This document shows positions 1 through 64,000 of a stretch of 64,000 nucleotides of DNA, piece by piece. The DNA is taken from assembly GCF_001815935.1 (NCBI RefSeq), contig NZ_KV823416.1:1-64000 (forward strand), written 5' to 3'. The position numbers and the translations under genes are program-made. The DNA is from Corynebacterium sp. HMSC04H06 (GTDB taxonomy: Bacteria > Actinomycetota > Actinomycetes > Mycobacteriales > Mycobacteriaceae). Each line of letters begins with the position of its first letter. Position 1 is the stretch's first letter. The notes below the pieces were generated by a model. It was given only the letters and a program-made list of their open reading frames with translations. It was not told the origin of the DNA and ran no database searches.

Positions 1-349
1 CCGCGGCCCGGGAGAGCACCACGCAGGCCCCGCCGCCTAGGCCCTGCAGGAAGCGGGCCGCGACCAGCACGCCGATGTTGGGCGCCAGCGCCGCCAGCAC
101 CGACGCGGCCACCGCCCCCACCGCGCCGAGCAGGAGCAGGGTCTTGCGCCCGAGGGCATCGGAAAGCGGGCCGATAAACAGCTGGCCCGCCGCCAGGCCG
201 ACGAAGAACGCGGTCAGCGTGAGCTGGACCCACGCATCCGCCACCCCGAACTCCGCCGCGATGGCGGACATGACCGGCAGGTACACGTCCGTGGCGAAGG
301 CGGCAGTGGCCGACAGCAGCGCCAGGGACAGAAGAAGTGAATAGGGCAC
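1..349 (-). CDS. Bcr/CflA-type MFS drug efflux transporter, N-terminal part (cut by window edge)
   Basis: The first 116 codons of a major facilitator gene read leftwards and leave the window at base 1. The translation opens with a hydrophobic helix, then TDVYLPVM, VQLTLTAFFVGLAAGQL and GPLSDALGRK. These are hallmark strings of the Bcr/CflA drug:proton antiporters: the TD(M/V)YLP turn after helix 1 and the motif A loop between helices 2 and 3. A GTG start at 349 is preferred because an AGGA Shine-Dalgarno lies a few bases upstream. The gene follows the ABC permease by only 27 bases, and a perfect hairpin covers its start region. The substrate cannot be told; the family exports antibiotics, dyes or amino-acid derivatives. 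Confidence 0.8.
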   Translation of the reverse strand, partial: MPYSLLLSLALLSATAAFATDVYLPVMSAIAAEFGVADAWVQLTLTAFFVGLAAGQLFIGPLSDALGRKTLLLLGAVGAVAASVLAALAPNIGVLVAARFLQGLGGGACVVLSRAA

Positions 350-371
350 GGTTTCCTAGACTAAACCGTGC
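346..371 (-). promoter_or_regulatory. Perfect 9-bp hairpin covering the start of the MFS gene
   Basis: Arms 346-354 (GCACGGTTT) and 363-371 (AAACCGTGC) are perfectly complementary around an 8-base loop. On the minus strand the loop carries the AGG Shine-Dalgarno and the 3' arm contains the GTG start codon of the transporter. It has no U-run, so an ordinary intrinsic terminator for the upstream ABC operon is less likely than a structure limiting translation or a repressor operator. Confidence 0.55.
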
Positions 372-376
372 GGGCC

Positions 377-1138
377 TTAGGCGTCGCGCTTTTGCAGCAG
401 GAAAACGCCCAGCAGCCACAGGCCACCGGCCCACAGCAGGAAGATAACCAGGTTCATCCAGTTGGCGTCCCACACCGCCTTTTCCGGCACGGTCTCAAAG
501 ATCCAGTTCTGCAAGGCCGTAAACGGCATGAACGGGGCGATGTGCTCACCAATCTTCGGCAGTCGCCCGATGAACTGGTCGATGCCCAGGTTCAGGATCA
601 AGCAGATGGCCACGGTGCCGGCAGTCTGCCGCAGCAACAGGCCCATGCCCTGGGAAAACAGCACCATCGCCGCCATCACCAGCGGGTAGACCCACAGGAA
701 GCGCCGGGCGCTCTCACTGTTCCACGGGTCATAATCCGGGGCGACCTCGCCGGCAATGGCCTGGGTGAGCAGGTAGACGCCCACCAGCGCGATGAATACC
801 AAAAGAGCGGAAATTACCGCGTACATGACCAGCTTGACCACCGCCACCATCGGGCGGTTCGGGTTGGCCATGTAGACGTTGGTCTGGATGTTGTAGCGGT
901 ATTCGGTGGTGATGATCATGATGGACTGGATCATCAGCACCGGCAGGCCCAGCATCCAGACGGCGGTGGCCGAGGACTCCGGGGTCAGGAACATGGCGGC
1001 CTCCGGCGTCTGCCGGGTAACAGACGCGTTCAGGGCGCTCCAGCCCCAGGTCAGCAGGAAGAACACGGCGCTGGTGAGCCAGAACGACCGCGTGGTAATC
1101 AGCTTGGTCCACTCTGCGCGCAAAGTATTAACGAGCAT
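377..1138 (-). CDS. ABC-2 type transporter permease
   Basis: A 253-residue membrane protein with about six hydrophobic segments, starting after a short cytoplasmic stretch (LRAEWTKLITTRSFW) typical of ABC-2 permeases such as the antibiotic and bacteriocin exporters. ATG 1138 is chosen over an upstream TTG at 1153 because it has a GAGGGGG ribosome site about seven bases away. It overlaps the end of the preceding ATPase gene by 11 bases, so the two are translationally coupled and presumably form one export complex with two ATPase and two permease subunits. Substrate unknown. Confidence 0.8.
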   Translation of the reverse strand: MLVNTLRAEWTKLITTRSFWLTSAVFFLLTWGWSALNASVTRQTPEAAMFLTPESSATAVWMLGLPVLMIQSIMIITTEYRYNIQTNVYMANPNRPMVAVVKLVMYAVISALLVFIALVGVYLLTQAIAGEVAPDYDPWNSESARRFLWVYPLVMAAMVLFSQGMGLLLRQTAGTVAICLILNLGIDQFIGRLPKIGEHIAPFMPFTALQNWIFETVPEKAVWDANWMNLVIFLLWAGGLWLLGVFLLQKRDA

Positions 1139-2066
1139 CGTCAGCCCCCTCAATCTGGCCGTGGTATTGGACCGCGTGGCCGGTCATTTCCATGAAAGCG
1201 TCCTCCAGCGAGGCGCGGTGCAGCGTGAGCTCGTTCAGCGGCACGCCCACCGAGTACGCCAGCTGCCCGATAAGGTCCGTGGCCTGCTCCGGGATAACCA
1301 GCGTGGGCCGACCCTCCTGGTCCTGGCTGTGCTGGTAGGTGATGTTCTCCTCCTCCAGCGCGTTGGTGAACGCGTCCAGGTACTCGGAGCGGACGATAAC
1401 CTGCGAGGCGGCGTGCTCCTTGATGAAGTCGTAGGTGGACTGGTTGGCCACCAGCTGGCCGCGGCCGATAACCACCAGGTGGTCGGCGGTCATGGACATC
1501 TCCGACAAAAGGTGCGAGGACACCAGGATGGTGCGGCCTTCCCGGGCGAGCGCCTGGAGCAAGTCGCGCACCCAGCGGATGCCCTCCGGGTCCAGGCCGT
1601 TGACTGGCTCGTCCAGGATCAACACGCCCGGGTTGCCCAACAGGGCGCTGGCCAGCCCCAGGCGCTGCCCCATGCCCAGCGAGAAGCCGCCGGCCTTCTT
1701 GCCGGCCACGTCCGACAGGCCCACCAGGCCCAGCACCTCGTCCACGCGGCGGGTGGGGATGCCGTTGGACTGCGCCATCCACTTCAGGTGATTGGCCGCC
1801 GAGCGGTTCGGGTGCACGGCCTTCGCATCCAGCAGCGCGCCGACCTCCCGCAGCGGGTTCTTCATCTCTCGGTAGCTCTTGCCGCCGATGCGGGCCGTGC
1901 CCGCCGTCGGCTTATCCAAGCCCAAGATCATGCGCATGGTGGTGGATTTGCCCGCACCGTTGGGTCCCAAGAAGCCGGTCACCATTCCGGGGTTGACCGT
2001 AAAACTTAAGTTATCGACGGCGCGGACCGACTTATACTGCTTAGTCAGCCCGTTCACTTCAATCAT
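1128..2066 (-). CDS. ABC transporter ATP-binding protein
   Basis: A 312-residue nucleotide-binding subunit. Walker A is GPNGAGKST near residue 37, the signature region is FSLGMGQRLGLA and Walker B is VLILDEPVNGLD. The roughly 80 residues after the ATPase core are the regulatory tail common in drug- and lantibiotic-type exporter ATPases (CcmA/BcrA group). ATG 2066 gives the usual MIEVNGLTKQY opening; a GTG two codons upstream is possible. First gene of the two-gene exporter operon with the permease downstream. Confidence 0.85.
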   Translation of the reverse strand: MIEVNGLTKQYKSVRAVDNLSFTVNPGMVTGFLGPNGAGKSTTMRMILGLDKPTAGTARIGGKSYREMKNPLREVGALLDAKAVHPNRSAANHLKWMAQSNGIPTRRVDEVLGLVGLSDVAGKKAGGFSLGMGQRLGLASALLGNPGVLILDEPVNGLDPEGIRWVRDLLQALAREGRTILVSSHLLSEMSMTADHLVVIGRGQLVANQSTYDFIKEHAASQVIVRSEYLDAFTNALEEENITYQHSQDQEGRPTLVIPEQATDLIGQLAYSVGVPLNELTLHRASLEDAFMEMTGHAVQYHGQIEGADDAR

Positions 2067-2096
2067 GCCCACTAGCGTGCCACAATTCGGGCGGTT

Positions 2097-2612
2097 TTAC
2101 CTGCCCAAGGCACGCGCCGCGCGGCACAAATCCGCGTAAGCGGAGCGGAAGGCGGACAGCAGCGGCAGCTGTTCGACCTCACCGAGCGGCACCCAGCGCA
2201 GCTCCTGCGATTCCTCATTAGGCACGGTGTCCAGCAGATTTCCGGTCTTGGTCCGGGCCAGGACCGAGGTATAGGTCCAGCCGCCGGGCAGCTCTGGGCG
2301 CGCGGGGTTGGCCGGGTAGGGACCGGCGGTAACAATCTCATCAATAATTTCTATGTCCCCCGGGTCGATGGTGCATTCCTCGACCGCCTCGCGCACCGCT
2401 GCCTGGCTGGCGGTTTCGTGCAAGTCCCGAGCGCCGCCGGGAATCCCCCAGGTGCCGCCCTGGTGGGTCCACTGCGCGCGGTGCTGGAGCAGGACCCGCG
2501 GGCCCTCGGCCACCAGGAACAGGCCGGCCGCGCCGTAGAGTCCCCAGGCCGGTTTGCCGCCTGGGCCAGCTGCCCAGCCGTCACCGCTTTCGGGTTTGCC
2601 TGCCACATTCAT
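2097..2612 (-). CDS. Nudix hydrolase
   Basis: A 171-residue Nudix-fold pyrophosphohydrolase. The Nudix box runs from about residue 60 to 82, with the pattern G-x5-E-x7-REAVEE and Thr where the consensus has Gly two residues after the second catalytic Glu. Such proteins hydrolyse nucleoside diphosphates linked to another group (8-oxo-dGTP, NDP-sugars, NADH); the substrate cannot be predicted here. A longer open frame extends upstream, but ATG 2612 has a GGAGG site five bases away and the upstream extension has no family similarity. It is divergent from glnX. Confidence 0.85.
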   Translation of the reverse strand: MNVAGKPESGDGWAAGPGGKPAWGLYGAAGLFLVAEGPRVLLQHRAQWTHQGGTWGIPGGARDLHETASQAAVREAVEECTIDPGDIEIIDEIVTAGPYPANPARPELPGGWTYTSVLARTKTGNLLDTVPNEESQELRWVPLGEVEQLPLLSAFRSAYADLCRAARALGR

Positions 2613-2690
2613 CACCCTCCATGCTATAACTTTTGACAAAACCCCGCGGACAGGTGGCGTAGCACACAGCAGAAAAGCTATTCTAGATGA

Positions 2691-4195
2691 ATGACCGGTT
2701 CCGGGGCACCCAGCTTGATGCGGCCACGCCGCAGGAAACCTAAGTCGACCCAGCCCACCGAGCACGACTCCCAGTTCGCCGGGGGCGACCACTGGCTCGA
2801 CGACCTCACGGCCCCAGCAGACCCTGCCTTCAACCCAGCCACCCACCTGGCGATGTCCACCTTCGCCGGGCCCGCGCGCCTGGCCCGCCGCATCTGGTCC
2901 TTCCTGGAGACCACTCCCGGCAAGCTCTTCACCGTCACGGTGATTCTGACCCTGGCCATCGCCGCGGCCGGCATCTCCATGTCCAATTCCTCGGCCGCCC
3001 GGCAGGACAACCTAGATACCCTGCTGTCCACCACGGAGCCGATGTCGAACTCGGCCCACAACCTCTACACCTCCCTCTCCCTGGCGGATACCGTCGCCAC
3101 CACCGGCTTCGTCCAGGCCGGCGTCGAGTCCGGCGTGAACCGGCAGAAGTACAACGACGCGATCGACCGGGCATCGGTAGCCGCCACCGAGTCCATCCTG
3201 GGCACCTCCGACGACGACCAGCGAATCCGGGACCTGGTCGGCTTCATCCAGCGCGAGCTGCCGGTCTATACCTCCATGGTGGAAACCGCCCGCGCCAACC
3301 ACCGCGCCGGCAACGCCGTGGCCAGCGCCTATATGTCCAACGCCTCGACGCTGATGCGCGAGGAGATCCTGCCCGCCGCCGACGAGCTTTTCCAGCTGAC
3401 CAGCCAGAAGGTCTCCGACGAGCGCCGCGAGCTCACCCGCCCCCAGTGGGTGCCGCTATCCGGACTGGTGGCCGCCGTCATCTTCCTGGTGCTGGCACAG
3501 TGGTGGCTGTGGCGGCTAACCCGGCGCCGCTTCAACCGCGGCTTTGTCACCGCCACCGGCCTGCTCACCCTGGCGGTGCTGTGGGTGGCCCTGTCCAACC
3601 TGGCGACCTGGTCCGCCGGCATGCAGGGCTTCGAGGACGCCTCCCGCCCGTGGGACGCGCTGACGAATTCGCGCATCGCCGCGCAGCAGGCCCGTACCTC
3701 GGAGACTCTAGCCCTGGTCAACCGCCAGTCGGAGCAGGAGACCGCCGTGACCTTTGACGAGACCACCGAATCCATCTCCCGCGCGCTGGAGGACTACGCG
3801 GCCTCCGAGTCAATCACCACCGAGTCCGAGCTCGACCGCGACGACCTCATCCGCGGCGCCCAGCACTCGCTGGAGCGCTGGACCCAGTCCCATGAGGCGC
3901 TGCTCAACGCGCTCAGCGAGGGCCGCTACGACGACGCCATCTTCTTGGCCACCGACCCCAACCCGGGCGACACGCTGCCCGGGGAGACCTCGCCCACCAG
4001 CGCGGCCAGCTCCTTCAACGATCTCGACAGCACCCTGGACCAGCTCATCGCCGACGCCCGGCGCGCCATGCGCCTGCACATCCAGGAGGGCCTGACCGCC
4101 ATGACGTTGGTCTCCAGCGCGGTCATGTTGCTGACCGTGGCCGCGGTGATTTCGGTCTGGCTGGGCATCCGCCCCCGAGTGCAGGAGTACCTCTA

Positions 4196-4196
<1 letters not shown>
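2691..4196 (+). CDS. glnX: GlnX-like membrane protein, first gene of the PknG signalling operon
   Basis: A 501-residue protein. Hydrophobic segments are visible near residues 75-95, 253-276, 285-310 and 468-493, with a hydrophilic loop of about 155 residues between the first two and another between the third and fourth. This four-helix layout with two extracytoplasmic domains matches corynebacterial and mycobacterial GlnX, which transmits an amino-acid signal from lipoprotein GlnH to kinase PknG. The N-terminal 70 residues are polar and presumably cytosolic. The stop overlaps the glnH start (TAATG), indicating coupled translation. Identity rests on topology plus the exact glnX-glnH-pknG order. 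Confidence 0.88.
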
Positions 4197-7652
<3,456 letters not shown>

Positions 7653-7679
7653 GTTCCTTTGGGGCCGGGGCGGGGACGG

Positions 7680-7717
7680 GGAAATCATCGACCTTTGCGC
7701 AGAGGGTGATATTTTCC
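7680..7717. repeat. Palindromic repeat, family 1, copy A
   Basis: A 38-base imperfect palindrome centred on TGCGCA (7696-7701), with arms beginning GGAAAT and ending TTTTCC; 11 of 16 arm positions pair. The first 23 bases match the reverse complement of copy B at 22 of 23 positions, so the two copies are inverted relative to each other. It lies between the end of pknG and the end of the convergent DUF559-type gene. Confidence 0.75.
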
Positions 7718-7737
7718 ACCGGTTCCCCCTTGAACCC

Positions 7738-7764
7738 GGGCGGAAATATCGACTTCTGCCGCCC
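7738..7764. repeat. Half copy of palindromic repeat family 1
   Basis: The stretch beginning GGAAATATCGACTTCTGC (from 7742) repeats the left half of copy B with one change, then departs from it. It is enclosed by its own small inverted repeat, GGGCGG (7738-7743) and CCGCCC (7759-7764). Confidence 0.6.
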
Positions 7765-7816
7765 AACCACCTCGCGTCCGACGCACGAATAGCCGTGACC
7801 AGCGGTTTTAAGCGCC

Positions 7817-7853
7817 GGAAATATCGGCTTCTGCGCAAAGGTCGATAATTTCC
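7817..7853. repeat. Palindromic repeat, family 1, copy B
   Basis: A 37-base palindrome centred on TGCGCA (7832-7837), starting GGAAATATCGG and ending GATAATTTCC. It ends ten bases before the stop of the DUF559-type gene at 7863. Its size, imperfect dyad, paired inverted copies and intergenic position recall REP/BIME elements. Confidence 0.75.
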
Positions 7854-7862
7854 AAGCCCGCC

Positions 7863-8765
7863 CTACCTCCTCGCCCGCCGCAACGTGGTGGTCAGCATCT
7901 CCATAAACTCGGCGTAGCCGCTGAAGAGCTGGCGGGGTGTCACCCGGCGAACCACGAAGCCCTGGTTTTGCAGGTAGACCTCGCGGTCGCGCTCGGAGCG
8001 AATGACGTCCTCGACCGCGCGGCCGTAGGTCTGCCCGTCGTATTTGGAAGCGCCGTCCACCTCGAGAGCCAGCCAACCGTCGATGAGCAGGTCCACACGG
8101 AAGGCCCCGATCCGGGCCTGCGGCTCGACGCGGTGGCGCTGCGCCAACCCGCTGTGGATGAGTAGGCCGCGGGCAAGCGACTCGTACGGCGACTCCGAGA
8201 CGCCAATCGCGGCCTCAATGACCTGGCGGGCCTGGCCAATCCCCCGCGTGCCCCTGAGCCGGCGGGCCACGGCCTCCAGCGCGGCGCGCTCATAACCGCG
8301 GGCCAGGTAGCTGTCGGCGGCCACCAGCCCGCGCACGAAGCCGTGCAGGCGGGCTAGGTCCACCACGGTGCGGGCCGGGCTCGTGGCTCTGACGCTCGGG
8401 GCGCCTTCCTCAGCAGAAGCCGAAACAGAAACCGAAACAGAAACCGAGACGATATCGCCCGGCGGCAGCTTCATCTTGTGGTAGCGCCACCCGGGCGGTA
8501 CCTGCGCGTTGGGCGGGGCGGTGCCGCCGGCGAGGGCGAGTTCTATGTCCTCCTCCCCGCGGGCGCTGAGCACCCACAGCCGGTGGACGCGGGCGGCCGA
8601 GCAGGCCGCCAGCACCGCGCGGTGGGCGCTGAGCGCGGCGGCCAGGCAGCGCAGCCGAGTCTGCTCATGGACGGGTAAGGAGGTATAAGCCTGCGCGTCG
8701 ACAGTTACTTGCGGCGCCAGGCGGGTGCAGTCGGCATTAGCGGTACGGGTCTTAGTCAGTTTCAT
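7863..8765 (-). CDS. DUF559-type protein with PD-(D/E)XK nuclease-like C-terminus (AbiEi-like family)
   Basis: A 300-residue protein. The C-terminal 110 residues resemble the DUF559/VSR-like endonuclease fold: ESPYESLAR (Glu195), RVDLL (Asp225) and LALEVDG (Glu235, Asp237), followed by an Arg-rich helix and a VVRRVTPRQL strand. The N-terminal half has the HRAVLAACSAARVHRLW string seen in actinobacterial AbiEi-type proteins that often carry this tail. Residues 107-117 are a Ser-Val alternation encoded by a 12-bp tandem repeat (8422-8445). It is not part of an operon, no AbiEii-like partner is adjacent, and palindromic repeats lie just downstream. Activity is unproven. A paralogue of the same architecture is at 36081-36932. 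Confidence 0.7.
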   Translation of the reverse strand: MKLTKTRTANADCTRLAPQVTVDAQAYTSLPVHEQTRLRCLAAALSAHRAVLAACSAARVHRLWVLSARGEEDIELALAGGTAPPNAQVPPGWRYHKMKLPPGDIVSVSVSVSVSASAEEGAPSVRATSPARTVVDLARLHGFVRGLVAADSYLARGYERAALEAVARRLRGTRGIGQARQVIEAAIGVSESPYESLARGLLIHSGLAQRHRVEPQARIGAFRVDLLIDGWLALEVDGASKYDGQTYGRAVEDVIRSERDREVYLQNQGFVVRRVTPRQLFSGYAEFMEMLTTTLRRARR

Positions 8766-8827
8766 ACCGCCATCCTGGCCGGAAGCGCAAGCCCCGGTCT
8801 AGGCCACCCCGGCCCAGATACAGCAAA

Positions 8828-8866
8828 ACTGTGGATAACTGGGCGCGGGCCCTAGTTATCCACAGT
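8828..8866 (-). terminator. Hairpin downstream of ackA built from two inverted perfect DnaA boxes
   Basis: Arms 8828-8840 and 8854-8866 form a perfect 13-bp inverted repeat around a 13-base GC-rich loop that can pair further (GGGC with GCCC). Each arm contains an exact DnaA box, TTATCCACA (8856-8864 on plus, 8838-8830 on minus). Read on the minus strand the stem is followed by TTTT, so it can act as the intrinsic terminator of the pta-ackA operon. Confidence 0.65.
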
Positions 8867-8904
8867 CTCGGGCGCGCTCAAGTGGCGCGCGGCAGCACAA
8901 GGTG

Positions 8905-10125
8905 CTAGTACAGGCCGGCCTCGCGGGCCATGGCGGCGATCTCGGCGGACTTTTGCGCGATGGCCAGCTCCTCATTGGTCGGGACCACGAAGACCTTGAC
9001 CGGGGAGTCCGCGGTGGAAATCATGCGCGGCTCCTTGGAACGGACCAGGTTGGCTTCCTTATCGAAGTGGATGCCGTACATGTCCAGGTTGTACAGGGAG
9101 TCCTGGCGGACCTCGGTGTCGTTCTCACCGACGCCGGCGGTAAAGGTGATGGCGTCGACGCGGCCGAGCGCAATCATGTAGGAACCAATGAAGCGGCGCA
9201 GCTGGTGGATGTAGATGTTGTACGCCAGCCAGGCGTCGGAGTCCTCATTCTCAATCCGCTCGCGCAGCACGCGGAAGTCGTTGACGCCGGAAATACCCTT
9301 CACACCAGACTGCTTGTTGAGCAGTTTGTCGATCTCATCGATGGACATGCCCGCCTGGCGGGACAGGTGGAAGATGATGCCCGGGTCGATGTCGCCGGAG
9401 CGGGTACCCATTGCCAGGCCGGCCAGCGGAGTAAGGCCCATCGAGGTGTCGATGGCGCGGCCGTTGGAAATAGCGGCGGCGGAAGCACCGTTGCCCAGGT
9501 GCAGCGTGATCTGGTGGGTATGCCCCGGGTCGCGGCCCAGCAGCTTCGGGACCTGCTGCGAGACGAACTCGTGGGAGGTGCCGTGGAAGCCGTAGCGGCG
9601 GATGTCGTACTTCGTCGCGATTTCCTTGTTGATGGCGTACAGCGCGGCGGCCGGGGCCATGCGATTGAAGAAGGCGGTGTCGAAGACGGCGACGTGCGGC
9701 AGGTCCGGCAGGATGGCGCGCGCGACGCGGATGCCGTCCAGGTTGGCCGGGTTGTGCAGCGGGGCCAGCGGGATGAGATCCTCGATCATGGACTCGATCT
9801 GCTCGTCCAGCAGCTGCGGTTCGCTGAACAGGCGGCCGCCGTGGACGACACGGTGGCCGACGGCGATGAGCTCCAGCTGGGTGGGGCCGACCTGGTTGTC
9901 CTCCATGATTTCGAAGGCGCGCTTCAGGCCCGCGGTATGGTCGGGGATTTCCAGCTCTTCGCGGATCTTCTCGCCGTTGACGGTGACGTTGATGGCACCG
10001 TTCGGCTCACCGATCTGCTCGACCAGGCCGGTGACCAGCGGAGCGTCGGTGGCTTCGTTCTCCGGGTTCACCACCTGGAACTTGATGGAGGAAGAGCCGG
10101 AGTTAAGTACAAGAACGTAGGCCAT
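8905..10125 (-). CDS. ackA: Acetate kinase
   Basis: A 406-residue acetate kinase, which interconverts acetyl phosphate plus ADP and acetate plus ATP in the cytosol. The family strings are present: [11 protein letters not shown] at the N-terminus, [35 protein letters not shown] and the ATP-site segment FTAGVGEND. The length is normal. The ATG directly abuts the stop of pta with no gap, so the pair forms one operon for overflow acetate production and acetate activation. In C. glutamicum this operon is controlled by RamA, RamB, SugR and GlxR. Confidence 0.97.
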
Positions 10126-11502
10126 TTAGGCGTTGCCTCCTGCCTGGATAGCGGTAATAGCGACGGTGTTGACAATATCGGGGACGGTAGCGCCTCGGGA
10201 CAGATCGTTGACCGGCTTGTTTAGCCCCTGCAGGATCGGGCCCACGGCCAGGGCACCGCCGGTGCGCTGCGCGGTCTTGTAGCCGATGTTGCCGGCTTCC
10301 AGGTCCGGGAAGATGAAGACGTTGGCCTGGCCGGCGACCTCGGAGTCGGGCATCTTCTTCTTGGCCACGCCCGGGTCGCAGGCGGCGTCGAATTGCAGCG
10401 GGCCGTCGACCTTGAGGTCGCCGTTGATCTGGCGGGCGGCCTCCACGGCGGCCACGGCGCGGTCCACGTCCGGGCCGGAGCCGGAGGTGCCGGTGGAGTA
10501 GGACAGGACGGCCACGCGCGGGTCGATACCGAACTGGGCTGCGGTCTTCGCGGAGACGGCGGCGATCTCGCCGAGCTGCTCGGCGGTCGGGTTCGGGTTG
10601 ACCGCGCAGTCGCCGAAGGCCCACAGGCGGCCGCGCATGACCATCAGGAAGATGGAAGAGACCACGGAGGCCTCCGGGGTGGTCTTGATGATCTGGAAGG
10701 AAGGCTTGATGGTGTGGGCGGTGGTGTGCGCCGCGCCGGAGACCATGCCGTCGGCCAGGCCCTTGTGGACCATCATGGTGGCGAAGTAGGAGATGTCCTG
10801 CATGGTCTCGCGGGCCTGCTCGAGGGTGACGCCCTTCTTCTTGCGCAGCTCGGCGAAGTCAGCAGCGAATTCCTCGGCCAGCGGGGAGGTCAGGTGATCG
10901 ATGATGGTGGCATCGGTCAGATCCACGCCCAGCTCACCGGCGCGGGTGGCAATGGAGTCCGGGTTGCCCAAGATGGTGAGCTTGACGATGCCCTTCTCCA
11001 GCAGCTGGCCAGCCGCCAGCAGGATGCGGTCGTCGTCGCCCTCCGGTAGCACGACGTGGGCGCCGGCGGCCTTGGCCTGGCCCAGCAGCTGCTGCTCGAA
11101 GACGGGGGCGGACATGACCGGCTCAACGTTGAGGTTAATCTGGCGGGCCAGCGCCTCGCCGTCCTGGAGCCGGTCCGGGGTGACAACGCCGGCGACGGTC
11201 GCCTGCACGTCCTTGGCGTGGCGGACCGCGAGTTCGGCCGCGCCCTTTTCCTGCTCGGCTACGAACAGCAGCGGCACGCCGACGGCGGCGGCAGCTACGG
11301 AGTCGAAGTGGGTGTCACCGGTGCCCTGAATAACTACGGGGCCGTCGGCGGTAAGTTCCGCAGCGACGACGTCGGCGAGCTTCGGGTTGAGCTCATCCAG
11401 AGTGCGCAACTGCGCATCTAGCTGGTGGGCAGTTTCCGCAAGGTTGAGGTCGGCAAAATCACGACCAACGACACTGACAAGGACAGAACGAGCATTAGAC
11501 AT
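10126..11502 (-). CDS. pta: Phosphate acetyltransferase
   Basis: A 458-residue enzyme that exchanges CoA of acetyl-CoA for phosphate. The C-terminal PTA_PTB domain (about residues 140-458) contains VLPEGDDDRIL, MVHKGLADGMVSGA, the SYSTGTSGSG loop and the QFDAACDPGVA active-site segment. The N-terminal 130 residues are a shortened version of the regulatory region of long Pta enzymes, as in C. glutamicum (461 residues). The start ATG 11502 is preceded by an AAAGG ribosome site. First gene of pta-ackA. Confidence 0.97.
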   Translation of the reverse strand: MSNARSVLVSVVGRDFADLNLAETAHQLDAQLRTLDELNPKLADVVAAELTADGPVVIQGTGDTHFDSVAAAAVGVPLLFVAEQEKGAAELAVRHAKDVQATVAGVVTPDRLQDGEALARQINLNVEPVMSAPVFEQQLLGQAKAAGAHVVLPEGDDDRILLAAGQLLEKGIVKLTILGNPDSIATRAGELGVDLTDATIIDHLTSPLAEEFAADFAELRKKKGVTLEQARETMQDISYFATMMVHKGLADGMVSGAAHTTAHTIKPSFQIIKTTPEASVVSSIFLMVMRGRLWAFGDCAVNPNPTAEQLGEIAAVSAKTAAQFGIDPRVAVLSYSTGTSGSGPDVDRAVAAVEAARQINGDLKVDGPLQFDAACDPGVAKKKMPDSEVAGQANVFIFPDLEAGNIGYKTAQRTGGALAVGPILQGLNKPVNDLSRGATVPDIVNTVAITAIQAGGNA

Positions 11503-11548
11503 GCGACGAACCTTTCATTCGCTGTCACGGGGTAATATCCACAGCAGA

Positions 11549-11564
11549 AGTGCTGTATATCACT
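11549..11564. promoter_or_regulatory. GlxR/CRP-like palindrome upstream of pta
   Basis: AGTGCTGTATATCACT is a 16-base interrupted palindrome with outer AGTG/CACT arms, spaced like the corynebacterial GlxR consensus TGTGA-N6-TCACA but with one central mismatch. It lies 47 bases upstream of the pta start, where cAMP-dependent GlxR control is known in C. glutamicum. The match is imperfect. Confidence 0.4.
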
Positions 11565-11651
11565 CAGTAATTTGTTTAGTGACCTCTTCTACCCTACTTC
11601 AGAATGCCCATTTTTTCCGATTCGCGTAGATGTAAAACAGGTCACTCATGA

Positions 11652-12638
11652 CTATAAGTTTTGGGCAGAATCCTCGATCGCGCACTTAACCGCAGCTACG
11701 GACTTTTCTAGGGCCTTGGTTTCCCAGGCATCCAAGTCCACCGGGACGCGCCGAAGGACCCCCGAACGCCCGATCAAACATGGCAGGGAGACCGCGACGT
11801 CGCCGTCGTAGCCGTATTCGCCGTGCAGCGTGGTCGAGACCGGGAAGATGGCGCGCTCGTCGAGCAGGACCGCGCGCGCCAGACGCATGGCCGAGGCAGC
11901 GACGCCGGCGTTGGTCCAGCCCTTGGAGTGGAAGACCTGGTAGGCGGCTTCGACGACGCGCTCGGCCAGATCCTCCGGGTCGAGCTGGGCGCCGGGGAAG
12001 TACTCGCCGAGCCGGGCGGCCGGAATGCCCGCCACGGACAGGTGGGACAGGACCGGGAAGGCGGCCATGCCGTGCTCGCCCATCATGTAGCCGTCGACGG
12101 AATCGGGGCTAATGGCCAGATCGTCGGCGACCAGGCGGCGCAGGCGGGACGAGTCCAGCATGGTGCCGGTGGCGAAGATCTTATGCTCCGGGTAGTCGAA
12201 TTCGTTCTGGGCGATCCAGACGATGGTATCGGCCGGGTTGGTAATGAAGATGAGCACGGGGCCGGCCTCTTTGTCGGCCACGTTAGCGCACACCTCGCGC
12301 ATGATCTCGCGGGTGATATCGCCGTTGACGGGCGCGAGCGCGGCCCGGTCCGGGTTGGCGTCCGGGTTTTCGGGGTCGACGATCATCGACGGGCCAGCGG
12401 CCGAAATCACGACGTCGGCGTCCGCGCACTCGGAGTAGTCGCCGCCGCGCACGCGGGGCACGAAGCAACCGGGCACGCCGGTCAGGTGGTGTTGGTCGAG
12501 GGCCTCGCCGTAGGCGATGTCGGGGTCGCTATCGATGACCACGATGTCGGCGAACAAGCCGGAATGTACCGCCTCTGCCAGCACGTAGGAACCTACGTGG
12601 CCCGCTCCGGTGATAACGAGCTTGGCTGGTCGGTTCAT
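11652..12638 (-). CDS. L-lactate/malate dehydrogenase family oxidoreductase
   Basis: A 328-residue NAD-dependent 2-hydroxyacid dehydrogenase. It has the N-terminal Rossmann motif GAGHVGSYV followed by VVIDSD, an ITNPADTIVW strand, SGT-type SSRLRRLV, and the catalytic histidine in GEHGM (GEHGD in most lactate dehydrogenases). The substrate-specificity loop (GPSMIVDPENPDANPDR) has neither the typical LDH Gln pattern nor the malate dehydrogenase Arg, so the oxoacid is uncertain; 2-oxoisocaproate-type substrates are possible. It lies between pta-ackA and an amino-acid transporter, each separately terminated. L-lactate dehydrogenase is the simplest annotation, but a main fermentative Ldh elsewhere is not excluded. 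Confidence 0.7.
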   Translation of the reverse strand: MNRPAKLVITGAGHVGSYVLAEAVHSGLFADIVVIDSDPDIAYGEALDQHHLTGVPGCFVPRVRGGDYSECADADVVISAAGPSMIVDPENPDANPDRAALAPVNGDITREIMREVCANVADKEAGPVLIFITNPADTIVWIAQNEFDYPEHKIFATGTMLDSSRLRRLVADDLAISPDSVDGYMMGEHGMAAFPVLSHLSVAGIPAARLGEYFPGAQLDPEDLAERVVEAAYQVFHSKGWTNAGVAASAMRLARAVLLDERAIFPVSTTLHGEYGYDGDVAVSLPCLIGRSGVLRRVPVDLDAWETKALEKSVAAVKCAIEDSAQNL

Positions 12639-12688
12639 GGTTTTCCTTTCGACGAGAATTTTAAGAAGTGTGGGGTTCTCGGCAGGCG

Positions 12689-12719
12689 AAAACCGCCGAC
12701 CTCGAGTCTAGGCCGGCGG
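12689..12719 (-). terminator. Intrinsic terminator after the HAAAP transporter
   Basis: On the minus strand, CCGCCG (12719-12714) and CGGCGG (12698-12693) pair, with additional CC/GG pairs inside, and are followed by TTTT. It lies between the transporter stop (12728) and the dehydrogenase start (12638). Confidence 0.65.
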
Positions 12720-12727
12720 GAAAGCGC

Positions 12728-14077
12728 TTACAGGGAGTGGAAGATGGAGAAGAAGATGGTTGCCACGGCCACCAGGCCGATGAAGGTGACGAACCAGTTG
12801 GACGGCTTGCCGCGGAAGCGCTTGAGCGCGTCCACCTTGTGGATAGCCCACATCGGAATCAGGAAGAGCAGGACCGCGATGGCCGGACCACACAGGGTCT
12901 CAATCATGCCCAGGATGGACGGGTCAGCCCAGGCGACCAGGATGCAGGTCACCAGGATGAAGATCAGGGAACCGGTCTCCAGCGCGCGGTTGTGGGTGAA
13001 CTTGGTGTTGCCGGCCACGTGGTTGCCGGTGACCACCAGTCCCTCGACGGACTCGGCCGCACCTAGATAGTGGCCCAGGAAGGACTTGCAGATGGCCACC
13101 AGGGCCACGATGGGCGCTACCCATTGCAGGAACGGGGCATCGAAGTGGTTGGCCAGGTAGGACAGGATGGTGATGTTTTGTTCCTTGGCCTCGGCCAGGT
13201 TCTCCGGGGACAGGGACAGCGCGCAGGAGAATACGAAAAACATCACGACGATGACCATGAGGCCTTCGGCTGCGGCCAGGACCTGGCCGGTCTTCTTATC
13301 GGCCCACTTGTCGCCGTATTCCTGGCGCTTCTCGGAGGCGAAGGAGGAGATGATCGGCGAGTGGTTAAAGGAAAAGACCATCACTGGCACCAGCAGCATC
13401 AAGGTCGTAGCCAGCCCGTTACCGGAAGCTTCCCGCGCGACATCCAGGTCCAAGGTCGAGAAGAAGGCAGTGTTCCAGCGCGGAATGAGGTAGAGCGCTA
13501 GGAAAATCAGCACGGCGATGAAGGGGAAGGCCAGCGCGGACATCACCTTGACCACGATTTCCTGGCCCATCTTCACCACGAAGATGAGTCCGCCGATCAG
13601 CAGGGTGGCCAGTATCCAGCGCGGCCAAGGCTCGACGTGCAGCTGGTGGATAAGGAAGGACTCCAGGGTGTTGGTCAGCGTTACCGCGTAGACCAGCACC
13701 AGCGGGTAGACCGCCACGAAGTAGAGGACGGTCATCACGACGCCGGCGTTGGCTCCGAAGTGCTCCTCCATGACGTCGGTCAGGTGGGACTTCGGATCGG
13801 AGCCGGACAAAACCAAGCGGGTCATCGCGCGGTGGGCCCAGAAGGTCATGGGGAAGGCGATGATGGTCATGACGATCAGCGGAATGATGCCGCCGATGCC
13901 CGCGTTGATGGGCAGGAACATGACGCCGGCACCGATGGCGGTGCCGAACAGGCTCAGCGTCCAGATGGTATCGGTTTTGCCCCAGCTAGGGGCCTTACCT
14001 GCACTGTCGGCGCTGTCTGGCGCGGGATTGGTTGGCGCCCGCCGGGCGTCGGCGGCTTCGGGAGGGATGACGGACAT
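12728..14077 (-). CDS. HAAAP-family amino-acid permease (serine/threonine transporter type)
   Basis: A 449-residue membrane protein with about 11 transmembrane helices. The first carries LFGTAIGAGVMFLPI, the signature of hydroxy/aromatic amino-acid permeases such as SdaC, TdcC and YhaO. FSFNHSPIISSF in the middle is the other strongly conserved stretch. The N-terminal 45 residues are polar and proline/alanine-rich. ATG 14077 is preferred over a longer frame because a GAAAGG site precedes it. It is divergently arranged with threonine deaminase, which fits import of L-serine or L-threonine for deamination to 2-oxoacids. Substrate is inferred from family and context. Confidence 0.8.
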   Translation of the reverse strand: MSVIPPEAADARRAPTNPAPDSADSAGKAPSWGKTDTIWTLSLFGTAIGAGVMFLPINAGIGGIIPLIVMTIIAFPMTFWAHRAMTRLVLSGSDPKSHLTDVMEEHFGANAGVVMTVLYFVAVYPLVLVYAVTLTNTLESFLIHQLHVEPWPRWILATLLIGGLIFVVKMGQEIVVKVMSALAFPFIAVLIFLALYLIPRWNTAFFSTLDLDVAREASGNGLATTLMLLVPVMVFSFNHSPIISSFASEKRQEYGDKWADKKTGQVLAAAEGLMVIVVMFFVFSCALSLSPENLAEAKEQNITILSYLANHFDAPFLQWVAPIVALVAICKSFLGHYLGAAESVEGLVVTGNHVAGNTKFTHNRALETGSLIFILVTCILVAWADPSILGMIETLCGPAIAVLLFLIPMWAIHKVDALKRFRGKPSNWFVTFIGLVAVATIFFSIFHSL

Positions 14078-14516
14078 AGTGTGTTCGACCCTTTCGACGT
14101 GTTCCCCGCAGCCCAACGCGAAAGAACCGGACCGATGGAGAACTATTTATCACTTCAGACTCCATCCTGCGGAAAATATCCCCGGTTTGCTATGAGTAAA
14201 CTCACATTCGACGATTAATTATTATCACATCACTGAAATGAGAACTTTTTCGCGGGGATCCGCTATAGTAATTAGCCATCCTCGGTTCTGACATAGTTTT
14301 TACCTAGTAGCCAACAGGAACCACTGGAAAGGCCGCCCAGTCTGCACCGAACCCGAACACCTACTGGAAATCCCCTGCGGAAACGGTGTTCGCCCCTTGC
14401 GGCACCCCTCCCCCGCTTCCTGCCCCCGATTATTGTGCACGTCACGGAAAATTCGGCCACTATGACCAAAATCAAAGCACTTTTGCGCAGGTCAGAGACC
14501 TTATACCATCGGAGGC
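14078..14516. promoter_or_regulatory. 439-base divergent control region between the transporter and ilvA
   Basis: No gene was found here. A perfect minus-10 hexamer TATAGT sits at 14264-14269 on the plus strand, next to a GCGG/CCGC dyad, which would give a leader of about 240 bases before ilvA. A second candidate, TTATAC/TATACC at 14501-14507, lies so close to the ATG that its transcript would be leaderless. GGAGG at 14511-14515 ends one base before the ATG, too close to serve as a normal ribosome site. No known riboswitch was recognised. Confidence 0.45.
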
Positions 14517-15794
14517 ATGAGCACTACAGTCCAGACCCCGCTCGTCACCGCCGCCGAAATCGAGGCCGCCCACGAGCGCATCCAAGATGAAATCAACCGC
14601 ACCCCGCTGCGCTACAGCGAGCGACTGTCCCAACTGACCAACTGCAACGTCTACCTCAAGTGCGAGGAACTGCAGGACGTGCGCTCCTACAAGATCCGCG
14701 GCGCACTCAACAGCATCAAGAACCTGAGCGACGAGGAGCTGGCCGCCGGCATCGTCACCGCGTCTGCCGGCAACCACGCCCAGGGCGTGGCCTATGCCTG
14801 CAAGACCATGGGCGTGCAGGGGAAGATCTTCGTGCCGGTGTCCACCCCGGCCCAGAAGCGCGACCGCATCCTGGCCCACGGCGGCCGCTTCGTGGACCTG
14901 GTCGTGAACGGCGAGTCCTTCGACGAGGCCTCCGCCGCCGCCCACGAGGACGCTGCCGAGCGCGGCGCCACCTTCATCGAGCCCTTCGACGCCCACGACA
15001 CCGTCGTCGGCCAGGGCACCATGGCCAAGGAGATCCTCGAGCAGCTGGCCGAGGAGGGCAAGGAGCTGCACGCGCTCATCGCCCCCGTCGGCGGCGGTGG
15101 ACTGCTGTCCGGCCTGACCAGCTACGTCGCGGAGAAGGCCCCGGAGGCCCAGATTTACGGCGTGGAGCCGGCCGGCGCGGCATCGTTAGCCGCAGCCTTC
15201 CGTAACAACGGCCCGATGACGCTGCCGACCGTGGACCCGTTCGTGGACGGCGCGGCTGTCAAGCGCATCGGCGCGCTGCCCTACGAGATCCTCTTGGCCA
15301 ACAAGGACCGGCTGGAGCACTTCGCGGTCAGCGAGGACGACGTCTGCATCGAGATGCTCAACCTCTACCAGAACGAGGGCATCGTCTCCGAGCCGGCCGG
15401 CGCGCTGTCCGTGACCGGTCTGACCAAGCTGGACCTAGCTCCGGGCTCGACCGTCGTCTGCGTCATCTCCGGCGGCAACAACGACGTCATCCGCTACACG
15501 GAGATCATGGAGCGCTCCCTGGTCCACCGCGGCCTGAAGCACTACTTCCTCATCAGCTTCCCGCAGGTCCCTGGCCAGCTGCGCATCTTCCTCGACGAAA
15601 TCCTCAACCCCGGCGACGACATCACCCGGTTCAAGTACCAGAAGCGCAACAACTGCGTGCTGGGCACCGCGCTGGTGGGCTTGGTGCTGGAAAAGCCCGA
15701 GGAGCTCGACCAGCTCATCGAACGTTTGGACAACTCCAAGTTCGAGTACGAGTACCTCAAGCCGGGTACTCCTGAATATAAGATTGTCGGATAG
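14517..15794 (+). CDS. ilvA: Threonine ammonia-lyase (threonine deaminase)
   Basis: A 425-residue PLP enzyme converting L-threonine to 2-oxobutyrate, the first step of isoleucine synthesis; serine is also deaminated by the family. The PLP lysine is in SYKIRGA (Lys59), the glycine-rich phosphate loop is VGGGGLLSGL, and ASAGNHAQGVAYACK is present. The C-terminal 85 residues (from HYFLISFPQ) form the short single ACT-like regulatory domain of corynebacterial IlvA. The divergent serine/threonine-type permease suggests that threonine or serine use may be the main role at this locus. Confidence 0.92.
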   Translation: MSTTVQTPLVTAAEIEAAHERIQDEINRTPLRYSERLSQLTNCNVYLKCEELQDVRSYKIRGALNSIKNLSDEELAAGIVTASAGNHAQGVAYACKTMGVQGKIFVPVSTPAQKRDRILAHGGRFVDLVVNGESFDEASAAAHEDAAERGATFIEPFDAHDTVVGQGTMAKEILEQLAEEGKELHALIAPVGGGGLLSGLTSYVAEKAPEAQIYGVEPAGAASLAAAFRNNGPMTLPTVDPFVDGAAVKRIGALPYEILLANKDRLEHFAVSEDDVCIEMLNLYQNEGIVSEPAGALSVTGLTKLDLAPGSTVVCVISGGNNDVIRYTEIMERSLVHRGLKHYFLISFPQVPGQLRIFLDEILNPGDDITRFKYQKRNNCVLGTALVGLVLEKPEELDQLIERLDNSKFEYEYLKPGTPEYKIVG

Positions 15795-15926
15795 GCCCTT
15801 CAGAGGCTGATTTGGGGAGCAGGCTTGTTACCCTATCTAGTACGTTGCTCACATCCGAACGTATGATGAGCTCAGATTAGACAAGTAACAGCCGCTCCCA
15901 AGAATCAGTGAGGACACCGACACATT

Positions 15927-17291
15927 ATGACTTCCCCTCTGCGCGTAGCAGTCGTTGGTTCCGGCCCGGCCGGCATTTACGCATCCGATCTTCTGGTTAA
16001 ATCCGAGGTCGACGTCAAGGTCGATCTGTTTGAGAAGATGCCTGCCCCCTTCGGCCTGATCCGTTACGGCGTGGCCCCGGACCACCCGCGCATCAAGGGG
16101 ATTGTTCAGTCTCTGCACAACGTCATGGAAAAGGAAGACATTCGCTTCCTGGGCAATATTGAGATCGGCCGCGACGTCACCGTCGAGGAGCTGCAGGACT
16201 ACTACGACGCCGTCATCTTCGCCACCGGCGCCACCGCCGACCGCCTAGTCAACATCCCGGGTGAGGACCTCGAGGACGTCCACGGCGCCGGCGAGTTCGT
16301 GGGCTTCTACGACGGCAACCCGAACTTCAAGCGCGACTGGGATCTCTCCGCCGAGTCCGTGGCCGTCATCGGCGTGGGCAACGTCTCCCTGGATGTTTCC
16401 CGCATCCTGGCCAAGACCGCCGATGAGCTGCTGGTTACGGAGATCCCGGACAACGTTTACCAGACCCTGAAGACCAACCGCGCCAAGGAGATTCACGTCT
16501 TCGGCCGCCGCGGCCCGGCCCAGGCGAAGTACACCCCGAAGGAGCTCAAGGAACTGGACGAGTCCCCGACTATCGAGGTCATCGTCGATCCGGAGGACAT
16601 CGACTACGACGCCGCCTCCGAGGAGGCCCGCCGCGCCACCAAGTCCACCGACTTGGTCTGCCAGACCCTGGAGGGCTACGCCATGCGCGAGACCAAGGGC
16701 GCGCCGCACAAGCTCTACATCCACTTCTTCGAGGCCCCGGTAGAGATCCTGGGCAAGGACGGCAAGGTCACCGGCCTGAAGACCGAGCGCACTGAGCTCG
16801 ACGGCACCGGGCAGGTCAACGGCACCGGCAAGTTCACCGAGTGGCCGGTCCAGGCGGTCTACTCCGCCGTGGGCTACCACCCGCAGGACGTCGAGGGCGT
16901 GCCCTACGACGAGGAGAAGGCCGTCATCCCGAACGACGGCGGCCACGTGCTGCGTGACAACGGCGGGGAGAAGATCCCGGGCCTGTACACCACGGGCTGG
17001 ATCAAGCGCGGCCCGGTCGGCCTTATTGGCAACACCAAGTCCGACGCGAAGGACACCACCTCCATGCTGCTGGCCGACCACCTGGCCGGCGAGCTCACCG
17101 AGGCCACCAAGCGCGACCCGCAGGACATCTTGGACCTGCTGGCCAGCCGCGATATCGCCGTGACCACCTGGGAAGGCTGGCACCGCCTGGACGCTGCTGA
17201 GCGCGCCGCCGGCGAGCCCCAAGAGCGCGAGCGCGTCAAGATCGTCGAATGGGACGACATGGTCCGCTACGCCGGCCCGCAGGATAAATAA
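15927..17291 (+). CDS. fprA: Ferredoxin/adrenodoxin-type NADP reductase
   Basis: A 454-residue FAD enzyme passing electrons between NADPH and ferredoxin. The FAD motif GSGPAGIYA and FEKMPAPFGLIRYGVAPDH are at the N-terminus. The NADP-binding Rossmann segment is VIGVGNVSLDVSRIL near residue 150, and the C-terminal GWIKRGPVGLIGNTKSDA precedes IAVTTWEGWHRLDA. This is the mitochondrial adrenodoxin reductase-like group (FprA of mycobacteria). A short ORF at 60605 shares the two ends of this protein but lacks the middle. Probably monocistronic, or followed by the GNAT gene 23 bases downstream. Confidence 0.93.
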   Translation: MTSPLRVAVVGSGPAGIYASDLLVKSEVDVKVDLFEKMPAPFGLIRYGVAPDHPRIKGIVQSLHNVMEKEDIRFLGNIEIGRDVTVEELQDYYDAVIFATGATADRLVNIPGEDLEDVHGAGEFVGFYDGNPNFKRDWDLSAESVAVIGVGNVSLDVSRILAKTADELLVTEIPDNVYQTLKTNRAKEIHVFGRRGPAQAKYTPKELKELDESPTIEVIVDPEDIDYDAASEEARRATKSTDLVCQTLEGYAMRETKGAPHKLYIHFFEAPVEILGKDGKVTGLKTERTELDGTGQVNGTGKFTEWPVQAVYSAVGYHPQDVEGVPYDEEKAVIPNDGGHVLRDNGGEKIPGLYTTGWIKRGPVGLIGNTKSDAKDTTSMLLADHLAGELTEATKRDPQDILDLLASRDIAVTTWEGWHRLDAAERAAGEPQERERVKIVEWDDMVRYAGPQDK

Positions 17292-17314
17292 CTACTACCG
17301 CTAAGGTGGTGGGC

Positions 17315-17902
17315 GTGACTAAAGAATCTTTCCCGCCCACCATCACCGCCGCGCCGCTGGCGGCGCTGGCCCCGCTAGACGTCCACGCGCTCTACAAGCT
17401 GCGCGTGGACGTCTTCGTGCATGAGCAGGCCACCCCTTACGCCGAAATCGATGACACGGACGCCCAGCCGTCCACCATCCACCTCCTGGCCTGGGACAGC
17501 CCTGCTCAAGAACAAGCGCAAGCACAAATACAAGCGCCAACCCAGGATCACACTCCCCGTCTCCTGGGCACGGCCCGCCTGTTCCCGGCGACCATCCCGA
17601 CCCCGGAGGCGGCAAGCACCCGCGGCACCGCCGACACCAGCGACTCCCCCACCCTCGACGTCGTCCAGTTCGGCCGCTTCGCCCTGGCTCCCACCGCCCG
17701 GGGCACGGGCCTGGGCCCGCAGCTTATCGATGCCGCCTTGCAGTTCGCCGCCACCGCCCGGCCCGACACGCCGGTGTACCTGGAGGCGCAGTCGCCGCTG
17801 ACCGGCTACTACGGCCGCTTCGGCTTTAGCGTGTGCGGCGAGGCCTTCGACGAGGACGGCATCCTGCACACGCCGATGATTAAGCGCGCCACGACTGACT
17901 AG
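17315..17902 (+). CDS. GNAT family N-acetyltransferase (ElaA-like)
   Basis: A 195-residue acetyltransferase. LYKLRVDVFVHEQ at the N-terminus and the acetyl-CoA loop GRFALAPTARGTGLGPQLI are characteristic, and SPLTGYYGRFGFSVCGEAFDEDGI is the conserved ElaA C-terminus. A low-complexity insert of alternating Gln and Ala (about residues 66-75) lies in a surface loop, so the protein is longer than E. coli ElaA. GTG 17315 is chosen because AAGGTGG precedes it; another GTG nine bases earlier is possible. The acceptor substrate is unknown. Its stop lies five bases from the end of convergent purT. Confidence 0.85.
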   Translation: MTKESFPPTITAAPLAALAPLDVHALYKLRVDVFVHEQATPYAEIDDTDAQPSTIHLLAWDSPAQEQAQAQIQAPTQDHTPRLLGTARLFPATIPTPEAASTRGTADTSDSPTLDVVQFGRFALAPTARGTGLGPQLIDAALQFAATARPDTPVYLEAQSPLTGYYGRFGFSVCGEAFDEDGILHTPMIKRATTD

Positions 17903-17907
17903 CTATC

Positions 17908-19284
17908 CTACTTCCGGCCCCACAGCGTGGTGTTTTCGACCGCGGCTTCCTCGTCCTCATCATCGATGCCTCCGGTCAGCTCGGGGTTGACGCGCACGAG
18001 TGGCTCGTCTAGCAGCACTACCTTGTGTAGCTGCGGGATGTCCGGGGTCTGGGCTTCTTCGACGACCTCGGCCGCGGTCGGGGTGCCGCGCACCTCAATG
18101 CGGGCGGCCGCCACGTTGGCCCTATCGCGGGCTTCTTCGATGTCCTCACCCGTGGAGACCACCAAGCCCATGCGCCGGCCTTTGTAGGCTCCAGGTTTGC
18201 CGAACAGCGTCACGTCAGTCTCCGCTACCGCCATCGCCTGACCCACTCCCTGGTAGGCGACGTCCTCGATGTCGTCATCCGCGTGCAGCACATAAGCCGC
18301 CCCGGGAGAGACCAGCGTGACGTCAATCGGGTAGCCCAAGATGGCGCGGGCCTGCAGCTCGAACTCGGAGAAGCGCTGGGTGTAGCCGGTCAGCATCGCG
18401 GTATCCGACGGCCTAGGAGAGACGGAGGAAAAGTAGACGTCGTCGCCGGCGACGAAGAGTTCCACGCCATAGACGCCGCGCCCGCCCAGCTCGTTGGAGA
18501 TTCGCGCGGCCACCGAGCGGGCGTTTTCCAGCGCGCGCTGGCTCATTGCCATCGGCTGCCACGACTCCACCAGGTCGCCGTGCTCGTGGCGGTGGCCGAT
18601 GGGCTCGCTGAACCAGGTGGCCATCTCCTTGGTGGACGGATCGATAGACCGCACTGCCAGAAGCGTGACCTCGTAGTCGAAGTCCACGAAACGCTCCGCC
18701 ACCACGCAATCTGAGTCTGAGGACACGCGGCGAACCTTCTGCCAGGCGCTGGCGATTTCCTCCGGCTCGCGGACCAGCATATGCCCCTTGCCCGAAGTCG
18801 ACACGTCCGGCTTGATGATGCAGGGGAAGCCGAGCTCCTCCACTGCGGCGACGAGCTGCTCCTCCGAGTTGGCGAAGCGGTAAGCCGTCGTGGGCAGGCC
18901 CAGCGACTCCGCCGCGCTCCGGATCGATTCCCGGTCCCGGGTGAGCTCACAGGCGCGCGCGGTGGGTACCACCACGGCATCGGTCTCCGCCTCTAGGCGG
19001 GAGAGGGCGTCGACAGCCACCATCTCTACCTCGGGGACCACGAAATCCGGCTGCACCTGGGAGGCAATCTCCCAGACCGCCTGCGGGTCGGAAATCTGCG
19101 CCACGTGCGCCACGTGGGCGATGTGCAGCGCCGGCGCGCCCGGGTAGGAGTCCACCGCGTGCACCTCAAGCCCCAAGCGCTGGAACGCGGCCGTCAGCTC
19201 CTTGCCGAGCTCACCACCGCCGAGCAGCAACACCTTCGTGGCGTTCGATGTCAGCGGCGTTCCGATATGTTGTGCAAAGTCCAT
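17908..19284 (-). CDS. purT: Formate-dependent phosphoribosylglycinamide formyltransferase
   Basis: A 458-residue ATP-grasp enzyme, longer than E. coli PurT (392), mainly in C-terminal and inter-domain segments. It makes N-formyl-GAR from GAR, formate and ATP, the third step of purine synthesis. N-terminal LLLGGGELGKEL binds the nucleotide substrate; the ATP-grasp core includes PCIIKPDVSTSGKGHM and GVYGVELFV, then SPRPSDTAM near the metal-binding Glu residues. Residues 56-65 contain a repeated AHVAHVA. It neighbours purA, the second purine gene here, but faces an intergenic gap of about 190 bases and is probably transcribed alone. Confidence 0.93.
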   Translation of the reverse strand: MDFAQHIGTPLTSNATKVLLLGGGELGKELTAAFQRLGLEVHAVDSYPGAPALHIAHVAHVAQISDPQAVWEIASQVQPDFVVPEVEMVAVDALSRLEAETDAVVVPTARACELTRDRESIRSAAESLGLPTTAYRFANSEEQLVAAVEELGFPCIIKPDVSTSGKGHMLVREPEEIASAWQKVRRVSSDSDCVVAERFVDFDYEVTLLAVRSIDPSTKEMATWFSEPIGHRHEHGDLVESWQPMAMSQRALENARSVAARISNELGGRGVYGVELFVAGDDVYFSSVSPRPSDTAMLTGYTQRFSEFELQARAILGYPIDVTLVSPGAAYVLHADDDIEDVAYQGVGQAMAVAETDVTLFGKPGAYKGRRMGLVVSTGEDIEEARDRANVAAARIEVRGTPTAAEVVEEAQTPDIPQLHKVVLLDEPLVRVNPELTGGIDDEDEEAAVENTTLWGRK

Positions 19285-19474
19285 AGATTGTTCCTCCAGA
19301 AGCTGTGAGACACCACAGCAAACTCTGCGCCCATTATCGCATAGCGCCAGCTATCTGCCGCATTGGAACAGGCCATAGCTTTGCACATGTGCCGGTCCCG
19401 CAACCCACGAACCCCCGCCTACCTGTCACCGCAGCATTCGACGGGAGCGTGGTTTTAACTGAACCAATGCTTGT

Positions 19475-20767
19475 CTACGCATCCGCGAGGACGTCATGGC
19501 GCACGATGGTCTGGTCGCGGCCGGGGCCGACACCGATGTAGGAGATGCGGGTGCCGGACAGTTCCTCGAGGCGCAGGACGTAGTCCTGGGCCTTCTGCGG
19601 TAGCTCCTCGAAGGTCTGGCAGCCGGTGATGTCCTCGTCCCACGCCGGCATGGTCTCAAAGATGGGCTCGGCGTGGTGGAAGTCGGACTGGGTCATGGGC
19701 ATCTCGTCGAAGCGCTTGCCGTCCACGTCGTAGGCCACACAGATGGGGATCTCCCCAATGCCGGTCAGGACGTCCAGCTTGGTCAGGAAGTAATCAGTGA
19801 AGCCGTTGACGCGGGTGGCGTAGCGGGCGATGACGGAGTCGTACCAACCACAACGGCGCTTGCGGCCGGTATTGACGCCGATCTCCCCGCCGGTGGTCTG
19901 CAGGTACTCGCCCCACTTGTCGAAGAGCTCCGTGGGGAACGGGCCCGCGCCCACGCGGGTGGTATAGGCCTTGATAATGCCCAGGGAGGTGGTGATCTGC
20001 GTCGGGCCCACGCCCGAGCCCACCGAGGCGCCGCCGGCCGACGGGTTGGAAGAGGTCACGAACGGGTAGGTGCCGTGGTCCACATCCAGCATCGTGGCCT
20101 GGCCGCCCTCCATGAGGACGTGCTTGCCGTTAGACAGGGCATCGTTGAGCTCAAGCTCGGCCTCGATGACCATCGGGCGCAGGCGCTCCCGGTAGCTCAG
20201 GAAATACTCAACGACCTGCTCCGGGTCGATGGCCTTGCGGTTGTACATCTTGACCAGCATCTGGTTCTTGATGTCCAGCGCGGAGGTGACCTTCTGGCGC
20301 AGGATGGACTCGTCGAAGATGTCCTGGACGCGGATGCCGATGCGCGCGACCTTGTCCGCATACGCCGGGCCGATGCCGCGGCCGGTGGTGCCGATGGCGC
20401 GCTTGCCTAGGAAGCGCTCCTGCACGCGGTCGAGCGTCTGGTGGTACGGCGCCACCAGGTGCGCGTTGGCGGAGATCTTCAGGCGGGAGGCCTTCGCGCC
20501 GCGGGCTTCCAGCCCGTCGATCTCGTCAAACAGGGCCTCCAGGTTAATCACGACGCCGTTGCCCAAAATTGGGGTGGCGTTTTCCGACAGGATGCCGGCG
20601 GGCAGGAGCTTGAGCTCGTACTTCTCGCCGCCGACCACGACGGTATGGCCGGCGTTGTTGCCGCCGTTCGGCTTGACGACGTAGTCGACCTCGCCGCCGA
20701 GGATATCCGTCGCCTTGCCCTTGCCTTCGTCGCCCCACTGGGCGCCAACAATGACGATTGCTGCCAT
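19475..20767 (-). CDS. purA: Adenylosuccinate synthetase
   Basis: A 430-residue enzyme that condenses IMP and aspartate with GTP hydrolysis to adenylosuccinate, the first committed step to AMP. The N-terminal [11 protein letters not shown] loop, [20 protein letters not shown], the IMP loop near [20 protein letters not shown] and the C-terminal [13 protein letters not shown] are all present. Length is standard. It is divergent from the hypothetical gene at 20875 across a 107-base promoter region. Confidence 0.97.
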
Positions 20768-20874
20768 GGTTGTTAATTCACTTCCCCATTTTAATTGGAG
20801 TCAAATACGCACTAACTCTACCTGCTTAGCCATCCGCGTGGGCGCTCCTACCCCGGCGAAGTAGCATAGAAAAC

Positions 20875-21747
20875 ATGCGTGTAATGATCCTGCGCTGCGG
20901 CGCGCCCCAGTTTTTGCTGCCCCACGGTCCGGAGTCCAACTGGGAAATCCTGGATTGCGCGGCCGTACCCACGCGCAAGGAGCTCAAGGCGGTAGACGCT
21001 GCCGCCCGGGAGATCCTGCCTGAAGATCCAACGCCGTCGCTCGACGAGATCGCCTCCCAGCCCGACGTGGCGCACCTGGGCGCGCCGGCGCCTGCGCCCC
21101 AGCCGGTGTCAGAAGCGCTGCGCGTGGTCGTCATCGGCACGGATGCGGCCCTGTCCGCGGTGATTACCCGACTCATGCGCGCCGACACTCTGTGGGTCGA
21201 GGTCGCCTACGTGCCGGTAGAAGATTCCTCCGCCGCCGCCCAGAACTGGGGCCTGCCGCAGCAGGCGGACGACGCCTTTCGTCTGGCGCTCGACGGTGCG
21301 GTCGCGCCCGTGCCCACCATCCGCAACGACGCCGGCCAAGCCGTGGCGGGCTCGGCCACCATCAGCCAGTGGAACCCCGGGGCTATGACCGGGGAGATCA
21401 TCGTCGACGACCACGTGCTCGTCCGCCAAGACGGCGACGCCCTCCGCGGGGGCCAGACGGGCGTCTACGGCGCCAAACTGGTGCCCATGGTGGACGCCCC
21501 CGGCATCGTCGCCGCGGCGGCGCCAGTGGCCCGCCAGGGGCTGCTAGAGCGCCTACGACGGAAGCAGGCCGCGCCCCAGCCCGGCCCCGTGGATCCGTCC
21601 ACCGTGGCCACCGGGCGCGCGGTCCAGGCCGGCGGACCGGAGCTGCGCGTGACCGTGGACGGGGTCTCCCGCCCGCGACCCGTCGACCGCGTGACCTTCT
21701 ACCGGCACCTGCGCGACCTGCAAGTGGTGCGGGTGGCGCGCCCCTAG
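20875..21747 (+). CDS. Conserved hypothetical protein
   Basis: A 290-residue soluble protein that I do not recognise. It starts MRVMILRCGAPQFLLP and has an alpha/beta-looking core around RVVVIGTDAALSAVITRLMRADTLWVEVAYVP (residues 82-113), which recalls the glycine/threonine loop of lipid-kinase-like folds, though no catalytic motif is complete. The final 60 residues are Pro/Arg-rich. No signal peptide or membrane segment. TAGCAT lies seven bases before the ATG with no ribosome site, so the message may be leaderless. The position beside purA suggests a housekeeping role but says nothing of the reaction. Confidence 0.7.
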   Translation: MRVMILRCGAPQFLLPHGPESNWEILDCAAVPTRKELKAVDAAAREILPEDPTPSLDEIASQPDVAHLGAPAPAPQPVSEALRVVVIGTDAALSAVITRLMRADTLWVEVAYVPVEDSSAAAQNWGLPQQADDAFRLALDGAVAPVPTIRNDAGQAVAGSATISQWNPGAMTGEIIVDDHVLVRQDGDALRGGQTGVYGAKLVPMVDAPGIVAAAAPVARQGLLERLRRKQAAPQPGPVDPSTVATGRAVQAGGPELRVTVDGVSRPRPVDRVTFYRHLRDLQVVRVARP

Positions 21748-21750
21748 AGC

Positions 21751-22950
21751 CTAGAGGTCGTGTTCGTCTTCGTCGTAGATCTCCGGCGGGTAGGCCGGGG
21801 TCTGCGAGGTCGGGATGAGTACCGCCACGGCGGACTCGCGGGACATGCCGCAAATCATCAGTAGGTCCACCACGATAGACCGCGTCTGCGCCAGGATGGC
21901 ATAGGCCGAAAGCTGGCTGCTCCCTTCTACAATGTCCATGCTCGCCCGCGCGCCCGCCCGCCGCAGACGCTGAACCAGGTGGGGCAGCTCCTGGGCCTCG
22001 TTGAGGCCGCGCCGGCTGCCGTAGATTTCGGCCAGCTCCTCCATGACCGAGCACAGCTCCTCGATGAGCTCAATCTGGACCGGGGAGACGCTGTCCCCGT
22101 CCTCCGTAATTACCAGAGCGCGGCGGGAGAGCACGCGCACCCCGCGCACGCCGTTGTCCACCGGCACGAGGATGCGCTCCAGCGAGCGGATATTGCGCTT
22201 AGAACCCCACATGATGGGCGAGACCTCCGAAGCCTCCCTGCCCTGCTTGGCGGCATCGGCCAGCTTTTCGATGTTGGTCTGCGTGCCGAAGACGGCCTGC
22301 CGAGCCTCCTCTATGATCTCTACATCCTGCTTTTCGAGCCCGCGGGAGACGTCGTAGAGCACGCTGGCGGCGATGCTAAGCACCTTAGAAACTTCCCGGC
22401 GCGCCTGGGCCAGCGGCGAGTTCGGGATGAGAGCGATGGTGATGACACCGATGGCGGAGCCGATGAGGGCATCGATAGCGCGGTTTAAGCCCCCGGCGCC
22501 TTCCGTGGGCGGGAAGATGGTGGCGATCAGGATGGAGCCAAAGACGATCTGATTGGTCAGCAGCGGCGACTTCGTCATGAACGAGCCGAGCAGCAGCGTC
22601 GCGCCCACGATCAGGGTGATCTGGAACGGCCCCTGGCCGACAAATTGAAAGAGGATATCCCCCACCGCCACACCGGTGATACCGCCGATGGACATCTCCA
22701 CCGCGCGCTTTAGCCGGTCGCCGCCGGACAGGCCCAAGATGATCACCGCGGAGATCGGCGCGAAGAAGGGCTGCGCGTGGCCCACAATGTCATTGGCCAC
22801 CCAGTAGGACAGCCCCGCGCCGACGGTGGCCTGCAGGATAAACACGAAGCGCGAGCGCACGCGGTTCAACCGGGCCATTAAAGACCGGTCAATACTGCGC
22901 AGGCGCTCGCGCGTGGTGAGTCGTTTTCGTTCTTCGGCCATGGGCGCCAT
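21751..22950 (-). CDS. FUSC-family (aromatic acid exporter-like) membrane protein
   Basis: A 399-residue protein. Residues 25-190 contain about six hydrophobic helices with the FUSC/ArAE pattern (WVANDIVGHAQPFFAPISAVI, then SIGGITGVAVGD and LIGSAIGVITIALIP). The C-terminal 200 residues are soluble and helical and may form a coiled coil. Family members export aromatic carboxylic acids or sit in the envelope stress response; here only half the usual FUSC length is present, so it presumably dimerises. ATG 22950 or 22941 may be the start. It converges with the hypothetical gene, the stops four bases apart. Confidence 0.8.
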   Translation of the reverse strand: MAPMAEERKRLTTRERLRSIDRSLMARLNRVRSRFVFILQATVGAGLSYWVANDIVGHAQPFFAPISAVIILGLSGGDRLKRAVEMSIGGITGVAVGDILFQFVGQGPFQITLIVGATLLLGSFMTKSPLLTNQIVFGSILIATIFPPTEGAGGLNRAIDALIGSAIGVITIALIPNSPLAQARREVSKVLSIAASVLYDVSRGLEKQDVEIIEEARQAVFGTQTNIEKLADAAKQGREASEVSPIMWGSKRNIRSLERILVPVDNGVRGVRVLSRRALVITEDGDSVSPVQIELIEELCSVMEELAEIYGSRRGLNEAQELPHLVQRLRRAGARASMDIVEGSSQLSAYAILAQTRSIVVDLLMICGMSRESAVAVLIPTSQTPAYPPEIYDEDEHDL

Positions 22951-22991
22951 TCTAGGACACTTTTATGCCGCCGCGGCCCGAAAAGACTGCT

Positions 22992-24026
22992 TTAGCGGGA
23001 AACCGTCTTCCCCACAGAATGCAGATCCTGGCACGCCTCGATGACGCGCTCAGACATGCCCTGCTCCGCCTTCTTGAGGTAAGAACGCGGGTCGTAGACC
23101 TTCTTGTTGCCCACCTCGCCGTCGATCTTGAACACGCCGTCGTAGTTGGCAAACATGTGGCGGGCGACCGGGTTGGTGAACGCGTACTGAGTGTCGGTGT
23201 CCACGTTCATCTTGATGACGCCGTAGCGCAGGGCCTCCTCGATCTTTTCCTTCTCGGAGCCGGAGCCGCCGTGGAAGACGAAGTCGAAGGGCTTAGCGCC
23301 CTCGTCCAGGCCGAGCTTCTTCTGCGCGGTCTGCTGGCCTTCCAGCAGCACCTCCGGGCGCAGCTTGACGTTACCTGGCTTGTAGACGCCGTGGACGTTG
23401 CCGAAGGTGGCGGCCAGCAGGTAGCGGCCGTTCTCGCCGGTGCCCAGGGCGTCGATGGTCTTTTCAAAGTCCTCGACGGAGGTGTAGAGGTTGTCGCCAG
23501 CCTTGGCCTCCACGCCGTCTTCCTCGCCGCCGACGACGCCGATCTCGGCTTCCAGGATGATGTGGGCCTTGCGGGCCTTTTCCAGCAACTCCTGGGCGAT
23601 CTCCAGGTTCTCATCGATCGGGATGGCGGAGCCGTCCCACATGTGGGACTGGAACAACGGCAGCTCGCCGCGGTCGACGCGCTCCTGGGAGATGGCGATG
23701 AGCGGACGGACGTAGTCGTCCAGCACCTCCTTCTGGCAGTGGTCGGTGTGCAGCGCGACGTTGATGCCGTAGTGCTTGGCGGCCTCATGCGCGAAGGCGG
23801 CCAGCGCCTGGGCGCCCGCTACCTTGTTCTTGACTGCCAGGCCGGAACCGAACTCCGCACCGCCCGTGGAGAACTGGATAATGCCGTCGGACTCGGCCTC
23901 AGCGAAGCCCTTGAGTGCGGCGTTGATGGTCTCCGAGGAGGTGCAGTTGATGGCCGGGAAGGCGAAGCCAGACTGCTTCGCCTCATCCAGCATGGCGTTG
24001 TAGACCTCTGGGGTAGCAATAGGCAT
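22992..24026 (-). CDS. fba: Fructose-bisphosphate aldolase, class II
   Basis: A 344-residue zinc-dependent aldolase cleaving fructose 1,6-bisphosphate to two triose phosphates. Visible are the metal-ligand segment ALHTDHC near residue 97, LEAEIGVVGGEEDG, the HGVYKPGNVKL stretch, the phosphate loop FHGGSGS and KMNVDTDTQYAFT. Length matches actinobacterial Fba (344 in C. glutamicum). This is the only glycolytic gene in the window. Confidence 0.97.
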   Translation of the reverse strand: MPIATPEVYNAMLDEAKQSGFAFPAINCTSSETINAALKGFAEAESDGIIQFSTGGAEFGSGLAVKNKVAGAQALAAFAHEAAKHYGINVALHTDHCQKEVLDDYVRPLIAISQERVDRGELPLFQSHMWDGSAIPIDENLEIAQELLEKARKAHIILEAEIGVVGGEEDGVEAKAGDNLYTSVEDFEKTIDALGTGENGRYLLAATFGNVHGVYKPGNVKLRPEVLLEGQQTAQKKLGLDEGAKPFDFVFHGGSGSEKEKIEEALRYGVIKMNVDTDTQYAFTNPVARHMFANYDGVFKIDGEVGNKKVYDPRSYLKKAEQGMSERVIEACQDLHSVGKTVSR

Positions 24027-24137
24027 AGAAGTGAATCTTCCTTACTTGGTTCGCGTTTGACTTACTGCACTACCAAGTATGCCTGTGATTTGGCTTGCGC
24101 GCCGCAGGTCCCGGTTAAGGAAAGGTGTGAGTTTGTA

Positions 24138-24164
24138 CCTAGCCGGTGTCTGGTCCCGGCTAGG
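24138..24164 (-). terminator. Hairpin downstream of the GH76 gene
   Basis: CCTAGCCGG (24138-24146) and CCGGCTAGG (24156-24164) form a perfect 9-bp stem with a 9-base loop, 16 bases after the stop of the minus-strand hydrolase gene. There is no clear U-run, so termination is probable rather than certain. Confidence 0.5.
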
Positions 24165-24179
24165 GGTGGCTCGTGCTTG

Positions 24180-25379
24180 CTAGGCCCGGCGGTTTGCGCG
24201 GTCGCGGGCGACGCGGGCGGCGGCCTCCATCAGCATCCAACCGGACAGCTGCACCGACAGGTCGCGTTCGGCGATGCGAATGACGCCGACCTTCTCGCCC
24301 AGGGTGGTCGGGCCCAGGCCGAAGTTGTGGGGCAGGCGCGCGTCCGCGGTCCAGTCCGTGCCGAAAATCGGCAGGCCGTCGACCTCCAGGCGATGCTCCC
24401 AGACCGAGGCGGCCGAGGACATCACCAGGCGGGCGGCGAGCTTCTTCGCCGCGCGGTTGGCGGGCGAGTCCCCTGGCAGACGCACGGCCGCGTCCGCCAG
24501 GTAGCGCACGAGGATGCCCTTGAACAGGCCACCGTCGCCGTCACCGGTATCCCAGTCGATGACCCCGGCCGGGGTGGCCATGTAGGAGGCGATGGCCTGG
24601 ATGAGCCCACGGATGCGGGTCAGGTACTGCACGGTGTCCTCGGCGCGCTCGGCCTCCTGGACCGAGTCGAGGTGCTCCAGGGAGGAAAAACCGGCGCGCT
24701 TGCGCAGGGCCAGTGCTATCTCCAGGCAGGCACCCAAAACCACGCCCTGACAGTAGGGGTGCAGGTTGCGCACCCACTCCGGGCCGTCCATGCGCATGCG
24801 GACGCCGTCCATGATAAGCCCCTGGTCATCAACCAGGTTCTCGTAGATCCACTCCACTATCTCCTGGGCCTCGGAAAGGTGCCCGGTGCGTGCCAAGAGG
24901 ATCGCCGCCGGCCCGTTGGAGGGCACGTTGAAAAAGTTCTCGCCCTCGCGCCACGGCAGTACACCCAAGTGCTCGTCGCGGCCGGCGCGGATATCGTCCT
25001 GCAGCTCCGCGAGCTTCGAATAGGGCTTGACCTTGCTGAGCTGCCCGGCACGCTGCAGGGCGAGCGCCAGCCAGGCCTTGTCATCGAAATAGCGGTTGTT
25101 CTTCAGCGGGCTGAGGTTGCGCACCCGGATGCCGCGTACGGTCTCCGCAATCCGCTTGCGCCGCATCTTGGTGTTGTGGCGCTGGGCGGCATCCACCAGG
25201 CAGTCCAGGTAGTGCGCCTGCCACCAGTAGTGCCAGTGGAGGAAAACCTTTTCCTTACCGGTGGGCGGCCAGCGCACGATGGCCAGGTTGGTCTTTGGCA
25301 GTCCCCACACGCGTGCCGCGTGACGGTCATTGATGGCGGTTTCTGCTAGATCCGCGCGGTGTGCCCACTTTTCGTCCAC
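24180..25379 (-). CDS. Glycoside hydrolase family 76 protein (alpha-1,6-mannanase-like)
   Basis: A 399-residue alpha/alpha barrel protein. RYFDDKAWLALAL carries the paired Asp (about residues 98-99) that serve as nucleophile and acid/base in GH76 alpha-1,6-mannanases. FFNVPSNGPAAILLAR, VNP-type repeats and YCQGVVLGACLEIALAL are further conserved stretches. No signal peptide is visible, so an intracellular role is inferred, unlike the secreted Bacteroides and fungal enzymes. Corynebacteria build alpha-1,6-linked mannose in lipomannan and lipoarabinomannan, making turnover of mannan fragments a plausible job. A 97-base gap separates it from the SpoU gene. Confidence 0.8.
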   Translation of the reverse strand: MDEKWAHRADLAETAINDRHAARVWGLPKTNLAIVRWPPTGKEKVFLHWHYWWQAHYLDCLVDAAQRHNTKMRRKRIAETVRGIRVRNLSPLKNNRYFDDKAWLALALQRAGQLSKVKPYSKLAELQDDIRAGRDEHLGVLPWREGENFFNVPSNGPAAILLARTGHLSEAQEIVEWIYENLVDDQGLIMDGVRMRMDGPEWVRNLHPYCQGVVLGACLEIALALRKRAGFSSLEHLDSVQEAERAEDTVQYLTRIRGLIQAIASYMATPAGVIDWDTGDGDGGLFKGILVRYLADAAVRLPGDSPANRAAKKLAARLVMSSAASVWEHRLEVDGLPIFGTDWTADARLPHNFGLGPTTLGEKVGVIRIAERDLSVQLSGWMLMEAAARVARDRANRRA

Positions 25380-25476
25380 TCAGGTGCCCTAAATTTAGTC
25401 GAACTATTACTCACGAGAATTCTAGCGCGCTCCCAGCTCACCCGTGCAATTTTGCGCAACCGGTTGGCGCCCCCGG

Positions 25477-26163
25477 CTACCAGCTCTGGGCCAGATCCGC
25501 GTGCTGGCGGATCCAGGCGTGCATGGCGATGCCGGCCGCCACCCCCGCGTTGATGGACCGGGTGGAACCGAACTGGGCGATGGAACAGGTCATCACGGCC
25601 CCGTCCTGGGCGGATTGGCTCACGCCGGGGCCTTCCTGCCCGAACAGGAGCAGGCATTTCTCCGGCAGCTCGGCGGTCTCCAGCGGCACGCACCCAGGGG
25701 TGTTATCGATGGCCACGACCGTGAGCCCCGCCTGCACCGCCCATTCCAACAGCTGCTCTACCGTGTCGTGGTGGGTCAGGTGCTGGTAGCGGTCCGTGAC
25801 CATGGCGCCGCGGCGGTTCCAGCGGCGGCGGCCGACGATGTGGACCGTGTCCACCGCGAAGGCGTTGGCCGTGCGCACGACCGTGCCGATATTCGAGTCG
25901 TTCTCGAAGTTCTCAATGGCGATGTGCAGGCTGTGGCGCCGGCTATCGATGTCGGCGACGATCGCCTCGCGCCGCCAGTAGCGGTAGGCGTCCACCACGT
26001 TACGGCGGTCACCTTCGGCCAGCAGCTCCGGATCGTAGCGCTCTGCCTCCGGGCCGGTGGGCCACTGCCCTTCCCACGGGCCGACCCCGTGCCGGCCCTC
26101 GTTCCATTCGGTGGGGCCGGGCTGTTGGTCGACTTCGGTGCCGCGGGCGTCCGGCTTAGGCAA
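25477..26163 (-). CDS. SpoU/TrmH-type RNA 2'-O-methyltransferase
   Basis: A 228-residue SPOUT methyltransferase. Motif 1 is IENFENDSNIGTVVRTANAF, motif 2 LLFGQEGPGVS and motif 3 SIAQFGSTRSINAGVAAGIAMH, together forming the S-adenosylmethionine knot. The RNA target (tRNA or 23S rRNA) cannot be told. TTG 26163 is chosen as start: GGAGG lies about nine bases upstream within pyrE, and the coding region overlaps the pyrE stop by eight bases, the coupled layout also seen in C. glutamicum. A longer frame exists but would lie inside pyrE. Confidence 0.87.
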   Translation of the reverse strand: MPKPDARGTEVDQQPGPTEWNEGRHGVGPWEGQWPTGPEAERYDPELLAEGDRRNVVDAYRYWRREAIVADIDSRRHSLHIAIENFENDSNIGTVVRTANAFAVDTVHIVGRRRWNRRGAMVTDRYQHLTHHDTVEQLLEWAVQAGLTVVAIDNTPGCVPLETAELPEKCLLLFGQEGPGVSQSAQDGAVMTCSIAQFGSTRSINAGVAAGIAMHAWIRQHADLAQSW

Positions 26164-26701
26164 GGTCGAGGTCCTCCAGACCCAGCAGGAAGCGGTACTC
26201 CAGGCCCTCTGCCGAAATCGTCTGGTCCGCACCGGTGGCTCGATCCACGACGGTGGCAATACCGACGACCTCGGCGCCGGCCTCGCGCAGCGCGGCCACA
26301 GCGGTCAGCGGGGAGTTGCCTGTGGTGGTGGTGTCCTCGACGACTAGGACCTTCTTGCCTTCCACGCCGGCGCCCTCGATGCGCCGCTGCATGCCGTGCT
26401 TCTTGGCCTCCTTGCGCACCACGAAGGCGTCGATCGGGCGGCCGTCCGCGTGCATGATGGAGGTGGCCACCGGGTCCGCGCCCAGGGTCAGGCCGCCGAC
26501 GGCGTCGAAATCCCAGTCCGCGGTCAGCTCGCGCAGCAGCGCGCCGATCAGCCGGGAGGCCTCGTGCTGCAGGGTCGCCCGGCGCAGGTCGACGTAGTAG
26601 TCCGCTTCCTTACCCGAGGACAGAGTCACCTTGCCATGCACGACGGCCAGCTCCTTGACCAGCTCGGCTAGTCGGCTCTTCTTCTGCTCGTCCAGGTTCA
26701 T
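26156..26701 (-). CDS. pyrE: Orotate phosphoribosyltransferase
   Basis: A 181-residue type I phosphoribosyltransferase that joins orotate and PRPP to OMP in pyrimidine synthesis. KVTLSSGKEADYYVDLRR at the N-terminus is the orotate-site signature, FVVRKEAKKHGMQRRIEG holds the catalytic loop lysines, and VLVVEDTTTTGNS is the PRPP-binding motif. The length is standard. It is followed by the coupled methyltransferase gene. Confidence 0.96.
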   Translation of the reverse strand: MNLDEQKKSRLAELVKELAVVHGKVTLSSGKEADYYVDLRRATLQHEASRLIGALLRELTADWDFDAVGGLTLGADPVATSIMHADGRPIDAFVVRKEAKKHGMQRRIEGAGVEGKKVLVVEDTTTTGNSPLTAVAALREAGAEVVGIATVVDRATGADQTISAEGLEYRFLLGLEDLDLA

Positions 26702-26827
26702 GAGGTCAAAAACTCCTTTACTTTGCCCGCGCGGGGGCGAAGAATGCGTCCGCTGCTCGCGCTCCTGCGATTTTCGTCGTTTTCTAGCTTAAGACACCCC
26801 ACGGGTGAAAACCACGCCGAGGGCAGC

Positions 26828-28249
26828 CTAAGGGTTGCGGTCGTCGCCGCTATCGCTGACGGGGCGCTCCGGGATATCGCCGATGGGGCCCAGCTCGGCC
26901 TCGATCTCGTCGAAGATCGAGGAGCCGCGGCCCAGGTCGCGCGGCAGGCGGGCGACGGATTCGTCCGCCTGCGGGCGTTCCTGCCCGTCGGCGATAGCGT
27001 CCACCTCGTCCGCGCCCAGCGCGCGGTGTTCCATGGACCCGTGCGCGGCGCCGGCGCGGCGGCTGGGCAGCACCATCGGTTCTTCCGGGCGCTGGACCGG
27101 CGGGCGCGCCATGTCCTCGGCCGGGTTGGGCACCGCGGTCGGGCCCGTCGGCGCGACCGGCTGCGGCGGGGGCACCACACGCGTGAGATCCCCCTGTTCC
27201 GGGTGGTAGACCAGCCCGGCGGCGGGGCGCGGCGGCAGCACGCGGGCAACATCGGCCAGCACCGCCATCGGGGCGAGCATCTCATCCCACTCGGCGCTGC
27301 GGGCAGTCTTATCCGTCTGGCCCAGCACCCATTCGTTTTCCATCCACACCGCGGTCACTGCCTCCGGCAGGTACTCCAGCCCGGTGGCCAGGCGGTCGTC
27401 GCTCATGCGCTCGACCACGCCCGGTTCCGTGGCGTAGACGCTAAAGCCGGCGATCTGGGTCGCGGCAACCAAGTCCTCGGAGGTCTCCTCCGCCAGCGGC
27501 AGGCCCGTGCGGCGGAAGTCCACCACCACGTCGGAGCTCGCGCCGGTACGCAGCGCCATCACGTTCACCCCGCCCAGGTCGAGCAGGAAAAGCTCGTGGC
27601 CGAAGACCGTACCGTGGGCGATGTCCCGGGGGCGCGCGCCCCCGGCTGCCGCGCCCCGCGTCCACTCATCCGCCAGGTAGGAATCCTCCTTGGCGAAGTC
27701 GAAGCCGTGCTGGCTCGCCCAGGCCCTGCGCTCCCGGCGCAGCGCGCCCGGCAGGAGAGGACGACCGATCTTCTTTTTCGGCGCCGCCTTCGTAGCAGAC
27801 TCCGGCTCCTCCGCGGCAGCGGGCGCGGGCTCCACCTGCTCCTCGGCGGCCGGGGTCTCTGGCTCCTCGGCGGCTACTGCGCCTGCCTGTGCCCCCGCCT
27901 CCGGGTCTGCCTGGTCGGCCGTGCTGGCGTCGTCGGCATCCTCGTCGCCGTCGGCATCGTCGGCTGCGAGTTCGTCTGAGGGGCCCGCGGGTTCCTCGTA
28001 GACGATGTCCGGCGCCGGCGAGGTATCCGGCTCCGGTACCTCGGCCTGGGCCTCGGCTGCCTCCGGGGTGTCGTGCTCGGGGGAGGCCGGGGAGGCATCG
28101 GCGGCGTCTTCAAGGCTGTCGTCGCGGTTGTCGTCGCGCTCGGCCAGCGAGCGCTGCTGCGCGGCCTCCTGGGTCTGGGCGGCGCGCCACAAAAAGACCG
28201 CGCCTGCGGCGGCCAGCAGGGCCAGGATCAAAAGCAAAATAGGTGTCAT
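26828..28249 (-). CDS. Membrane-anchored conserved hypothetical protein with acidic linker
   Basis: A 473-residue protein not assigned to a function. A single N-terminal membrane helix (PILLLILALLAAAGAVFLW, residues 3-21) is followed by about 150 residues of Ala/Glu/Asp/Pro-rich disordered linker. A folded domain begins near residue 155 (KKKIGRPLLPGALRRERRAWASQHGFDF), and the last 100 residues are again polar and proline-rich. The folded part contains GHELFLLDLGGVNVMALRTG and VVDFRRTGLP, which suggest beta strands but no recognised motif. The gene lies between pyrE and the rhodanese gene in a conserved corynebacterial neighbourhood. Confidence 0.75.
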   Translation of the reverse strand: MTPILLLILALLAAAGAVFLWRAAQTQEAAQQRSLAERDDNRDDSLEDAADASPASPEHDTPEAAEAQAEVPEPDTSPAPDIVYEEPAGPSDELAADDADGDEDADDASTADQADPEAGAQAGAVAAEEPETPAAEEQVEPAPAAAEEPESATKAAPKKKIGRPLLPGALRRERRAWASQHGFDFAKEDSYLADEWTRGAAAGGARPRDIAHGTVFGHELFLLDLGGVNVMALRTGASSDVVVDFRRTGLPLAEETSEDLVAATQIAGFSVYATEPGVVERMSDDRLATGLEYLPEAVTAVWMENEWVLGQTDKTARSAEWDEMLAPMAVLADVARVLPPRPAAGLVYHPEQGDLTRVVPPPQPVAPTGPTAVPNPAEDMARPPVQRPEEPMVLPSRRAGAAHGSMEHRALGADEVDAIADGQERPQADESVARLPRDLGRGSSIFDEIEAELGPIGDIPERPVSDSGDDRNP

Positions 28250-28288
28250 TAGCGCCCTAGTTTACTGCGTGACGCTGGGGCGCGGGTC

Positions 28289-29143
28289 TTAGACACCGAG
28301 GGAGACGCGGCCGCCGCGCTCGACCGGGTTGGTGGCATCCGCCGACCACTGCGACCAGCCGCCCACGTAGTGGCGCGCGCCCGTCAGACCCACCCAGTCC
28401 ATGGTGGCCAGGGCCAGGCCAGAGTGGTTGCCGGAGCCGGAGTAGACGATGGCGCCCTTGACGTTGTCCTCGTTGATGCCGGCGTTGTGGAAGACTTCGA
28501 GGATCTCCTCCTGGGTCTTCCAGGTGCGGTCCGCGTGGTGGAGGTAGCGCTCCGGCACGTTGACCGCGCCCGGGATGTGCCCGGCCTTGAGGTCGAGGTT
28601 CTCGCGGCGGCCGGCAAAGCGGTTGGGCTCGCGGGTGTCAATCAGGATGCCGTCATGCTCCTTGACCTCGTCGATGGTAGCGACCATGTCCGGGTTAGGG
28701 TCCACGGTGGTGTTGGTCTCCACGGAGATATTGCCCGGGCCGGTCAGGGTGGGCAGCTGCTCCCGGCGCCAGTGGGCCAAGCCGCCGTCGAGCACGCGCA
28801 CGTCCTCGATACCCGCCCAGCGCAGGATCCACCACGCGCGGCCAGAAAAGAGCCCGCGGCCCTCGTCGTAGACGACGACCGGGCGGTCCTTGCGTAGCCC
28901 CCAATTCACGAACCATTCCTGCAGCTTGTCCGGGTCCGGCAGCGGGTTGCGGCCGTTGCGGGAGCCCGGCAGGCCCGCCATTGCGGCGGAGACGTCGCAG
29001 AGCTGGGCAGTCGGGATGTGGAGTGCGTGGAACTGGTTTCGGGCGCTGTTGGCGCCCGAGCCCCACAGGCAGGCCAGAACGGTGAGGCGATCGCCGGCGT
29101 AGATGGCATCGTAAAGCTCGCGGGGAGAGACCAAAATACTCAT
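28289..29143 (-). CDS. sseA: Two-domain rhodanese/3-mercaptopyruvate sulfurtransferase-like protein with Ser at the catalytic position
   Basis: A 284-residue tandem rhodanese protein. The first domain contains RPVVVYDEGRGLFSGRAWWILRWAG and the second DGILIDTREPNRFAGRRE and KAGHIPGAVNVP, normal landmarks of thiosulfate/3-mercaptopyruvate sulfurtransferases. The active-site loop of the second domain, usually YCxxG, reads YSGSGNHSG, encoded by TCC, so the persulfide-forming cysteine is a serine. Classical sulfur transfer should therefore be lost, or use another residue. ATG 29143 is chosen because a GGGAAAC site precedes it. The name follows position and fold; the activity is doubtful. Confidence 0.78.
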   Translation of the reverse strand: MSILVSPRELYDAIYAGDRLTVLACLWGSGANSARNQFHALHIPTAQLCDVSAAMAGLPGSRNGRNPLPDPDKLQEWFVNWGLRKDRPVVVYDEGRGLFSGRAWWILRWAGIEDVRVLDGGLAHWRREQLPTLTGPGNISVETNTTVDPNPDMVATIDEVKEHDGILIDTREPNRFAGRRENLDLKAGHIPGAVNVPERYLHHADRTWKTQEEILEVFHNAGINEDNVKGAIVYSGSGNHSGLALATMDWVGLTGARHYVGGWSQWSADATNPVERGGRVSLGV

Positions 29144-29271
29144 GTTTCCCACTCTAGAGCCAAAGCGGACTCCCCGCCCGCCGGGGCGCGTCGACTAGGC
29201 CGCGCGCAGGCGAAAGACCCCGGCTACTCCGCCTTGTGAAGTGGGGCGACCGGGGCCTTAACGCGTATGTC

Positions 29272-31848
29272 TTAGTCCGCCGGCTGCTCGGTGGACTGCA
29301 GATCCAGGGACTCGCCGTCGGCGGCCACGGTGACCTGCACGGTGTCGCCGTCGCGGACCTCGCCGGCCAACAGCTTGCGGGCCAGCTTGTCGCCGATGGC
29401 CTGCTGGATGAGCCGGCGCAGCGGGCGGGCGCCGTAGTCCGGGTCATAGCCGCGCTCGCCCAGCCAGGTCTTGGCCTCGTCCGCCACGTCCAGAGTCAAG
29501 CGCTTGGCGGCGAGCCGCTCGGCCAGGTTAGCCAGCTGGATGTCTACGATGCCACGCAGCAACTCAGTCGACAGGCTCTCGAACATCACCACATCATCCA
29601 GGCGGTTGATGAACTCCGGCTTGAAGGCCTTCTTCACCGCCGCCATGGTCTCCTCCTTGGTGCCGCCGGCACCCAGGTTGGAGGTCAGGATGATGACCGT
29701 GTTGCGGAAGTCCACCGTGCGACCCTGGCCGTCGGTCAGGCGACCTTCGTCCAGCACCTGCAGCAGGACGTCGAAGACGTCCGGGTGGGCCTTTTCCACC
29801 TCGTCGAAGAGCACCAGCGTGTACGGGCGGCGGCGGACCGCCTCCGTGAGCTGGCCGCCGGCCTCGTGGCCGACGTATCCCGGAGGGGCACCGACCAGGC
29901 GGGAGACGGAGTGCTTCTCCCCGTACTCCGACATGTCAATGCGCACCATCGCCGAGGCGTCATCGAACAGGAAGTCCGCCAGGGCCTTGGCCAGCTCAGT
30001 CTTACCGACGCCGGTCGGCCCCAAGAAGAGGAAGGAACCGGTCGGGCGGTTCGGGTCCGCGACCCCGGCGCGCGAGCGGCGCACCGCGTCCGAGACGGCC
30101 TTGACGGCCTCGGACTGGCCCACCACGCGGCGGCCCAGGATCTCTTCCATGTTCAGCAGCTTCTCGGTCTCGCCCTCGAGCATCTTGCCGGCCGGGATAC
30201 CCGTCCACGCGGAGACGACCTCCGCGATGACGTCCGGGCTGACCTCCTCGGTCAGCATGGAATTGGTTTCCGACTGGGTATGCGCCCGGGATTCGGCATC
30301 CGCCAGCTGCTTCTCCAGCTCCGGGATGCGCCCGTAGCGCAGCTCCGAGACCAGCTCGTAGTCGCCGTCGCGCTCGGCGATCTCCGCCTTGCGCTTGAGC
30401 TCCTCGAGCTCCTCCTTGGCCTCCTGGACCTCGTCGATAGCCTTCTTCTCATTAGCCCAGCGGGCCTTGAGCTCGCCCAGCTTCTCCCGCTCGTCGGCTA
30501 GCTCCTGCTGGAGCTTGGCCAAACGGTCCTGGCTGGCGGCGTCGGATTCCTTCTTCAGCGCCAGCTCTTCGATCTCCAGCCGGCGGACGACCCGCTCGAG
30601 CTCGTCAATCTCCTGCGGGGAGGAATCAATTTCCATCCGCAGGCGGGATCCGGCCTCATCGACCAGGTCGATGGCCTTGTCCGGCAGGAAGCGGTTGGTG
30701 ATATAGCGGTTCGACAGCTCCGCCGCTGAGACCAGCGCCGAGTCCTGGATGCGCACGCCGTGGTGTACCTCGTAGCGCTCCTTCAAGCCACGCAGGATGC
30801 CGATGGTGTCCTCCACCGAGGGCTCGCCCACGTAGACCTGCTGGAAGCGGCGCTCCAGGGCCGCGTCCTTCTCGATGTACTTGCGGTACTCGTCCAGGGT
30901 GGTCGCGCCCACCAGGCGCAGCTCGCCGCGGGCCAGCATGGGCTTAATCATGTTGCCTGCGTCCATCGAGCCCTCGCCCGTCGCACCGGCACCGACCAGG
31001 GTGTGCAGCTCATCGATGAAGGTGATGATCTGGCCCTCCGAGGCCTTAATCTCATCGAGCACCGCCTTCAGGCGCTCCTCGAACTCGCCGCGGTACTTCG
31101 CGCCCGCGACCATCGAGCCAAGGTCCAAGCTAATGAGGGTCTTGCCCTTCAGCGACTCCGGCACGTCACCGGCCACTATGCGGCGGGCCAGGCCCTCCAC
31201 AATCGAGGTCTTACCGACGCCGGGCTCACCGATGAGCACCGGGTTGTTCTTGGTGCGCCGCGAGAGCACCTGCACCACGCGGCGGATTTCCTGATCGCGG
31301 CCGATAACCGGGTCGATCTTTCCTTCCCGCGCCCGGGCGGTCAGGTCGGTGGAGTATTTCTCCAGGGCCTGGAACTGGTCCTCCGGGTTTTCCGTGTTGA
31401 CCTTGGCGGCCCCGCGCACCGACGGGAACGCGCCCTTAATGGCGTCGTAGGTAGCGCCGCGGCTGGTCAAAAGCTCCGCCGCGTCCGTCTTCGAGCCCGC
31501 GATGGCTGCCAGCAGCACCTCGGTCGAGACGTAGTCATCCCCTAATTCGCCCGCCAACTCCTGCGCCCGGGTCAGCACGTTGAGCGCGTCCCGGTTGAAG
31601 TTCGGGTTGGCCATATTCGACCCCTCGGCCTTCGGGTAACCGTCGACTAGGCCGCGGGCCTCCTGCAGCACGGTCTGCGGGTCCACGCCGGTGGCCTTCA
31701 GCACCGGGGCGGCGATGCCGTCCTGCTGGCCCAGGATGGCCGCCAGCAGATGGGCCGGGCGGATATCCGGGTTGCCGCCCGCGGAGGCGGTCTGCAGCGC
31801 CTGCTGCAGGGCCTCCTGAGTTTTCGTAGTTGGGTTGAATGAGTTCAT
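29272..31848 (-). CDS. clpB: Chaperone disaggregase ClpB
   Basis: An 858-residue Hsp100 ATPase that extracts polypeptides from aggregates together with DnaK. Domains in order: N-domain with two Clp repeats (1-145), AAA-1 with Walker [10 protein letters not shown], a coiled-coil middle domain (about 410-520, rich in Glu/Lys/Leu), AAA-2 with GPTGVGKTE, and a C-terminal D2-small domain. The middle domain separates ClpB from ClpA/ClpC. Control is readable upstream: a SigH-type promoter overlapping an HspR (HAIR) operator. The start ATG follows AAAGGAG. Confidence 0.97.
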
Positions 31849-31918
31849 AATCTGCTTTCTCCTTTAAGTAAATCTCCCTACCTCGGGGCGATGATCCCAC
31901 TGTAGAGGCTTCACTAGA

Positions 31919-31954
31919 ACTAACGCAGACAAACTTGAGTATATTCCACTCAAC
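31919..31954 (-). promoter_or_regulatory. SigH-type promoter overlapping an HspR operator (HAIR) upstream of clpB
   Basis: CTTGAGT (31934-31940), seven bases, ACTCAAC (31948-31954) matches the HAIR consensus CTTGAGT-N7-ACTCAAG at 13 of 14 positions. On the minus strand GGAATA (31947-31942), 17 bases, GTTAGT (31924-31919) fits the SigH promoter pattern. HspR bound at HAIR would cover the minus-35 element. Confidence 0.82.
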
Positions 31955-31965
31955 TTTCCGAAATC

Positions 31966-33024
31966 TTATTTTTCTTGGGCTTCGGCCGCCTTCTTGGCTT
32001 CGTGACTGCCCTCGTGCTCATCCTCGCGCCAGCCGCTGGGCTGCTCCTCGTCGCTGTCGCGGCGCTCGTTCTCACGGTCGGAAAATGTCGCACGCCGCAC
32101 CTTGGCCGAGCCGTCGAAGTTGGACCCCAGGGCGCCGCCCATGATGCCGAGCGAGGTGGTAAACCACGCGATGTCGACGTAGTCGCGCCAGCCGACGGCC
32201 TCGCCGAGCTGCTCGGTCAGGTAGTCCGGCGGGATGACCACCACGGTCAGCGCCGCCATGCCGCAGAAGGTCACCGCGAACATCATCAGCACGGTCACCA
32301 GCACCGTCAGCCCCGCCGAGGCGTTGTCCAGCCGTGCGCGCTGCCGGGAGGTTTGACGGGAGACCCTGTGCCACATGCCGTTGTAGATGACCAGCCAGGT
32401 GGACAGCACCATGATGGCCACCACGCTGACCAGCGCCAGGCGCTGGGGGCTGAGCGCGTGCGCCATCTGCCAGACCGAACCGTAGAAGATACCGAACCCG
32501 CCGGTGGCGACCGTGACCGCCAGGCAGCTGGCCAGGGCGGTCAGCATTCGGCCGGGACGGTTGGTGCGCACCATGCCGCCGACGAAGCGGGCGCGCTGGA
32601 CGGTGACGAAGGTGGCATCGGCGTGCTCGTCCGCGCCGTCGACATGCGACGGGCTGGCCTTCCTGCCGGGCCCCGACCACTGGCCGCTTTGCCCGAAGGC
32701 CCGGACCCGCTCGGCCAGGTTCTGGCGGCCGAGCCGGAAGCCGAAGGCCGGCAGGCTCACGATGGCGGCATCGCCGGCCTCTCCGACCACCTGCGCGGCC
32801 ACCGGGTCACCGTCCGCGGTCATCGGCATATCCGTGATGTATACGAACCGGTCCCAGCCGTAGCGGGCACGGATCGCCTCGGCCGAGGCCGATAGCGCGA
32901 TGTTGCCGGAGCCATCCGTGGGCACCGACTCCACCACCACGTCCGCATCACTTAGTTCTTGATTGACCACTCGGGCGGGCAGACCGTTATCGACCAGCAC
33001 TCCCCACTTGGACACACGCGTCAC
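31966..33024 (-). CDS. Conserved membrane protein of unknown function
   Basis: A 352-residue protein I do not recognise. Residues 1-165 are soluble, with an alpha/beta flavour (WDRFVYITDMPMTADGDPVAAQVVGE). Four hydrophobic segments follow, near residues 165-185, 192-212, 236-262 and 285-303; the third contains VLVTVLMMFAVTFCGMAALTVVVI. The last 45 residues are highly charged. The start is a GTG with AAAGG very close upstream; a second GTG three codons later is equally plausible. It lies between clpB and the symporter, both on the same strand, but each gap is large enough for separate promoters. Confidence 0.7.
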   Translation of the reverse strand: MTRVSKWGVLVDNGLPARVVNQELSDADVVVESVPTDGSGNIALSASAEAIRARYGWDRFVYITDMPMTADGDPVAAQVVGEAGDAAIVSLPAFGFRLGRQNLAERVRAFGQSGQWSGPGRKASPSHVDGADEHADATFVTVQRARFVGGMVRTNRPGRMLTALASCLAVTVATGGFGIFYGSVWQMAHALSPQRLALVSVVAIMVLSTWLVIYNGMWHRVSRQTSRQRARLDNASAGLTVLVTVLMMFAVTFCGMAALTVVVIPPDYLTEQLGEAVGWRDYVDIAWFTTSLGIMGGALGSNFDGSAKVRRATFSDRENERRDSDEEQPSGWREDEHEGSHEAKKAAEAQEK

Positions 33025-33158
33025 GCACCTTTTCTCTTCATATATTCGGGGAGGCTTATTTTACGCGCGGGGCCGGCCGCGGATCGACCCCTGGATCGAC
33101 AAAGCCGCCGCGACCCCTTTTGCGGACTTGGGGTGCGGCGACTGGCGGCGTAAGAGCT

Positions 33159-34529
33159 TTAGGACTTCTGCCCCACGTGGCCGATGCCTTCCTTGAAGAT
33201 GGTACCGCGCGGCGGCAACCAGCCGGCAAACCGGAAGGTGAGGTAGATGCCGACGGCAATCGCCAGCGAGATCCAGCCCAGCCCGGCGGTGAAGCCGTAA
33301 ATCACGGCGATCGGGGCGACGACGGTCATACCAATCTCGAAGGGGCCGAAGCCCACGTAGGCCATGCCGTATTCCGACAGGGTGCCGGACTCCAGCTTCG
33401 GGTCGACGATCTTGAGGATGGCGATACCGGTGGCGACGGTGGCCGTAGCCCAGCCCCAGCCGAAGATGCCGCGCTCAATCCAGCGCTCGCCGAAGAACTC
33501 GGCCGGGAACCACAGCAGGAAGAAGGTGCAGTAGATGGTACCCAGCACGAACAGGACCAGCAACGGCACCCAGTAACTAGCGATGGCGGCCGGCACGATC
33601 GCAGCGATACCGAAAGCAATCAGGTAGTCCGTGGCAGCACCGGAGACAGTGGAGATGGCCTCGCGGTCCAGGTAGTCGTTAGCACCCACAGCGTTCATGA
33701 TGGCGCGGATGATGAGGCCGACAACCATGGCCATGGCAAACAGCGGGATGGAGACGTTTTCCCAGACCGAGGAGATAGCCGAGTTGATGAGGTAGGCAAT
33801 CATGACGGTCAGAACGATGAAGCCCAAGTGCAGGGTCAGCGGCTCAATCGCGGATGGGTTGGTGGTCGCCCGCCCCAGGGACGGGCGGTTCTCCACGTTG
33901 CGGATGTAGCCGCGGCGCAGCTCCTCCGGCAGCTCCTTCGGGACGTGGGAGACCTTGCCGCGGCGAATGCCCCAGTTGCCGGCGACGACGCCGCCGATGA
34001 TAGCGGCCAGCGTACCGACGGTGGCCGAGGTGAAGCCCAGCGACGACGCGGCCTCCGCGCCGACGCCCTCCAGCGCGCCGCCGACTGCCGCGGCGGTGCC
34101 GAAGCCGCCGGTGAAGCCGACCGGCAGCATCATGCCGAACCAGTTCGGGGTGTCAAAGACCGGCATGAACAGGAAGACGCCCAGCAAGATGAACAGGCCC
34201 CACTGGCCCGTGAACATCATGGTGGCAAAGCCCCACATGTTGCGCGCGCCCTTGCGCATGGAACCGCCGACCTCCATGGAATACGCCATGGAGGCGAACA
34301 CGACGGCGATCAGCAGGGAGGTGTAATCACCCAGCGCGTCGGAGAAATTGATCCAGCCCAGCACCTCGGGGCCCAACAGCAGGCCCAGCAGGCCGGCCGT
34401 GATCGGGGCGGGCAGGAGCAGGTCCTGGAAAATGAACTTGACCTTGTGACGCAGGACGTTGCCGATCACCATGAGCAACGAAATCCAGCCCACGTCCAAC
34501 ATCAGGGAATAAGCAGAAAACTCTTCCAC
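33159..34529 (-). CDS. GltS-like sodium/glutamate symporter family protein
   Basis: A 456-residue carrier with about 11-12 hydrophobic segments. It resembles the ESS (glutamate:Na+ symporter) family: an N-terminal helix pair leading to FQDLLLPAPITAGLLGLLLGP, then PVGFTGGFGTAAAVG in the first half and a second inverted half ending in a similar amphipathic stretch. These glycine-rich stretches form the re-entrant loops of GltS. It may import glutamate or a related dicarboxylate; substrate is inferred from family only. A 266-base divergent region separates it from the flavoprotein pseudogene. Confidence 0.75.
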   Translation of the reverse strand: MEEFSAYSLMLDVGWISLLMVIGNVLRHKVKFIFQDLLLPAPITAGLLGLLLGPEVLGWINFSDALGDYTSLLIAVVFASMAYSMEVGGSMRKGARNMWGFATMMFTGQWGLFILLGVFLFMPVFDTPNWFGMMLPVGFTGGFGTAAAVGGALEGVGAEAASSLGFTSATVGTLAAIIGGVVAGNWGIRRGKVSHVPKELPEELRRGYIRNVENRPSLGRATTNPSAIEPLTLHLGFIVLTVMIAYLINSAISSVWENVSIPLFAMAMVVGLIIRAIMNAVGANDYLDREAISTVSGAATDYLIAFGIAAIVPAAIASYWVPLLVLFVLGTIYCTFFLLWFPAEFFGERWIERGIFGWGWATATVATGIAILKIVDPKLESGTLSEYGMAYVGFGPFEIGMTVVAPIAVIYGFTAGLGWISLAIAVGIYLTFRFAGWLPPRGTIFKEGIGHVGQKS

Positions 34530-34795
34530 CGGCTATCCTTTCACCTTCATCGTGAATTGCCGCCGCCCACCGTGGGCCGCGGCCGCTCCCCGCGGGGCGC
34601 CGGCCTGTGAATTCGCCGTGGGACCACTGTCACCGCGGCCCGCCAAATTCGAAAAAGCTGACTTTTGGGGGAGGTCTGACCGTGAACACATTACTTACTT
34701 ACGGGTGATCCACAACATACCGGGGTGTTTTATTAGGGCCCCATTACCCCCGAATAAAAAGGGCCAACCCTCGGCAAACCATTAGACTAGCTGGT

Positions 34796-35926
34796 ATGCA
34801 CTCAGCCGAAGTTGTGGTCATCGGCGCCGGTCAGGCCGGGCTCGCGTCCGCCCAGCAGCTAAAGCGACGCGGCGTGTCCGCCATCATCCTCGACGCCAAC
34901 CGCGGCCCCGGCGGCGCCTGGCGCCACCGCTAGGATTCGCTCACCCTGGGCAAGGCGCACGGGATTGCCAATCTTCCCGGCCTAGCCGCCCCGGCCGGCG
35001 ACGACTCCACGCCGGCCTCCCGCGTCGTCGCCAACTACTACGGCACCTACGAAGACCACTTCGGCCTCGACGTGCGCCGCCCAGTCCGGGTGGAAAACGT
35101 GCACTACGACGCCACCTCGCGCATCTTCCACCTAGCAACTACCGCGGGCAGCTTCCACGCGCCAGTGCTCATCAACGCCACCGGCACCTGGGACAGCCCC
35201 TTTATCCCGCACGTTCCCGGCGCGGCGGAGTTCCGGGGCCGCCAGCTGCACACCAAGGACTACACGCGCGCGGCCGATTTCGCCGGCCAGCGCACCCTCG
35301 TCGTCGGCGGCGGCCTGTCCGCCGTGCAGTTCCTACTGGAGCTCGAAGGCGTCACGGAGACCATCTGGGCCACCCGGCGCCCGCCGGACTTCGTCGCCAT
35401 CGCCTTCGATGCCCGCTGGGGCCGCGCCGTCGAAGACAGCGAGCGCGCCCGCACCCAGGACGGCAAGCGCCCCGCCTCCGTCGTGTCCACCACGGGGATC
35501 CCGCCGTGGCAGGACTACCTGGACGCCGTCGAGCGCGGCCTGCTGGTCTCCCGCGGCATGTTCAGCGCCATCGATGCCACCGGCGTGACCTTCTCCGCTC
35601 CCCGCGGCTCCGCGACGAGCGGCCCGGAGGTCCACAACGCGGACGCCGCGACCCGCGCCAAGGCCTGGCGCCCCTTCCCCGCCGGCACGCACATCGAGGT
35701 CGACACGATCTTCTGGAACACCGGCTTCCGCCCGCACCTGGGCCACCTGGCGGGGCTGCGGTTGCGAAGTGCGCGCGGCGGAATCGAGATGCTCGACGAG
35801 GTCACCCCGGCCGCCAACCCGCGCGCCCTGCTGGCCGGGTACGGCTCCACCGCCTCGACCGTGGGCGCCACCCGCGCCGGCCGGCTGGCCGCCAAGCATG
35901 CGGCGGAGATTTTGGGCGGGGCTTAA
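34796..35926 (+). pseudogene. Flavin-dependent monooxygenase-like protein interrupted by an amber codon
   Basis: From ATG 34796 the frame encodes an FAD motif (VVIGAGQAGLASAQQL) and continues to GGAWRHR, where codon 46 is TAG (34931-34933). The same frame then runs without further stops to TAA at 35926, 376 codons in all, including a NADP-type motif VVGGGLSAVQFLLELEG and a C-terminal GYGSTASTVGATRAGR. In related flavoproteins the tripeptide after GGxW..R is W-D-S, so TGG to TAG is the likely change. Intact proteins of this type oxidise nitrogen or sulfur compounds, or act as CzcO-like oxidoreductases. It is either a recent nonsense mutation, a sequencing error or a readthrough case; restart inside is possible but would lack the FAD motif. 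Confidence 0.8.
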
Positions 35927-35976
35927 GTTTTCGGGCTGGTTTCGGGGCGGTTTTGGGGCGGTTTTGGGCTGATTCT

Positions 35977-36041
35977 GAGAGTTCCGATCAACTTTTGGTC
36001 CACCGACCCGCTCTGAGAGCGCAAACTTGATCGGAACTCTC
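35977..36041. repeat. Palindromic repeat, family 2, copy C
   Basis: GAGAGTTCCGATCAA (35977-35991) and TTGATCGGAACTCTC (36027-36041) are a perfect 15-bp inverted repeat, separated by 35 bases that contain a small internal palindrome, CTCTGAGAG. It lies 40 bases beyond the stop of the DUF559-type gene at 36081 and after the pseudogene. Confidence 0.85.
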
Positions 36042-36080
36042 GCGACCGCGGGCCGGCCGGCTCGCGCCTACTCGCATCCG

Positions 36081-36932
36081 CTAGCGATAGCGCGCCCAGG
36101 ACACCTCCCGGATAATGCCCGAGTGCCAGTTCCACACCCCGTTGGATGACATGGGCGCCGGCCGCGGCTGCGTCACCTGCTTGACCACCCGATTGAGATG
36201 GTAGTGCACACAGCTGCCGCTGTAGCGTAAGACGGTGTACCCCGCCAGCGTGGCCTCGTTGGCCTTCCACCGGTCGCGGATAAAGGTATCGGGCGACTCC
36301 GCGGTGTGAAACTGGTAGCCGTCCACCTCGATGAGCATCTTCAGCTCCGGCAGGTAGAGGTCGAAGAAGTACTGCCCTACCAGCACGTTGGTCTCCACTC
36401 GGTGCCCGGCGTCCCGCAAGGCCCGCACGAGTTTGCGCTCGAGCGGGGAATCGCTGCCGATGGAGGCCCGGCCAATGAGGCCGCGAGCCCGCCGGCTCAG
36501 CCTTCGGCCGGAGTTGTGCTGCTCCAGCACGCTCTTCGCCTTTCTACCCTGGTAGGCCTGCTCCAGCAGCTCGATGGCCTCTTCGTCAGCGCAGTGGTCA
36601 ATCGCCTGCGCGGGTATATGCACCCGCACCTGCTTAACCTGGAGTGCCGCCAGCCGCTGAGTGCGGTAGCCGGCCACGTACGCAGATCGCGGGAGCTTGC
36701 GCGGGGCCGCCAGGTGCAGCGGAAAGCTGAGCGGTTCGCCCAGGTAGATCTCGCGGGCGGTCGTCCCGGTGACCACCGCTTGCGGCCAGCGGCGCATGAC
36801 TATCGCCAGCAGTTCCCCGGGCGTCGGCTCCCGCGTCAGGTACAGTCCCTTGGCAATCTTGATGTAAACTCCGGCCGCCGCGCGCCGCCACAGCGTCTTG
36901 GCGTCCACGCCGGACACGACGATGTCGTCCAT
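36081..36932 (-). CDS. AbiEi-like / DUF559-type nuclease-fold protein flanked by palindromic repeats
   Basis: A 283-residue protein. The N-terminus looks like the winged-helix AbiEi antitoxin domain (AKTLWRRAAAGVYIKIAKGLYL, then VVTGTTAREIYLGE). The C-terminus has the DUF559/VSR-like pattern SPLERKLVRAL (Glu165), FFDLYL (Asp191), MLIEVDG (Glu202, Asp204) and His209. The same landmarks occur in the 7863-8765 protein. ATG 36932 is preferred, since a G-rich ribosome site lies eight bases upstream; 20 extra codons are possible. No toxin partner is adjacent. The gene stands alone between two copies of a 65-base palindromic element (35977-36041 and 37012-37076), which is unusual. Function is not established. 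Confidence 0.72.
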   Translation of the reverse strand: MDDIVVSGVDAKTLWRRAAAGVYIKIAKGLYLTREPTPGELLAIVMRRWPQAVVTGTTAREIYLGEPLSFPLHLAAPRKLPRSAYVAGYRTQRLAALQVKQVRVHIPAQAIDHCADEEAIELLEQAYQGRKAKSVLEQHNSGRRLSRRARGLIGRASIGSDSPLERKLVRALRDAGHRVETNVLVGQYFFDLYLPELKMLIEVDGYQFHTAESPDTFIRDRWKANEATLAGYTVLRYSGSCVHYHLNRVVKQVTQPRPAPMSSNGVWNWHSGIIREVSWARYR

Positions 36933-37011
36933 AAAGTATTCCCCCCCTGCGCTACAGGCTAGCAGCGGAGGACTCGTCGCCGGGGCGCGCAAGAATCCTG
37001 CCGGGGCGCGC

Positions 37012-37076
37012 GAGAGTTCCGATCAATTTTTCGCGACGGGAGCACGCCTGCCGGCCACAACTTGCCCGGAACTCTC
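37012..37076. repeat. Palindromic repeat, family 2, copy D
   Basis: GAGAGTTCCGATCAA (37012-37026), identical to copy C, is followed after 35 bases by TTGCCCGGAACTCTC (37062-37076), which matches the copy C right arm at 13 of 15 positions. Total length is again 65 bases. It lies upstream of the DUF559-type gene. Confidence 0.85.
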
Positions 37077-37152
37077 GTTGCGTCCCGCTTGCCAGCCCTT
37101 ACGCCCCCTGCACCCCTGCGTCCAGCCCCTTCCTCGTTGTTGACACGTCCAC

Positions 37153-37158
37153 TACAAT
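37153..37158 (+). promoter_or_regulatory. Minus-10 element for a leaderless monooxygenase message
   Basis: TACAAT is followed after seven bases by the ATG at 37166, which has no ribosome site. The geometry places transcription start at the A of the ATG, the common corynebacterial leaderless arrangement. Confidence 0.55.
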
Positions 37159-37165
37159 GGCGGGC

Positions 37166-38230
37166 ATGAAAGCCTTCGGATTCTTAAGCTTCGGACACTA
37201 CGCATTCGGCAACCAACACGGCCCCTCGGCCAGCAAGGTCGCCCGCATCCACCTCGACCTCGCCCAGGCCGCGGACGAGCTGGGCGTGAACAATGCCTCC
37301 TTCCGCGTGCACCACTTCGTACCCCAAGCCTCCGCCCCGATGCCCCTGCTGGGCGCGGTGGCCGGCAGCACCAAGCGCATTGAGGTGGGCACCGGCGTTA
37401 TCGACATGCGCTACGAAAACCCGCTCTACCTGGCCGAGGAGGCCGCCGCACTGGACCAGATCGCCGACGGGCGCGTCGCGCTGGGCATCTCCCGCGGCGC
37501 GCCGGAGGTCGCCGAGCGCGGCTGGGAGGCCTTCGGCTACCGCGCGCAGGCCCCCAACGGCGCCGACCTGGCGCGGGCGAACTTCGAGCGCTTCCTGGCA
37601 GGCATCGATGGCGCGGGCATGGCCACCGCCGCGCCCCTGGACCGCCAGTACCCGAACATGTTCCAGCCGGGCTCGCAACTGCCCGTCTTCCCGCACTCGC
37701 CTGGGCTGCGCCGCAATATCTTCTGGGGCTCGGGCACCTACCAGTCGGCGGAGCAGGCCGCCCGCGACGGGGTGAACCTGATGTCGTCCACCCTGGTCTC
37801 GGAGACCTCCGAGCACACCCTGGGCGAAATCCAGGCCGAGCAGATCCGCCGCTACCGCGCGGCCTGGGCCGCGGCGGGCCACGATTGGACCCCGCGCGTG
37901 AGCATCTCCCGGTCCATCTTCACCATCGTCGACGGCGCCGACCACCAGCTGTTCGGCATGCAGGCCACCAGCCACGACCAGGTCGGCATCCTGCCGGACA
38001 CGGGCGCGTCCACCTTCGGCCGCACCTACGCGGCGGAGCCGGACAAGCTCATCGCTCAGCTGCGCGAGGACCCAGCCATCGAGGCCGCCGACACCCTGCT
38101 GCTGACCATCCCGACCACCATGGGCCTGGAGACCAACGTGAAGATCCTGGAGAACTTCGCGAAGCACGTCGCGCCGGAGCTGGGCTGGCAGCCCAACACG
38201 GAAGGCCCGGTCACCGGCTACGAGATCTAG
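37166..38230 (+). CDS. Luciferase-like flavin monooxygenase
   Basis: A 354-residue LLM-class TIM-barrel oxidoreductase that would use reduced FMN or F420. Seen are FRVHHFVPQASAPMPLLGAVAG, VGTGVIDMRYENPLYLAEEAAALD and GRVALGISRGAPE, the N-terminal substrate and flavin stretches of bacterial luciferase-like enzymes. HDWTPRVSISRS and STFGRTYAAEPDKL are in the C-terminal half. The substrate is unknown. ATG 37166 is preferred because TACAAT seven bases upstream implies a leaderless transcript; ATG 37157 overlaps that element. Confidence 0.83.
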   Translation: MKAFGFLSFGHYAFGNQHGPSASKVARIHLDLAQAADELGVNNASFRVHHFVPQASAPMPLLGAVAGSTKRIEVGTGVIDMRYENPLYLAEEAAALDQIADGRVALGISRGAPEVAERGWEAFGYRAQAPNGADLARANFERFLAGIDGAGMATAAPLDRQYPNMFQPGSQLPVFPHSPGLRRNIFWGSGTYQSAEQAARDGVNLMSSTLVSETSEHTLGEIQAEQIRRYRAAWAAAGHDWTPRVSISRSIFTIVDGADHQLFGMQATSHDQVGILPDTGASTFGRTYAAEPDKLIAQLREDPAIEAADTLLLTIPTTMGLETNVKILENFAKHVAPELGWQPNTEGPVTGYEI

Positions 38231-38275
38231 CCTGCCCGCGCCGGCCGGCCGCGCCGACCCAGTAGACTGAGGGGC

Positions 38276-39457
38276 ATGAATTCGCGTGTGGAGACCTACG
38301 GGCTAGCGGCTGCGTTTTCCCTGGAGGAAGCCGCGGAGCTTATCGAAGCCGGCCACCCGGACGCCGAGCGCCTCCACCGCGCGGTGCACGAGAACCTGTT
38401 TGTCGACGTGATCGAGTCGCGCCAGGTCTTCTCCTGGGACCAGCACCGCGTCCACGCGGACTTCCTGCCCGCGCTGGCCTGGCTGATGCGCTCCGTGCGC
38501 GTCGAACCGGGCGAGCTGGTCATCCCCGCCGCGGTCACGAAGCGGCTCGAGGACATGGCCCGCGCGCACCGCCGTCACGGCTTCCCCGCCGAACTCTATT
38601 CCACGCTGGCTAGCGCCTTTGGAAAGGCGCTGCGGGATGTGGGGGCGTCGACGACCATTTCGCGGCGGCTTTCCAGCGTCTTCACGCAGGTCTGCGAGGT
38701 GATGCGCGCGGCCCACCACGCCGCGGACGTCGCCGGCGTCCCACCGGCCTACGCGGGCCGCGTGGTGGCGGTGGACAAGCCCAACCGGGCGACCGCCATC
38801 GTGCACGTGGAAATCGGCACGGCCCTGGGCTGTGCACCCGGCCAGTCCGTGCCCGTGACCTCCTCCCTGTTGCCCGGCACCTGGCGGGAGATGACCCCAG
38901 CCGCCCCGGTGGATGCGACCGGACAGCTGGAGTTCCACCTGGCCGCGGCCGGCGATGCCTCCACCTCCCTCATCCGTTCCCACCCAGGGGATTGGTGGAC
39001 GCTCGGCGCCCCGGCCCAGGATTTTCCCGCCGGGGCCGGCAACGCCGAAGTCCTGGTCAGCCGCAGTACCGGCTGGGCCGCGCACAAGGCCCACCTCCTG
39101 GCGCTGTGGACCGACGTCGCCGCGGGCAAGGTGCCCGAGCCCGCGCGCATCGATGTCATTCGCCTGGCAGAAAGCCCCGGCGCCTTCTACGACACCCATT
39201 TCCAGGAGAACTTCGCCGCGCTGGCGCCCTGGGTGCGCTTCCACCACCTGGCCGAAAGCCCGCGGGATCCGTGGCTGCTGAGCCCGGCGGATCCGGCGCA
39301 GTCACTCGACGTCGCGGTCACAGACGATGCCGCGGCGGCCATCACCGCCATCGCCGGCGGGCGGCCCACCCACGTGGTCGGCCCGGGCATCACGCGGCTA
39401 GCCAGCCGCGTCGGGGGCGAAGCCGCGGACTGGCAGCCGGCGGGTTTCCCGGCCTAG
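38276..39457 (+). CDS. Flavohaemoglobin-like protein with degenerate flavin-binding motif
   Basis: A 393-residue two-part protein. Residues 10-140 follow a globin pattern: MARAHRRHGFPAELY places His98 and Tyr108 at the spacing of the proximal His and the conserved Tyr of flavohaemoglobins. Residues 155-390 resemble a ferredoxin-reductase module (GRVVAVDKPN, GCAPGQSVPV, a final strand GRPTHVVGPG), but the FAD-binding RxYS motif reads REMT and no NAD loop is obvious. Flavohaemoglobins oxidise NO to nitrate; here haem binding is plausible and electron delivery doubtful. It follows the monooxygenase gene by 45 bases and may be co-transcribed. Confidence 0.65.
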   Translation: MNSRVETYGLAAAFSLEEAAELIEAGHPDAERLHRAVHENLFVDVIESRQVFSWDQHRVHADFLPALAWLMRSVRVEPGELVIPAAVTKRLEDMARAHRRHGFPAELYSTLASAFGKALRDVGASTTISRRLSSVFTQVCEVMRAAHHAADVAGVPPAYAGRVVAVDKPNRATAIVHVEIGTALGCAPGQSVPVTSSLLPGTWREMTPAAPVDATGQLEFHLAAAGDASTSLIRSHPGDWWTLGAPAQDFPAGAGNAEVLVSRSTGWAAHKAHLLALWTDVAAGKVPEPARIDVIRLAESPGAFYDTHFQENFAALAPWVRFHHLAESPRDPWLLSPADPAQSLDVAVTDDAAAAITAIAGGRPTHVVGPGITRLASRVGGEAADWQPAGFPA

Positions 39458-39469
39458 CCGCCGGCTGGC

Positions 39470-40285
39470 CTACGTCCGCGACTCCAGCACCGGCAGGGAG
39501 CGGCGCACCTCCGCGACCTCGTCGGCGTCAATGTTGGCGTAGATGGTTTCTTCCTCGTAGCCGGCCTCAGCCAAGCGCTTACCCTGCGGGTCCACGATGA
39601 CCGAGTGGCCGATGCCCGTGGGCCCGGAGGGGTTGCCCGCCTCCTCGTTGCCGCCCGGGCGGGCCTGGCCGGCCGCGCACAGGTAGCTGGTCGAGTCCAG
39701 CGCGCGGGCGGCCGAGAGCAGGCGCCACTGCTCAAGTTTGCCCGGGCCGTCGGCCCAGCTGGTGGGCACGACGATGAGCTGCGCGCCGCACTGGGCCAGG
39801 GCACGGAACTGGTCCGGGAAGCGGATGTCGAAACAGACAGCCACGCCGACGGTCCACTCGCCCACCTCGAAGGTCACGAGGTCGACGCCGGGGCGCACGG
39901 TGTCGGATTCGCGGTAGTCGAAGGCGTCGTAGGTGTGGATCTTGGCATAGCCGCGGTGGATATCCGGGCCGGTAATCAGCGCGGTGTTGTAGACGCGGTT
40001 GATGGTCTTGTCGCCTTTGACGTAGCTGTCGGCGGGGCTGAACATGCCAGCCACCACGGTCACGTTCAGCTCCTTAGCGAGCGCGTGCAGGCGCTGAGCA
40101 AATTCACCATCTAGGTCTTGGGCGCCCTCGTCGAGGCGGCCCGTGGCGAAGGCCTGCATGGTCGCCTCGGGCAGGACCACCAACTGCGCTCCCTCTGCCG
40201 CCGCTTTGCGTACCTGACCTTCGGCTTTGGCGAGGTTTTCCGCCCAGTCGGACCCGGTGGTTACCTGGACTGCTGCAATCTTCAT
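39470..40285 (-). CDS. Carbon-nitrogen hydrolase (nitrilase superfamily)
   Basis: A 271-residue amidase of the omega-amidase/Nit group. The Glu-Lys-Cys triad is visible in VLPEATM, RGYAKIHTYDAF and VGVAVCFDIRFPD. VIVDPQGKRLAEAGYEEETIYANID at the C-terminus is typical of Nit1/Nit2 homologues that deaminate small omega-amides or repair deaminated glutathione. ATG 40285 has GGAG five bases upstream. It converges with the flavohaemoglobin-like gene. Confidence 0.88.
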   Translation of the reverse strand: MKIAAVQVTTGSDWAENLAKAEGQVRKAAAEGAQLVVLPEATMQAFATGRLDEGAQDLDGEFAQRLHALAKELNVTVVAGMFSPADSYVKGDKTINRVYNTALITGPDIHRGYAKIHTYDAFDYRESDTVRPGVDLVTFEVGEWTVGVAVCFDIRFPDQFRALAQCGAQLIVVPTSWADGPGKLEQWRLLSAARALDSTSYLCAAGQARPGGNEEAGNPSGPTGIGHSVIVDPQGKRLAEAGYEEETIYANIDADEVAEVRRSLPVLESRT

Positions 40286-40389
40286 GGTCTCCACATTAGG
40301 GGGATATCCGCCGGGTTGCGAGAAAAATCCTGGCCCTCGATCCGTGACAGCCCTAGCGCCGGCGTGGACGAAGCCTTCAGACTAAAGGC

Positions 40390-40671
40390 ATGAACCAGTT
40401 AACTATTAGTAGCTCTGCCCGTGAACTAGTCCGCCGACAACTATCCGCCACCTACCCTTACCCGGCGCAAGAGACCTTCCCGCCGCTGGGGCGCTACGGC
40501 GCCCGGACGGCGGCGGCGCTCCACCGCGCACACGCCGTCTGGAACGCCCGCACCGCCGGATGGGAGGCGCGCCGCCAGGAACAATTGACCGACCTCTCCC
40601 GCTTCCTCGACCACGCGGCAGGCATCGATGAGATCCTAGCCTCCGCCTTCGAAGGTGGGCAGCACCGATGA
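40390..40671 (+). CDS. Small helical protein upstream of the DUF1023 hydrolase
   Basis: A 93-residue, Ala/Arg-rich, predicted all-helical protein with no signal peptide or recognised motif. It contains NARTAGWEARRQ between two helical stretches. Its stop overlaps the start of the next gene (ATGA), so the two are translated together and the products probably interact. WXG100-like proteins commonly precede DUF1023 hydrolases in actinobacteria; this protein has the right size and helicity but no clear WxG turn. Confidence 0.6.
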   Translation: MNQLTISSSARELVRRQLSATYPYPAQETFPPLGRYGARTAAALHRAHAVWNARTAGWEARRQEQLTDLSRFLDHAAGIDEILASAFEGGQHR

Positions 40672-41846
40672 CGACCTCGCTCGCTCTCCGCCGCGCCGCC
40701 GGGGCCCTGGACACGGCCAGCGGGACATTGAGCAAGCGCTCGGAACGCCTTACCCATGATGGGGCTGCGCTATTGTGGTCCGGCCTAAGTGGCGAAGCAC
40801 CGCTGGTGGCCAGCCGAAACCTGCAGCACTACGCCCGGCAGCTCGATCCCGAAGCGCAGCAGATGCGGCTGGCCGCCGGACTCCTGCACACTTACGCGGA
40901 GCTCCACGCCCGCCTAGAAGACCTGGAAGGCCGCGCCGTCCTGGCGCTAGGCGGGGCCGCAGCGACGCCGCTATTAATTGCCCTGCGCGGCATCGGCGAC
41001 GGGCTGGACTGGGCGTGCGCACGCAGCATCGACGCGCTGTGCACGGGCACGCTGCCGGAACCGCCAAAGTGGCTGGGTGATTTCGAGGACTTGGGCGTCG
41101 ATGCCATACATGAGCTCAACCTGGTAACCTCCTCCGAATTCGTCCAAGAGCTGGCCCGGGCTAACTCGGATATCCGGCTGCTGGAGGTCTCGGAAGGCCG
41201 GATGGTGGCAATCGTCCCACCGCCCGGGGAGCCGGTAGCAACCGAGCCGGCCAGCATCACCACCTTCATCGAAGGGGTGGGCTCGGCCGAGCCGGAGAAG
41301 TGGCAGCGCACCATCGACAGGACGCGGCAGATAGCCCAGGCCACGGGCGGGCCGGCCATCGCCTGGGCCGGTTACGCCGCCCCGCCCGGCCTCGCGCACG
41401 GGGTTCACGCAGAACCCGCCCAGCGCGCCGGCAGGGACCTGTCCCGCTTCCAGCGCTCGTTGCGGCAGCGCTACCCGGAGGCGCGGCAAACGGTGGTCGG
41501 CTACTCCTACGGCAGCGTCGTCGCCGGCTCCGCCGCCACCCAGCCGGAAGGCCTGGCGGCGGACGACCTGGTCCTGCTGGGCAGCCCCGGCGCGGTGGCC
41601 GAAAGCGCGCGGGACTATCGCCTGCACGGTGACGACCCGCAGGTACATGCGCTAACAGCGAAAGGGGATCCGATCGACGCGGTCGCCTCACCGTGGGGCG
41701 GGATTCACGGCCCCGATCCCACCAGCCGTGGTTTCGGGGCGAGTCCCTGGCCCGACCCGGTTTACGGCGATCACGGTTCGTATTTCTCGGATCCGCGGTT
41801 CTTTTCACACCTCGGCGACATAGCCCGTGGGAAGGCAGGAGGTTAG
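40668..41846 (+). CDS. DUF1023 alpha/beta-hydrolase with WXG100-like N-terminus
   Basis: A 392-residue protein. Residues 1-95 form a helical hairpin with a WSG turn ([11 protein letters not shown]), recalling WXG100 secretion substrates. The DUF1023 hydrolase domain begins near residue 170; the nucleophile elbow is [12 protein letters not shown] (GxSxG) and a downstream Asp/His pair may lie in [15 protein letters not shown]. No signal peptide is present, so any export would have to be ESX/type VII. Substrate unknown, possibly an ester or lipid. It overlaps the preceding small gene by four bases and the end of convergent ald by four bases. Confidence 0.75.
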
Positions 41847-43363
41847 AACAGGCCAGTCGGTTTCTCGGAGTAGGACACGAGCATGTTCTTGGTCTCCTGG
41901 TAGTGATCCAGCATCATCAGGTGGTTCTCGCGGCCCAAGCCAGACTCCTTGTAACCGCCGAAGGCGGCGTGCGCCGGGTAGTTATGGTACTGGTTAATCC
42001 ACACGCGACCAGCCTGGATGGCGCGGCCGGCGCGGTAGCAGATGTTGTGGCTGCGCGACCACACGCCGGAGCCCAGGCCGAAGTTGGTGTCGTTGGCGAT
42101 CTGGATGGCTTCGTCGAAGTCCTTGAAAGTCGCCACGGACAGCACCGGGCCGAAGATCTCCTCCTGGAAGATGCGCATGTCGTTGGTGCCCTTGAAGACG
42201 GTCGGCTCGATGTAGTAGCCGTTTTCCAGGCCGTCGAGCTGGTTGACGTTACCGCCGATAAGGGTCTCGGCGCCTTCGTCCGGGCCGATCTTCAGGTACT
42301 CGGTGATCTTGTCCATCTGCTCCTGGGAGGCCTGCGCGCCCATCATGGTCTCAGTGTCGAGCGGGTGGCCGATCTTGATCTTCTTCACGCGCTCGATAGC
42401 CAGCTCCAGGAACTTGTCCGCGATGTCTTCGTGGACCAGAGCGCGCGACGGGCAGGTACAGACCTCACCCTGGTTCAGCGCGAACATGACGAAGCCCTCG
42501 ACGCACTTTTCCAGGTAGGAGTCGTCCTCGTCCATGATGTCTGGAAAGAAGATCGACGGGGACTTGCCGCCCAGCTCTAGGGTGACCGGGATGACCTTGT
42601 CCGCGGCGGTCTTGTTGATGATCTTGCCGACCGGGGTGGAGCCGGTAAACGCGATCTTGACGATCCGGTCGGAGCCCGACAGCGCAGCGCCAGCCTCGTC
42701 TCCCAGGCCGTTGACCACGTTGAGCACGCCTGCCGGCAGGATGTCTCCGATGAGGTCGAGGAGCAGGAGGATGGAGGCCGGAGTCTGCTCGGCGGGCTTG
42801 AGGACAATGCAGTTGCCGGCAGCCAGGGCCGGGGCGATCTTCCACGCGGCCATCAGGAGCGGGAAGTTCCACGGGATAATCTGGCCCACGACGCCGAGCG
42901 GCTCGTGAAAGTGGTAGGCCACGGTGTCTTCGTCCAGCTGGGAGATGCCGCCCTCTTGGGCGCGGATGGCGCCGGCGAAGTAGCGGAAGTGGTCCACAGC
43001 CAGCGGGATATCCGCGGCCAGGGTCTCCCGCACAGCCTTGCCGTTTTCCCAGGTCTCGGCGACGGCGATCTTCTCCAGGTTTTCCTCAATGCGATCCGCG
43101 ATGCGCAGCAAGACCAGGGAGCGCTCGGCTGGGGAGGTCTTGCCCCAGGTCTTGAAGGCCTTCTCGGCGGCATCGATAGCCAGGTTGATATCGGCTTCTT
43201 TGCCGCGGGCGACCTGACAGAAGACCTCGCCGGTCACGGGGGTGATGTTGTCCAGGTACTCGCCGTCGACCGGCGGGACCCACTGCCCGCCGATGTAGTT
43301 CTCGTAGCGCTCGCGGAAGTTAACGATTGCGTCCAGGGTGCCGGGGTTTGCGTACTGCGTCAT
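41843..43363 (-). CDS. ald: NAD-dependent aldehyde dehydrogenase
   Basis: A 506-residue enzyme oxidising acetaldehyde and similar aldehydes to acids. [21 protein letters not shown], the [11 protein letters not shown] loop, [14 protein letters not shown] with the catalytic Glu and [14 protein letters not shown] with the catalytic Cys are all intact. [13 protein letters not shown] and the C-terminal [20 protein letters not shown] agree with the acetaldehyde dehydrogenase group. Its place downstream of the hspR cluster matches ald of C. glutamicum, which works with alcohol dehydrogenase in ethanol use under RamA control. Confidence 0.92.
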
Positions 43364-43539
43364 GGTGTGAAGTCCTTCAACTGTTAGTCGGCATCGAAAG
43401 TGGTTTATGTGAAGCCTTTCGCACTGAGCCGGCGTTAGTGAGCCCAGTCACGAAATCTTGCACGCCATCATATCCAGTTGGCCCGCCGACCGCTAGGGAT
43501 ATTCTTTTCCCCTGCCGAACCACCAGTTGAAAGAAACAA

Positions 43540-43571
43540 AATCCCTGCCCCGCAGTCGGGGAACAGGGATT
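43540..43571 (-). terminator. Intrinsic terminator of the heat-shock operon
   Basis: AATCCCTG/CAGGGATT (43540-43547 and 43564-43571) enclose a second stem CCCCG/CGGGG (43548-43552 and 43557-43561). On the minus strand it is followed by TTGTTTC. It lies about 105 bases after the hspR stop and overlaps the first unit of a tandem repeat. Confidence 0.8.
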
Positions 43572-43643
43572 GACGCGGCCGTGCACACCGCATACCGAAG
43601 TCGGGGAACAGGGATTGCCCCGGCCGTACACACCGCATACCGC
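43554..43643. repeat. 45-bp tandem duplication, two units
   Basis: Units 43554-43598 and 43599-43643 match at 41 of 45 positions; each begins AGTCGGGGAACAGGGATTG and ends CACACCGCATACCG. The first unit contains the 3' half of the terminator stem, so the duplication has copied that half. The rest of the 312-base gap between ald and hspR holds no gene that I can support. Confidence 0.85.
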
Positions 43644-43675
43644 AGACGGCACGACCTAAACGGGGCTAAAAACGC

Positions 43676-44086
43676 CTATGCCGGGCGGTGCTTGCCACCG
43701 CGGCGCGGGGACCACATGACCACGGAGGTCGAGCGCGGCACGTGGACTAACTCTCCGCGCTGCGGCTGGCTGCTGCGCTTTTGTAATTCGGCGCGCAGCT
43801 GCGCGACCTCGTTTTCCAAGTCGTCGCGCTCGGCGGCCAGCTTGTCGCGCTCCTCGGTGAGCTCGATGATCGCCTTGATGCCGGCCAGGTTGACCCCGTC
43901 TTCTTGGGAGAGGTTCTGGATCTTGCGCAGCATCGAGATATCCCGGTCCGAGTAGCGACGACCGCCGCCACTCGTGCGGGCCGGGGTGACCAGCCCCAAA
44001 CGGTCGTAGGTACGCAGCGTCTGGGCGTGCATACCGGACAGTTCCGCGGCTACGGAGATAACGTACATGCTAGAAAACTCGTTCAT
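43676..44086 (-). CDS. hspR: Heat-shock repressor HspR
   Basis: A 136-residue MerR-type regulator. YVISVAAELSGMHAQTLRTYDRLGLV is the helix-turn-helix and RRYSDRDISMLRKIQNLSQEDGVNL the wing and linker. A coiled coil of Glu/Arg/Leu repeats (about residues 75-110) drives dimerisation, and the tail is basic. HspR binds HAIR operators with DnaK as co-repressor; HAIR matches are found upstream of dnaK and clpB here. It follows dnaJ by 12 bases as the last gene of dnaK-grpE-dnaJ-hspR. Confidence 0.95.
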   Translation of the reverse strand: MNEFSSMYVISVAAELSGMHAQTLRTYDRLGLVTPARTSGGGRRYSDRDISMLRKIQNLSQEDGVNLAGIKAIIELTEERDKLAAERDDLENEVAQLRAELQKRSSQPQRGELVHVPRSTSVVMWSPRRGGKHRPA

Positions 44087-44098
44087 AGCTATTCACCC

Positions 44099-45289
44099 CT
44101 AGTTCCGCGTGGTATCCCCGGCCCATCCGGCGCGGGGATTGAACCCGGAGTCCTTCTCCGCCTGGGCGTAGGAACGCAGCGCGCTCGAGGCGGCCGCGTC
44201 CAGGTTGTTCGGCACCTTCACTTGGACGATGACCAGCAGGTCGCCGGCCTTGCCGCCCCGGGTCGGGATGCCGCGGTTGCGCACGCGCAGCGTCCGGCCG
44301 TCCGGCGTGCCCGCCGGGACCTTGACGCGCACCGGACTATCTAGGGTCGGCACCGTTATGGTGTCGCCCAACGCTAGTTCCGCGAAGGAGACCGGCACGG
44401 TGATTTCCAGGTCGTCGCCCTTGCGGCTAAAGACCGCATCGGGTTTCACGTGCACGGATACGAACAGGTCGCCGGCCGGGGTGCCGTTGGGGCCGGCCTC
44501 GCCCTGGCCCGCCAGGCGCACCTTCTGACCGTCGATGACGCCCGCCGGGATGCGCACGGTGATAGAGCGGGTGCGGTGAACGGTACCGGTGCCATTGCAG
44601 GTCTGACACGGATCGGTGACGGTCTGCCCGGTGCTTCCGCAGTTCTGGCAGGGCGCAGAGAACCCGAAGCTCCCGCGGTTTTCCGAGCTAAAACCGGTAC
44701 CGTTGCACTGCGTGCAGGTGGTGGTGTGCCCCGTCTTCGACCCCGATCCGTGGCAGGTGGTACACGGGGCCTCGCCGCTCAACTGCAGCGGGATGGTACT
44801 GCCCTTGGCGGCCTCGCGGAACTCGAGGGTTATTTCCGTTTCGACGTCCGCCCCGCGCGTCGGCCGAGCTGCGTGGCCAGCACCACCGCCGCGGTTGAAA
44901 ACGCCACTGAAGATATCCCCAAAACCACCGCTTCCAGTTTGTCCAGCGTTCCCGAAGAGGTCGGAGAGGTCGAAGTCTTGCGCTCCGTGCGTTTGGCGAA
45001 ACCCGCCGGGAAATCCGGCGCCTCCTGCCCGGCCAAAACCGCCGCCCCTGCGCAGCATGGCCTTAAAGTCGTCGTACTCCTTGCGTTCTTTCTCGTCGGA
45101 AAGGACGTCGTACGCCTCGGCGGCTTTCTTAAACTTCTCCAGCGCCTCCGGGTTGTCCGGGTTGGCGTCCGGGTGGTTTTCCCGGGCTAGCTTGCGGTAA
45201 GCGTGCTTAATCTCGCTAGCGCTCGCGGACGAGGAGACCCCCAGATCCGCGTAATAATCTTTGTCTGCCCATTCTGGTTTAGCGCTCAC
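44099..45289 (-). CDS. dnaJ: Co-chaperone DnaJ
   Basis: A 396-residue type I J-protein. The J-domain occupies residues 8-75, with the HPD motif in [10 protein letters not shown]; a Gly/Phe-rich linker follows. Four zinc-binding repeats are seen: [24 protein letters not shown] and CQTCNGTG. The C-terminal substrate domains end near residue 360. The start is a GTG with a strong AAAGGAGG site. A terminator-like hairpin separates it from grpE, so its expression may be set partly by readthrough or its own promoter. Confidence 0.96.
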
Positions 45290-45364
45290 TGGGCATCTCC
45301 TCCTTTCGAGGTGAAATAGTGTTTCTCATCCTCGCTATATGGTTACTAAAAACTTTATCTAAGA

Positions 45365-45408
45365 CTAAATAAAAAGGGGCGCCGAGGATAACCTCCCCCG
45401 GCGCCACC
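45365..45408 (-). terminator. Terminator between grpE and dnaJ
   Basis: GGCGCCG (45378-45384) pairs with CGGCGCC (45399-45405), with a possible inner GAGG/CCTC stem. On the minus strand the stem is followed by CCTTTTTATTT. It lies immediately after grpE, inside the heat-shock cluster. Confidence 0.8.
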
Positions 45409-45416
45409 ATTAGGAA

Positions 45417-46153
45417 CTAGCTCTGCTCGGACCCGTGCGAGTCCGCGCCGCCGTCCACCTCATCCGTGGATGCGGACGAATCACTGGGGTCGGCGATGAT
45501 AACCATCGCGTTGCGCACCAGCCGGTCGTCGACGCGGTAGCCGCGTCGCAGCACGGTGCCCAGTACCTTCTCATCGCCACTGGAGAGATCCTGCACTGCC
45601 TCGTGGATCTCTGGGTCGAAGGCGTCGCCCTCTTCGCCGAAGGCGGCGAGCTTCTGGCCCTGCAGCACGTTGTTGAGCTTGTCGGCCATAGACTTGAGCG
45701 GTCCGTCCTCCAAGTCCCCGTGCTGGCGGGCCAGCTCGAGGTCGTCGAGGATGGGCAGCAGCTGTGCGATGACCTGCGCCTTGGCGTTGTCAATAACACC
45801 CTGGCGCTCGCGCTCGGTCCGGCGGCGGTAGTTGGTGTACTCCGCGTTCAGACGCTGGAGGTCCTCGGTGCGCTCGGCCAGCTGTGCCTCGAGGTTCGGC
45901 TCGCCGGCCGCCTCGGGGTCGACGTCGCCCTCGACGTCGGCCAGGGCCTCGTCGACATCTGCCTCGAGCGTGGGATCTAGCACGGCCTCTTCGGCGGCGT
46001 CCGCCTCCGCGTCGGCCTGGGCTTCCGCGCCTGCGGCCGACTGGGCATCGGCAGCCTCGGCGGCAGCTTCCTCAGCACGGTCCGCCGAGGTAGCCTCCGG
46101 ATCGGTGTTGTCCGGGTCGCCGGGGTTATCCGGCATTCCGTTGAACTGAGTCA

Positions 46154-46154
<1 letters not shown>
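45417..46154 (-). CDS. grpE: Nucleotide exchange factor GrpE
   Basis: A 245-residue GrpE. The first 85 residues are an acidic, Ala/Glu-rich tail, longer than usual. The coiled coil ([25 protein letters not shown]) leads into the helical and beta head domains, with [14 protein letters not shown] and [24 protein letters not shown] as the GrpE signature. It releases ADP from DnaK. It overlaps dnaK by one base (TAATG), so the two subunits are translationally coupled. Confidence 0.95.
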
Positions 46155-48016
<1,862 letters not shown>

Positions 48017-48094
48017 AGTCTTTTCTCCTTCTAAGTGTTTGTTTCTCTTAAGTTGATTGCCTGTGGCTCAACTTCTGATGAGCACGTCAGCCAC

Positions 48095-48147
48095 TCTAAC
48101 AGAAGTTTGCTCCAAGTTGTTCCAAACCTGAGTGCTGGCCACTCAAT
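48095..48147 (-). promoter_or_regulatory. SigH-type promoter and HspR operator upstream of dnaK
   Basis: On the minus strand GGAACA (48123-48118), 17 bases, GTTAGA (48100-48095) fits the SigH pattern. Just upstream, CCTGAGT (48127-48133), seven bases, ACTCAAT (48141-48147) matches HAIR at 12 of 14 positions. An extra AAGTTGA/TCAACTT dyad lies at 48050-48074 in the leader. Confidence 0.78.
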
Positions 48148-48330
48148 CTACACAACGCACCAACCCTCAAAGTTGTTCCCGCTCGACTCAACTCTTTAAA
48201 ATATCCCTGTTTATCCAGCTCAGAGCACATCGTCCACCTTCGGTTCCGCGATGGTGTCCGAAAGTTACCTCCAACAGGTATCCGAAAGAGGATAGGCAAG
48301 AGGCTCAAAAGTCGGCAGACTGTAAAGCAC

Positions 48331-48392
48331 AGCAGCCGGGAACGGTCGCAACAGCAACGGGACTGGCTGGTTTTCGACCACCCCGGGCTGCT
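48331..48392 (+). promoter_or_regulatory. Inverted repeat in the presumed leader of the small acidic gene
   Basis: AGCAGCCGGG (48331-48340) pairs with CCCGGGCTGCT (48382-48392) with one bulged C, enclosing 41 bases. It ends 45 bases before the small gene at 48437. It could shape the 5' leader; no known motif was recognised. The remaining part of 48148-48330 shows nothing I can name. Confidence 0.4.
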
Positions 48393-48436
48393 CCTACGCG
48401 AGAGATTCAGATTCTTCTACACCGAAAGGAACTATT

Positions 48437-48628
48437 ATGTTCGACTTCCTGACCGACCTCAGCTCCGCTATCGACTTCGAGCAGCTCATCAAGGGCATCT
48501 CCGACCTGATCGACAGCTCCTCCGAGGGCACCGAGGGCGAGGGCCTGTCCTCCGCTTTCGAGGGCCTGTCCTCCTCCGAGGACTCCGCTTCTGAGGCTGC
48601 CGAGTCCGCCGAGGCTGCTTCCAAGTAA
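48437..48628 (+). CDS. Small acidic amphipathic protein (possible cell-wall channel peptide)
   Basis: A 63-residue protein preceded by an AAAGGA site and followed by a strong inverted repeat, so it is a stand-alone gene. The first 28 residues (MFDFLTDLSSAIDFEQLIK onwards) can form an amphipathic helix; the rest is almost only Ser, Glu, Ala, Gly. There is no signal peptide or cysteine. Size, acidity and helix recall corynebacterial PorH/PorA channel peptides, which also lack signal peptides, but I see no clear sequence match. It lies directly upstream of the kinase-peptide-regulator cassette and could be a target or partner of it. Confidence 0.6.
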   Translation: MFDFLTDLSSAIDFEQLIKGISDLIDSSSEGTEGEGLSSAFEGLSSSEDSASEAAESAEAASK

Positions 48629-48676
48629 GCCTTTAACCTCCACTAAATAGAGGCACAAGACTCTTTCACTGAACTT

Positions 48677-48745
48677 CCCCCGCCGCCCGAGTTCGCGTCG
48701 CTCCCAAAAAGAGCACCGCATGGGACAAAACTCGGACGGCGGGGG
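48677..48745 (+). terminator. Long inverted repeat after the small acidic gene
   Basis: CCCCCGCCG-C-CCGAGTT (48677-48693) pairs with AACTCGG-A-CGGCGGGGG (48729-48745): 16 of 17 positions, loop of 35 bases. It starts 48 bases after the stop and is followed by a T/C-rich run, probably a terminator. The rest of the 322-base gap up to the kinase gene shows no further gene. Confidence 0.65.
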
Positions 48746-48950
48746 TTCCTCTATCTCCAGCCCGTGGCATCACACAACACCGGCGCCAGCACCACAGCGC
48801 TAACGATGCCACCTGCCGCACCGCACCACGTCCACCTTCCTGATTCCACCACTCCGACTCCGCCTAGCTCGGACGATCGCTTACGGACTAACGTTGAATA
48901 CAGAACTTTCATCAAGACCGCACCTCGTTCCGCTCGCCAAAGGAGTCCGC

Positions 48951-50135
48951 ATGTCAGCACTACGACCCCTGCCTGCCCTGCGCAAGCTCCGATCCGTCAT
49001 GACGCTGGAACGGGCCGCCATCGTCGTGGGCGCCTTCTGCCTACTACTCACCCTGCTCGGAGCGGCCATGGAGCCGCCGGAGCTCCAGTTGGTCTCCGTA
49101 GTGTTGGGAATCGCGCTGAGCTGCGCGACCGTGGGGGCCTACCGCTACCCACTGGCGATGTCGGTGTTCTACCTCATTATCTGGATGACCGCCTCGCTCA
49201 GCACTCACAACACCTACCTCAGCTGTATCTTTATCGTTCCGGCCTTGGCCGCCATCGTGGCCTACCACGGGCGCGTGTGGCTCACCGCGGGCGTCGCCCT
49301 GACGTTGTGGGTAGCCGGCCTCATCGATCCGGTCTCAGACCAAACCACCGTCAACCTCCCCACCGCCGCGACCTGGGGCATGTACGTCAGCCTGGGCGTC
49401 GTCATCGGCAGCGCCTACGGGCACTCGGCGCGACGCTACAAATCAGCCATGGTGGAATGGGACCGCGACGTGCACAGGCGGCAAAACGATCTCGCCGAGA
49501 TGCTGCATAATTCGGCCGTGTCCAGCATGACGGTCAACACCATGCAGCTGGAGGCCCTGAGCCTGGAGTACGCCAAGGATCCCAAGCTGGCCGAGCGCCT
49601 CGATGAGCTCAGCGACTCCATGCGCTCGACGATGTCCGAGATCCGCGCTTTGACCAGCGTCCTGCGCAGCGCCAACGACGATCCCCAGTCGGTGCTCGGC
49701 ATCGGCGACAAGACCGGCAAGAAACCCAGCACTTTCGCGAAGCTGCTGACCGAAGAAGCCGCCCGGCTCCAAAAGCTGAACCGCCAGCCCAAGACGACGG
49801 TCTTGCTAGATGATTTCGATCCCAGCTTCAGCCAGGACGTTCTCGACGCGGTCGCCGCCATCGTCAACGAGGCCTGCATCAACGCCGTCAAGTACTCCCC
49901 GCCCAGCGCGGGAATTAGCCTGACCGTCCGGCCCTATCTGGGATGGATTAGCCTGACCATTTCCAACCCGATTGCGGCTTCCCGGGTGGCCGACAATTCC
50001 ATGTCCTCGGGCATCGGCCAAGCCTCCATGCACCGGATCGCCACCACCATCGACGCCAAGCTCGCCAGCACGGAAAACGACGGCAACTGGGAGGTCACGT
50101 TATCTCTTCCACCACATAGCTATACACGTCGGTAA
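48951..50135 (+). CDS. Six-TM sensor histidine kinase
   Basis: A 394-residue kinase. Six hydrophobic segments fill residues 17-40, 47-63, 68-84, 89-104, 108-125 and 140-157, with only short loops outside, a polytopic sensor like AgrC-type peptide receptors rather than a PAS or Cache sensor. The phosphoacceptor region is NDLAEMLHNSAV with His186, in the NarL/DesK-type dimerisation family. The ATP site has NEACINAVKYS (Asn306, Asn311) and SGIGQAS (G-box 353-359). ATG 48951 follows AAAGGAG; an upstream ATG is less likely. The next genes are a small exported peptide and the partner regulator. Confidence 0.88.
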   Translation: MSALRPLPALRKLRSVMTLERAAIVVGAFCLLLTLLGAAMEPPELQLVSVVLGIALSCATVGAYRYPLAMSVFYLIIWMTASLSTHNTYLSCIFIVPALAAIVAYHGRVWLTAGVALTLWVAGLIDPVSDQTTVNLPTAATWGMYVSLGVVIGSAYGHSARRYKSAMVEWDRDVHRRQNDLAEMLHNSAVSSMTVNTMQLEALSLEYAKDPKLAERLDELSDSMRSTMSEIRALTSVLRSANDDPQSVLGIGDKTGKKPSTFAKLLTEEAARLQKLNRQPKTTVLLDDFDPSFSQDVLDAVAAIVNEACINAVKYSPPSAGISLTVRPYLGWISLTISNPIAASRVADNSMSSGIGQASMHRIATTIDAKLASTENDGNWEVTLSLPPHSYTRR

Positions 50136-50147
50136 TCTCACATAACC

Positions 50148-50177
50148 TTGGCGAATATCATTGAGCTAAGTTATGCT
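50148..50177 (+). promoter_or_regulatory. Possible promoter and dyad before the peptide gene
   Basis: TTGGCG (50148-50153) and TATGCT (50172-50177) are spaced by 18 bases. An interrupted dyad, CATAAC (50141-50146) and GTTATG (50170-50175), overlaps both elements and could be the binding site of the response regulator. Confidence 0.4.
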
Positions 50178-50232
50178 AACGCTTGTTATCATCTCAACCA
50201 CTCTCTAGAACTCTCCCTGGAAAGGACCCCTA

Positions 50233-50397
50233 ATGAACGCTCTCGCAGGTTTCCTCGCCCCGCTGCTCCTTTCTTCCCAGCTGATCGGCGGCGCCCCCGC
50301 CCTTAGCTCCCAGGACGCACCGGTTACCGTCGCCCCGTACGAGTCCGCCGCTGAGAAGGCCTTCGGCTGCCCGTCCCCGTTTTGCCCGGGCCGGTAA
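50233..50397 (+). CDS. 54-residue exported peptide between kinase and regulator
   Basis: An unreported-looking small gene: ATG 50233 with AAAGGA seven bases upstream, stop TAA 50395-50397. Residues 3-19 are hydrophobic (ALAGFLAPLLLSSQLIG), followed by GAPA, a plausible signal peptidase site near residue 23, though the N-terminus lacks a positive charge. The mature part would be about 31 residues, ending AEKAFGCPSPFCPGR, with Cys46 and Cys51 enclosing Pro-Ser-Pro-Phe. A disulfide or other closure would give a small rigid ring. The gene sits between a six-TM kinase and its regulator and overlaps the regulator start by 16 bases. A signal peptide for the kinase is inferred; a structural envelope peptide is the alternative. 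Confidence 0.72.
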   Translation: MNALAGFLAPLLLSSQLIGGAPALSSQDAPVTVAPYESAAEKAFGCPSPFCPGR

Positions 50398-51050
50398 TTA
50401 ACCTCCTGGTCGTCGACGACGACCCGCTGGTACTCGAAGCGTTAGGACACTACTTCGCTAGCGCGGACGACATGAAGGTGGGCGCTACCGCCGAAAATGG
50501 AAAAGCCGCCCTTGCTCTGCTCGGGGAGCAAGATTTTGACGTCATCGTGGCAGATATTCACATGCCGGAAATGGACGGCACGACACTGCTGCGCGAGGTC
50601 GGGGAGATGGACAATCCCCCGGTCTTTATCGCGATGACCGCGATGGACAATGACGACACCCTCTTGGATGTCATGTCCCATAAGGCAGCCGCTTATATCC
50701 TGAAGAGCTCGAAGCCCGCCTATATTTTGGAAACGGTGCGCGAAGCCGTCAAGGGCGGCACGGTGGTCACGCCACAGTCACTGACCCGCTTGGTCGAGCA
50801 CCTGCCGGAGCTCCAGAACACCACCACTATGCGCCCGACGGCCGCGTTGGATAGCCACGATATTCCCCCGGCGCAGCTGCGGGTGTTGGAGCTGCTGTGC
50901 GAGGGGCAGTCGAACGCGGAGATCGCGGCATCGACGGGCTATGCCGACGGCACGATTAAAAAATACATCTCTTACCTGCTGGCCGAATTCCAGGCCAAGT
51001 CGCGCCTAGATCTGGCTATTAAGGCACTCAAGGCCGGCTACGGCCAGTAG
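50382..51050 (+). CDS. LuxR/NarL-family response regulator
   Basis: A 222-residue two-component regulator. The receiver domain has VVDDDP near residues 10-15, the phosphoacceptor Asp58 in VIVADIHMPEMDG, the Thr of IAMTAMD and the Lys of AYILKSS. The C-terminal GerE-type helix-turn-helix spans about 160-218 (PPAQLRVLELLCEGQSNAEIA, then GTIKKYISYLLAEF). No ATG is available; TTG 50382 gives the expected N-terminus and lies inside the end of the peptide gene, implying translational coupling. Its partner is presumably the kinase at 48951. Targets could include the cassette itself and putA downstream. Confidence 0.87.
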   Translation: MPGPVINLLVVDDDPLVLEALGHYFASADDMKVGATAENGKAALALLGEQDFDVIVADIHMPEMDGTTLLREVGEMDNPPVFIAMTAMDNDDTLLDVMSHKAAAYILKSSKPAYILETVREAVKGGTVVTPQSLTRLVEHLPELQNTTTMRPTAALDSHDIPPAQLRVLELLCEGQSNAEIAASTGYADGTIKKYISYLLAEFQAKSRLDLAIKALKAGYGQ

Positions 51051-51701
51051 TGACTGCCCACCCCGTCCTACCCCCTAGGTCGGGACTTCCTGCGGAAACA
51101 AATCAGCCTTCCTACCCCCATTAGGCATTTTTGCCTACACACTAGCGTCAGTTGTGTGGGTTTCTTATAATGACCGCAATAGCAAGCAGTATTACACCCA
51201 CCCGCTTGTCGTAGCTTAGGTCACAAGGGGGGTAGGGTGGCTGCACAACATAACGGTCGTTCCGCCCGGGGCGTCCGCAACCACGAGTCTTGGTCTTAGC
51301 TCTAGTGCCTGAGTGCTAACTCCAGACCTAGTTCTATCTCTTTGTCCTCGAGCCAGGTAAGGAAGGTGAGCGTTGAACGTCTTTCTGGCGCGGATCCGCC
51401 GCGCGAGTGACCGGCCTCCCGTATAGACAGCCGGCACACTCCGCCACAAAGATTGGTCCAACCTGCGGCACGCGCACCCGCGTGCACGGCAAGCGTATGG
51501 CTGCTTCCCCGCCAGAGACTTCTGCCCCACCCCTGTTGGGGCGGCGTTCGACGCGGCGGAAGCGTTAAATAACACTTTCCATTTCCACCCGGCCCGGGTA
51601 ACACCCCGGGACGCTCGACTAACCCGCACGCCAGCTGGGGATAGCCGCAGCGGGCCACCATCACCGGCCCGGGTCTCACCGCACACAGAGGTAGAACCAC
51701 A
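51051..51701 (+). promoter_or_regulatory. 651-base non-coding region and leader upstream of putA
   Basis: No gene was found. A small hairpin TAGGCA-TTTT-TGCCTA (51122-51137) follows the regulator gene. A perfect minus-10 TATAAT lies at 51166-51171, which would give a putA leader of about 520 bases. That leader is rich in GC stems, for example GCCCCA/TGGGGC (about 51531-51549) and CCCGGGT/CCCCGGG just after 51590. No known riboswitch, RNase P, tmRNA or SRP RNA signature was recognised. Confidence 0.5.
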
Positions 51702-54700
51702 ATGACTTCTCCTGCCAACACCCGTTTGCCCGAATCCGACGACGTCGAAGCCATCGTCGAATCCGCCGTCCGCCAGGCCCGCACCTGGCTCGCCGCTAGT
51801 GCTAACGAGAAAGACCAGGCCACCGAGCAGCTCGCGGACCTGCTGCGCGACACCGACGGCGTCAAGTTCACCATGGACTTCGTCGACCGCGTTATGCGCC
51901 CGGAAGACGACAAGGTCGCAGCCCACGCGCTGAAGAAGATTAACGAAAACTTCGATCCGGCCTTCCTGGGCAAGATCAACGCCTCCCTGATCGGCCTGGG
52001 CGGTTTCTTCGGACCGATCCTGCCGAACCTCGTGATGCCGCTGGCCCGCATGCGCATGCGTCAGATGGTCGGTCACCTGGTCGTCGACGCTGAGTCCGAC
52101 GCCCTGAACAAGACCCTGGACAAGGCCGCCGAGTCCGGCGAGCAGCTCAACCTGAACCTGCTGGGCGAGGCCGTCCTCGGTGAAGACGAGGCCCGCTCCC
52201 GCGCCGAGCGCACCCTGGTTCTAATCCGCAACCCACGCGTGACCTACGTGTCCGTGAAGGCGTCTTCCATCGTGGCCCAGCTTAACCCGTGGGACATCGA
52301 CGGCTCCGTCGAGCGCCTCAAGGAGCGCCTCCGCCCCCTCTACGAGGAGGCCGCCAAGCGCAGCCCCAACGTCTTCATCAACCTGGACATGGAGGAATAC
52401 CACGACCTCCACCTGACCATCCGTCTGTTCAAGGAACTGCTCAGCGAGCCGGAATTCAAGGAGCTGGAGGCCGGCATCGTTCTGCAGGCCTACCTGCCAG
52501 ACACCTTCGCCGCCCTACAGGAGCTGGCCGACTTCGCCAAGCAGCGCGTGGCCGAAGGCGGCGCCAAGATCAAGATCCGCCTGGTCAAGGGCGCCAACCT
52601 GTCCATGGAGCACGTCCAGGGCGAGGTCCACGGCTGGCCGGTCGCCCCCTACATCACCAAGCCGGAGGTCGACGCCAACTACTTCCGCCTGCTGGACTAT
52701 ATCCTGCGCGAAGAGTTCGCTGATTCCGTGCGGATTGGCGTGGCCACCCACAACCTCTACACCGCCGCCCTGGCCGCGGAGCTGGGCAAGAAGCGCGGGG
52801 TCATGGACATGATGGACTCCGAGATGCTGCAAGGCATGTCCCCGGCGCAGCAGGAGGCCGTCCGCAAGGTCTTCGGCGGCCGCCAGATCCTCTACACCCC
52901 GGTCGTGCACATGGAAGACTTCGACGTCGCCGTGTCCTACCTGGTCCGCCGCCTGGAGGAGAACTCCGCCCCGCAGAACTTCCTCTACGCGCTGTTCGCC
53001 CCGGACGAGGCCCGCAGCGATCACCTGACCCCGCTGCAGGATCAGGAGGCCCGCTTCCGCCGCGCCGTGGAAGACCGCTGGGATACCTTCGCCGGCCCCC
53101 GCCGCCAGCAGGACCGCAACGCGGAGGAAGGCCAGGGCCGCCAGGCCCCGGTCACCGGTCGCTTTGTCAACGAGCCGGACACCGACCCGGCACTGCGGGC
53201 CAACCGCGAGTGGGCCCTGAAGTGGCTGGACACCGACCCGGGCGAGCACACCGTTACCCAGGTCACCGATCCGGCCGAGGTGGAAACCGCCGTGGCCAAG
53301 GCTAAGACCCTGGCCGATAACTGGGGTTCGAAGACCGGTCACGAGCGCGCTGAGGTCCTGGAGACCATCGGCGATCGCCTGGCCGATTACCGCGGCCGCC
53401 TGGTCAGCGTCATGGCTCACGAGGCCAACAAGACCGTAACCCAGTCTGACCCGGAGGTCTCCGAGGCGATCGACTTCGCCACCTACTACGCGCACTCCGC
53501 GCGCCTGCTGGACGAGGCCCGCTCTAAGTTCACCCCGAACCGCGTGACCGTGGTGACCCCGCCGTGGAACTTCCCCGTGGCCATCCCGGTCGGCGGCGTG
53601 CTGTCCTCCCTGGCCGCGGGCTCGACCGTCATCATCAAGCCGGCCCCGCAGGTGGTCCACTGTGCCCAGGTCGCCGTGGAGGCCATCCACGCCGGTCTGA
53701 AGGAGCACGGCCTGGACACCGACCTGGTCCAGCTGGTCTACACCGATGAAAGCGACGCGGGCAAGACGCTCATCTCCCACGAGGACGTCGACGCCGTCAT
53801 CCTGACGGGCGCTTCCGACACCGGCGCGCTCTTCCGCTCCTGGCGCCCGGAGATGAACCTGATGGCGGAGACCTCCGGCAAGAACGCGCTGATTATCACC
53901 CCGGCCGCCGACCCGGACCTGGCCATCCAGGACCTGTACCTGTCCGCCTTCGGCCACTCCGGCCAGAAGTGCTCCGCGGCCTCCCTGGTCATCTTCGTCG
54001 GCGCCGCCGGCACCTCGGAGCGCCTGCGCAACCAGCTGCTGGACTCCGTGCGCACACTGATCCCGGGCCCGGGCTACGAGGTCAAGACCACCATGAACGG
54101 CCTGGCTGAGCCGCCGAGCGAGAAGCTCTTCCGCGGCCTGACCCAGCTGGAACCGGGCGAGAAGTGGCTCATCAAGCCGGAGAAGCTCAACGAGGAAGGC
54201 ACCCTGTGGTCCCCGGGCATCCGCGACGGCGTCCAGCCGGGCTCCTGGTACCACCTCAACGAGTGCTTCGGCCCGGTGCTGGGCATCATGCACGCCGAGA
54301 CCCTGGAGGAGGCCATCGAGTGGCAGAACTCCACCGGCTACGGCCTCACCGGCGGTATCCACTCCCTGGATGACGAGGAGATCGACTACTGGATCGACCA
54401 CGTCGAGGTCGGCAACGCCTACGTCAACCGAGGCATCACCGGCGCCATCGTCCAGCGCCAGTCCTTCGGCGGCTGGAAGAAGTCCGTCATGGGCCCAGGC
54501 GCCAAGGCCGGCGGCCCGAACTACGTGCCGCAGATGGGCACCTGGGAGGACGGCGAGCTGCGCGCCCGCGACGTGGACATCAAGGCCAACATCGCCGGCG
54601 AGCTGCGCCAGTGGACCGACCGCCTGGACTCCGTCCTAGACGAGGGCGACGCCGCCTGGCTGTGGCGCGCCGCGGAGCTGGATCAACTGGCCTGGCAGGA

Positions 54701-55166
54701 AGAGTTCGGTCGCAACCACGACCGCACGGCCCTGATTTCGGAGGCCAATATCTTCCGCTACCGCCCGCTGCTGTCGGCCCTGTCCGTCCGCGTCGGCGAG
54801 GGCTACAAGGTCCGCGACGTCGCCCGCCAGCTGCTGGCCACCGCCATCACCGGCACCCCGATCGACATCTCCGCCCCGGCGAATATCGCCGCGGACCTGC
54901 GCGACATGGGCTTCCGCGCCCGCACCGCCAGCACCGAGGAGTTCGCCAACGAGGTCGCCGAGATGTCCTCGGCCCGCATCCGCGCCCTCGGCGCAGTGGA
55001 GCAGTCGGTTCAGGAGGCCGCGGTCAAGTCCAACTCGGTCGTCCTCGACCAGCCGGTCCTGGCCGATGGCCGCCGCGAGCTGCTGCCGTACCTGCTGGAG
55101 CAGGCCGTCTCCGTGACCATGCACCGCTTCGGCATCATCCGCGAAATCGGCGATATCCGCCGCTAG
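51702..55166 (+). CDS. putA: Bifunctional proline dehydrogenase / P5C dehydrogenase
   Basis: A 1154-residue flavoenzyme that oxidises proline to glutamate. The proline dehydrogenase barrel fills about residues 100-470, with IKIRLVKGANLSMEH and VRIGVATHNLY. The aldehyde dehydrogenase domain follows (about 510-1000): PPWNFPVAIPVGG, Glu723 in NLMAETSGKNALI and catalytic Cys757 in GHSGQKCSAASL. No N-terminal ribbon-helix-helix is present, so unlike E. coli PutA it should not bind DNA. The C-terminal 150 residues are the extra domain of long PutA proteins. Length matches C. glutamicum PutA. The long leader and the regulator upstream suggest controlled expression. Confidence 0.96.
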   Translation: MTSPANTRLPESDDVEAIVESAVRQARTWLAASANEKDQATEQLADLLRDTDGVKFTMDFVDRVMRPEDDKVAAHALKKINENFDPAFLGKINASLIGLGGFFGPILPNLVMPLARMRMRQMVGHLVVDAESDALNKTLDKAAESGEQLNLNLLGEAVLGEDEARSRAERTLVLIRNPRVTYVSVKASSIVAQLNPWDIDGSVERLKERLRPLYEEAAKRSPNVFINLDMEEYHDLHLTIRLFKELLSEPEFKELEAGIVLQAYLPDTFAALQELADFAKQRVAEGGAKIKIRLVKGANLSMEHVQGEVHGWPVAPYITKPEVDANYFRLLDYILREEFADSVRIGVATHNLYTAALAAELGKKRGVMDMMDSEMLQGMSPAQQEAVRKVFGGRQILYTPVVHMEDFDVAVSYLVRRLEENSAPQNFLYALFAPDEARSDHLTPLQDQEARFRRAVEDRWDTFAGPRRQQDRNAEEGQGRQAPVTGRFVNEPDTDPALRANREWALKWLDTDPGEHTVTQVTDPAEVETAVAKAKTLADNWGSKTGHERAEVLETIGDRLADYRGRLVSVMAHEANKTVTQSDPEVSEAIDFATYYAHSARLLDEARSKFTPNRVTVVTPPWNFPVAIPVGGVLSSLAAGSTVIIKPAPQVVHCAQVAVEAIHAGLKEHGLDTDLVQLVYTDESDAGKTLISHEDVDAVILTGASDTGALFRSWRPEMNLMAETSGKNALIITPAADPDLAIQDLYLSAFGHSGQKCSAASLVIFVGAAGTSERLRNQLLDSVRTLIPGPGYEVKTTMNGLAEPPSEKLFRGLTQLEPGEKWLIKPEKLNEEGTLWSPGIRDGVQPGSWYHLNECFGPVLGIMHAETLEEAIEWQNSTGYGLTGGIHSLDDEEIDYWIDHVEVGNAYVNRGITGAIVQRQSFGGWKKSVMGPGAKAGGPNYVPQMGTWEDGELRARDVDIKANIAGELRQWTDRLDSVLDEGDAAWLWRAAELDQLAWQEEFGRNHDRTALISEANIFRYRPLLSALSVRVGEGYKVRDVARQLLATAITGTPIDISAPANIAADLRDMGFRARTASTEEFANEVAEMSSARIRALGAVEQSVQEAAVKSNSVVLDQPVLADGRRELLPYLLEQAVSVTMHRFGIIREIGDIRR

Positions 55167-55218
55167 GGACGGTGCCAGCGTTTCCGCGGCCGCCGCTTGT
55201 ATGGCATAGTTGGTTCCT

Positions 55219-56586
55219 ATGGATAGCCAGCATGACGATATAAGCAGCGGGCAGGCGTCCGCCTCCGGCCAGGCGGACGCCCAACCGGCCAAGGAAACCG
55301 CTCAACAAGACGCGAGGAAGGACCAGACCACCACCCTGGTCAGCCAGGACGACCACGGCCTGGGCCGGGAAACCGCGCGGGATACGCCCGGCGACCCAGA
55401 CAAGAAGGCCCAGGTACTGAGCGCGGATCTGAAGTCCGCCGCGCGCACCTCCCTGCAGCTCATCGCTGTCATCGCGGGCGTGGCCGTCATCGGCTACCTC
55501 CTGCGGTTTATCTGGGTCGGGCTCCTGCCGGTCATCCTGGCCATTTTGGTCAGCACCGTGCTCTTTCCCATCACGGCCTGGCTGCGCCATCACAAATTCC
55601 CGCGCGCCCTCGCCGCGGTGACCACTCTGCTGGCGTTCTTGCTCATCTTCGTCGGCATCTTCTCCGCCATGGCCCCGGTGGTCTCCAACCAGGGCGCCAC
55701 GCTGGTCAGCCAGGCCGAAAGCGGTATCAATGAGCTGGGCCGCTTGGTGGAAGAATCCCCCGTCAACGTCGATAGCGGGCAGCTCGAGTCCGTCATGGAC
55801 GACGCCGTGAACTTCCTCAAGGGGCAGGCCAGCAACATCGCTACCGGCGTGATGACCGGCGTGTCCGCGGCCAGCTCCATCCTGGTGGCCTTCGTCATCA
55901 TGCTCTTCGTGACGTTCTTCATCATCAAGGACGGCGACAAGTTCCTGCCGTGGCTGCGCAAGTACACCGGCTCGGCAGCCGGCTGGCACATCACGGAGCT
56001 AGGTTCGCGCATCTGGTCCACCCTGGCCGGGTTCATCCAGGCCCAGGCCGCCGTCGCCTTCGTGGACGCCGCACTCATCGGTCTGGGTCTGTGGGCCCTG
56101 CAGGTGCCGCTGGCCTTCGTCATCGCCGTGGTGACCTTCTTCGCCAGCTTCATCCCGATCATCGGTGCGGTCACCGCCGGCGCCCTGGCCGTCGTCATCG
56201 CGCTGGTCTCTAATGGCTTAACCAATGCCCTGCTGGCGCTCGCCCTCATCGTCATTGTCCAGCAGGTGGAGGGCAACCTCCTACAGCCGCTGCTGCAGTC
56301 CAAGGCCATGGGCCTGCACGCCGCCGTGGTCCTACTGTCCGTGACCATCGGTTCAACCCTGTCGGGCATCATCGGCGCCTTCCTAGCCGTGCCGGTGGCC
56401 GCCACCATCACGGTCATGCTGCGCTACTACGCCGAGATGACCGGCCTACGCTCCGGCGAGATCGACCCGGACGAGCTGGACATCTCCACCGGCGAGAAGC
56501 AGAAGGACAAGGACTCCGATAGCCAGGAGCCCACCCCGCGCCAAAAGGTCGCTGAGCTCTTCCACTCCATGAGCCCGCAGCGCTAA
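55219..56586 (+). CDS. AI-2E family (PerM-like) transporter
   Basis: A 455-residue membrane protein. A polar N-terminus of about 80 residues, rich in Gln/Asp/Ala, precedes roughly eight hydrophobic segments. FASFIPIIGAVTAG and QQVEGNLLQPLLQSKAMGLHA are the defining C-terminal motifs of the AI-2E/PerM family, whose members export small signals or act as Na+(K+)/H+ antiporters. The tail is charged. ATG 55219 has CATAGT in minus-10 position and no ribosome site, so the message may be leaderless. Substrate not predictable. Confidence 0.85.
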   Translation: MDSQHDDISSGQASASGQADAQPAKETAQQDARKDQTTTLVSQDDHGLGRETARDTPGDPDKKAQVLSADLKSAARTSLQLIAVIAGVAVIGYLLRFIWVGLLPVILAILVSTVLFPITAWLRHHKFPRALAAVTTLLAFLLIFVGIFSAMAPVVSNQGATLVSQAESGINELGRLVEESPVNVDSGQLESVMDDAVNFLKGQASNIATGVMTGVSAASSILVAFVIMLFVTFFIIKDGDKFLPWLRKYTGSAAGWHITELGSRIWSTLAGFIQAQAAVAFVDAALIGLGLWALQVPLAFVIAVVTFFASFIPIIGAVTAGALAVVIALVSNGLTNALLALALIVIVQQVEGNLLQPLLQSKAMGLHAAVVLLSVTIGSTLSGIIGAFLAVPVAATITVMLRYYAEMTGLRSGEIDPDELDISTGEKQKDKDSDSQEPTPRQKVAELFHSMSPQR

Positions 56587-56607
56587 CCAAGCTGCGCGCA
56601 CGCTTTA

Positions 56608-56635
56608 GCCCGGGCCGGTGACAACCGGTCCGGGC
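56608..56635 (+). terminator. Terminator after the PerM-family gene
   Basis: GCCCGGGCCGGT (56608-56619) pairs with ACCGGTCCGGGC (56624-56635), 11 Watson-Crick pairs plus one G-T, with a 4-base loop followed by ATTGTTGTGTT. It may serve both this gene and the convergent nucleosidase. Confidence 0.85.
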
Positions 56636-56659
56636 ATTGTTGTGTTCTAAGCGTCTAGG

Positions 56660-57253
56660 TTAGCGCGGCAGCAGGCCCAGGTCGGTGACTGCTGACATCA
56701 GCTGGCGGGCGCCGCGGTCCAGCACCCCGGCCCAGGTACCCACGGAGGACTCGTCGGCCGGGTCGGAGACCTGCTTGAGCAGGGTGCAGGGAACGTCGAA
56801 GCGCTGGCAGACCGCAGCCACGGAGTAGCCTTCCATGTCACACAGGGCGGATTCCTGGGCCAGGCGGTTGCGGGTCTGGGTGTCGGAGACGAAAAGGTCG
56901 CCGGTGGCCAGGGTGCGCACCGGCAGGCGCCCGGAGGTGGGCAGCTCGATTCGCTCAGGTAGCAGGTACTTGCCGAGGTCGGACAGGACCTCCAGTTTGA
57001 AATCATGCTTGGTCACCGCGTCCACCTCGAAAACGCCGGCCAGGCCGTCGTGCAGGGCGCCGGCGGTGCCGATATTGACCACCCGGGAGGGCATCTCGTC
57101 GCGCAGGCGGGCCTCGGTCAGAACCTCGGTCAGGGAGATTGCGGCCGGCAGCGTCCCAATGCCGGTAATCAGCAGTGCGGCGTCGTCAGGAACGTGCGCC
57201 GCTTCAGCGTCGACGGCAGCCACAAACAGCGGTTTATCAGCAATGCATCTCAT
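56660..57253 (-). CDS. MTA/SAH nucleosidase-like phosphorylase-fold protein
   Basis: A 197-residue protein of the PNP/UDP phosphorylase superfamily. LLITGIGTLPAAISL and VVNIGTAGAL bind phosphate or ribose in relatives, CDMEGYSVAAVCQ carries the purine-site Met-Glu, and LKQVSDPADES holds the catalytic Asp. This is the pattern of 5'-methylthioadenosine/S-adenosylhomocysteine nucleosidases, though it is 30 residues shorter than Pfs. Recycling of sulfur metabolites fits its place downstream of cysHDN, where C. glutamicum has cysY-cysZ instead. Confidence 0.78.
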   Translation of the reverse strand: MRCIADKPLFVAAVDAEAAHVPDDAALLITGIGTLPAAISLTEVLTEARLRDEMPSRVVNIGTAGALHDGLAGVFEVDAVTKHDFKLEVLSDLGKYLLPERIELPTSGRLPVRTLATGDLFVSDTQTRNRLAQESALCDMEGYSVAAVCQRFDVPCTLLKQVSDPADESSVGTWAGVLDRGARQLMSAVTDLGLLPR

Positions 57254-57423
57254 GTTTTAGATCTTACTTGGACGCCAGCGGACTTAGCACGGCGGCCGGG
57301 GTTTAACACGCGGCTCGCCGCAACAATGACGCTCCGGCCTCAGTCCTGGCGGGCAGAATCCCTCGGTTTCTTATCACCTGCGGGTTCACTTCGACGGCGA
57401 AACACCGTCCCCAACGCAGCGCG

Positions 57424-58719
57424 CTATCGCAGCCGCCGTCCCACGAAGCCGGCGGCCAGGGTGTTGCCCGTGCTCGTGTCGACCAGCAGGAAGTTGCCCA
57501 CCGCGCCGCGGGCGGCGTAGTCCTCAACCGGAAGCTCGACCGGGGTCTGGAGCACGACGTGCGCGATCTCGTTGAGGGTGACCGCCTCCGGGTCTTCCTG
57601 GTCGGCCACGCCGTCCAGGTCCAGAATGCGCTCGACCTGCGTGATACGGGCCTTGACCACGGCGGTCCCGTAGCGTAGGTGAACCATCGGGCCGGACTTT
57701 AAGTCCTTGTCGGTCAGCGCGACGACGGTGGCAGCGAACTCGCGGGTGGCTTCCGGCCGGTCCGCACCGGAGATGAGGTCTCCGCGGGCCAGGTCCACGT
57801 CGTCGGCCAGGCGCAGCACAACGGATTCGCCGGCGCGGGTGGCCTCTACTTCCCCATCGGTGGTGTCGATGTGGGTGACCGTGCTGGTGCGGCCCTCCGG
57901 CAAGGCCACCGTGTCGCCGACGGCGATGGAGCCCGCCTGCACGCGGCCGGCGTAGCCGCGGTAGTCGCTGGCGTGCTCGCGGATGACGTACTGGATGGGG
58001 AAGCGGAAGTCCAAGTCCTCGGCGCGGCCGCCGGTAACCGGCACGTCCTCGAGCGCCTGCAGGACGGTCGGGCCGGAGTACCACTCCATCTGGGTGGAGG
58101 GCTCCACCACGTTGTCGCCCTTGAGTGCCGAAATCGGCACGACCTGGGTGTCGGTCAAGCCCAAGCGTTCGGCCAGGGTGCCGAATTCTGCCTCGATGGC
58201 GCGGAAGGTCGCCTCGCCGTAGTCCACCAGGTCAATCTTGTTGACGGCCAGGATGACGTGGCGCACGCCCAGCAGGGCCGCGACGTTGGCGTGGCGGCGG
58301 GTTTGCTCGACCACGCCGTGGCGGGCATCGATAAGCAGCACCACGACCTGGGAGGTCGACATGCCGGTGACGGTGTTGCGAGTGTACTGCACGTGCCCCG
58401 GGGTGTCCGCCAGGATGAAGGTGCGCTTGTCTGTGGCGAAGTAGCGGTAGGCCACGTCGATGGTGATGCCCTGCTCGCGCTCGGCGCGCAGGCCGTCAAC
58501 CAGCAGGGACAGGTCCATGCCGTCGAAGCCGCGGTCGGCGCTGCTGCGCTCCATGGATTCCATCTGATCGGCCAGCACGGACTTGGTGTCGTGCAGCAGG
58601 CGGCCGACGAAGGTGGACTTACCGTCGTCTACGGAACCGGCGGTGCACAGGCGCAGCGTCTCGCGCTCTTTGAGCTGATCCACTCCCTGGACCGGGGATG
58701 GGCTTTGGGTGGTAGGCAT
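57424..58719 (-). CDS. cysN: Sulfate adenylyltransferase subunit 1 (GTPase)
   Basis: A 431-residue elongation-factor-like GTPase that drives APS formation by CysD. Motifs: CTAGSVDDGKST (P-loop), DTPGHVQYTRNTVTG (G3), LAVNKIDLVDYGE (G4), then two beta-barrel domains. It ends after the barrels; the fused APS kinase (CysC) domain found in mycobacteria is absent, so the route should go through APS rather than PAPS. Its ATG overlaps the cysD stop by one base (TGATG). Confidence 0.95.
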   Translation of the reverse strand: MPTTQSPSPVQGVDQLKERETLRLCTAGSVDDGKSTFVGRLLHDTKSVLADQMESMERSSADRGFDGMDLSLLVDGLRAEREQGITIDVAYRYFATDKRTFILADTPGHVQYTRNTVTGMSTSQVVVLLIDARHGVVEQTRRHANVAALLGVRHVILAVNKIDLVDYGEATFRAIEAEFGTLAERLGLTDTQVVPISALKGDNVVEPSTQMEWYSGPTVLQALEDVPVTGGRAEDLDFRFPIQYVIREHASDYRGYAGRVQAGSIAVGDTVALPEGRTSTVTHIDTTDGEVEATRAGESVVLRLADDVDLARGDLISGADRPEATREFAATVVALTDKDLKSGPMVHLRYGTAVVKARITQVERILDLDGVADQEDPEAVTLNEIAHVVLQTPVELPVEDYAARGAVGNFLLVDTSTGNTLAAGFVGRRLR

Positions 58720-59618
58720 CAGAAATAGCCCTCCTTCTTGCGATCTTCCATGGCAGACTCGGATAGCTTGTCGTCTGCGCGGGTGGCGCCCCGCTCGGAC
58801 AGGGTGGAAATGGAAATCTCGGCCAGCACCTCATCCGGGGTGGAGGCGGTGGACTCGACGGCGCCGGTGCAGGACATGTCGCCGACGGTGCGGTAGCGCA
58901 CGGTCTTGGTCACCAGCTCCTCGCCCTCGGTCGGCCCGCCCCACTCGCCGGGGGCCAGCCACATGCCGTTGCGGTTGAACAGCTCGCGCTGGTGGGAGTA
59001 GTAGATATCGGGCAGCTTAAGGCCGCGGGCGCCGATGTATTCCCAGATGTCGGACTCGGTCCAGTTAGAGATCGGGAAAACGCGGATATTCTCCCCGGCC
59101 ATCTTGGCGCCGTTGTAGAGGTTCCACAGCTCCGGGCGCTGGCGGCGCGGGTCCCAGCCACCGAAGGAGTCGCGCACGGAGAAGATGCGTTCCTTGGCGC
59201 GGGCGCGCTCCTCGTCGCGGCGCGCCCCGCCCAGCACGGCGTCGTAGCCGCGCTCGGCGATGGTCTCAACCAGCGGGACGGACTGCAGCGGGTTGCGGGT
59301 GCCGTCGGGGCGCTCCTGCAGGTCGCCGCGGTCGATCCAGTCCTGGACCTTGGCCACGTGCAGGCGAGCGCCGGATTCCTCGACTAGGCGATCGCGGAAC
59401 TCGATGACCTCCGGGAAGTTATGCCCGGTGTCCACGTGGAGCAGCTCGAAGGGCACGGTGGCCGGGGCGAAGGCCCGGCGCGCCAGCTCGAAGACCACCA
59501 CGGAGTCCTTGCCGCCGGAAAAGAGCAGCCCGACTTTGTCGAACTGGCCGGCTACCTCGCGCAGGATGTGGAGGGATTCGTTTTCTAGATCTTTCAGATG
59601 AGGGGAAAGTGCAGTCAT
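58719..59618 (-). CDS. cysD: Sulfate adenylyltransferase subunit 2
   Basis: A 299-residue PP-loop enzyme that joins sulfate and ATP to APS. The PP motif is GLLFSGGKDSVV, followed by LLHVDTGHNFPEV, GGARRDEERARAKER, FPISNWTESDIWEYI and the C-terminal RYRTVGDMSCTGAVES. ATG 59618 overlaps the cysH stop (TAATG); an upstream frame extension is not needed. It forms a heterodimer with CysN. Confidence 0.95.
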   Translation of the reverse strand: MTALSPHLKDLENESLHILREVAGQFDKVGLLFSGGKDSVVVFELARRAFAPATVPFELLHVDTGHNFPEVIEFRDRLVEESGARLHVAKVQDWIDRGDLQERPDGTRNPLQSVPLVETIAERGYDAVLGGARRDEERARAKERIFSVRDSFGGWDPRRQRPELWNLYNGAKMAGENIRVFPISNWTESDIWEYIGARGLKLPDIYYSHQRELFNRNGMWLAPGEWGGPTEGEELVTKTVRYRTVGDMSCTGAVESTASTPDEVLAEISISTLSERGATRADDKLSESAMEDRKKEGYF

Positions 59619-60403
59619 TATTCGTGTAACCCGCATTCTGTCTTGCCGTCAGCGAATACTCGTCCCGAGCGGGCGTCGTCGCCCTCTGCCACGGGGAAGG
59701 TCAGGGGCGCGCACCCGATGGAGCGGTACCCCTGGAGGGTAAGGGGGTGGATGATGAGGTCGTGGTCGCGGATGTAGGCGTCCGTGTCATCCAGGTCCCA
59801 GGTGATAATCGGCGAAATCTTGAGCCGGCCCGTGCGGTCCAGGCTGAGCGCCGGGGCTTCCGCGCGGTGCTCGGAGTCCGCTCGCCGCAGGCCGGTAATC
59901 CAGCCCACGTAGTCATCCATGGCCATGTTCAGCGGCTCCACCTTGCGCATGCGGTTGTAGGAGGCCACGTCCCAGGAGTACATGCGCGGGCCGTAGACTT
60001 CGTCCTGCTCCTCCGGGGTCAGCAGGGGCCGGATGCGGCGCAGCGGCAGGTCCGGGTAGCGCTTTTCGACGGCGTCGGCGGTCTCCAGGGTCTCTGGGAA
60101 GTGGAAGCCGGTGTCGATGAAGAGCAGGTCCCCGTCGAGCCCGGCGCAGTGGGCCAGCTCGGCGAGCACGGTGTTTTCCATAGACATGGTCACCGCCACG
60201 CGGCCCGGCGCGTGGGTCACGGTGAAGTCCATGATGTCCTCCGCGCTGGCGTTGTACAGCTTGTCCGCCCAGCGGTCCACCAGTTCCTGGTTGGCGGCGG
60301 CTACCGCGGGCGACAGCGGCGCGGTGTCCCGGGTTCCTTCCGGACTCTGGCTGGCGTCGCGATAATTCTTACCACCACCCAGCAGGTTCACGTTTGTTGT
60401 CAT
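59618..60403 (-). CDS. cysH: APS/PAPS reductase CysH lacking Fe-S cysteines
   Basis: A 261-residue phosphoadenylyl/adenylyl-sulfate reductase reducing activated sulfate to sulfite. The PP-loop-like VAVTMSMENTVL, LFIDTGFHFPETLE, GWITGLRRADS and the C-terminal catalytic KTECGLH are present. Iron-sulfur APS reductases carry CC before RMRKVEPL and CxxC after the IG of SIGC; here these read YNRMRKVEP and SIGCAPL, so three of four cluster ligands are gone. E. coli PAPS reductases also lack them, but no APS kinase is fused to cysN. First gene of cysH-cysD-cysN, with no cysI or cysX between it and the divergent ORF. Confidence 0.88.
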   Translation of the reverse strand: MTTNVNLLGGGKNYRDASQSPEGTRDTAPLSPAVAAANQELVDRWADKLYNASAEDIMDFTVTHAPGRVAVTMSMENTVLAELAHCAGLDGDLLFIDTGFHFPETLETADAVEKRYPDLPLRRIRPLLTPEEQDEVYGPRMYSWDVASYNRMRKVEPLNMAMDDYVGWITGLRRADSEHRAEAPALSLDRTGRLKISPIITWDLDDTDAYIRDHDLIIHPLTLQGYRSIGCAPLTFPVAEGDDARSGRVFADGKTECGLHE

Positions 60404-60604
60404 TATTTTAAGTGCGCTCCTTTGGGGTCAGTGCACCTTACTCTAGGTAATGCGGCCGATTCGCGCAGCCGAAGTTCCAGCTCCGCGCACCCGCGGGGGC
60501 GTTGTACTTGGGGAACGGGCAGAATATAATTGCCCCCATACTGTACCGCTCGGACTATATTTACAGACAGTACGGTCTAGACGAATTGCACTAAGGAGGT
60601 CATC

Positions 60605-61024
60605 ATGCCTAGCGCCCTCGGCTCGCGCGTCGCTGTCATCGGCGACGGCCCCGCCGCGCTTTCCGCCACGGAACGACTCATCGGGGCCGGCATGTGTGTC
60701 GACCTCATCTCCTCCCGCCCCGCCCCCTTCGGCTTCCTGCGTCACTTCGCAGCCCCAGGCACGCCCACCGACGGCACGCCGCACCTGCGGCTGATCGGCA
60801 ACGTGCGCGTCGGCTCCGGCGGCGACATCACCCACCGCGAGCTGCATGCACTGGGCAACCACGCTGACCCCGATCTGCTGGTCTTGGAGCTGCACGCCCG
60901 CGGCCTGGCCATTACTACCTGGGAGGGCTGCTTCCACCCCGCCGCGGCGACCGCGGAGCCCGCAGCCCCCACCGACTGGGACGCCGTCATCAGCCGCGCC
61001 GGCCTAGCGCCGCTGTGCTTCTAG
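60605..61024 (+). pseudogene. Internally deleted ferredoxin-NADP reductase (fpr2-like remnant), still an open 139-codon frame
   Basis: Residues 1-60 follow FprA: VAVIGDGPAALSATERLI (FAD motif, with Asp for the usual Ser/Gly) and SSRPAPFGFLRHFAAPG. From about residue 90 the frame jumps to the C-terminal tail, where DLLVLELHARGLAITTWEGC corresponds to the FprA end. About 300 residues, including the NADP domain and most of the FAD domain, are missing, so reductase activity is not expected. A perfect AAGGAGGT site precedes the ATG and no stop interrupts the frame, so it may still be translated. In C. glutamicum fpr2 is divergent from the cys operon at this place. Confidence 0.75.
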
Positions 61025-61094
61025 GCACCAAGCTTTCCCCGATCCCCACGCAAACCACTGTGCGCAGCTCTAGGCGGGTGTCCCAGCCTTAGGT

Positions 61095-61100
61095 TACTAT
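61095..61100 (+). promoter_or_regulatory. Minus-10 element for a leaderless ABC exporter message
   Basis: TACTAT is followed after seven bases by the GTG start at 61108; there is no ribosome site. This is the same leaderless geometry as at 37153. Confidence 0.5.
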
Positions 61101-61107
61101 TGCCTGC

Positions 61108-62829
61108 GTGGAACTTATCCGAATTATTATGAGCCGCTCGAAGCCCTACGTTGGCTTCGTTATAGCGGTGCTCGTGCTGCAGTCGGCCTCGACTGCGGCG
61201 ACGCTCTATCTGCCCTCGCTGAACGCCAGCATCATTGACGAGGGCGTATCCCGCGGCGACGTGCCCTTTATCTGGCGCACCGGCTCCATCATGCTGGCCG
61301 TGGCCTTGGTCCAGGTGCTCACCGCCGTCGCCGCGGTCTGGTTCGGCTCCCGCACCGCCATGGGGCTGGGCCGGGACCTGCGCCGGGAGGTCTTTGCCAA
61401 GGTCACGCGCTTTTCCTCCGAGGACCTGCACCACTTCGGCACGCCGACGCTGATTACCCGCGCCACCAACGACGTCCAGCAGGTGCAGATGGTCTACCTG
61501 ATGGCGCTCAACTTCATTATCACCGCGCCCATCATGTCCGTCGGCGGCGTCATCATGGCCATCCGCGAGGACGCCGGGCTGTCCTGGCTGGTCTGGGTCT
61601 CGGTGGGCGTGTTGCTGGTGCTCATCGGGCTGTTGATCGCCAAGCTGGTGCCGCTGTTTAGCCGCATGCAGCTGCAGCTGGACGCGCTAAACGGCACGGT
61701 CCGCGAACAAATCGCCGGCATCCGCGTGGTGCGCGCCTTCGTGCGCGAGCGCTTCGAGACCGAGCGCTTTACCGAGGACAACTGGCAGCTGACCCAGCTG
61801 TCGCTGCGCATCGGCCAGCTCTTCGTGCTGATGTTTCCCATCATCACCGTCATTCTCAACGTCGCCACCGGGGCGGTGTTGTGGTTCGGCGGCCACCGAG
61901 TCGAGGCCGGCGACGTCGCCGTCGGCTCACTGACAGCGTTCCTGCAATACCTGCTGCAGATCCTCGCCGCGGTCATGATGGGCTCGTTCATGGCCGTCAT
62001 ATTCCCCCGCGCGATGGTCTGCGCCAAGCGCATCACCCAGGTGCTGGCCCACTCGCCCAGCATCGACGAGCCAGCCAACCCGCAGGACCCGCCGGCCGCG
62101 GGGACTGGCTGCACCATCGAGATGCGCGAGGTCAGCTTCAACTACGCCGGCGCGGAGGAACCCGTGCTCAGCGACATCAGCTTCACCGCGCAGCCCGGCC
62201 GCACGACCGCGATCATCGGCTCCACCGGCGCGGGCAAGACCACGCTACTCTCGCTCATCCCGCGGCTCTACCTGCCGGCGTCCGGCCAGGTCCTCATCGA
62301 CGGCGCGGACGCCGCGCTGATGTCTAGGGCCGCCCTGGTCGAGCGCGTCAGCATGGTCCCGCAGAAGCCCTACCTGTTCAGCGGCACCGTGGCCAGCAAC
62401 CTGCGGATGGGCAACCCGGCAGCTAGCGATGCGGACCTGTGGGACGCCCTGCGCATCGCCCAGGCCGACTTCGTCGATGACCTCGACATGCCAATTGCCC
62501 AGGGCGGCACGAACGTCTCCGGCGGCCAGCGCCAGCGCCTGTGCATCGCCCGCATGCTGGTCGCCCGCCCTAAGGTCTACCTCTTCGATGATTCCTTCTC
62601 CGCCCTGGACGTGCTCACCGATGCCCGCGTGCGCGAGGCCATGCAGGAACGCACACGGGAGGCGACCACTATCATCGTCGCCCAGCGCGTGGCCTCCATC
62701 CAGGACGCGGACCAGATCCTCGTGCTCGAGGCCGGGCGGATCGTGGCCCGCGGTACCCACGAGGAATTGCTCACCACCTCCCCGACGTACCAAGAAATCG
62801 TCGAATCCCAAGAGACTGCGAGGGCCTAG
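61108..62829 (+). CDS. ABC exporter half-transporter, ATPase and permease fused (first subunit)
   Basis: A 573-residue half-transporter: six membrane helices (about 1-310), then an ATPase with Walker A GSTGAGKTT, signature VSGGQRQRLCIAR and Walker B YLFDDSFSALD. The residue after the Walker B Asp is Asp instead of the catalytic Glu, as in the degenerate site of heterodimeric exporters. The second subunit starts four bases downstream, so the two form an asymmetric pair exporting drugs or lipids. The start is GTG. Confidence 0.9.
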   Translation: MELIRIIMSRSKPYVGFVIAVLVLQSASTAATLYLPSLNASIIDEGVSRGDVPFIWRTGSIMLAVALVQVLTAVAAVWFGSRTAMGLGRDLRREVFAKVTRFSSEDLHHFGTPTLITRATNDVQQVQMVYLMALNFIITAPIMSVGGVIMAIREDAGLSWLVWVSVGVLLVLIGLLIAKLVPLFSRMQLQLDALNGTVREQIAGIRVVRAFVRERFETERFTEDNWQLTQLSLRIGQLFVLMFPIITVILNVATGAVLWFGGHRVEAGDVAVGSLTAFLQYLLQILAAVMMGSFMAVIFPRAMVCAKRITQVLAHSPSIDEPANPQDPPAAGTGCTIEMREVSFNYAGAEEPVLSDISFTAQPGRTTAIIGSTGAGKTTLLSLIPRLYLPASGQVLIDGADAALMSRAALVERVSMVPQKPYLFSGTVASNLRMGNPAASDADLWDALRIAQADFVDDLDMPIAQGGTNVSGGQRQRLCIARMLVARPKVYLFDDSFSALDVLTDARVREAMQERTREATTIIVAQRVASIQDADQILVLEAGRIVARGTHEELLTTSPTYQEIVESQETARA

Positions 62830-62832
62830 ACC

Positions 62833-64000
62833 ATGGCTGATACTCCTTCCACTTCCCAGCCCACCGACGAAGAGCTGGCGGCCCTCGAGTCCCAGGTCTC
62901 CGGCGACGACTGGTCCGGGGCCGCGCCCCGCCAGGCCAAGCACTTCTGGCCCTCGGCCACCCGGCTGGTGGGCCTGCTCGCGCCGTACAAGTGGCAGCTC
63001 GCCTTCGTGGGGCTTTTGACCGTCGGCTGCGTCTTCCTCACCGTCTACGCTCCCCGGGTACTCGGGCGCGCGATGGACGTCATCTTCTCCGGCGTCGTCT
63101 CGCGCCAGCTGCCCGCCGGGCTCAGCGCCGAGCAGGCCGTCGAGGGCCTGCGCCAGTCCGGCCACGACCGGATGGCCGACATGGCGGCCGCGATGGATCT
63201 GGTGCCCGGCAGCGGGATCGACTTCACCAAGCTCGGCCAGCTCATCCTGATTGTCATCGCCATGTACGTCGTAGCCTCGGGCTTCCAGCTCTGGCAGGGG
63301 CTGGTGCTCAACCGCCTGGTGATGGACACGATCTTCAAGCTGCGCCAGGACGTCGAATCTAAGATCCACTCGCTGCCGCTGAGCTACTTCGACACCACCC
63401 AGCGCGGCGACCTCCTCTCGCGCACCACCAACGACCTGGACAACGTCCAGCAGGCCCTGCAGCAGGCGCTGTCCCAGCTGTTCTACAACCTACTGCTCGT
63501 GACAGGTATTACCGTCATGATGTTCACGGTCTCCTGGCAGCTCGCGCTCGTCGCGCTGCTAGCTATCCCGCTGACCGGGGTCATCATGGCGGTCATTGGC
63601 ACCCGCTCGCAGCGCCAGTTCGTGTCCCAGTGGCGCTCCACCGGCCAGCTCAACGGGCAGGTCGAGGAGTCCTTTACCGGCCAGGAGCTGTCCCTCATCT
63701 TCGGGCGCACCCAGGCCATGCGGGAGGAATTCGATAACCGCAACACCGCGCTCTACGAGGCCAGCGCCTCCGCGCAGTTCCTGTCCGGCATGATGATGCC
63801 CGTCATGCAGTTCGTCTCCTACCTGTCGTACGTGGCCATCGCCGTCCTCGGCGGCCTGCGCGTGGCCCACGGACAGATGACGCTGGGCGATGCCACCGCG
63901 TTCATCCAGTACTCCCGCGAGTTCAACCAGCCGCTGGGCCAGCTCGGCGGCATGATGCAGCAGATCCAGTCCGGCGTCGCCTCGGCCGAGCGCGTCTTCG
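62833..64000 (+). CDS. ABC exporter half-transporter (second subunit), cut by window end
   Basis: The first 389 codons of the partner subunit. A charged N-terminus of about 45 residues leads to the first helix (YKWQLAFVGLLTVGCVFLTV). A polar segment of about 70 residues between the first two helices is longer than usual. The coupling-helix region SYFDTTQRGDLLSRTTNDLDNVQ and SGVASAERVF before the ATPase are typical of type IV exporters. The ATPase domain lies outside the window. Confidence 0.9.
   Translation, partial: MADTPSTSQPTDEELAALESQVSGDDWSGAAPRQAKHFWPSATRLVGLLAPYKWQLAFVGLLTVGCVFLTVYAPRVLGRAMDVIFSGVVSRQLPAGLSAEQAVEGLRQSGHDRMADMAAAMDLVPGSGIDFTKLGQLILIVIAMYVVASGFQLWQGLVLNRLVMDTIFKLRQDVESKIHSLPLSYFDTTQRGDLLSRTTNDLDNVQQALQQALSQLFYNLLLVTGITVMMFTVSWQLALVALLAIPLTGVIMAVIGTRSQRQFVSQWRSTGQLNGQVEESFTGQELSLIFGRTQAMREEFDNRNTALYEASASAQFLSGMMMPVMQFVSYLSYVAIAVLGGLRVAHGQMTLGDATAFIQYSREFNQPLGQLGGMMQQIQSGVASAERVF

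Follow-up and report, generated by a model that had tools for sequence, protein, structure and literature searches.

A 54-codon reading frame lies between a histidine kinase gene and a response regulator gene in Corynebacterium sp. HMSC04H06 (genome 2.38 Mb), and it ends in two closely spaced cysteines behind a hydrophobic N-terminus. We asked whether this frame is a gene at all and, if so, whether its product could be what the kinase senses. The window analysed is a 64,000-nucleotide stretch (contig NZ_KV823416.1, positions 1 to 64,000), and all features described below lie on its plus strand.

Layout of the kinase, peptide and regulator genes

The kinase gene (48951..50135) encodes 394 aa and was assigned by domain search, hydropathy and structure modelling. 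Its product matched HisKA_3 (PF07730) with 27.9 bits against a cut-off of 24 (E 3.6e-6), gave a HATPase_c match under that family's cut-off, and carries an invariant His186 (LHNS) that is the likely phospho-acceptor; we propose it as the peptide receptor. The regulator gene (50382..51050) encodes a LuxR/NarL-type protein of 222 aa with PF00072 (Response_reg, 82.9) and PF00196 (GerE, 31.5) both above cut-off, in which the invariant Asp58 is the likely phospho-acceptor. A HisKA_3 kinase with a receiver/GerE regulator corresponds to an HPK7/NarL-type two-component pair. The six membrane helices originally predicted for the kinase were recovered in part: hydropathy passes five segments in the window kinase, and three to seven in 24 aligned homologues at the same threshold, while the helices 19-38, 43-62, 66-81, 86-106 and 110-124 and the start of 136-206 of a single-sequence AlphaFold model fit six membrane helices, a layout that is only a hint because the pLDDT of the model is 48. 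With six membrane helices, the outer loops would by our reading measure about 5, 6 and 13 residues.

The peptide gene (50233..50397) follows a spacer (50136..50232) that contains an AAGGA ribosome site (50222-50226), 6 bases 5′ of the ATG, and the palindrome GTTATGCTAAC (50170-50180). The 54-aa precursor has a hydrophobic N-terminus, a signal-peptidase site that, judged by eye, may lie near Ala23, and a C-terminal core APYESAAEKAFGCPSPFCPGR with the ring C46-PSPF-C51, so that its C-terminus reads FGCPSPFCPGR with Cys46 and Cys51. In the regulator frame, the TTG at 50382 is the sole start codon ahead of the receiver domain, and it lies inside the peptide gene, overlapping its end at 50397 by 16 bases. 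The original prediction of a small gene with its own ribosome site, a hydrophobic N-terminus and this cysteine pair, running into a TTG-initiated regulator, thus agrees with the sequence in each of these points. It is possible that the peptide has its own promoter within the spacer; a consensus promoter scan called none upstream of the peptide, the palindrome did not recur in the genome (3 sites versus 4 for the reversed control), a GGTGG-type element was present 5′ of the peptide at 7 of 104 loci only, and an Rfam scan of 44000-56000 returned nothing at the gathering threshold.

Conservation and distribution of the peptide gene

Lack of conservation of the frame or of its cysteines beside related kinase/regulator pairs had been named as the result that would speak against the peptide, and the outcome was the opposite. 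A kinase search found relatives in 89 of 242 Corynebacterium genomes, 21 of them at ≥49% identity with the window's own included, and all 21 closest loci (L009-L029) have a peptide ORF ending FGCP[SA]P[FW]C followed by another two to four residues. More distant loci carry a signal sequence followed by other rings, such as FFTCPGNVWCR, FSCKTYHYPWCRD, FSCRKNPTLPWCS, LSCTYYPMRPWCPNASRYA, FRCSTSPQRWWCG and FECGGLLGRLWC. A regulator profile built from 26 sequences had matches at E ≤ 1e-45, including some to weaker paralogues, in 157 of 242 genomes, and the census covers 120 genomes from this list, among the matches listed. It comprises 132 distinct regulator loci, 70 fetched via kinase matches (L009-L078), which favour complete cassettes, and 62 via the regulator profile; 130 were scored after setting aside L067 (upstream stretch too short) and L059 (<220 bits).

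A locus was scored positive when an ORF of ≥25 codons, located in -500..+40 of the regulator, ended in C.{3,9}[WFY]C.{0,8}, a motif chosen after inspection of the first loci. Such a Cys-ring ORF lies just 5′ of the regulator at 105 of the 130 Corynebacterium loci, which are related to one another and so do not give independent counts. The opposite strand gave 5/130, mononucleotide shuffles 26/2600, related regulators of other genera 1/30 and paralogous loci of the own genome 0/7, and on these controls a chance ORF was rejected. A Trp-requiring version of the motif still scored 99/130, and the ORF was present at 49 of the 62 loci that had not been fetched via the kinase. At one of the 105 positive loci (L095), a stop codon separates the motif from the signal part. 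By comparison of these sequences, the peptide ORF is a real, conserved gene.

The 104 precursors compared, with start codons picked by script, are 38-88 aa long (median 60). Eight residues separate the cysteines in 72 of them, four in 21, seven in 8, five in 2 and ten in 1, and a tail of 0-7 residues follows the second cysteine. The residue before that cysteine is Trp in 98 and Phe or Tyr in 3 each, the window peptide having Phe; Phe or Leu stands two positions before the first cysteine in 95/104, and Asp four before it in 51/104. Across 65 aligned peptides, Met1 and the two cysteines are the sole invariant residues. As to export, a hydrophobic N-terminal window was found in 99/104, Lys/Arg near the N-terminus in 79/104 and AxA in 73/104. 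The hydrophobic N-terminus of the window peptide and its 20 nearest relatives (L009-L029) comes without Lys/Arg, so the signal peptide in this group is not of the textbook type, and to judge from the sequences this is the main doubt about their putative export. A crude rule (first [AV]xA in the expected range; 80/104 scorable) predicts mature lengths of 16-68 residues, median about 40, and about 31 residues for the window peptide. The window peptide had zero matches in Pfam and NCBIfam at E ≤ 1; the family as a whole gave scattered weak matches only in Pfam, NCBIfam and PDB, with no family match and no Pfam ComX, and none in PHROGs at E ≤ 0.01.

Peptide and regulator genes are closely spaced, with 46 of 103 scored pairs overlapping, 44 within 30 bases and 13 further apart (script-chosen starts), yet the peptide is not confined to this position. 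When the 242 genomes were searched with a peptide profile built from 65 sequences, every one of the 98 matches listed down to E 2.4e-5 was, by eye comparison, no more than about 3 kb away from a regulator locus. The wider tally of 221/242 genomes at E ≤ 0.01 was left unused because signal sequences inflate matches, and the profile is weak on the window's short-ring relatives (best E 6.5e-4 in G221 and 2.2e-4 in G144). In six genomes (G005, G006, G083, G090, G194 and G235) the peptide lies downstream of the regulator at a distance of about 2.6 kb, behind opposite-strand genes for other exported proteins; G091 has it about 0.15-0.2 kb downstream, and in G044 peptide and kinase converge toward the regulator from the other side. 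That the peptide is found downstream at seven loci and convergent at one indicates that the linkage survives rearrangement.

Overall, the peptide lies between kinase and regulator at 105 of the 132 loci, downstream at 7 and convergent at 1; two loci have variants (Ser replaces the second cysteine in L042, and L058 ends CRYHDNVLCWRKK), 16 have none and one was set aside. A peptide locus was present in 107 of the 120 census genomes, six of them with more than one, and G047, G096, G125 and G236 are further peptide genomes outside the census, so that at least 111 of the 242 sampled genomes carry the peptide, G095 with its cut-off copy included. G214 has a 28-codon ORF with C-x8-C and no signal sequence. 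Fitch parsimony on a midpoint-rooted regulator tree, in which L059 and both variants were scored as present, placed peptide presence at the root and counted 11 changes. Nine of the 16 peptide-less loci showed no kinase upstream in the stretch fetched, among them L062, where the kinase is downstream of the regulator. Among the remaining seven, only a kinase remnant amid transposase-like genes was left at L245 (seen wider as L336). Elsewhere, the weak peptide match at the second locus of G143 is interrupted by a stop codon, and G018 has a decayed cassette. Four groups (L047/L050, L223/L227, L228 and L241) retain a kinase-regulator pair with no intact peptide, which indicates that such pairs can do without it.

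Twenty-one loci were inspected in wide context. Near relatives share cassette neighbours, and in the window and three relatives seen this widely the cassette sits between dnaK-like and putA-like genes (recognised by eye); beyond kinase and regulator, the cassette has no neighbour of ≥90 aa common to different clades, nor does any transporter, protease or modifying gene of that size recur from clade to clade. An acidic Ser/Glu-rich ORF of 63 aa immediately 5′ of the window kinase (48437..48628), matched upstream of the kinase at 20 of the 21 loci L009-L029, is possibly a partner or target of the cassette. The best regulator outside Corynebacterium reached 192 bits in a Mycobacteriaceae-level family sample (401 genomes, 31 genera, Corynebacterium included) and 195 bits in a class sample (394 genomes), versus about 224-335 bits for nearly all cassette regulators, and the cassette therefore looks confined to Corynebacterium at this sampling. 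A plasmid search gave 3 matches at E ≤ 1e-20, all <33% identity and none from Corynebacterium.

Co-divergence with the kinase and the proposed role of the peptide

In 17 of 17 near-relative groups, hand-picked and covering 62 of the 104 loci, the peptide dN/dS was 0.06-0.50 (0.14 in the group made up of the window peptide and the two closest to it), and pN/pS was 0.23 in the last 22 residues and 0.38 in the preceding part. These ratios show purifying selection at the level of the peptide sequence. Peptide-core distance was then compared with that of its partners at 86 of the 104 loci, leaving aside 16 with no script-recognisable H-box and 2 with no kinase in the stretch. The partial correlation was 0.36 with the kinase membrane domain (catalytic domain and regulator held constant), 0.20 with the kinase catalytic domain and 0.03 with the regulator; the two kinase correlations lay above all 500 permutations, and they are modest values obtained on related sequences. 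Co-divergence with the membrane domain would be expected for its ligand, and shared ancestry can also contribute. We conclude that the peptide would act as a protein-level partner of the kinase.

In the mechanism we propose, the three genes would form a self-contained peptide-sensing cassette. The precursor would be exported via the Sec pathway and then cut by signal peptidase, and oxidation of its two C-terminal cysteines would follow in the exoplasm, with an MdbA-type oxidoreductase as the probable catalyst. In C. diphtheriae, MdbA is described as the enzyme that folds exported proteins oxidatively (PMC9974433), and the own genome has two Thioredoxin_4 (DsbA-like) genes. The product would be a ring closed by a disulfide, in which 4 to 8 residues separate the cysteines and an aromatic residue, nearly always Trp, precedes the second. 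This ring would dock at the membrane domain of its own cassette's six-TM kinase and alter kinase activity, which would then set phosphorylation of the LuxR-type regulator; the regulator may act on the peptide promoter too. Export, cleavage, disulfide formation, kinase binding, signal direction and target genes are steps that we infer.

With moderate confidence, we regard the Sec-exported disulfide-ring peptide as probably the ligand of its own kinase, most likely a secreted, species-specific pheromone, because it would be small and anchor-free after cleavage and its ring differs by species and between the cassettes of one genome. The same small size, the free C-terminal ring, the species-specific loops and the parallel cassettes would favour a pheromone over a cell-bound modulator. 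The suggestion of an autocrine or quorum-sensing system has accordingly gained a conserved peptide, linkage that persists after rearrangement and co-divergence that is strongest with the kinase membrane domain; the parallel with AgrC applies to function alone. A wider proposal, to which we would give slightly less than an even chance, is genus-wide peptide quorum sensing in Corynebacterium, in which the pheromone, a Sec-exported peptide with a disulfide ring that ends in aromatic-Cys, made without a dedicated protease, transporter or modifying enzyme, would be read by six-TM HisKA_3 kinases through species-specific rings, sometimes with two channels per cell.

An exported peptide could instead stay with its producer and tune that cell's own kinase as an accessory or inhibitor, reporting the state of envelope or secretion and not the neighbours. 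An identical gene arrangement would be expected, the proximity of peptide and regulator genes (46 of 103 pairs overlapping, 44 within 30 bases, with script-chosen starts) would fix the stoichiometry, and three-component systems do exist in corynebacteria, MtrAB-LpqB (PMC3353115) and EsrISR being described examples. We nevertheless consider this unlikely, since the conserved part comprises only some 20 C-terminal residues and the ring varies by species, as for a recognised ligand. The accessory proteins known to us are, moreover, larger or membrane-anchored. That Met1 and the cysteines are the only invariants among the 65 aligned peptides also suits a redox reporter, in which the cysteine pair would be a disulfide switch and the kinase would read exoplasmic oxidative folding. 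The two Thioredoxin_4 (DsbA-like) genes would suit it as well, and growth reportedly depends on MdbA in C. matruchotii, as it does in C. diphtheriae at 37 °C (PMC9974433). Trp and a variable loop would, however, be superfluous for a redox switch alone, and the number of residues between the cysteines depends on the clade (4, 5, 7, 8 and once 10), which makes this reading improbable.

The overlap or tight spacing with the regulator start is what a translation-coupling leader would show, the small ORF merely feeding ribosomes into the regulator gene; amino-acid conservation, a dN/dS below 0.5 and the signal sequence speak against it. A simple leader ORF was rejected on the dN/dS evidence together with the peptide genes found downstream of the regulator, and we give the leader reading hardly any credence. 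Some bacteriocins are small Cys-ring peptides made with a signal sequence, and a further reading is an antimicrobial peptide whose production is regulated through its own two-component system. It is highly improbable here, as the 21 wide loci share no immunity, transport or modification gene of ≥90 aa across clades and searches of Pfam, NCBIfam and PHROGs assigned the peptides to no family. Should the kinase have this peptide as its ligand, at least 111 of the 242 Corynebacterium species sampled, close to one half, would carry an unrecognised peptide signal, and the cassette would be a ready source of orthogonal signalling parts. As the rings are short enough for synthesis, stimulus, specificity and inter-species cross-talk are directly testable.

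Relation to described systems

Searches of open full-text literature listed no paper whose title or opening abstract lines describe such a peptide or system, subscription papers and preprints lying outside this scope. The word "peptide" is absent from the text of a 2012 inventory of two-component systems in corynebacteria, which states that, to its authors' knowledge, only the C. glutamicum systems and HrrSA/ChrSA of C. diphtheriae had by then been studied in corynebacteria (PMC3353115, portion available to us). A 2016 review of actinobacterial quorum sensing gives, in its accessible part, only LuxR-type proteins for Corynebacterium (PMC4748050), and the accessible part of PMC8895600 leaves the genus unmentioned.

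MtrAB-LpqB and EsrISR resemble the cassette in that a third exported or membrane protein is encoded alongside a kinase-regulator pair. We take EsrISR to be CgtSR7. CgtS7 is listed with a PspC domain (PMC3353115), a domain for which the cassette kinase gave no match, and the peptide matches no family, so that an EsrISR/LiaFSR-like assignment does not apply; LpqB of the corynebacterial MtrAB-LpqB system is a lipoprotein (PMC3353115), unlike the cassette peptide. CgtSR6 of C. glutamicum (Cg3060-Cg3061) likewise pairs a HisKA_3 kinase of 380 aa with a LuxR regulator of 206 aa (PMC3353115). We infer that it corresponds to locus L341 of G065, whose regulator is likewise 206 aa long and has a gene resembling purA, as judged by eye, in its vicinity. 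It differs from the cassettes in its regulator score (188-194 bits) and its regulator-kinase gene order; no peptide was seen in 5 kb at this locus, and the peptide profile found nothing better than E 0.001 in G065.

An AgrC-type layout had been proposed for the kinase, and of this only a functional likeness stands. The agr systems combine a polytopic kinase whose outer loops are tiny with a short small-ring peptide, encoded in adjacent genes, and the cassette likewise has a short small-ring peptide whose gene adjoins that of a polytopic kinase with, as read here, tiny outer loops. Its kinase, however, is HisKA_3 and its output LuxR (GerE) rather than LytTR, and its ring would be a disulfide whereas the agr ring is a thiolactone. 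AgrB (PF04647) had 0 matches in the own genome, and 14 control genomes gave only C. glutamicum, below the cut-off. Membership in agr was rejected on the absent AgrB match, the HisKA_3 kinase and the LuxR rather than LytTR regulator.

ComQXPA has a HisKA_3 polytopic kinase and a LuxR-type regulator as in the cassette, ComA being of that type. Both have a short precursor, and in both the peptide and the kinase membrane domain are variable. B. subtilis ComX precursors are given as 52-73 aa with a Trp near the C-terminus (PMC4008528); Trp adjoins the second cysteine in 98 of 104 cassette peptides, and the window peptide has Phe there. The cassette differs in having no neighbouring isoprenyl transferase gene (ComQ), and its peptides have two invariant cysteines and, in most, a signal sequence; a published census, in the part available to us, reports comQXPA to be absent outside Firmicutes (PMC4008528). 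By analogy, the cassette would resemble ComX-ComP-ComA and AgrD-AgrC-AgrA in its working, and it belongs to neither.

A shared element upstream of the peptide gene

Seven of the Corynebacterium regulator loci (L054, L055, L064, L065, L068, L092 and L189) have the element GGTGG[AT][GC]AC.TT.G. in common upstream of the peptide gene, at a distance of approximately 100-130 bases from the peptide start. This element is a candidate regulator site in the clades of these seven loci.

Loci with altered cassettes

In locus L342 of genome G214, the kinase and regulator genes flank an ORF of 28 codons (3648-3735, regulator orientation), which ends in CENIPSLPYCRK and lacks a signal sequence; it is a stripped-down or decaying version. 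In six loci, L321-L326 (G083, G006, G194, G090, G005 and G235), regulator and peptide are separated by oppositely oriented genes that encode other exported proteins, each around 200 aa long; these genes are apparently insertions in the cassette region.

The cassette-family regulator is retained with neither kinase nor peptide nearby in L238, L240 and L246 (L338, L337 and L340, respectively, are wider stretches of the same loci), where it adjoins genes that by eye resemble hypF and ABC-transporter genes. In L254 and L255 (G224 and G123), the cassette regulator is directly followed by another LuxR-type regulator, encoded on the other strand, and then by a further gene common to both loci; each is possibly a pair of two-component systems side by side.

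Other features of the window

ARAGORN predicted a tRNA-Gly (CCC) at 26043-26122 (+), falling within the longest form of ORF 25477-26259, which, like ORF 26156-26701, lies on the other strand.

Between the dnaK-like gene and the kinase, an acidic Ser/Glu-rich ORF of 63 aa (48437-48628, +) gave no family match, and 20 of the 21 loci whose kinase is at least 49% identical to that of the window (L009-L029, the window's own included) have a match to it upstream of the kinase. By size and composition, we take it to be reminiscent of the small corynebacterial pore proteins.
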